Below are positions 1-21,572 of a stretch of 21,572 bases of DNA, one piece after another. This stretch comes from a virus. The stretch is from positions 1 to 21,572 of IMG/VR virus record IMGVR_UViG_3300045999_007151. One strand, 5' to 3'. Below the pieces are notes generated by a model. It did no database searches. It worked only from the letters and a program-made list of their open reading frames with translations, and was not told the origin of the DNA. The first letter of the stretch is position 1, and the number at the start of each line of letters is the position of its first letter. Position numbers and translations under genes: made by a program.

Positions 1-23
1 GAAAGAGACACAGGAGACCTGAC

Positions 24-179
24 ATGAAAGACCATTCTTTAGTAGTTGTGTGCACACACTTGTTCGTGTGTCGTTGTAGGCCAGACACTTTTCTGTCTAG
101 TCTTCAAAAAGAGAAGCCGCTTGCCAAAGAGGCGGATGCTAAAGAGCAAAAACAGCCACCGGTAGCCAAAAACGTATAA
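24..179 (+). CDS. 51-aa hypothetical protein
   Basis: A short ORF starts at an ATG preceded by AGGAGA about 7 nt upstream, a good Shine-Dalgarno match, and ends at TAA 177-179. The N-terminal third is hydrophobic and Cys-rich (VVVCTHLFVCRCRPD, residues 7-21). The C-terminal half is Lys/Glu/Ala-rich and looks disordered. Three cysteines and one histidine lie within a few residues, so metal binding or disulfides are possible, but no family is recognised. It could be the last gene of an operon entering from the left, because about 170 nt of AT-rich non-coding DNA follow. Support is the SD plus the open frame only. Confidence 0.45.
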   Translation: MKDHSLVVVCTHLFVCRCRPDTFLSSLQKEKPLAKEADAKEQKQPPVAKNV

Positions 180-334
180 GTTTATAGTTAGCTCTATAAG
201 CAAAAACTAAGGCGTCTATTTATTATAAATTATTGTACAAAGTAGCCTCAGAAGGTTAGAAAATCAAGGGGCGGGCTTTTTGCTCTGCACTGAAAAATCT
301 GCGCCTATCCGACGCATAGTCGGCGCTTGTCTGC
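180..334. other. AT-rich intergenic segment with inverted repeat
   Basis: No ORF of note is seen here. The segment is AT-rich on the left. Near its right end the arms GCGCC (301-305) and GGCGC (322-326), with an inner GAC/GTC pair (311-313 with 319-321), form an imperfect inverted repeat. This sits over the expected -35 region of the downstream leaderless start signal, so it could be an operator. No clear terminator is visible. Confidence 0.4.
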
Positions 335-346
335 TAAAATTAGACT
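335..346 (+). promoter_or_regulatory. Leaderless -10 signal (TAAAAT + 6 nt + ATG)
   Basis: TAAAAT at 335-340 is followed by TAGACT and then the ATG at 347, with no Shine-Dalgarno. The same arrangement, even sharing ATTAGACTATG, occurs at 5335-5349. A transcript starting about 7 nt after the hexamer would begin at the start codon. No good -35 box is seen. Confidence 0.5.
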
Positions 347-1180
347 ATGGCGCTGAAGAGTAAGACCTACACGGTCGCATGGGATGAGGTCCTGGACAAC
401 GTCCTGGACATCGATAACCAGCTCAGAGCTGCAAACCTAGACTACTTGGTGCATGACGTCACAAGCTCGCCTGTCGAGAGGGACGGCTGGGTGGTGGCAG
501 ATAAGGTCAGATACTTCGGCCACTTCTACAACTCGCTCAGGGACTTCGTGTTATCTGACGCTGACATCTTTATCTTCAATGCTGGAGACATCTACGGGGA
601 CTGCCACGCTGAGCTAACCGAAAGCGTTGTGGCCGCAATGGAGAAGGACCCAGACATCTGGATTATGAGCCCAAACATTACCAACGAGTCTGGCCGTAAC
701 ATGGATGCTGTGCCTTACACTGCTTTGGGTATGTCTAAGACGTATTCGAACTACGTACTAAGTATGCATGTCAATGGTTTGTGGACAGCCCTTAGTCGAG
801 AGCTTGCTGAGTGCATGCTTGGATACTACGAGTGGGCACTCAAAAATGGGAAGATGGACTTTAAGACCATGATTAGTGGTCATGGGCTGGACTACATCTA
901 TTGCGCTTGGGCACTTTACAACAACAAGAAGATATATAGAGACCTTGGCTTTAGAACCACGACCGGTGTTGTTACTAGCTTCGACACCAGCGGAGCCAGA
1001 TACGACTTTCTAACAGTTATCCGTTCATTCGTTGACTACATCGGTGAGCAGGGTGGCGATGCGCCAATACTAAAACAGACTTGCCAGAACATCCAAAACC
1101 GTTCCGTCCTCAAAAAGATGGATTACCCTCTGGAGTACGCCTACCTAAACATGACTAACATCAAGGAGTTTACGTACTAA
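347..1180 (+). CDS. Putative glycosyltransferase (GT-A-like), 277 aa
   Basis: This probably transfers a sugar from a nucleotide-sugar donor in the cytoplasm. A GT-A-like core is suggested by a hydrophobic strand ending in an acidic motif (DADIFIFNAGDIYGD, about residues 71-85), which could be the metal-binding DxD equivalent, and by a downstream GHGLDYIYCAWA segment (about 178-189) resembling the ED/acidic acceptor-site region of GT2-like enzymes. No signal peptide or membrane helix is evident. It starts leaderless after a -10 hexamer and its stop shares one base with the next start (TAATG), so it heads an operon with a nucleotidyltransferase. This pairing supports activated-sugar or polyol use. 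Donor and acceptor (DNA base, virion protein or host surface) cannot be told from the sequence. Confidence 0.5.
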   Translation: MALKSKTYTVAWDEVLDNVLDIDNQLRAANLDYLVHDVTSSPVERDGWVVADKVRYFGHFYNSLRDFVLSDADIFIFNAGDIYGDCHAELTESVVAAMEKDPDIWIMSPNITNESGRNMDAVPYTALGMSKTYSNYVLSMHVNGLWTALSRELAECMLGYYEWALKNGKMDFKTMISGHGLDYIYCAWALYNNKKIYRDLGFRTTTGVVTSFDTSGARYDFLTVIRSFVDYIGEQGGDAPILKQTCQNIQNRSVLKKMDYPLEYAYLNMTNIKEFTY

Positions 1181-1614
1181 TGGCTACTATCTACACCGGT
1201 GGAACGTTCGACTTGTTTCACGCTGGCCATGTCCGTCTTCTGAAGAGACTCAAGCAACTTGCAGGGCCAGAAGGCAAGGTCATTGTGGCAATCAACCCAG
1301 ATGAGTTCATTGAGAAGTTCAAGGGTAGGAAGCCAATCATGTCGGAGCAGGAACGCTACGACGTGGTAAGTGCGTGCAGGTATGTAGACGAAGTACGTAT
1401 AAACAAGAGTGGTGAAGACTCTAAGCCGACCATCTTGCTAGAGCCTAGACCTGACGTAATCGCAATTGGCTCTGACTGGGCTTCTAAGGATTACAACAAG
1501 CAGATGGGATTTACTGAAGAATGGCTAGATGAGCACGGCATAGTTCTTATCTATGTGACCTATACTGCAGGCATTAGCACGACAGACTTGAAGAGAAGAG
1601 TTAGTGAGCTATGA
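1180..1614 (+). CDS. Cytidylyltransferase-like nucleotidyltransferase (TagD type), 144 aa
   Basis: The nucleotidyltransferase signature GGTFDLFHAGHVRLL (about residues 7-21) contains the HxGH motif that binds the nucleotide triphosphate, and the C-terminal GISTTDLKRR matches the RTxGISTT-type motif of glycerol-3-phosphate cytidylyltransferases. The length, about 140 aa, is right for a single-domain enzyme. Family members activate glycerol-3-P, other polyol phosphates or sugar phosphates with CTP, and related heptose enzymes use ATP, so the exact substrate is open. The ATG overlaps the upstream stop, and AAGGAG lies at 1163-1168. It sits between a glycosyltransferase and small unknown genes, and a second HxGH enzyme lies at 3752, so two activated precursors may be made. 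Confidence 0.8.
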   Translation: MATIYTGGTFDLFHAGHVRLLKRLKQLAGPEGKVIVAINPDEFIEKFKGRKPIMSEQERYDVVSACRYVDEVRINKSGEDSKPTILLEPRPDVIAIGSDWASKDYNKQMGFTEEWLDEHGIVLIYVTYTAGISTTDLKRRVSEL

Positions 1615-1787
1615 CTAAGTGGAATCCAAAAGAACGAAGAACTAGCCGCCGTAGGTTCAACCAGGGGAAGTGGCACCAGACTCGTAAAGGTGCCTGGTAC
1701 GTTTTCTGGCAGGGGCATTGGCGACCAGTCGTTATGGAAAATGGCAAACCGTTTACAGTAGAGGCCTGGAAGGAACTATACAAATGA
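1611..1787 (+). CDS. 58-aa basic, Trp-rich hypothetical protein
   Basis: The start forms an ATGA overlap with the previous stop and the stop forms an ATGA overlap with the next start, which is strong positional support for a real gene. The product is basic and rich in Trp (six, for example KWNP, GKWHQ, GAWYVFWQGHW). The first half is Arg/Lys-rich (KERRTSRRR), suggesting nucleic-acid contact. No family is recognised. Confidence 0.6.
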   Translation: MTKWNPKERRTSRRRFNQGKWHQTRKGAWYVFWQGHWRPVVMENGKPFTVEAWKELYK

Positions 1788-1984
1788 CCACAGGAATGGA
1801 CGAGTTCCAAAGGCGCATGTTTGAGATGGAGGCCGTTGGTGAGAAAAGGCGTCAGAGGCAACTCCTAGAAATGCTGCTCAAGGAGCGCACTGTTCTGATG
1901 CAAATATGGCCGGACAGACTAGAGTACCTTGAAGGATTTGAGCGCGCAATCTCGCTCATCAGTGGAGAAAAACCAGTTGACTAA
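1784..1984 (+). CDS. 66-aa helical hypothetical protein
   Basis: The open frame extends further upstream, but the ATG at 1784 is preferred because it gives an ATGA junction with the preceding gene and has GGAAGGAA about 10 nt upstream. The product is almost entirely charged amphipathic helix (EFQRRMFEMEAVGEKRRQRQ, then LLEMLLKERTVL). No domain is recognised. Its end overlaps the proposed recombinase start by a few bases. Confidence 0.6.
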   Translation: MTTGMDEFQRRMFEMEAVGEKRRQRQLLEMLLKERTVLMQIWPDRLEYLEGFERAISLISGEKPVD

Positions 1985-2636
1985 AGACCTAGGACTTGCT
2001 CTGCTGTATGCCCGTGTCTCAACGCAGATGCAGGTAAATGATGGCATGTCGCTAGATGTTCAGGAACGCTCGCTGATTCAGGCTGCAGAGTTCGCAGGCT
2101 TCACTAGGTTTGAGTTAGTCCGTGAAGAAGGCCGTTCTGGTAAGAGTATCTCTGGTAGACCGGCTCTGACAGGTGCTTTGAAGCGTCTAGAGACTGGAGA
2201 CGCTCAGGCGTTGTTTGTTACTCGCATTGACAGACTTGCCCGTTCCACAACTGACTTCTTAGACATAGTAGACCGTGCCAATAAGAATAGCTGGCGACTT
2301 GTGCTGCTAGACCTGAACTTGGACACCTCGACTTACCAAGGCCGGTTTGTTGTGACGATTATGTCAGCCTTGGCTGAGATGGAACGAAACATCATTGCAG
2401 CACGTCAGCGTGACATCCACGACGACCGTCGTAAGCGAGGCGTTGTCTGGGGCGTTGACATGGGGCCGAAGAATAAAACACCTGAAGAGATTCGCGAACG
2501 CGTAAAACGTGAAAGAGCGCTAGGACTCAGTTACAACAAAATAGCCGAAGGCTTGAACCGTGATGAGGTCAAGGGACAGAATGGTGGAAAGTGGTATCCG
2601 ACTACTGTAAAAAATCTGCTAGAGATGCTAGAGTAA
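1977..2636 (+). CDS. Small serine recombinase (resolvase/invertase family), about 219 aa
   Basis: This is a site-specific DNA recombinase that cuts and rejoins DNA through a phosphoserine intermediate. The N-terminal catalytic domain shows LYARVSTQ (nucleophile Ser about residue 15), GRSGKSISGRPAL, and FVTRIDRLARSTTDF with the conserved Arg residues, followed by the long helix ALAEMERNIIAARQ. The C-terminal 60 residues look like a reduced helix-turn-helix (LSYNKIAEGLNRD, then GGKWYPTTVKNLLE), as in the Recombinase domain, but the long zinc-ribbon/coiled-coil extension of large serine integrases is absent. The TTG at 1977 is chosen for the GGAGAA 7 nt upstream; TTG 1929 and GTG 1962 are alternatives. 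It lies inside a sugar-modification operon. It could be an integrase, an invertase or a passenger. Confidence 0.85.
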   Translation: MTKDLGLALLYARVSTQMQVNDGMSLDVQERSLIQAAEFAGFTRFELVREEGRSGKSISGRPALTGALKRLETGDAQALFVTRIDRLARSTTDFLDIVDRANKNSWRLVLLDLNLDTSTYQGRFVVTIMSALAEMERNIIAARQRDIHDDRRKRGVVWGVDMGPKNKTPEEIRERVKRERALGLSYNKIAEGLNRDEVKGQNGGKWYPTTVKNLLEMLE

Positions 2637-2640
2637 AACA

Positions 2641-3387
2641 ATGAAGTCTGTCGTAGTGATAACCCCAACAACTGGTGCACCAGAGCTTGAGGACTGTGTC
2701 CGCTCGGTGCTAAACCAAGACTATTCGAATGTTGAACACCTAATAGTTGTAGATGGTATTGAGCATGAACAGGCTGTTAGAAAGATGTTATGGCGTCTTG
2801 AGTCTGACGCTCCTGTCCACGTCTTAGTTCTGCCATGGAACACCGGGCAAGACAAGTGGTATGGCGGACGAGTTATGGCAGCGGCTAGTTACCTAGTCAA
2901 CCAAGACTATGTGATGTTTCTAGACCAGGATAACATGATTGCGCCTGACCATGTAACGTCGCTGGTTCGGGTAATTGAAACTGGCGGGTACGACTGGGCA
3001 TATTCGCTCAGAAAGATTTACTCCAAAGAAGGAGAGTTTATCTGTGAAGACGATTGTGAGTCTTTAGGTTGGTGGCCGATAGGTGGGGACGAGCGGCTTG
3101 GGTATCTAATTGACACTAGCGCGTACTTCTTCAAGAACGAGTTTGCGCGTTCGACTGGACACTTTTGGAATTGGGGTTGGGGTGGAGACCGTCGCTACCT
3201 TGAGGTGGTAACACAGTCATTAGGGCACGACAACTTTGCTTGCAGTGGATTGAGTACCTTGCACTATAGACTTGGCGGCAACGACGGCTCGGTGAAGGCT
3301 GAGATGTTCGAACAGGGAAATGCGCAGGTTCGAGCGATGTATGGCGATGGACCACTACCTTGGAGAGATGAAGATGGCAAAAAGTAA
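2641..3387 (+). CDS. Family 2 (GT-A) glycosyltransferase, 248 aa
   Basis: The N-terminus is a classic GT2 nucleotide-binding start: VVVITPTTGAPELEDCVRSV (residues 4-23), then LNQDYSNVEHLIVVDG. A DxD-like FLDQDNMI motif follows near residues 98-105, and an acidic WGWGGDRRYLEV segment lies at about 178-189. No membrane segment is visible, so a soluble cytoplasmic inverting transferase is expected. It follows the recombinase by 4 nt and overlaps the next small gene. With the first glycosyltransferase and two nucleotidyltransferases nearby, it likely acts in a common glycosylation pathway. The acceptor is unknown. Confidence 0.8.
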   Translation: MKSVVVITPTTGAPELEDCVRSVLNQDYSNVEHLIVVDGIEHEQAVRKMLWRLESDAPVHVLVLPWNTGQDKWYGGRVMAAASYLVNQDYVMFLDQDNMIAPDHVTSLVRVIETGGYDWAYSLRKIYSKEGEFICEDDCESLGWWPIGGDERLGYLIDTSAYFFKNEFARSTGHFWNWGWGGDRRYLEVVTQSLGHDNFACSGLSTLHYRLGGNDGSVKAEMFEQGNAQVRAMYGDGPLPWRDEDGKK

Positions 3388-3484
3388 GCGTGGGTACTAT
3401 CCATGCAGAAAGCACAGACTTTGGTTTAGCAGTAGCGTCTGTCCTGAGTGCTACAAGGAGTTGCGTCGTAAGGACAGCAAGTGA
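3374..3484 (+). CDS. 36-aa Cys/His mini-protein
   Basis: ATG 3374 follows GGAGAG by 6-7 nt, and the TGA overlaps the next gene's GTG start (GTGA). The product is very basic and contains CRKH followed by CPEC (C-x2-H plus C-x2-C), a spacing that could hold one zinc ion, like a minimal zinc ribbon. Position and SD make translation likely. Function is unknown. Confidence 0.5.
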   Translation: MAKSKRGYYPCRKHRLWFSSSVCPECYKELRRKDSK

Positions 3485-3762
3485 GCTACTGCCGATTTCT
3501 AGGTGCCGACGCATACATCTTTGAGTCCAGCGGTGGTTGGATTGAATGCTGTGGTTGCTCACTGGCAGAAATTGATGATGATGAGGTCTTTGGCTTCTTT
3601 CATGCAAACACGGCTAGAGAGATGCTTGAGCACATGGACAAGCATCGCGAGGCTGGAGATTACATACCAGAGCGTGCCTATGACGGAATCAAAGCTGACA
3701 ATCCAGATTTAGACAAGCAGATAGAGAAATACGTGCCGAAAAGAAAGACTAATGATGAGTAA
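3481..3762 (+). CDS. Conserved-type phage hypothetical protein, 93 aa
   Basis: The GTG start overlaps the previous stop. The N-terminus MSYCRFLGADAYIFESSGGW and the following ECCGCSLAE (three Cys) resemble a family of small proteins I associate with actinobacteriophages. The C-terminal half, with TAREMLEHMDKHREAGD then PERAYDGI, is a repeated feature of that group. The early Cys cluster may bind metal, and no catalytic motif is seen. Function is unknown. Its last bases overlap the start of the next nucleotidyltransferase. Confidence 0.7.
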   Translation: MSYCRFLGADAYIFESSGGWIECCGCSLAEIDDDEVFGFFHANTAREMLEHMDKHREAGDYIPERAYDGIKADNPDLDKQIEKYVPKRKTNDE

Positions 3763-4213
3763 TCGAGTAGTTCTGGTTACTGGCGGATTTGACCCAGTTC
3801 ACAGTGGCCACATCAGGTACTTCAAGTCTGCAGCTGAATTAGGAGACATCTTAGTTGTCGGAATCAACAGTGACGACTGGCTAATGCGAAAGAAAGGTGC
3901 ATACTTCTTACCGGCTAAGGAGCGAGCAGCTATAATCAAAGAGTTTCGCTGTGTAGACAAAGTAATTGAGTTTGAGGACAGTGACAACTCTGCAAAAGGT
4001 GCGATTCACAAGGTATTAGAGATGTATCCGACGTCGCAGATTATCTTTGCTAATGGTGGAGACCGTGGCAAAGACAACATCCCAGAAATGGACATTGAGT
4101 CTAATCGTGTCGACTTCGTCTTCGCTGTTGGCGGAGATGACAAAGCAAATAGTTCTAGTTGGATTCTTGCAGACTATCTAGAACGTGAACGCTTTTTATC
4201 AAAAAAGAAGTAA
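3752..4213 (+). CDS. Second HxGH nucleotidyltransferase (cytidylyltransferase-like), 153 aa
   Basis: The motif TGGFDPVHSGHIRYF (about residues 10-24) is the nucleotide-binding HxGH signature. PAKERAAIIKEFRCVDKVI matches the R-containing loop of the heptose-1-phosphate adenylyltransferase/cytidylyltransferase group, and FANGGDRGKDNIPE and GGDDKANSSSWIL supply the C-terminal substrate motif. The N-terminal sugar-kinase domain of HldE-type fusions is absent. The enzyme should activate a sugar or polyol phosphate with ATP or CTP. It differs clearly from the gene at 1180, so the two probably have different substrates. ATG 3755 is an alternative start. Confidence 0.75.
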   Translation: MMSNRVVLVTGGFDPVHSGHIRYFKSAAELGDILVVGINSDDWLMRKKGAYFLPAKERAAIIKEFRCVDKVIEFEDSDNSAKGAIHKVLEMYPTSQIIFANGGDRGKDNIPEMDIESNRVDFVFAVGGDDKANSSSWILADYLERERFLSKKK

Positions 4214-4226
4214 AATAGAAACGCAC

Positions 4227-4299
4227 GCCCCCTTAGCTCAGTTGGCAGAGCGCGATACTTGTAATATCGATGTCATCGGTTCGATTCCGGTAGGGGGCT
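4227..4299 (+). tRNA. tRNA-Thr (anticodon UGU)
   Basis: All arms fold: acceptor GCCCCCT/AGGGGGC (4227-4233 with 4292-4298), D-stem GCTC/GAGC, anticodon stem CGATA/TATCG with loop CTTGTAA (anticodon TGT at 4260-4262), and T-arm ATCGG-TTCGATT-CCGGT with one T-G wobble. The discriminator is T4299. CCA is not encoded, so host CCA addition is needed. It reads ACA (and possibly other ACN) codons. TAAAAT at 4211-4216 is a possible promoter -10, although it follows a gene by a few bases. Confidence 0.93.
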
Positions 4300-4315
4300 C
4301 GAAAGGAAGTAACAA

Positions 4316-4534
4316 ATGAACAGCAGCATCGTAAACCACATGGAAAAAATGACGCGGTACCGTCTAACAGATAAGACTGTAAAAGTTGAGAACGTTGGCA
4401 AAGCCATAAATGACGTTACTGGGATAGTTGCCTTTGAGAACGATAAGGGTATCTATATCGAAGACGCGGAGTACAACGAGAGCGTGTTTATCCCGTGGAC
4501 TTCAATCGCACTTCTAAAAATCATCAATGACTGA
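4316..4534 (+). CDS. 72-aa hypothetical protein
   Basis: A good SD (AAGGAAG) lies 8 nt before the ATG. The middle of the protein alternates hydrophobic residues as in a small beta-barrel (GIVAFENDKGIYIEDAEY, then ESVFIPWTSIALLKI). No catalytic motif is seen. It follows the tRNA and overlaps the next tiny gene. Family unknown. Confidence 0.6.
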   Translation: MNSSIVNHMEKMTRYRLTDKTVKVENVGKAINDVTGIVAFENDKGIYIEDAEYNESVFIPWTSIALLKIIND

Positions 4535-4646
4535 AGAACAAATCGCTGAATTCAAACGCCTAATGAAGGCAAAGAGACTTGCAGAGCTAGCTGCGGAAAA
4601 GAAAAAGTTTGAGAAGGCTAAGCGTGACGCTAAGAAGCAGGACTAG
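4527..4646 (+). CDS. 39-aa highly charged helical mini-protein
   Basis: The ATG overlaps the upstream stop region. The product is nearly all Lys/Glu/Ala/Arg helix (for example EFKRLMKAKRLAELAAEKKK). Its last 17 nt overlap the end of the convergent glycosyltransferase gene. Low complexity and short length keep confidence moderate. Confidence 0.4.
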   Translation: MTEEQIAEFKRLMKAKRLAELAAEKKKFEKAKRDAKKQD

Positions 4647-5322
4647 CCATAAACTGTTTGTAATGCTTGTCAGTTAGCCACAGCTCTTTGTGGTGTGGGA
4701 ACACTGCGCCAGTGTGTGCATACATCTGGTAACCAGCAGCAACTACTCGAAGTGAGAACATCAAGTCTTCGCTTAGCCACGTGTTGTGTCCAGCTGGTCC
4801 GTCCTGGAACCAAGCCCAGTCTTTGCCTGAAGTCTCTTCCTCTTGCTTACGTACTGCCTCTAATACTGAGCGGTGAATAAGCAAGCATCCGGCGCCTGCC
4901 GCAGCGATTGGCACAACCTTGTTTTCAGGATAGTCATAGTACGGAGTAAAGGTTTTGGTCTCATTGAAGATGAAAATGCAAGGCGATGGTTCTAGGTCTA
5001 CAGGACTCTTGTTACCAAAGCAAAGACCTGAAATGATTGGTACCTTTTCAGCGTCAGCGGCACGAGCAAGTTTCTCAAAGGAATCTAGGCTTGCGAATTC
5101 GTCGCCGTCAATCATAAATAACCAGTCGGCAGTGGTGTCGTCTAGAAAAGTCTTGACAAGAAGGTTACGAGTCTTGGCAAGTAAACCTAGACCACGCATT
5201 GAGTTGTATGTCAGGCTGCGTCCACTCTTAGTGACTAAGTCTAGAAGACTAATGGCAAAGCCGTTGTCAATCTCTCCGTGGTGAGCCCATACGATGTGAA
5301 TCGTTTCATCTTTAGCAATCAT
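4630..5322 (-). CDS. Glycosyltransferase (GT-A fold, DxD), 230 aa
   Basis: A GT-A glycosyltransferase is indicated by DWLFMIDGDEFAS (about residues 66-78), which carries the DxD metal/nucleotide-sugar motif, and by NTWLSEDLMFSLRVVAAGYQ near 185-204, matching the ED-x-x-F/L-R acceptor-site motif of GT2-like enzymes. GAGCLLIHRSVLE at about 142-154 is also typical of phage GTs. It is the only minus-strand gene between about 350 and 9835. Its stop overlaps the convergent 39-aa ORF and its start is divergent from the methyltransferase, a layout typical of an independently acquired cargo gene. Acceptor unknown. Confidence 0.8.
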   Translation of the reverse strand: MIAKDETIHIVWAHHGEIDNGFAISLLDLVTKSGRSLTYNSMRGLGLLAKTRNLLVKTFLDDTTADWLFMIDGDEFASLDSFEKLARAADAEKVPIISGLCFGNKSPVDLEPSPCIFIFNETKTFTPYYDYPENKVVPIAAAGAGCLLIHRSVLEAVRKQEEETSGKDWAWFQDGPAGHNTWLSEDLMFSLRVVAAGYQMYAHTGAVFPHHKELWLTDKHYKQFMASPAS

Positions 5323-5334
5323 GTGTCAATTGTA

Positions 5335-5346
5335 TATGATTAGACT
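5335..5346 (+). promoter_or_regulatory. Leaderless -10 signal (TATGAT + 6 nt + ATG)
   Basis: TATGAT at 5335-5340, then TAGACT, then ATG 5347, with no SD. It shares ATTAGACTATG with the signal in front of the gene at 347. It lies in the short divergent gap between the minus-strand glycosyltransferase and the methyltransferase. Confidence 0.55.
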
Positions 5347-6507
5347 ATGACGGATACACCTAAACCACACTACGCTAGTGAGAAAGCAATCATCTACAGT
5401 GGCAACTGCTTAGATGTTCTCAAGGGACTTGCAGACAACTCTGTCGACTCAGTTGTTACTGACCCTCCGTATGACCTAACTAGCGGCAAAGGGTCGAAGG
5501 GTGGATTCATGGGGAACACGTGGGATGCGACTGGTATCGCGTTCAACACAGAAGTTTGGCAAGAGTGTCTAAGAGTGCTAAAGCCTGGCGGACACTTGCT
5601 ATCGTTTGGCGGCACGAGGACTTGGCACAGAATGGCAGTAGCTGTTGAAGACGCAGGGTTTGAGATTCGTGACAACATCATGTGGATTTATGGTAAGGCG
5701 TTTCCAAAATCACACAACATCTCTAAGGCCATGGCTAAAGGAGAAGGAGACTCTGAAAAGTGGGCAGGATGGGGAACGGCACTAAAGCCTTGTGTTGAAC
5801 CAATTGTGCTGGCACGAAAGCCTCTAGATGGAACCGTGGTTGCTAACGTCGCTAAGTGGGGAGTCGGTGGACTAAACATCGATGGCAGCAGAATACCGAC
5901 ACAAGAAGGCGAGAACTTCGACAATGTCAAGGGAATTCCGATTACTAAACTCTCGACTAAGCGCAATGGTGAAACAGATGAAGAATGGCGAGCACGAGTC
6001 AGTGAATCACCTGAACAGCAAGAAGCTTTAGAGAAACTAAAAAGTCTCGGGCGCTGGCCGGCCAATGTCATGCTCGACGAGTTTACTGCACCGTTAGTCG
6101 ATGACCAGAGTGGGTTTACAAAGTCGGGCGGAAAAATCAATCGCTTTGTCGGTGGTGCAAAACCTTGGGGAGACGCTGTCGGCGCAGAGTATGAATCTGT
6201 GCCTGGTCCGGCTGATGAAGGTGGTGCGTCTAGGTTCTTCTACGTTGCTAAGGCTAACGCCAAAGACCGTAGTGAAGGATTAGATTTCAAGAACGAACAC
6301 CCTACAGTCAAGCCGACATCATTGATGCGCCAGTTGGTGAAGTTAGTTACTCCGGTTGGTGGTGTAGTTCTAGACCCGTTTACTGGTTCAGGTTCTACTG
6401 GTAAAGCTGCTATTCTCGAACAGTGCAAGTTTATCGGCATTGAAATGACTGAAGAGTATTTACCTATAATTGTTGGACGAATTGTGTCCGCTGAGAAGAC
6501 TCTGTAA
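5347..6507 (+). CDS. DNA N6-adenine/N4-cytosine methyltransferase (beta-type), 386 aa
   Basis: This enzyme transfers a methyl group from S-adenosylmethionine to an exocyclic amino group in DNA. The catalytic motif IV TDPPYDLT (about residues 38-45) precedes the AdoMet-binding motif I LDPFTGSGSTG (about 342-352), with HPTVKP (318-323) just before it. This order is that of the beta group of amino-methyltransferases. The long middle section (about 130-310) would include target recognition. No restriction enzyme partner is seen next to it, so it is probably an orphan that protects phage DNA or marks it. It starts leaderless and is followed by the cupin gene after 12 nt. Confidence 0.9.
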   Translation: MTDTPKPHYASEKAIIYSGNCLDVLKGLADNSVDSVVTDPPYDLTSGKGSKGGFMGNTWDATGIAFNTEVWQECLRVLKPGGHLLSFGGTRTWHRMAVAVEDAGFEIRDNIMWIYGKAFPKSHNISKAMAKGEGDSEKWAGWGTALKPCVEPIVLARKPLDGTVVANVAKWGVGGLNIDGSRIPTQEGENFDNVKGIPITKLSTKRNGETDEEWRARVSESPEQQEALEKLKSLGRWPANVMLDEFTAPLVDDQSGFTKSGGKINRFVGGAKPWGDAVGAEYESVPGPADEGGASRFFYVAKANAKDRSEGLDFKNEHPTVKPTSLMRQLVKLVTPVGGVVLDPFTGSGSTGKAAILEQCKFIGIEMTEEYLPIIVGRIVSAEKTL

Positions 6508-6519
6508 TAGAGTTAGTCT
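6508..6519 (+). promoter_or_regulatory. Leaderless -10 signal (TAGAGT + 6 nt + ATG)
   Basis: TAGAGT at 6508-6513 followed by TAGTCT and ATG 6520 repeats the pattern seen at 335 and 5335, where the spacer is TAGACT. No SD is present before this start. The hexamer is the weakest of the set (G at the fifth position). Confidence 0.35.
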
Positions 6520-6873
6520 ATGACACACATGACTGAAAGACCGTGGGGCGGATACCGCGTTTTGTCTGGCGCTGCTGACGCACCTGCTGCCGTAAAGATT
6601 CTTACTGTTCTGCCTGGAACCAGACTATCACTGCAAACGCACCAACTTCGCTCTGAAGAGTGGACTGCAGTTTCTCCTGGACTAAAGGCTCAAATCGGAG
6701 ACGAGACTGTTGAGTTGACTCCGTTCTGCACGTTCCGTATCCCGGTGGGAACGGTTCACCGTATCATAAACGACACACTAGAAGTCGGTCACATTGTAGA
6801 ACTTCTCTACGGTGTCTATGATGAAGATGACATTGAAAGGCTAGAAGACGACTATGGTCGAATCAAAAATTAA
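6520..6873 (+). CDS. Stand-alone cupin, mannose-6-phosphate isomerase type II-like, 117 aa
   Basis: The sequence matches the C-terminal cupin domain of bifunctional mannose-1-P guanylyltransferase/mannose-6-P isomerase: RPWGGYRVL (7-15), LPGTRLSLQTHQLRSEEW (31-48), IPVGTVHRI (74-82) and DDIERLEDDYGR (103-114). His41 and His80 with nearby Glu are the expected metal ligands. Members interconvert fructose-6-P and mannose-6-P, or act on related sugar phosphates. Here the nucleotidyltransferase half is absent, so the phage carries only the isomerase-like module. This fits the sugar-transfer genes upstream. ATG 6529 is an alternative start. It overlaps thyX by 20 nt. Confidence 0.8.
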   Translation: MTHMTERPWGGYRVLSGAADAPAAVKILTVLPGTRLSLQTHQLRSEEWTAVSPGLKAQIGDETVELTPFCTFRIPVGTVHRIINDTLEVGHIVELLYGVYDEDDIERLEDDYGRIKN

Positions 6874-7570
6874 GTTCCGTGCAGACATGACCGTTGAGCT
6901 AATCAACTCGATGGCGTCGGATTCAGCAGTCGCAATGGCTGCACGTGTGTCGACAATAAGTGGAAACCACGAAGCGGAAGTAGACGCAGCCAAAGACGCT
7001 GGTCTGATAAACTACTTGATGCGTGACCGTCACGGTTCTCCTTTTGAGCACAACGCATTCACGTTTTACATTGAAGCGCCTATCTTCGTGTTTCGCGAGT
7101 TCCAGCGTCACCGCATTGCTTCTTACAATGAAGAGTCTGGTCGGTACAAGCAGCTGAACCCGATGTTCTATGTGCCAAAAGGCACACGCGACTTGGTTCA
7201 GGTAGGAAAGCCTGGAGCCTATACATTCAAGCCTGGCAGTGAGAAGCAGCAAGACATGGTCTTTGACGCAGCTATTGACGTGTCTAGAGAAGCCTATGAC
7301 AAGTACGAAGCATTGCTAGAAGGCGGTGTTGCGCGTGAGGTTGCTCGTATGGTTCTGCCTGTGAACATCTACTCGTCAATGTACGTGACTATGAATGCAC
7401 GCGCCCTTATGAACTTCCTCTCGCTGCGCACACAGCGGGAGGGAACCCACTTCCCTTCTTATCCTCAGCGTGAAATTGAAATGTGTGCTGAGAAGATGGA
7501 AGACTTCTTTGCAGAGAAGATGCCACTAACCTATGAGGCGTTCAACAAAAATGGAAGGGTCGCACCGTGA
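6854..7570 (+). CDS. thyX: Flavin-dependent thymidylate synthase ThyX, 238 aa
   Basis: ThyX makes dTMP from dUMP using FAD, NADPH and methylene-tetrahydrofolate. The family signature RHRxxSxNExSxRY is complete as RHRIASYNEESGRY (residues 85-98), and HGSPFEH (60-66) and the C-terminal SLRTQREGTHFPSYPQREI are also typical. The length is normal. In phages with altered pyrimidines, thymidylate-synthase relatives may instead make hydroxymethyl-dUMP, and this cannot be decided from motifs alone. Translation is coupled to the preceding cupin (20-nt overlap) and to the following membrane protein (GTG overlap). Confidence 0.95.
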   Translation: MVESKIKFRADMTVELINSMASDSAVAMAARVSTISGNHEAEVDAAKDAGLINYLMRDRHGSPFEHNAFTFYIEAPIFVFREFQRHRIASYNEESGRYKQLNPMFYVPKGTRDLVQVGKPGAYTFKPGSEKQQDMVFDAAIDVSREAYDKYEALLEGGVAREVARMVLPVNIYSSMYVTMNARALMNFLSLRTQREGTHFPSYPQREIEMCAEKMEDFFAEKMPLTYEAFNKNGRVAP

Positions 7571-7761
7571 AAATTAATAGAGATGCTATAGGTCTTTGGG
7601 TTATGGTCTTCTTTTCAGGAGAGATAGTTGTAACACTGACATCTTTCATGTTTGGCAGCGCGTGGCTAATCTATTGGTTGGTTGGTCAGGTTATTACGTT
7701 TGTTATGAGTGGGCTCGTGGCAGGTATGTTGTTTGCTTCTAAATACCGTGACGAAGAGTGA
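7567..7761 (+). CDS. 64-aa membrane protein, two helices
   Basis: The GTG start overlaps the thyX stop (GTGA). Two hydrophobic stretches are present, about residues 8-30 and 34-57, with a short charged tail SKYRDEE. The topology is a helical hairpin. No family is recognised. It is unlikely to be the holin, because another candidate lies next to the endolysin. Confidence 0.6.
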   Translation: MKINRDAIGLWVMVFFSGEIVVTLTSFMFGSAWLIYWLVGQVITFVMSGLVAGMLFASKYRDEE

Positions 7762-7781
7762 ACTCTTAGGTGATTTAGAGG

Positions 7782-7787
7782 TATAAT
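7782..7787 (+). promoter_or_regulatory. Promoter -10 TATAAT
   Basis: TATAAT is perfect. A weak -35 (TGAACT, 7759-7764) lies 17 nt upstream. The downstream gene at 7809 has its own SD (GAAAGGA), giving a short leader of about 15 nt. Confidence 0.55.
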
Positions 7788-7808
7788 AGTAATGACGAAA
7801 GGATACGC

Positions 7809-8132
7809 ATGACAGACTACATAGATAAGTACGGCAACGAAGTAACTCATGAAGAGTTGCTTGAGCTTGCAATTGACCAAGGCTATTGCCGAGTAAAGAA
7901 AACACAAGTTGCCCACATCGATGGTGTTGAGCGCATTGAAGTTTCTACAGTGTGGCTTCCAGGTTCAAGGTCTATAGCTGGACAGCCTGTATTTGAGACA
8001 ATGATTTTTGGCGGGCCAGAAACCGGTTGGATGAAGCAATACAACGACATCGAGACGGCTAAGCGAGGCCATGACTTTGCAGTTCATCTCTGCACTGGAT
8101 TACGAGCACAAGACAGGTTGGTCAAGCAATGA
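7809..8132 (+). CDS. 107-aa hypothetical phage protein
   Basis: An SD (GAAAGGA) is placed 6-7 nt before the ATG and a TATAAT box lies just upstream, so this gene probably starts a new transcript. The acidic helical N-terminus (THEELLELAIDQGY) is followed by a beta-rich centre (IEVSTVWLPGS, FETMIFGGPETGW) and a helical end (TAKRGHDFAVHL). It looks like a folded single-domain protein of unknown function. No catalytic motif is visible. Confidence 0.7.
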   Translation: MTDYIDKYGNEVTHEELLELAIDQGYCRVKKTQVAHIDGVERIEVSTVWLPGSRSIAGQPVFETMIFGGPETGWMKQYNDIETAKRGHDFAVHLCTGLRAQDRLVKQ

Positions 8133-8377
8133 GTGAAGCGCGTAGTATCTGCCACTACAGTGATTGTGGAAGAGTGTCTTTTAGAAAGACCGGACCTTGC
8201 TACAACCACTACCACCAAGAAAAAGGAACTAAACCTAACCGAGGTGGAGCTAGGCTAAGGGCCAATGACATAAACTACGATGACTTCTGGTTGTTCGTCA
8301 AGAAACACGTGTTATGGGACGGCGATGGTCGTCCGATTGGAGTGAAGGCTGGGTTAAACCGTGACTGGCGACGCTAA
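8129..8377 (+). CDS. 82-aa Cys/His (zinc-binding?) protein
   Basis: The ATGA overlap with the preceding gene supports this start. CHYSDCGR (Cys8, Cys13), Cys24 and CYNHYHQ (24-30) give a C-x4-C ... C-x2-H/C-x4-H cluster suited to one zinc ion. A basic stretch follows (RGGARLRAN) and then an aromatic acidic segment (YDDFWLFVKKHV). It could bind nucleic acid. Family not recognised. Confidence 0.6.
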   Translation: MSEARSICHYSDCGRVSFRKTGPCYNHYHQEKGTKPNRGGARLRANDINYDDFWLFVKKHVLWDGDGRPIGVKAGLNRDWRR

Positions 8378-8513
8378 GCTTTTCTACGCTATGATTGCGT
8401 ATGTTCTGATAATCATCGGAGTGCTATTTTTCATGCAACAGCCAGCGACTAACTGCTGGGACAACTATCAAACTGAACGCGAGGCAATTATGGCTTGCGA
8501 GGTGCGTGAATGA
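8361..8513 (+). CDS. 50-aa single-pass membrane protein
   Basis: The GTG start at 8361 lies inside the previous gene, and the TGA overlaps the next ATG (ATGA). One strong transmembrane helix is present (about residues 8-25, AYVLIIIGVLFF at its core). After it, NCWDNYQTEREAIMACE places two Cys 14 residues apart, which could form a disulfide if this end is outside. I recall similar short CW...E..CE tails in other small phage membrane proteins, but name no family. ATG 8391 is an alternative start. Confidence 0.5.
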   Translation: MTGDAKLFYAMIAYVLIIIGVLFFMQQPATNCWDNYQTEREAIMACEVRE

Positions 8514-8695
8514 GAGATTTCAAGGAACCGTACTACACTGGACCAGATTGCGTCTGTTGCAAGTCTGAGTCTCAGGTTATCGCAGAAGTGTGGGCAAAAT
8601 TAGACGCCGAGCAAAAGCGAACAAAACTTGGGTTTATTCAGTACCAACGTATTGAGCAACTCATCGGTAAAAAGGAAGAGACAGAAAATGAGTGA
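8510..8695 (+). CDS. 61-aa hypothetical protein with C-x-CC motif
   Basis: ATGA overlap with the upstream gene. The N-terminus has DCVCCKSE, a tight three-Cys cluster, followed by a charged helix (AEVWAKLDAEQKRTKLG) and an acidic end. Metal binding or a redox role is possible. Unknown family. Confidence 0.55.
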   Translation: MRDFKEPYYTGPDCVCCKSESQVIAEVWAKLDAEQKRTKLGFIQYQRIEQLIGKKEETENE

Positions 8696-9026
8696 TACAC
8701 CTATCTACGACCAGCTTAGTGAAATGCAAAAGCTGGCACACCGCAACGGAGCATACAAACTAAAGTACGACATCCTAAAGTGGGTCGAGACTGAAGTTGC
8801 AGCCGGACGACTAAATAAAACAGTCGACGTAGAGAAACTAGTCAAAGGGATAGAAGGGATAAAAACATGGGAAAGCACGCCGCAAAGCGAGAACCAATCC
8901 ACTGGAAGTGGAAGTGGAACTGGGTCAAAAACCAGTGGTACGCGTTCAAGAAGCCAGAGCTCAAGCGCAAAGCCGAAGTCGTCAAGAGCTGGGTCAAAAC
9001 CTACATCACCAAAGGCCTCTAAATAA
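8688..9026 (+). CDS. 112-aa protein with Ser/Lys/Gly-rich tail
   Basis: The frame is open from 8628, but ATG 8688 is chosen because AAGGAAGAG lies 8 nt upstream and it overlaps the previous gene's stop. Residues 1-60 look like a normal helical domain (YDQLSEMQKLAHRNGAYKLK, then VEKLVKGIEGI). Residues 70-112 are low-complexity Ser/Gly/Thr/Lys/Pro. That part is also fully covered by another open frame (8867-9022), so the tail may be either a disordered basic extension or a by-product of overprinting. Confidence 0.6.
   Translation: MSDTPIYDQLSEMQKLAHRNGAYKLKYDILKWVETEVAAGRLNKTVDVEKLVKGIEGIKTWESTPQSENQSTGSGSGTGSKTSGTRSRSQSSSAKPKSSRAGSKPTSPKASK
8867..9022 (+). CDS. 51-aa Trp/Lys-rich protein, overprinted on the previous gene
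   Basis: This ORF lies wholly inside 8688-9026 in another frame. It has an excellent SD (GAAGGGA, about 8 nt before the ATG), and its TAA is 4 nt before the stop of the host frame. The product is strongly cationic and Trp-rich (IHWKWKWNWVKNQWYAF, then Lys/Arg-rich helix). Such composition could bind nucleic acid or membranes. Which of the two frames is translated, or whether both are, cannot be settled here. Confidence 0.5.
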   Translation: MGKHAAKREPIHWKWKWNWVKNQWYAFKKPELKRKAEVVKSWVKTYITKGL

Positions 9027-9307
9027 TGGACCTTCCTGTTGACTATGATTCACTAAACGCGGCTGAACGTCGCCTTGTTCGTGAACTCTACATCAAGCGA
9101 CAGGAAGGCAACTGTTACTACTGTGAGGAGTTCTTAGGTGCTGCACCTCCAGAGCGAATCACGAACTTGAGTGTGGATTGGGCGTTGTTCCCACCGTTCT
9201 TCTTGAAACACCCAGTTCACCTGCAACACAACCACGATACAGGAATGACTGAAGGTGCAGTGCACGCGTACTGCAACGCAGTCATGTGGCAGTACGAAGG
9301 ACGGTAA
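9026..9307 (+). CDS. HNH-like / endonuclease VII-type small protein, 93 aa
   Basis: The TAATG start overlaps the previous stop. A CYYC pair (about residues 31-34) is followed by HLQHNHDTGMTEGAVHAYC (about 64-82) and N. This resembles the zinc-binding and H-N-H core of phage recombination-endonuclease-VII/HNH proteins (CxxC ... H-x-H-x-T-G ... G-x-x-C-x-x-CN). The second zinc Cys pair is incomplete here (one Cys, AYCNAV), so activity is uncertain. A possible role is DNA nicking or branched-DNA cleavage. The family call is by motif only. Confidence 0.55.
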   Translation: MDLPVDYDSLNAAERRLVRELYIKRQEGNCYYCEEFLGAAPPERITNLSVDWALFPPFFLKHPVHLQHNHDTGMTEGAVHAYCNAVMWQYEGR

Positions 9308-9308
9308 C

Positions 9309-9632
9309 ATGAGTGAAGAAGTAAAAACGCTTGAGGGAATCTCAGACGGCGTTTGGAATGTCTACACTGAAACTAGCATGTATGTACTAGACTTGAATAA
9401 GATGCTTGGTAAACGCGTACCTGGTAAAGGCATGGCTAGTCGTAACTCATCTCGCAATAAGAAAATGCCGGTAAACGAGCTGAGAGCTGACAATGAATGG
9501 TTCAAGGTAATCGGAGTGTATTGTGAGGTTGGGCCTGGAATGGCTATAATCTGTGAAGGGCTAGTTCCAGCAGACATCTACACACTGCGGCAAACATCGT
9601 GGGTGCAAAAAATAGAAAAGGTAGAACAATGA
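9309..9632 (+). CDS. 107-aa hypothetical protein
   Basis: ATG 9309 is preferred over the longer frame from 9255, because GAAGGA lies about 8 nt upstream and the gene then begins 2 nt after the HNH-like stop. The N-terminus reads as beta-rich (GVWNVYTETSMYVLDLNKML), a basic loop follows (RNSSRNKKM), and then a beta-strand region (WFKVIGVYCEVGPGMAIICE) with two Cys. No family recognised. Confidence 0.65.
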   Translation: MSEEVKTLEGISDGVWNVYTETSMYVLDLNKMLGKRVPGKGMASRNSSRNKKMPVNELRADNEWFKVIGVYCEVGPGMAIICEGLVPADIYTLRQTSWVQKIEKVEQ

Positions 9633-9835
9633 TACAAGATACTTGGTTTATCAGGTTTGGCGAATACATCGGGTACTGGCCTGGAATGGCGGCGTTGCTT
9701 TTGATATACGCAGTTGGTGTAGTGATGGCATTGCTGCACTATAAGAGCTGGGTAAAGAAGGGTCTTTACGTTATCGCCTTGACTGCAAGCATGGTTGTTT
9801 TGTGGAATGCTCTAAAGCTAGTCGTGCTGTACTAG
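9629..9835 (+). CDS. 68-aa membrane protein, two helices
   Basis: The ATGA overlap with the preceding gene fixes the start at 9629. Two hydrophobic helices (about residues 20-42 and 51-67) are separated by a short basic loop HYKSWVKKG. It is the last gene of the plus-strand run and is followed by the shared terminator. Unknown function. Confidence 0.6.
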   Translation: MIQDTWFIRFGEYIGYWPGMAALLLIYAVGVVMALLHYKSWVKKGLYVIALTASMVVLWNALKLVVLY

Positions 9836-9894
9836 CCAGACGTGTATAGAATCTAGCAAAAACTATACATGTTCTAGAAACGTGTAAAAGAAAA

Positions 9895-9917
9895 CTCCCT
9901 GGTGTTTAGCCAGGGAG
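9895..9917. terminator. Bidirectional intrinsic terminator
   Basis: Perfect 8-bp stem CTCCCTGG (9895-9902) / CCAGGGAG (9910-9917) with a 7-nt loop. CTTCTCTTT follows on the plus strand, and the reverse complement of the flank AAAAGAAAA gives a T-tract on the minus strand. It sits between convergent operons, 60 nt after the plus-strand stop and 23 nt after the endolysin stop. Confidence 0.85.
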
Positions 9918-9939
9918 CTTCTCTTTATCCTTGTCGGGA

Positions 9940-10800
9940 TTAGTCTAGGAAAGCCCAAGTCTTTGGACCGACGATACCGTCAACCAATAGACCATGCTTC
10001 TTCTGTAGTGCCTTGACTGCCTTGTCGGTACCTGCCTCAAAGTTACCAGTCACAACGAGCTTTAGCTGTTGCTGGATAAACTTGACTGCGTCTCCCTTAG
10101 AGCCGATTTTGATGTACGCGCCAGGGTAACCTGGGTTTGCAATCTTAGCGACCGCAGGCTTTGCAACGGCTGGCTTAGCGACTGCTGGCTTAGCGACTGG
10201 TGCTTCTACCTTTGCTGCCTTTAGTTGTGCGTCTACCTTTGCTGCTTGTGCTGCGTCGTGTGTTGGAGCTGCTGCTACAGGGTCTTCATCTTTAGCGACG
10301 ACTGCAGCTGAGGCGATTGCCTTCTCCTGAGCGATAAGCGCCTTGAAGAAGCCGATTGGCTCAATGTAGTTCTTACCCATTGCGTCCCAAACGTGCGAGC
10401 TGCCGAGACGAAGTTCCCAGTGAAGGTGCTTACCAGTAGACATACCAGTTGTGCCCATCTTGCCAAGCATCTGTCCTGCAAGAACCTTCTGGCCCTTCTT
10501 GACCTTGATTGAGTCGTCCTTCATGTGAGCGTAGAGTGTGGTGTAACTCTTGCCATTGATTTTGTGAAGAAGGATTACGTAGTTACCGAAGCCTCCGCCT
10601 GGAGCTGTAGACTTCTTAGCCTCTAGAACCTTGCCGTCGTATGGAGCCTCGATGTTACATGGCTCGTGTGGAGACCAGATGTCGGTGCCGTTGTGGTGCT
10701 TCTTTTGCTTTGTGACGGGGTGGATACGCATACCCATCAGCGAGGTGGCTTTGAAGTCCTTACCTAGCTTTCCGTCGATTGGGAACTGTGCCTTGGCCAT
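9940..10800 (-). CDS. Endolysin: M23 metallopeptidase with C-terminal peptidoglycan-binding domain, 286 aa
   Basis: This would cleave peptidoglycan cross-bridges at the end of infection. The N-terminal M23/LytM domain has the zinc ligands in HHNGTD (His36, Asp40) and HLHWEL (His125, His127), plus YAH (His92). A linker with PAVAK repeats (about 199-217) leads to a PG_binding_1-type domain (about 222-286: GSKGDAVKFIQQQLKL ... DGIVGPKTWAFLD). There is no signal peptide, so a holin is needed for export. A strong SD (GAGGAGAG) lies just upstream. It is the last gene of the minus-strand operon. A virion-associated lysin is less likely given the position by a holin candidate. Confidence 0.9.
   Translation of the reverse strand: MAKAQFPIDGKLGKDFKATSLMGMRIHPVTKQKKHHNGTDIWSPHEPCNIEAPYDGKVLEAKKSTAPGGGFGNYVILLHKINGKSYTTLYAHMKDDSIKVKKGQKVLAGQMLGKMGTTGMSTGKHLHWELRLGSSHVWDAMGKNYIEPIGFFKALIAQEKAIASAAVVAKDEDPVAAAPTHDAAQAAKVDAQLKAAKVEAPVAKPAVAKPAVAKPAVAKIANPGYPGAYIKIGSKGDAVKFIQQQLKLVVTGNFEAGTDKAVKALQKKHGLLVDGIVGPKTWAFLD
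10142..10201 (-). repeat. 15-bp tandem repeat in endolysin linker
   Basis: Four consecutive 15-bp units encode the Ala/Val/Lys/Pro linker. The two closest are GGCTTAGCGACTGCT and GGCTTAGCGACTGGT (10172-10201); the two others are diverged. This suggests slippage-driven change in linker length. Confidence 0.7.
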
Positions 10801-10817
10801 GTTCTCTCCTCTGTTGG

Positions 10818-11015
10818 TTATTTGTTGTTGGCTTTATTTGATTCTATTTCACTGCTAGACAGGTCGACTTGGCTCTTGTCGGCGATGTAGTTCTTTATGA
10901 AACTAGAACGCTCACGCCAGCCAAGGACGAAGCCTTGCTGCACCTCGAGCTTTCCCATTGCGTAATGTGCCTCAAGCCAGATGGCGTGATGCTCAATGGG
11001 AGTAAGCTCTCGCAA
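10818..11015 (-). CDS. 65-aa hypothetical protein in the lysis cassette
   Basis: The frame is open from 11069, but the part upstream of 11015 overlaps the holin tail and is composed like shadow sequence. TTG 11015 falls directly after the holin stop, so it is the preferred start, with only a weak AAAGG upstream. The product reads LRELTPIEHHAIWLEAHYAM, then RERSSFIKNYIADKS, and is soluble and helical. It lies between the putative holin and the endolysin, where a regulator of lysis timing or antiholin could sit, but nothing in the sequence shows this. Confidence 0.5.
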   Translation of the reverse strand: MRELTPIEHHAIWLEAHYAMGKLEVQQGFVLGWRERSSFIKNYIADKSQVDLSSSEIESNKANNK

Positions 11016-11016
11016 G

Positions 11017-11271
11017 TTACTTGGCGACCTTTTTGGCTGCAGGCTTCTTAGCAACTGGCTTCTTAGCAACTGGCTTCTTATCTTCTTCTTCCTCTGGCTT
11101 CTCGTAGCGTAGAGGGAAGGTGATAATCCAGACGCCGAGGGTAATCATGATTAGGTTTCCAGTTAGGTCCTTTGCAGAACCTTCAAGAACTAGCCATGCT
11201 ACTGCCATACCTAGTAGAGTCCATGCCTGTCCAATGATGTCTTTGAACAGTTCGATTAGGAAGTTCTTCAT
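11017..11271 (-). CDS. Putative holin: two-helix membrane protein with Lys-rich tail, 84 aa
   Basis: Two hydrophobic helices are present (about residues 12-31 and 36-54, the second LTGNLIMITLGVWIITFPL), followed by an acidic patch (EEEED) and a strongly basic tail of KKPVA repeats. Size, two-helix topology, charged C-terminus and the position beside the endolysin fit a class II-like holin that permeabilises the membrane. The start overlaps the nuclease stop (TAATG). Holins share little sequence, so the call rests on context. Confidence 0.6.
   Translation of the reverse strand: MKNFLIELFKDIIGQAWTLLGMAVAWLVLEGSAKDLTGNLIMITLGVWIITFPLRYEKPEEEEDKKPVAKKPVAKKPAAKKVAK
11042..11071 (-). repeat. 15-bp tandem repeat in holin tail
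   Basis: Two exact copies of GGCTTCTTAGCAACT, plus a further partial copy to the right, encode the PVAKK repeats. It is similar in unit size and encoded residues to the endolysin linker repeat at 10142-10201. Confidence 0.65.
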
Positions 11272-11687
11272 TACTTTTCTTCTTTCTGAGCAAGCGCTCG
11301 TTTGGCTTTTAGTTCTTCAAAGTTCTTTACCTTGGCGTCACCCATGTATCCCCACGCGTAACCGCTTGCAATAAGAGCATGATTGACGGACTGTCCATCT
11401 CCATCTAAATAAAGCCAGCCGAGGACTCGGCCGTACTTTTCGGTAGAGTCTGGCTTTTCTGTTCTAATGACAATTTGCTTGGCTTCTTTTAGTTTCTTCT
11501 TGAGAAGTTCTTTGACCTCAAGACCTAAAACCTTTTCTGCCTTGTCTTTTGTGCGAGACTCTGGTGTGTCAATACCAGCAAGACGAACTCGCTTAGTGAT
11601 TGAGATATCAAAACCTAAGTCGATGTCGACGTCGATGGTGTCTCCGTCAACGACTGCTAGAACGCTCTTTACTCTGTATTCGTACAT
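11271..11687 (-). CDS. Staphylococcal nuclease-like (SNase) enzyme, 138 aa
   Basis: This is a calcium-dependent nuclease of the SNase/thermonuclease family. The OB-fold motifs are all present: VVDGDTI (12-18), RLAGIDTPE (Arg35, Asp40, Glu43), EKYGRVLGWLY (Arg87), and VNHALIASGYAW (101-112). The catalytic trio Arg/Glu/Arg is intact. No signal peptide is visible, so it acts in the cell or is released at lysis. The SD (AGGAAAC) lies in the last codons of the upstream gene, 2 nt separate the two, and the holin start overlaps its stop. Host DNA degradation late in infection is a reasonable inference. Confidence 0.88.
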   Translation of the reverse strand: MYEYRVKSVLAVVDGDTIDVDIDLGFDISITKRVRLAGIDTPESRTKDKAEKVLGLEVKELLKKKLKEAKQIVIRTEKPDSTEKYGRVLGWLYLDGDGQSVNHALIASGYAWGYMGDAKVKNFEELKAKRALAQKEEK

Positions 11688-11689
11688 AA

Positions 11690-14581
11690 TTAGTTTCCTA
11701 TTCTTCTTGCGCCTGATGGACCTGCTGCTGCGCCTGCAGAAACGGCTGCGCTTGTTGCTGCACCTGCAGCTGCCTGAACTGCAACACCGGCTGCAACGAC
11801 GGCGGTGACAACAATCTTCTCTGATTCCTCACGAACCTTTGGAGACATGTCAGCACCTGCGTTACCAAGGAAGTTTAGAACTTCAACGGCTGCAGCAAGA
11901 CCTGGAATGGCTGCAAGTTCTTCTGGTAGTTCGATGTCATCTTGTTGCGCAGCAAGAAACAAAGCGCCGAGGGCTTGCTCGTATTCAGCAGAACCCTTCT
12001 CTGCAGTCTCAAAAGTTTCGAGAGCCGCTTCAACTAGTTGCTCTGCTTGAGCCTCAGTAAGTTCGGTTGGGTCTACTTCTTCTAGGTTGACTTCCATCAG
12101 GTTCTCAGCAGAAAGTTCGGCAGGAATTTCTTCGCTGCCTTTCTCTTCTGGCTCTGGCTCTGGTAGAGGCTTAGCGAGTTCAGTCTCTAGTGAAGAAAAG
12201 TCTGGCTCTCTAGATGACGCGGCTGCTAGTGCAGATGTGTACTCACTCTCTGCTGAGCTAGAAGTTTCCTCGGCTGATTCTTTTTCGTCTAGTGCTTCGC
12301 TTACGGCAAGGCTAGCGGCGGCAAGTTCGGTGGTTGCCGCGTCTACTTCTGCCTCGGCAGTGGTTACGTCTTGTTCCGCAGTTGCTTGCGTGCTTACGGC
12401 TTGGTCATAAGACGACTTGGCAGTTGTCTGCTCTTCAGTTGAGCCGGCAAGTTCGGAATCGGCATCGGCGCTTGATAGCGTTGCTGCGTCTAGCAAGGTT
12501 GTTTCATCAGCAAGATTTGCTTGAGCATCTTCTAGATTTTGAGTTGCAGTGGTCAAGTCTGCAATGACACCATCGAGAGACGCTTGGACCGCGTCTACGG
12601 CCGTCTGGCTACTGTCCATAGATGTTTGTGCACTAGTTAGATTTGACTGGGCTTGAGTCACCTGAGGACTTAGTGAGGCTACTAATTGGTTAGCAGTTTG
12701 AAGAGCAGGTAGTAGTGAAGGGTCTTTGATTAGCGGAGCGGTTGGTTGGCCTAGGTAGGACAGAGTTCCGATAACGTGTTTGTACCAGCCGCCGCAAGGG
12801 TCTCCCCAGACTCCGTTGTCAGCCGAGATGGTTATGGAGTTGCCTTCTAGATTTGGTTGAATGTCAACACCACATTCTGGGCGGTCTATAGCCTCATAGC
12901 GTAGAGAGGAAGAGACAAAGACTGCGCCTTCTGGTGCTGTGAAAGTTGATTCCCCGCCCTCGTTGATTTGGACTTGAATAGTTCCTTGTGTGAGAACTGG
13001 TTCAGTGGTGTAGTAAGTCTCGTAGGTGTAGTAAGTTTCTTCCTCATAGGTGATGACTTCTTCATAGGTTGTTTCGGTAACCATCTGACCGTGAGAGATT
13101 TGAAGTGTTGGGTTCTTGAAGTGAGGTCCATAGATTCCATACCAGAAGCCATTGTCAATGCCAGAGAAGGAGACAGTGATGTAGGAAACTGGACCTGTCG
13201 CTACGAGCGAGACAGACTTATTCTCCCAGTCATGCGAGCCTGTTGATGTGTAGGTCGCTGAACCTACTGTGTTTTGATTGATGTCCTTGGCCTCGACTGT
13301 CATCGAGTAGTTGTCTGTGATACCCATGTTTGTGTCGTTGTTTAGCCAGTCGGCTGAAAGAGTGAGGGTAGAGTTCTGGAAAGGTCCAGAGAATAGACCT
13401 TGGCTAACCGTTTGGTTTTGATAAGAAAAGACAATCTCGCCATCTATAAGTGCTGGGTTGGAGCCCTGCCAACCTGGGTTTACACCAGACCAACCCTCTG
13501 TGCTTCGTGAGAAGTCTGAGTTGAAGAGCAGGTTGGGGATTACTTGTTCTTGAAGTGTGGTGGTTGTAGTTGGAACCTGAGTGCGTACTTCTACTGTTCT
13601 GGTGTTCTCGACTGTGCGGATGTTTTCTTTTTGATAAGTAGGCGCTGTCCAGTTAGGGTCTGGTATCAGATTGGTATCGTAGTTGGACTGAGCGACTGCC
13701 TGAGCGGCTACGGCATCTTGTAGTTGAGAGTTGAGTGTGTTGTAGTTCTGCTGAGCAGCGGTGTAGGCTTGCGTGGCACTGGCTAAGACTTGCTTGGCAG
13801 TGACTAGGTCGGCGGCAACCGCTGCGCTGTTAGCAGTTAGGTTATCTACAAGTGACTGAGCAGATGCGACGTTGTCGGTAGCAGTCTTATGTCTGGCTTC
13901 AGCTGCAGCAAGAGTGGTCTTGGCTGTCGCTGCCTTTTGGGTAGCGGTGTCTAGATTAGCGTTGGCGACTTCGAGTGCTTGAGTGGCTGTAGCGAGTGAA
14001 GCTGCTGCGTTGTCCGCTGAGGAACGAGCGTTAGATAGAACTGTGTTAGCAGCGTCGAGAGCGGTCGACGTTGACGTCTCTCGAGCTAGAGCCTGGTTGT
14101 ATGCTTCAATTGCTTTATTAAGAGTTGCGTACTGCGTAGTGTAAAGTGTTAGAGCTGACCGAGCTTGTTGAATAGAATCGGTCAGTGAATCGATGTCTTC
14201 TTCGATGGTAGCAATTGAAGCAGACAAGTCTAGGTCTGGGCGTTCAGCAGCTTTAGCGCGAAGATTTGCTAAACGAGACTGATATCCAGTTAGAATAGAT
14301 TCAAGAGACGTAATGTCGCCAATGGAAGGAAGTGATGTAAATGGTCGTGTCAATAAACCTTGACTCGTTTTGGGTAGGATTTGCTTCAGCGTACCTAGTG
14401 CTGTTTGTGGTTGGTATCGTTGTTGGTCTAGTCCGAAAGAAGAAGTAGAGGCTAGTGCCGCTTGTCCTAGGCAAAGCGGGAAACCTACAAGAAGCGCCGT
14501 TGTGAAAATCAGCGGTGCTTTTTTTATTAAGTTGTAAGAATTAGCTGGACGCTCTCCCTCGCCCTTTTCAGGACGTAGCAT
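11690..14581 (-). CDS. Large exported coiled-coil / beta-domain protein, 963 aa
   Basis: The start at 14581 is preferred over 14659 because it lies 11 nt after the upstream stop and then gives a signal peptide: Lys20-Lys21, a hydrophobic core (22-40) and an ALA-S cleavage site near residue 44. The order after that is a long Ala/Thr/Gln/Asp-rich coiled coil (about 85-325), a carbohydrate-binding-like beta sandwich beginning NLLFNSDFSRSTEGW (about 360-500), a Tyr/Glu/Thr-rich strip (YEEETYYTYETYY), a second beta domain with two Cys, a second coiled coil (about 630-800), an acidic segment, and a hydrophobic Ala-rich C-terminus (about 915-955). It could be a surface-anchored fibre or adhesin, a receptor-masking protein, or a virion fibre. 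I do not recognise the family. A signal peptide is unusual for a virion protein. Confidence 0.7.
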   Translation of the reverse strand: MLRPEKGEGERPANSYNLIKKAPLIFTTALLVGFPLCLGQAALASTSSFGLDQQRYQPQTALGTLKQILPKTSQGLLTRPFTSLPSIGDITSLESILTGYQSRLANLRAKAAERPDLDLSASIATIEEDIDSLTDSIQQARSALTLYTTQYATLNKAIEAYNQALARETSTSTALDAANTVLSNARSSADNAAASLATATQALEVANANLDTATQKAATAKTTLAAAEARHKTATDNVASAQSLVDNLTANSAAVAADLVTAKQVLASATQAYTAAQQNYNTLNSQLQDAVAAQAVAQSNYDTNLIPDPNWTAPTYQKENIRTVENTRTVEVRTQVPTTTTTLQEQVIPNLLFNSDFSRSTEGWSGVNPGWQGSNPALIDGEIVFSYQNQTVSQGLFSGPFQNSTLTLSADWLNNDTNMGITDNYSMTVEAKDINQNTVGSATYTSTGSHDWENKSVSLVATGPVSYITVSFSGIDNGFWYGIYGPHFKNPTLQISHGQMVTETTYEEVITYEEETYYTYETYYTTEPVLTQGTIQVQINEGGESTFTAPEGAVFVSSSLRYEAIDRPECGVDIQPNLEGNSITISADNGVWGDPCGGWYKHVIGTLSYLGQPTAPLIKDPSLLPALQTANQLVASLSPQVTQAQSNLTSAQTSMDSSQTAVDAVQASLDGVIADLTTATQNLEDAQANLADETTLLDAATLSSADADSELAGSTEEQTTAKSSYDQAVSTQATAEQDVTTAEAEVDAATTELAAASLAVSEALDEKESAEETSSSAESEYTSALAAASSREPDFSSLETELAKPLPEPEPEEKGSEEIPAELSAENLMEVNLEEVDPTELTEAQAEQLVEAALETFETAEKGSAEYEQALGALFLAAQQDDIELPEELAAIPGLAAAVEVLNFLGNAGADMSPKVREESEKIVVTAVVAAGVAVQAAAGAATSAAVSAGAAAGPSGARRIGN

Positions 14582-14591
14582 CTCATTCTTT

Positions 14592-14834
14592 CTAGATAAT
14601 TGTGTTCGGTGGTATCTGCATTGGTTCTTGGTTCCAAGCGAGAGCCCTTGCCTGCTCAACTAGCTTGATTGCTTCAACAACTAAGTTCTCTGTTGCGATG
14701 AGTAAATCGGCTCTTGAGTCGGCAGTGTTCGGGTCCGTGACGTCTAAGTTGATGTCTTCTAGGACTAGTGTGCACAAGCGAACTTGCCTTAGCTGAGAAC
14801 GTACTCTCGTCTCGTGCTCATGCTCTGCGCTCAC
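14592..14834 (-). CDS. 80-aa helical hypothetical protein
   Basis: The GTG start at 14834 is exactly 6 nt after a TACAAT box, so it is likely leaderless. The product is acidic at the N-terminus (AEHEHETRVRSQL) and then two amphipathic helices (ADLLIATENLVVEAIKLVEQ). It may form a helical bundle. It is immediately upstream of the exported coiled-coil protein. No domain recognised. Confidence 0.55.
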   Translation of the reverse strand: MSAEHEHETRVRSQLRQVRLCTLVLEDINLDVTDPNTADSRADLLIATENLVVEAIKLVEQARALAWNQEPMQIPPNTII

Positions 14835-14846
14835 TCTTATATTGTA
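14835..14846 (-). promoter_or_regulatory. Leaderless -10 signal (TACAAT + 6 nt + GTG), minus strand
   Basis: On the minus strand TACAAT (14846-14841) is followed by ATAAGA and the GTG start at 14834. Spacing is the same as at 335, 5335, 6508 and 20872. It could give the exported protein, nuclease and lysis genes their own promoter within the minus-strand operon. Confidence 0.5.
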
Positions 14847-14877
14847 AAGCGTTTAGGCAAGTTCGAGTTGCTCGTGC

Positions 14878-15153
14878 TTAGTTTGTTGAGTAGATGTCCC
14901 AGTGCGTTTGACACACCCAAGGCATGGAGTTGTCTGGCATAGTGACATAACCAATCCAGTCTTTTGAGCAAAAGTTGCAGGTAGTTTCGCTATCCGCGTC
15001 TTGCTCGTCTGCTAGTTCTAGTTGCTTGTAGGCTTTGGTGACTTCAGGGTCGTATAGCCATGCCAGGAAGCCCTTGATGTCTGGGTTCTTGGTGTTCAAT
15101 CCGAACTTTGGGTTTAGTAATGCGTCTTGCTTCATTTTGTCATTTTCAGTCAT
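14878..15153 (-). CDS. 91-aa protein with C-terminal zinc-ribbon-like cluster
   Basis: SD GAAAGGAA lies 6 nt before the ATG. The N-terminal half is helical (GFLAWLYDPEVTKAYKQLEL). The C-terminal part holds CNFCSKDW and, about 18 residues later, VCQTHWD, giving C-x2-C ... C-x2-H, compatible with one zinc ion. Its leader is a near copy of the leader of the next upstream gene. It overlaps that gene's end by 8 nt. Function unknown. Confidence 0.7.
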   Translation of the reverse strand: MTENDKMKQDALLNPKFGLNTKNPDIKGFLAWLYDPEVTKAYKQLELADEQDADSETTCNFCSKDWIGYVTMPDNSMPWVCQTHWDIYSTN

Positions 15154-15367
15154 TTGTATTTCCTTTCAATAGATACAATCGCCTGTGCTTCCGATTTATC
15201 CCCGAAAACCAAAACTTTTTTCTAATCCAAAAAGTTCCGTGAGTTCGGCAGAATACTCTGTGCTTACAAGGGACTAGGGTGAGTGTACCGTAGTCCTTTG
15301 GCTCTTTGATTAGACCCATTGCGAATAACTCTGCCTGTTCGGCATCGCCTGCTTGCTCAATAAACAT
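15146..15367 (-). CDS. 73-aa Cys/His protein
   Basis: The frame is open from 15550, but ATG 15367 has SD GAAAGGAA 4 nt upstream and the upstream part overlaps a promoter region. CKHRVFCRTH (C-x-H-x3-C-x2-H) may bind zinc. The last third, basic and aromatic (KKFWFSG, RKHRRLYLLKGN), is encoded by the leader sequence of the downstream gene, which suggests the coding end was extended or that the leader arose by duplication. Confidence 0.6.
   Translation of the reverse strand: MFIEQAGDAEQAELFAMGLIKEPKDYGTLTLVPCKHRVFCRTHGTFWIRKKFWFSGINRKHRRLYLLKGNTND
15154..15208 (-). repeat. Leader repeat copy A
   Basis: On the minus strand TTTTCGGGGATAAATC (15208-15193), a 12-nt spacer, then GATTGT and, after a few nt, GAAAGGAA, then the ATG at 15153. 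It matches copy B in order and spacing. It lies inside the end of the 73-aa gene. Confidence 0.75.
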
Positions 15368-15420
15368 AGATTCCTTTCCAGTAAAGACAATCACATTTCG
15401 CTGTGATTTATCCCCGAAAA
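15368..15420 (-). repeat. Leader repeat copy B
   Basis: On the minus strand TTTTCGGGGATAAATC (15420-15405), a 12-nt spacer, GATTGT, then GAAAGGAA and the ATG at 15367. The spacer contains TCACA/TGTGA as an inverted repeat. This copy is in the divergent gap. Confidence 0.75.
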
Positions 15421-15464
15421 TCAAAAAGTTTTTTAGATTTGAACAAATTCCTAGAAAAACGCGG

Positions 15465-15470
15465 TATAAT
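15465..15470 (+). promoter_or_regulatory. Promoter -10 TATAAT for the HTH/modification operon
   Basis: Perfect TATAAT with only a distant TTGAAC (15439-15444, 20-nt spacer) as -35. A leader of about 30 nt follows, with SD AGGAG at 15498-15502 before the ATG at 15507. The divergent minus-strand operon starts 98 nt to the left. Confidence 0.55.
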
Positions 15471-15506
15471 TGACTTAGTAACACATAAGACGATTCTAGG
15501 AGTGAC

Positions 15507-15848
15507 ATGCCAAAAGAAAAAAGCAGACGACGCCCTGCGGTTCCTATCAAAGTAAAGATGACGCGTCAAGAGGCCGAAGCTAAAGGTGCTTTGCTAATGA
15601 GCTGTAAAGAAGCGGCATTTGAAATCGGCGTCTCAAAAGAAATGGTAATCTACTGGGCAGCTCGCGGGTACCTTACTAAGTACTACGTGTTCGGCAACGA
15701 CTACAACTATGAGGTAGACCTGAACGAGGTTGAGCTTCAGCCTGACCTAGGCTATGAAAGAAAGCGTATGCTTTACAACACAGACTGGGCTTCGATTCCT
15801 AGAAGCGCTGATGGTTCTAAATGGATAAAGAAAAGTGAGGTACGCTAA
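15507..15848 (+). CDS. MerR/excisionase-type HTH DNA-binding protein, 113 aa
   Basis: After a basic N-terminus (KEKSRRRPAVPIKVK), residues 31-75 (SCKEAAFEIGVSKEMVIYW, AARGYLTKYYV, EVDLNEVEL) form a winged helix-turn-helix of the MerR/Xis kind: helix, turn, recognition helix, and a YxV(D) wing. It starts the plus-strand operon divergent from the minus-strand operon, so it may regulate both. Alternatively it could be a recombination directionality factor for the serine recombinase. Its stop overlaps the next start (TAATG). Confidence 0.65.
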   Translation: MPKEKSRRRPAVPIKVKMTRQEAEAKGALLMSCKEAAFEIGVSKEMVIYWAARGYLTKYYVFGNDYNYEVDLNEVELQPDLGYERKRMLYNTDWASIPRSADGSKWIKKSEVR

Positions 15849-16261
15849 TGGCAAGAAAAAGCGGAGATGACCCGTCAGGCTGGTACGGGACGAGGACAGT
15901 AAGTTACATGGCGCAATGTGGATTCTGCAATTCGCCGACGACACTAGGTGATACCGTGTTGCCTGAAGGGCAGCACAACTGTATACACGAGCTTCCGTAC
16001 TTCGACAAACTTTGGGTTTGCAGCTGTGAGTGTAACTCAGAGTGGAAGCCTTACGCCGTTGTCGTTGAGAAAGACGGTACTATCGGAGCGGTACCTGAAA
16101 ATCTGGTTGTCGCTGAGTACATGACACAGAAGGCAAAAAAGAAGCAGGCTAAAGAAGAAGCGACTGCAGCAGTGGTCGAAGCGGCTAAAGTCGAAGACGC
16201 TTCAGAAAACGTTGAAGAACCTGAACAAGAAGTGGTTGTACATACCGAAGACACGGTATAA
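15848..16261 (+). CDS. 137-aa Cys-rich protein with acidic tail
   Basis: Residues 20-65 contain CGFC, CIH and CSCEC (about 24-62), a likely zinc-ribbon-like fold with several Cys. A short beta segment follows (AVVVEKDGTIGAV). The last 50 residues are Lys then Ala/Glu/Val-rich and look disordered (AKEEATAAVVEAAKVED). It might be a transcription or DNA-handling factor. Unknown family. It shares a transcript with the HTH gene. Confidence 0.6.
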   Translation: MARKSGDDPSGWYGTRTVSYMAQCGFCNSPTTLGDTVLPEGQHNCIHELPYFDKLWVCSCECNSEWKPYAVVVEKDGTIGAVPENLVVAEYMTQKAKKKQAKEEATAAVVEAAKVEDASENVEEPEQEVVVHTEDTV

Positions 16262-16262
16262 T
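16257..16262 (+). promoter_or_regulatory. Possible internal promoter -10 TATAAT
   Basis: TATAAT overlaps the stop of the Cys-rich gene. TTGTAC (16236-16241) is a possible -35 with a short 15-nt spacer. The following SD AGGAGA and ATG 16285 start the three-gene cassette. Confidence 0.4.
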
Positions 16263-16284
16263 AATCTAAAGACGTAGGAGAGAC

Positions 16285-17292
16285 ATGATAGCAATAGACG
16301 ACATCGTCACACCGTTTACATCAAGAATCTATTCGCACCGTAGTTCATGGCCTAGGACACAGAAGTGTCAGTTACAAGACTTAGGCAAAGACGTTGTGCT
16401 AGCATTCGGTGACAACAAGATTATCGAGGACGCAGACTTTTGGGCTGTGTCTCACGGCATGGAGTTCAAAGACACGTATAACCTAAACGCCGGTTGGCAG
16501 CCTGAGCATGCCGAGCGCTTGCGCTTGATGATTCGCAAGGGAGCTGGCAAAGTCGTATCTCTAGAGAGACCGATGCCGGACCTAGTTGGAATCTTGAAGC
16601 CTCGCGGAGACAAGAGTGAGCACAACTTGACAGACGAAGAGTGGGCAGCATTGCAGCACATCGTGGACAACTGTCCGTGGATGAGTGCCGACATGCTAGT
16701 TCCTAATGCTGAGCGAGTAGTCCTTGGAGACTCGCACTCAGTTGCTCGATACCGCAGTGGCACTAGACTGCTGCGTAACGACGGTCTGACAATGCATGGA
16801 CTTCTGAAGCGTGGCATTGTTGAGATGCTCAAGGAAGCTGGAATTGAGAAGACTAAGAAGTTGGTCATCGTTGCTGGCAACATCGACATTCGTCATCACC
16901 TAATGCGCCAGCCTGAACCGTTTGCTGCTGTAGACACGATGCTAGATGAGCTTCGAGTGCAGTTGCGTGGTGTGATTACCGGCGGCGTTGCTGAAGACGT
17001 GGAGATTACGGCACCGTACCCTATCGAGTACGAGGAGCGAAAGCTTCCGAAGACTGGTTGGTATAAGGGGACTCCGTTCATTGGGTCGTGGGCGGAACGC
17101 GAGGCGCTTCGTAAGTACATGACCGAAGGCATGGTGTCAAGGTTTAGTGCTGAGAGAATCAAGCAATGGCCTGCAGAATGGTTTGAGTTAGACCCGCAAG
17201 CCTACGCAGAGACGTACATGGAAAAGCCTCGCTCGGTGCATTTGTCTCCGGGCCACTACGAATGGAATCTAGAGGAGAATCATGCCAGGTAA
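16285..17292 (+). CDS. SGNH/GDSL-like hydrolase, 335 aa
   Basis: Residues 145-152 VVLGDSHS carry the block I Ser motif of SGNH hydrolases. VAGNIDIRHH (196-205) resembles block III (GxND or GEIDxRxH variants), and VHLSPGHYEW (317-326) could supply the C-terminal His. So Ser150, Asn199 and a C-terminal His (318 or 323) are candidate active-site residues. The first 140 residues are not recognised. Family members remove or transfer acyl groups on sugars, lipids or small molecules. It is the first of three genes overlapping by 11 nt each, so it probably acts on the same substrate as its partners. SD AGGAGA is well placed. Confidence 0.5.
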   Translation: MIAIDDIVTPFTSRIYSHRSSWPRTQKCQLQDLGKDVVLAFGDNKIIEDADFWAVSHGMEFKDTYNLNAGWQPEHAERLRLMIRKGAGKVVSLERPMPDLVGILKPRGDKSEHNLTDEEWAALQHIVDNCPWMSADMLVPNAERVVLGDSHSVARYRSGTRLLRNDGLTMHGLLKRGIVEMLKEAGIEKTKKLVIVAGNIDIRHHLMRQPEPFAAVDTMLDELRVQLRGVITGGVAEDVEITAPYPIEYEERKLPKTGWYKGTPFIGSWAEREALRKYMTEGMVSRFSAERIKQWPAEWFELDPQAYAETYMEKPRSVHLSPGHYEWNLEENHAR

Positions 17293-18367
17293 GTTGATTT
17301 ACACAGAACACTGGGAAGAGTTCAAAGAGTACTACAAGAAAGCTGCAGCGCTTCAAGAGATAAACATTGCCGCACCTAAAGGCCGTGACACGTCTGAACC
17401 GTTGCATGTGAACGACCCGTTGCAGCATCACATCACTATCTACGACACGGTTGACCGTTGCTTTGCCGGATTCGCTAATGCTATCCAGCAGATTTGGTAT
17501 GGCTCTGAGAACCCGAAGCAGTGGCAAGTAGATAAGAGATGCGATGGACTTCGAGAGAAGCTAGGTCTAGAAGAGTGGCTTTGGCTATTCTTGTTCCACA
17601 GACTTACCGGCTCAGGAGCTTCGTTCAGTCATGACCACGGCTTCCGTAACTCGGTGCTACTTGAGATTGCGTTGGAGAACGAGACAATTGACGACATGCG
17701 AGACCATGCTCTTCGAATCATTGCGTCAGGGCGGCCAATCTTTACGAGTATCGGTAACACGATTCCGATGTTCCCTAAGCCGGTTCCACCTTATGAAAAG
17801 GCAAGCTCCTATTACATCGGGCACTTCATGAATCCGCTGGTCAGAGATGTGGCTCGATACATCACTGAGCATCCGCTAGAGTTGTCTATCCGTCAAGGTG
17901 TTGACTTGATAAATGACTGGCACAGACATAACAAGCTGAAGTGTTTCCACTTCCAGATGACTGCGTTCGTCATGGACATTGCTGAGTACTTCCCGCAGTA
18001 CGTTGACCCGTACTCGCAGGTGAACTACGGCAAGAATGCTGTTGAGGCCTTGTCTATCATCTTCAAGGGTGAAGGCTTTAGAAACCAGAACGAGTTCCTA
18101 GACGCTGCGATGGACCGAATCGTTGAAGAGTTCAGGTCTCCGTACGGGACCTCGGACATGGAACGTGGCATGGGTAAAGCAATGTGCCTTGAGGACGTGG
18201 CTTGTGACTACATTCGCTACGTCGGGTCGTATGTTCCAAAGGGTTACGAGCACTTAGAACTGTGGCGAGTAACACATAATCCGGTAACCGGAATCAAGTA
18301 CCCTAAGCACTGGACTTGGGAGAAGCACGCAGAACTCAAGAAGAAAGAAGAAGCAGATGGCATTTGA
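17282..18367 (+). CDS. Putative DNA thymine-hypermodification enzyme (aGPT-PPlase/AADT-like), 361 aa
   Basis: Motifs FHRLTGSGASFSHDHGFRN (105-123), FHFQMTAFVMDIAEYFPQYV (about 221-240) and EDVACDYIRYVG (about 301-312) resemble the phage families described as alpha-glutamyl/putrescinyl thymine pyrophosphorylase and amino acid:DNA transferase. These are thought to act on thymine-derived bases such as 5-hydroxymethyluracil in DNA and install amino-acid or polyamine groups. The match is from memory of motifs, not from a search. The gene overlaps its neighbours by 11 nt on both sides (SD AGGAG present), and the partner looks like a PLP enzyme, as in known hypermodification loci. If correct, virion DNA should carry a modified pyrimidine. 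Confidence 0.45.
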   Translation: MPGKLIYTEHWEEFKEYYKKAAALQEINIAAPKGRDTSEPLHVNDPLQHHITIYDTVDRCFAGFANAIQQIWYGSENPKQWQVDKRCDGLREKLGLEEWLWLFLFHRLTGSGASFSHDHGFRNSVLLEIALENETIDDMRDHALRIIASGRPIFTSIGNTIPMFPKPVPPYEKASSYYIGHFMNPLVRDVARYITEHPLELSIRQGVDLINDWHRHNKLKCFHFQMTAFVMDIAEYFPQYVDPYSQVNYGKNAVEALSIIFKGEGFRNQNEFLDAAMDRIVEEFRSPYGTSDMERGMGKAMCLEDVACDYIRYVGSYVPKGYEHLELWRVTHNPVTGIKYPKHWTWEKHAELKKKEEADGI

Positions 18368-19262
18368 ATTTGAGATTACCTCAGATACAAGTAATAAGTA
18401 CCTGAAGGAAAAGACTCGAGATTACTATCTTGAGCTTGCAGCTGGCTGGAAAGATACGGCACCTGCTCCGGCAATTGTCAATCTGAACGGTGCTACGGTC
18501 TGGGACGACTCTGTAACAGGACTAGGAACTAAAGGACGCTGGGGAGACTTGCTGATTAGTAAGGTCCAGCAGAAGGAAGTTGTCTACGTTCAGCCTCGAG
18601 TCGGATGGGCAGGCATGTCGCTATCAGCTCTAGTAGATAAGTACGACAAGAACCTGACATTGTTTATGCCTGCGTCGAAGAAGATTAGCGACCATCAGCT
18701 AATCTGTGTTGAGCGAGGTGCTAAGACTAAGTTTAGACGAATCGCCGCCATGCCTGTACTAAATAAGTATGCGAAGGACTATGCTGATGAAGTCGGCGGA
18801 TTCTTTGTTCCATTCGGTCTAGACCACGAACTTGTTGTCGCAGCTGGTGTTGCTAGTACCCTTCAGCAATGGGGAGACCGTCCTGAGCCTAAGCACATTG
18901 TCTCAGTTGTCTCTACTGGAGTGTTATCGAGAACTTTGCAGATAGCCTTCCCGAACGCTGAGTTCCATGGAGTTGCTGTCGCCAGAAACCTAAAAGCTGG
19001 TGAGATTGGTCGGGCAAACGTAATGTCATACCACCGTCCGTTCTTGCAGGACGCAGATGAAGCCGCTCGAATCATTGAAGAAACCGGAATCAGCTCGGCT
19101 CCGAACTATGACATGAAGGGCATCGAGTATTTGATTCGTGGTAAGCTTGGAGTTCCGATGACTCCTGAGACGCTCTTCTGGAACGTCGCAGGCGACATCA
19201 AACCGTCTTTCATGAAGCACGAAGATGTTGATTCGGCTCGTGAATGGGGTGAGGTTCGCTAG
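18357..19262 (+). CDS. PLP-dependent enzyme, fold type II-like, 301 aa
   Basis: The N-terminal WDDSVTGLGTKGRWGDLL (49-66) resembles the Schiff-base Lys segment of ACC-deaminase/threonine-synthase-like enzymes, with Lys59 as candidate. VVAAGVASTLQQ (160-171) and SVVSTGVLSRTLQ (183-195) would be the phosphate-binding Ser/Gly loop, followed by FHGVAVARNLKAGEIG. This order fits fold type II. PLP enzymes occur in phage thymine-hypermodification loci, where they trim or rearrange amino-acid adducts. It overlaps the previous gene and is followed by a terminator, so it ends the operon. A phosphoribosyltransferase-type fold is a less likely alternative. Confidence 0.45.
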   Translation: MAFEFEITSDTSNKYLKEKTRDYYLELAAGWKDTAPAPAIVNLNGATVWDDSVTGLGTKGRWGDLLISKVQQKEVVYVQPRVGWAGMSLSALVDKYDKNLTLFMPASKKISDHQLICVERGAKTKFRRIAAMPVLNKYAKDYADEVGGFFVPFGLDHELVVAAGVASTLQQWGDRPEPKHIVSVVSTGVLSRTLQIAFPNAEFHGVAVARNLKAGEIGRANVMSYHRPFLQDADEAARIIEETGISSAPNYDMKGIEYLIRGKLGVPMTPETLFWNVAGDIKPSFMKHEDVDSAREWGEVR

Positions 19263-19283
19263 CTCCGGCGCACCTCTAAAAAG

Positions 19284-19313
19284 TCCCCTGTCGCTATTGG
19301 CAGGGGATTTTTT
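19284..19313 (+). terminator. Strong intrinsic terminator
   Basis: Stem TCCCCTG (19284-19290) / CAGGGGA (19301-19307), 10-nt loop, then TTTTTT (19308-19313), 22 nt after the PLP-enzyme stop. The opposite flank AAAAAG can give a weaker minus-strand terminator. Confidence 0.85.
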
Positions 19314-19343
19314 ATGCCTTCTTGACTCTAAGTAGCCTAGACG

Positions 19344-19355
19344 TTTCGCGCGAAA
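19344..19355. repeat. 12-bp palindrome TTTCGCGCGAAA
   Basis: A perfect self-complementary dodecamer in the gene-free region, 31 nt after the terminator T-tract. It could be a dimeric-protein binding site. Confidence 0.8.
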
Positions 19356-19497
19356 TGGGCCGCTTGAGCGCGTCTCTGTTTATGAATGTACGATGAAACC
19401 GTGAATCTGGTGTAAGTCTCCGAGGCGTCGTAGAGAGCGGTCTTTCTGTACATAAGCGACGATGCTCGCGATACAGTAATGAAAAACTAAAATCGTA

Positions 19498-19546
19498 GAT
19501 ACTAGAAGAAAATTCGATAAGGGCTCGCGTGTTTTTCTCTAGTATC
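19498..19546. repeat. Long inverted repeat (hairpin)
   Basis: GATACTAGA (19498-19506) pairs perfectly with TCTAGTATC (19538-19546). With one bulge the stem extends by about five A-T pairs (GAAAA with TTTTC), around a loop of roughly 19 nt. There is no U-tract, so it is not a standard terminator. Confidence 0.75.
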
Positions 19547-19673
19547 GCGGCTTCCATGAAACCATGTATTGGTTGTATTGGTGATTACTGATTATTATTT
19601 CTATACACGTGGGGTGTTAACTGAGGGCCCCTTTAAAAGAATAGTCAAGTTCAATGGTTACAATCTAATCAGA

Positions 19674-19695
19674 GTAGTTTCATGGTAGTTTCATG
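19674..19695 (+). repeat. Tandem 11-bp repeat GTAGTTTCATG x2
   Basis: Two exact adjacent copies (19674-19684, 19685-19695), followed by a degenerate GATACATGG. An inverted partial copy, CATGAAAC, lies at 19555-19562. Confidence 0.85.
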
Positions 19696-19771
19696 GATAC
19701 ATGGAGGACTTTTTATGATACGATGAAACTATGAATCCATGAATCTTCGTGGGAGAACAGAAAAGGAAAAA

Positions 19772-20281
19772 ATGGAAGAAGAGACTTTTAGCGACGGTGT
19801 AGAAGTTGCGAGTGAAAAAGTGACCGGACAGGGGTTCGCGATTGTGGACTTCGAGTACGAGGACGTTGTGTCAGGTGAAGCGGAGCTTGTTGCTTCTGGG
19901 CGCAGACGTACTGGAGACAGACGAATCTGTGTTTGTGGACATCCTGCTGGTAGGCACACTCAGGTTCAGGGGATTACGCTGTGTAAGCCAACGAGAATGG
20001 AATGTCCATGCAAGAACTTGCGTGCAGTGTTGAGAGCTGAGGACACTCGAAACTTCTTGAGGAAGACTGAGGGAAGTGGAGCGCTTCATGCTCTAGGTCG
20101 AGGATTGAGAGCGGCACAAGATGCTGGGAAATCTGTCGAGTGGCTAGTTGAGGCCAAGTGCGACCGTTGTCTAACAGCAGCTCAGGTAAGTCCAGTTGCT
20201 GTGACGCAGAGAGGCATTGTCGTGCAGTCAGCTACTGGCTTTGACGCGTTGCTATGCCGTAAGTGCAGGGAAGAAGTATAA
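19772..20281 (+). CDS. Zinc-cluster protein, about 169 aa
   Basis: ATG 19772 is chosen for SD AAAAGGA about 6 nt upstream; ATG 19739 is in frame but lacks one. After an acidic N-terminus, RRICVCGHPAGRHT then CKPTRMECPCK gives a Cys/His cluster (C-x-C-x-H-x4-H ... C-x6-C-x-C) able to bind zinc, a pattern I associate with actinophage proteins of unknown role. A second pair, CDRC, and a final CRKC near the C-terminus may form another site. It could be DNA- or RNA-binding. It overlaps the metallopeptidase gene by one base. Confidence 0.7.
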   Translation: MEEETFSDGVEVASEKVTGQGFAIVDFEYEDVVSGEAELVASGRRRTGDRRICVCGHPAGRHTQVQGITLCKPTRMECPCKNLRAVLRAEDTRNFLRKTEGSGALHALGRGLRAAQDAGKSVEWLVEAKCDRCLTAAQVSPVAVTQRGIVVQSATGFDALLCRKCREEV

Positions 20282-20631
20282 TGATTGACGTCCCGAAGAA
20301 GGTCAAGATTGGGCCCCAGTGGTATCGTGTTGAGCAGCGGAAGACTGGCGATGACGGTATGCTGTCGGACGAAAGTCACGCGTACACATTGGGTCAGCGA
20401 AATCTCATAGTCCTATCTTCTGAGCTGGACGCTTCAAATAAGAAGCAAGTACTTGTACACGAGATTCTTCACGCGATACATAACACTCTAGGTTCTGCTA
20501 CGAGGCCTGTAAAGACTTCAGACTTCGCTGATTGGGAACATCACTTCATTTCCATGTACGAAGTTGGCTTGCTAATGGTGTTGCAGGACAATCCAGACCT
20601 AGTGAAGTACTTGACTGAGACTGAGACATAA
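20281..20631 (+). CDS. HExxH zincin-like metallopeptidase, 116 aa
   Basis: The TAATG overlap sets the start at 20281 (GGGAAGAAG upstream). VHEILHAIHN (59-68) is the zinc-binding HExxH helix (His60, Glu61, His64), and the downstream DWEHHFISMYEVGLL (about 84-98) can supply the third ligand. The size and order match the short phage zincin-like peptidases related to ImmA/IrrE or SprT-like proteins. It probably cuts a host or phage regulatory protein in the cytoplasm. Substrate unknown. Confidence 0.75.
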   Translation: MIDVPKKVKIGPQWYRVEQRKTGDDGMLSDESHAYTLGQRNLIVLSSELDASNKKQVLVHEILHAIHNTLGSATRPVKTSDFADWEHHFISMYEVGLLMVLQDNPDLVKYLTETET

Positions 20632-20735
20632 AGCATAAGCAGTTTGAAAAATAGCCTATCGTTTATGGCGCGTTGTTTCTGAACAGCCCAAAGTGTCTCC
20701 GGCGCGCTACACACTCGAGAAAAAACTTCAGGAAC

Positions 20736-20770
20736 CGTATACAGTGTAACTGACCTCGCGACTGTATACG
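20736..20770. repeat. 10-bp inverted repeat CGTATACAGT / ACTGTATACG
   Basis: Perfect arms at 20736-20745 and 20761-20770 with a 15-nt spacer. CTTTTT follows three bases after the right arm, so it could act as a terminator, but the wide spacer and dyad symmetry suit an operator for the downstream gene equally well. Confidence 0.7.
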
Positions 20771-20824
20771 ACTTTTTACCGCACGCGGTTCAGGTCTCGA
20801 GCAGCGCACAGGTCGCATCAAGGC

Positions 20825-20862
20825 GGGTGCTGCTACGAGTCTCTCCCCGGTTAGCGGCACCC
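20825..20862 (+). terminator. Possible terminator hairpin
   Basis: GGGTGCTGC (20825-20833) pairs with GCGGCACCC (20854-20862), 8 true pairs plus one T-G, with a 20-nt loop. TCTTGTCTT follows. The loop is long, so confidence is low. Confidence 0.35.
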
Positions 20863-20871
20863 GTCTTGTCT

Positions 20872-20883
20872 TATAGTGCAAAC
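20872..20883 (+). promoter_or_regulatory. Leaderless -10 signal (TATAGT + 6 nt + ATG)
   Basis: TATAGT at 20872-20877, GCAAAC, then ATG 20884, with no SD. Same geometry as the other four sites. It lies right after the possible terminator hairpin. Confidence 0.55.
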
Positions 20884-21572
20884 ATGACTTCTGTACACGA
20901 TGATGACGAAAAGCCCCTAGTTCCCTTCGGCGCGACGGTAGAAGAGAAGCCGATTATCGAACTCGATACGCCGGTGAACATCCGCCCTGACCTCTCGGAA
21001 ATCGGGATTGACGAAGTGGAGCGAGGCGTCTGTGAAGACACCTTCGAGAACCGCGCAATCCTCCGCCGTGCGAAGATGGGCTGGGACACGGTCTACGCTT
21101 CGAACGGCGTTCCGACCGGCCTTATCCAAGCCCGCTCCGAAAACATGGCGACTCAGCGCCGAATCCTCTCGCTCGCCGAGAAGAAGCCAATCCTCTCGGA
21201 CCCTGCCGACCGAAACTCCGACTACCTGACCGGCTTCGACCTGGTCATCGAGTCTGCGGCTGACCACTTGGTTCCACCTTGGGTCCTCGGGGCGACGCGC
21301 CTCTGGATAAAGGAGCAGGACACACCGCACCCGAATCCGAAGCGAAAGCCCAGTGCCAAGCCTCACCGCTGCCGAACCATGAAGGACGACGGCATCCGCT
21401 GCATGCTGTGGTCCTCAGGGCGTCCGGCAGACGACGGCATGTGCCGTGTCCACCTTCGCTCCGAGAGCCGTAAGCCTGGCGACGACATCGAGCGTGCCAG
21501 ACAGAAGCTTCAGCAGGCGGCACCTTTCGCTGTGAACCTGCTAGAGGAACTGATGGAGACCGCCGAGTCAGA
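20884..21572 (+). CDS. N-terminal part of a packaging/DNA-binding type phage protein (cut by window end)
   Basis: The frame is open from a leaderless ATG to the last base (229 full codons, no stop), so the gene continues outside. After an acidic start (MTSVHDDDEKPL), residues 55-150 are mixed helix. CRTMKDDGIRCMLWSSGRP, then GMCRVH, form a C ... C ... C-x2-H cluster (about residues 164-191). The end, ERARQKLQQAAPFAVNLLEE, resembles the helical region of actinophage proteins near the terminase genes. A small-terminase or packaging-associated role is an inference. Codons here end mostly in C or G, unlike the genes to the left. Confidence 0.65.
   Translation, partial: MTSVHDDDEKPLVPFGATVEEKPIIELDTPVNIRPDLSEIGIDEVERGVCEDTFENRAILRRAKMGWDTVYASNGVPTGLIQARSENMATQRRILSLAEKKPILSDPADRNSDYLTGFDLVIESAADHLVPPWVLGATRLWIKEQDTPHPNPKRKPSAKPHRCRTMKDDGIRCMLWSSGRPADDGMCRVHLRSESRKPGDDIERARQKLQQAAPFAVNLLEELMETAES

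Follow-up and report, generated by a model that had tools for sequence, protein, structure and literature searches.

One of the closest known systems to the locus described here is the thymidine hypermodification pathway of Pseudomonas phage M6 and Salmonella phage ViI, which involves 5-hmdU, 5-HMUDK, ADDT, and a PLP enzyme. At the M6 locus, the PLP enzyme gp52 lies beside the ADDT protein gp51, the P-loop protein gp54, and the HMUDK_hel protein gp55; in thymine systems, the P-loop kinase adjoins HMUDK_hel. For cytosine, glycosylation of 5-hmC is the classical modification, and the T4 5-hmC pathway relies on the gp42 hydroxymethylase, the gp56 dCTPase/dUTPase, the gp1 kinase, and glucosyltransferases. 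Decoration of cytosine with an amino acid is already known from CmoX/CmoY of cyanophage S-B43, where the CmoA/CmoX/CmoY system yields 5-carboxymethylcytosine-glycine using a carboxymethyltransferase and an ATP-dependent amide ligase acting on 5cxmC (PMC12783734). In the searchable literature, enzymatic attachment of small groups via a hydroxymethyl handle by ADDT/kinase-type proteins concerns thymine, whereas the groups described on cytosine are sugars or the 5cxmC-glycine amide. Our literature search, with key subscription papers outside its reach, returned no report of an ADDT-like/PLP/SGNH set acting on 5-hmC and none tying inositol to phage DNA modification.

Here, we analyze a three-gene cassette (g1, g2, and g3) on a viral DNA stretch of 21,572 nucleotides, hereafter the window. 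With M6 and ViI, the cassette and its neighborhood share a TS-family hydroxymethylase, a helical ADDT/HMUDK_hel-type protein (g2), and a phrog_7093 PLP enzyme (g3). They differ in that the hydroxymethylase is of the dCMP type, a credible 5-HMUDK-type kinase is missing, an SGNH-like protein (g1) is a constant partner, and g2 falls outside the Pfam families. The T4 pathway is similar in having dCMP hydroxymethylase, deaminase, pool-sanitising, and kinase genes alongside, but here g1–g3 take the place of the decoration genes, and the operon showed no T4 glucosyltransferase. The S-B43 Cmo system (PMC12783734), finally, resembles the pathway proposed below in attaching an amino acid during cytosine hypermodification, whereas the cassette and its neighborhood combine a hydroxymethylase with ADDT-like, PLP, and SGNH-like proteins.

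Genes and proteins of the cassette

All three genes are ORFs on the + strand: g1 (16285..17292; 335 aa), g2 (17282..18367; 361 aa), and g3 (18357..19262; 301 aa), with 11-nt overlaps between g1 and g2 and between g2 and g3. These ORFs and overlaps had been described in a first-pass annotation made from the sequence alone, together with a closing terminator and the motifs RLTGSGASF, HDHGFRN, and EDVACDYIRY, and every one of these elements is indeed present. The terminator (~19277..19313, + strand) is an intrinsic one, with a 16-pair stem, a 6-nt loop, and a U-run, and the hairpin reaches −25.5 kcal/mol (z −5.5) in a folding computation. It was absent from the output of a consensus terminator scanner, probably due to the stem running into the T run.

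A relative of the window is a 127-kb viral contig whose g1–g3 proteins are 93–97% identical to those of the cassette. The changes between the two, counted at codon positions 1/2/3, amount to 27/12/106 in g1, 25/13/100 in g2, and 16/7/78 in g3. Third codon positions take most of the changes, so g1–g3 are protein-coding and evolve under purifying selection. In this relative ~510 nt separate g1 and g2, and the overlap itself is therefore not conserved. A Pfam search of g1, g2, and g3 gave nothing useful.

The g1 protein (phrog_13881, E 7.5e-51) consists of a Rossmann-like N-terminal region (about residues 1–140) ahead of an SGNH-like domain. Its C-terminal part matches GDSL/SGNH esterases with a Foldseek probability of 1.0 (AF2 model, pLDDT 90) and contains the serine of the GDS motif (Ser150), the block III asparagine of GNID (Asn199), and the catalytic histidine of EKPxSVHLS (His319), all three invariant among 16 homologues. 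Fold and residues agree with the SGNH/GDSL hydrolase superfamily, and the SGNH-like identity assigned earlier holds for the C-terminal part. Unlike the superfamily, g1 has the N-terminal region of about 140 residues, lacks the canonical Asp at His-3 (the position being R/G/K/Q in the 16 homologues), and has DNA-modification proteins as fusion or gene partners. Glu313, at −6 from the histidine, is invariant in the same homologues. A PDB profile search with g1 gave no match.

The AF2 model of g2 is all-helical (pLDDT 85, pTM 0.87). Its top Foldseek matches in BFVD are g2 relatives, one of which has an amino acid:DNA transferase domain in its annotation, followed by another ADDT-domain protein (E 1.1e-4) and the SP10 5-hmdU DNA kinase (5.1e-4). 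HMUDK_hel proteins of phiRSL1, PhiW-14, and Lucky3 are matched as well, and up to E 0.065 all matches are g2 relatives, members of the ADDT/HMUDK_hel superfamily, or unnamed entries. The fold is common to g2, ADDT (PF18724), and HMUDK_hel (PF18723) (Foldseek E 1e-4 to 5e-4, probability 1.0), and structure prediction gave confident matches only to phage DNA base-modification proteins; a PDB search with the model found weak likeness only, to the HhH 8-oxoguanine glycosylases AGOG. The earlier description of g2 as an aGPT/ADDT-like enzyme thus stands at the level of the fold but not in Pfam, where 24 members gave no match at the curated cut-offs for ADDT and HMUDK_hel, nor in a direct profile–profile comparison of g2 with HMUDK_hel, which gave no link. 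Searching cultured phages with g2 by tblastn returned none. In T4-like lineages, a third protein beside g2, named g4, aligns weakly with both g2 (pairwise P 3e-4) and HMUDK_hel (9e-4) and so bridges the two.

The last gene, g3, matches phrog_7093 (E 2.3e-25), the PHROG that also contains M6 gp52 (E 2e-159), and g3 homologues match PALP above the Pfam cut-off, in line with the PLP fold-type II first proposed for it. The predicted PLP lysine is K59 (codon 18531–18533), which, together with R61, aligns with SKIR of M6 gp52. A PDB profile search with g3 gave no match. Erythrobacter and Microcystis phages have other g3 relatives, which form part of DNA methyltransferases or adjoin them.

Distribution and gene neighborhood

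Two alignment-based scans of IMG/VR found 556 and 567 encoded g2 relatives (hence >550), 80 of which were retained from each scan. The trio occurs together, in four gene orders, in 89 of the 149 loci examined (loci rather than genomes, as some contigs are represented more than once); some g2 loci have no g1 or g3 inside the stretch examined. Dozens of contigs share the arrangement dCMP deaminase, dUTPase_2 family, g1, g2, g3, kinase, and TS homologue. The operon kinase resembles thymidylate kinases and the prophage protein YorR. As a first choice for the 5-hmdU DNA kinase this P-loop protein was rejected, since its profiles are of the thymidylate-kinase type and it adjoins the hydroxymethylase. 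The nearest TS homologues occur in Gordonia phages and one locus (L016) has a WhiB-like ORF, from which the host is probably actinobacterial.

g1 is also found in a second lineage. In Aeromonas Straboviridae its C-terminus continues into a fused domain that matches HMUDK_hel below threshold (E 0.0036 and 0.0022), and in 10/10 loci with this HMUDK_hel-like domain, g1 is fused to it or near. Three members of the g1-linked domain pass the Pfam HMUDK_hel cut-off (25.2, 25.0, and 28.9 vs 25). A T4-type dCMP hydroxymethylase is present in 3/3 Aeromonas phages and in 2/4 of the uncultivated ones searched, and an M6-type kinase (phrog_800) was not credibly found in the phages of this lineage that were searched. 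All nine uncultivated loci encode a myo-inositol-1-phosphate synthase homologue as well as a small conserved protein without a Pfam match, which we take to be HAD-like; in Aeromonas 44RR, a sodium:solute symporter lies upstream in place of the synthase. When g2 was compared by BLASTP with the Aeromonas fusion proteins and with the g1 neighbors in Tulanevirus 60AhydR15PP, the matches were at chance level only. g1–g2 fusions do occur (loci L078/L130 and L131). Across the two lineages g1 may thus be the constant element, its helical companion and the supply genes differing from one to the other; this supports the earlier idea of an SGNH-like partner, an unusual one, in a hypermodification locus.

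The base that is probably modified

The first-pass annotation had proposed thymine-type bases as a possible target. The choice between dUMP and dCMP in TS-family enzymes is set largely by one residue, for which T4 dCMP hydroxymethylase has Asp and E. coli thymidylate synthase has Asn (N177). Among the unique TS homologues beside the cassette with a readable motif, 51/51 (13 clusters at 70% identity) have Asp at this position, whereas Asn is found in 5/5 hydroxymethyluracil-type controls (M6, SH-Ab 15599, RHph_I65, LysYB1, and SBSphiC, all carriers of HMUDK_hel-type genes). Aeromonas phages serve as an internal control, since a gp42-type enzyme with Asp and a true thymidylate synthase with Asn occur there within one genome; the PDB set includes a T4 dCMP hydroxymethylase variant with Asn at the specificity position. 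Individual enzymes agree with this: that of locus L012 resembles the T4 gp42 dCMP hydroxymethylase (E 1.4e-85), that of L016 is nearest to CMP 5-hydroxymethylase, and that of the 127-kb relative is CMP-hydroxymethylase-like, the latter two both with Asp. In the 127-kb relative, hydroxymethylase, dCMP deaminase, and kinase cluster at 36.0–38.6 kb, 75 kb from the cassette. The window, a 21.6-kb fragment, has no dCMP hydroxymethylase within it, and the base assignment therefore rests on relatives. It does encode a ThyX-like protein, consistent with ordinary thymine. Because of the dCMP-type enzymes, the cluster in the 127-kb relative, and the ThyX-like gene, we consider 5-hmC the likely substrate, with thymine unsupported; that cytosine is the modified base is probable, and hypermodification of DNA bases in general is very probable, the compact locus first proposed being supported by the g2 fold and the M6 gp52-like PLP enzyme.

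The 5-hmdU DNA kinase, reported earlier as not visible in the window, was not credibly found in whole related records either. Searching cassette genomes, some of whose records may be fragments, for an M6 gp54-type kinase (phrog_800; M6 control 9e-42) returned none that was credible, only weak generic P-loop matches or nothing, and the profile also matches 14/14 cellular controls. In whole genomes of the trio phages searched, ADDT and HMUDK_hel had no Pfam match.

Proposed pathway and alternatives

The sequence data show directly what the genes are, that they are conserved and linked, and that the hydroxymethylases bear a signature of the dCMP type. From these we infer hmC in virion DNA, a group attached to it, and the order and roles of g1–g3. 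We think it reasonably likely that the cassette carries out the post-replicative steps by which cytosine is hypermodified, with g2 attaching, g3 processing, and g1 activating or acylating. The phage dCMP hydroxymethylase would form 5-hm-dCMP, which the thymidylate-kinase-like enzyme would phosphorylate, while the dUTPase/dCTPase-type enzyme and dCMP deaminase would reshape the pool so that 5-hmC enters DNA. There, g2 would load the hydroxymethyl carbon with a small group that bears an amine or a hydroxyl and is probably an amino acid; overall, we lean slightly toward a group of the amino-acid type. g3 would trim or rearrange the attached group on DNA, as is expected for M6 gp52. g1, for its part, would either activate the hydroxymethyl group, as a 5-hmdU DNA kinase does in thymine systems, or carry out an acyl step on the product. 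The former is suggested because g1 is fused or adjacent to HMUDK_hel where thymine systems place the P-loop kinase, although activation by g1 is a tentative assignment.

The most serious alternative is that 5-hmC is made and then receives a sugar or polyol by glycosyl-type chemistry, with g1 acylating it or transferring onto it and g2/g3 forming a side branch. Glycosyltransferase-like genes are indeed found in the window (4630–5322, phrog_34859), in the 127-kb relative, and downstream of L012-type trios; the myo-inositol-1-phosphate synthase next to g1 and HMUDK_hel (9/9 loci) and a g1 relative with a weak match to T4 beta-glucosyltransferase (E 0.047) point the same way. In Tulanevirus 60AhydR15PP, moreover, g1 adjoins a UDP-galactopyranose mutase and HMUDK_hel is not detectable in a whole-genome Pfam search, which fits a sugar role. 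On the other hand, actinophage operons carry the trio without a glycosyltransferase homologous to the query inside the operon, and a PLP enzyme related to M6 gp52 suggests an amino-acid group, so that we regard the sugar reading as rather unlikely.

Thymine hypermodification, in which 5-hmU in DNA would undergo ADDT-like transfer and PLP processing, could explain why both the gp52 homology of g3 and the fold of g2 lead to thymine systems. Set against the uniform Asp of the cassette-linked enzymes, the Asn of hmU phages, the missing kinase, ADDT, and HMUDK_hel of the trio genomes searched, and the ThyX-like gene, it becomes very improbable. We give just as little credence to a trio acting on nucleotides, tRNA, or a small molecule, its linkage to nucleotide-pool genes being incidental: the folds of SGNH and PLP enzymes are generic ones in metabolism, but the confident fold matches of g2, the fusion of HMUDK_hel to g1, and the DNA methyltransferase domains fused or adjacent to g3 relatives all argue for DNA.

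If the cytosine pathway is correct, a kinase-less ADDT-like route on hydroxymethylcytosine would extend the repertoire of phage DNA bases by a class, an SGNH-like protein would gain a function in DNA modification, and candidate enzymes for the chemical tagging of 5-hmC would become available. A bolder and doubtful extension is that 5-hmC is decorated by a widespread modular system built around g1, which would be the constant activator or transferase and stand in for the DNA kinase of thymine systems. The helical partner of g1 (g2 or HMUDK_hel) and the supply genes (PLP enzyme in one branch, myo-inositol synthesis in another) would be interchangeable; the system would imply new bases, for example, amino-acid-derived and inositol-linked cytosines. 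The kinase-less route would be spread over hundreds of contigs, and cultivated Aeromonas phages would have a related form of it; among these, the 44RR-type phages make the g1–HMUDK_hel branch open to testing now.

Inositol and cytosine-methylase genes beside g1

In all nine uncultivated loci that pair the SGNH-like g1 with the 5-hmdU kinase helical domain HMUDK_hel (L121-L129), the pair is adjoined by a myo-inositol-1-phosphate synthase (PF01658) as well as by a small gene of HAD-like appearance (e.g., L128:3025-4191 and L126:3632-4840), a neighborhood suggesting that these phages carry an inositol-linked base. In two different lineages, g1 is adjoined by a C-5 cytosine-specific DNA methylase (PF00145; L188:10114-11307 and L129:8851-10062), possibly reflecting further cytosine chemistry. 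A UDP-galactopyranose mutase (L007:3258-4322) lies close to the g1 homolog of Aeromonas phage 60AhydR15PP.

Companions of g2 and g3

In T4-like lineages, the all-helical g2 is adjoined by an unannotated protein of 295-334 aa, here called g4 (L161:4246-5130, L188:7151-8152, L176:7116-8117, and about 50 further loci). It has HMUDK_hel-like GG(P/T)GH..GL and ED..CF motifs and appears to form a bridge between g2 and HMUDK_hel. Loci carrying g2 in the lineage without nearby g1 or g3 encode an HhH-GPD base-excision-like protein (L094:2228-3079 and its cluster). In Erythrobacter phage ZS04, an N6/N4 DNA methylase domain shares one polypeptide with a g3-like PALP domain (L003:2326-4764), and a PAPS-reductase-like gene is close by.

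Annotation, assembly, and other window genes

For Pseudomonas phage M6 gp54 (L104:41685-42248), a P-loop protein and in our reading the 5-hmdU DNA kinase, both GenBank and phrog_800 give the label "terminase small subunit", which is probably a mistaken annotation that has been copied onward. The inverted repeat of g3, kinase, and thymidylate-synthase-family genes in contig L061/L147 looks like a palindromic assembly artifact. The window also encodes a serine-recombinase-like gene (1929-2636), a glycosyltransferase-like gene (4630-5322, minus strand), a DNA methyltransferase (5347-6507), a ThyX-like thymidylate synthase (6854-7570), and an endolysin-like gene (9940-10800, minus strand).
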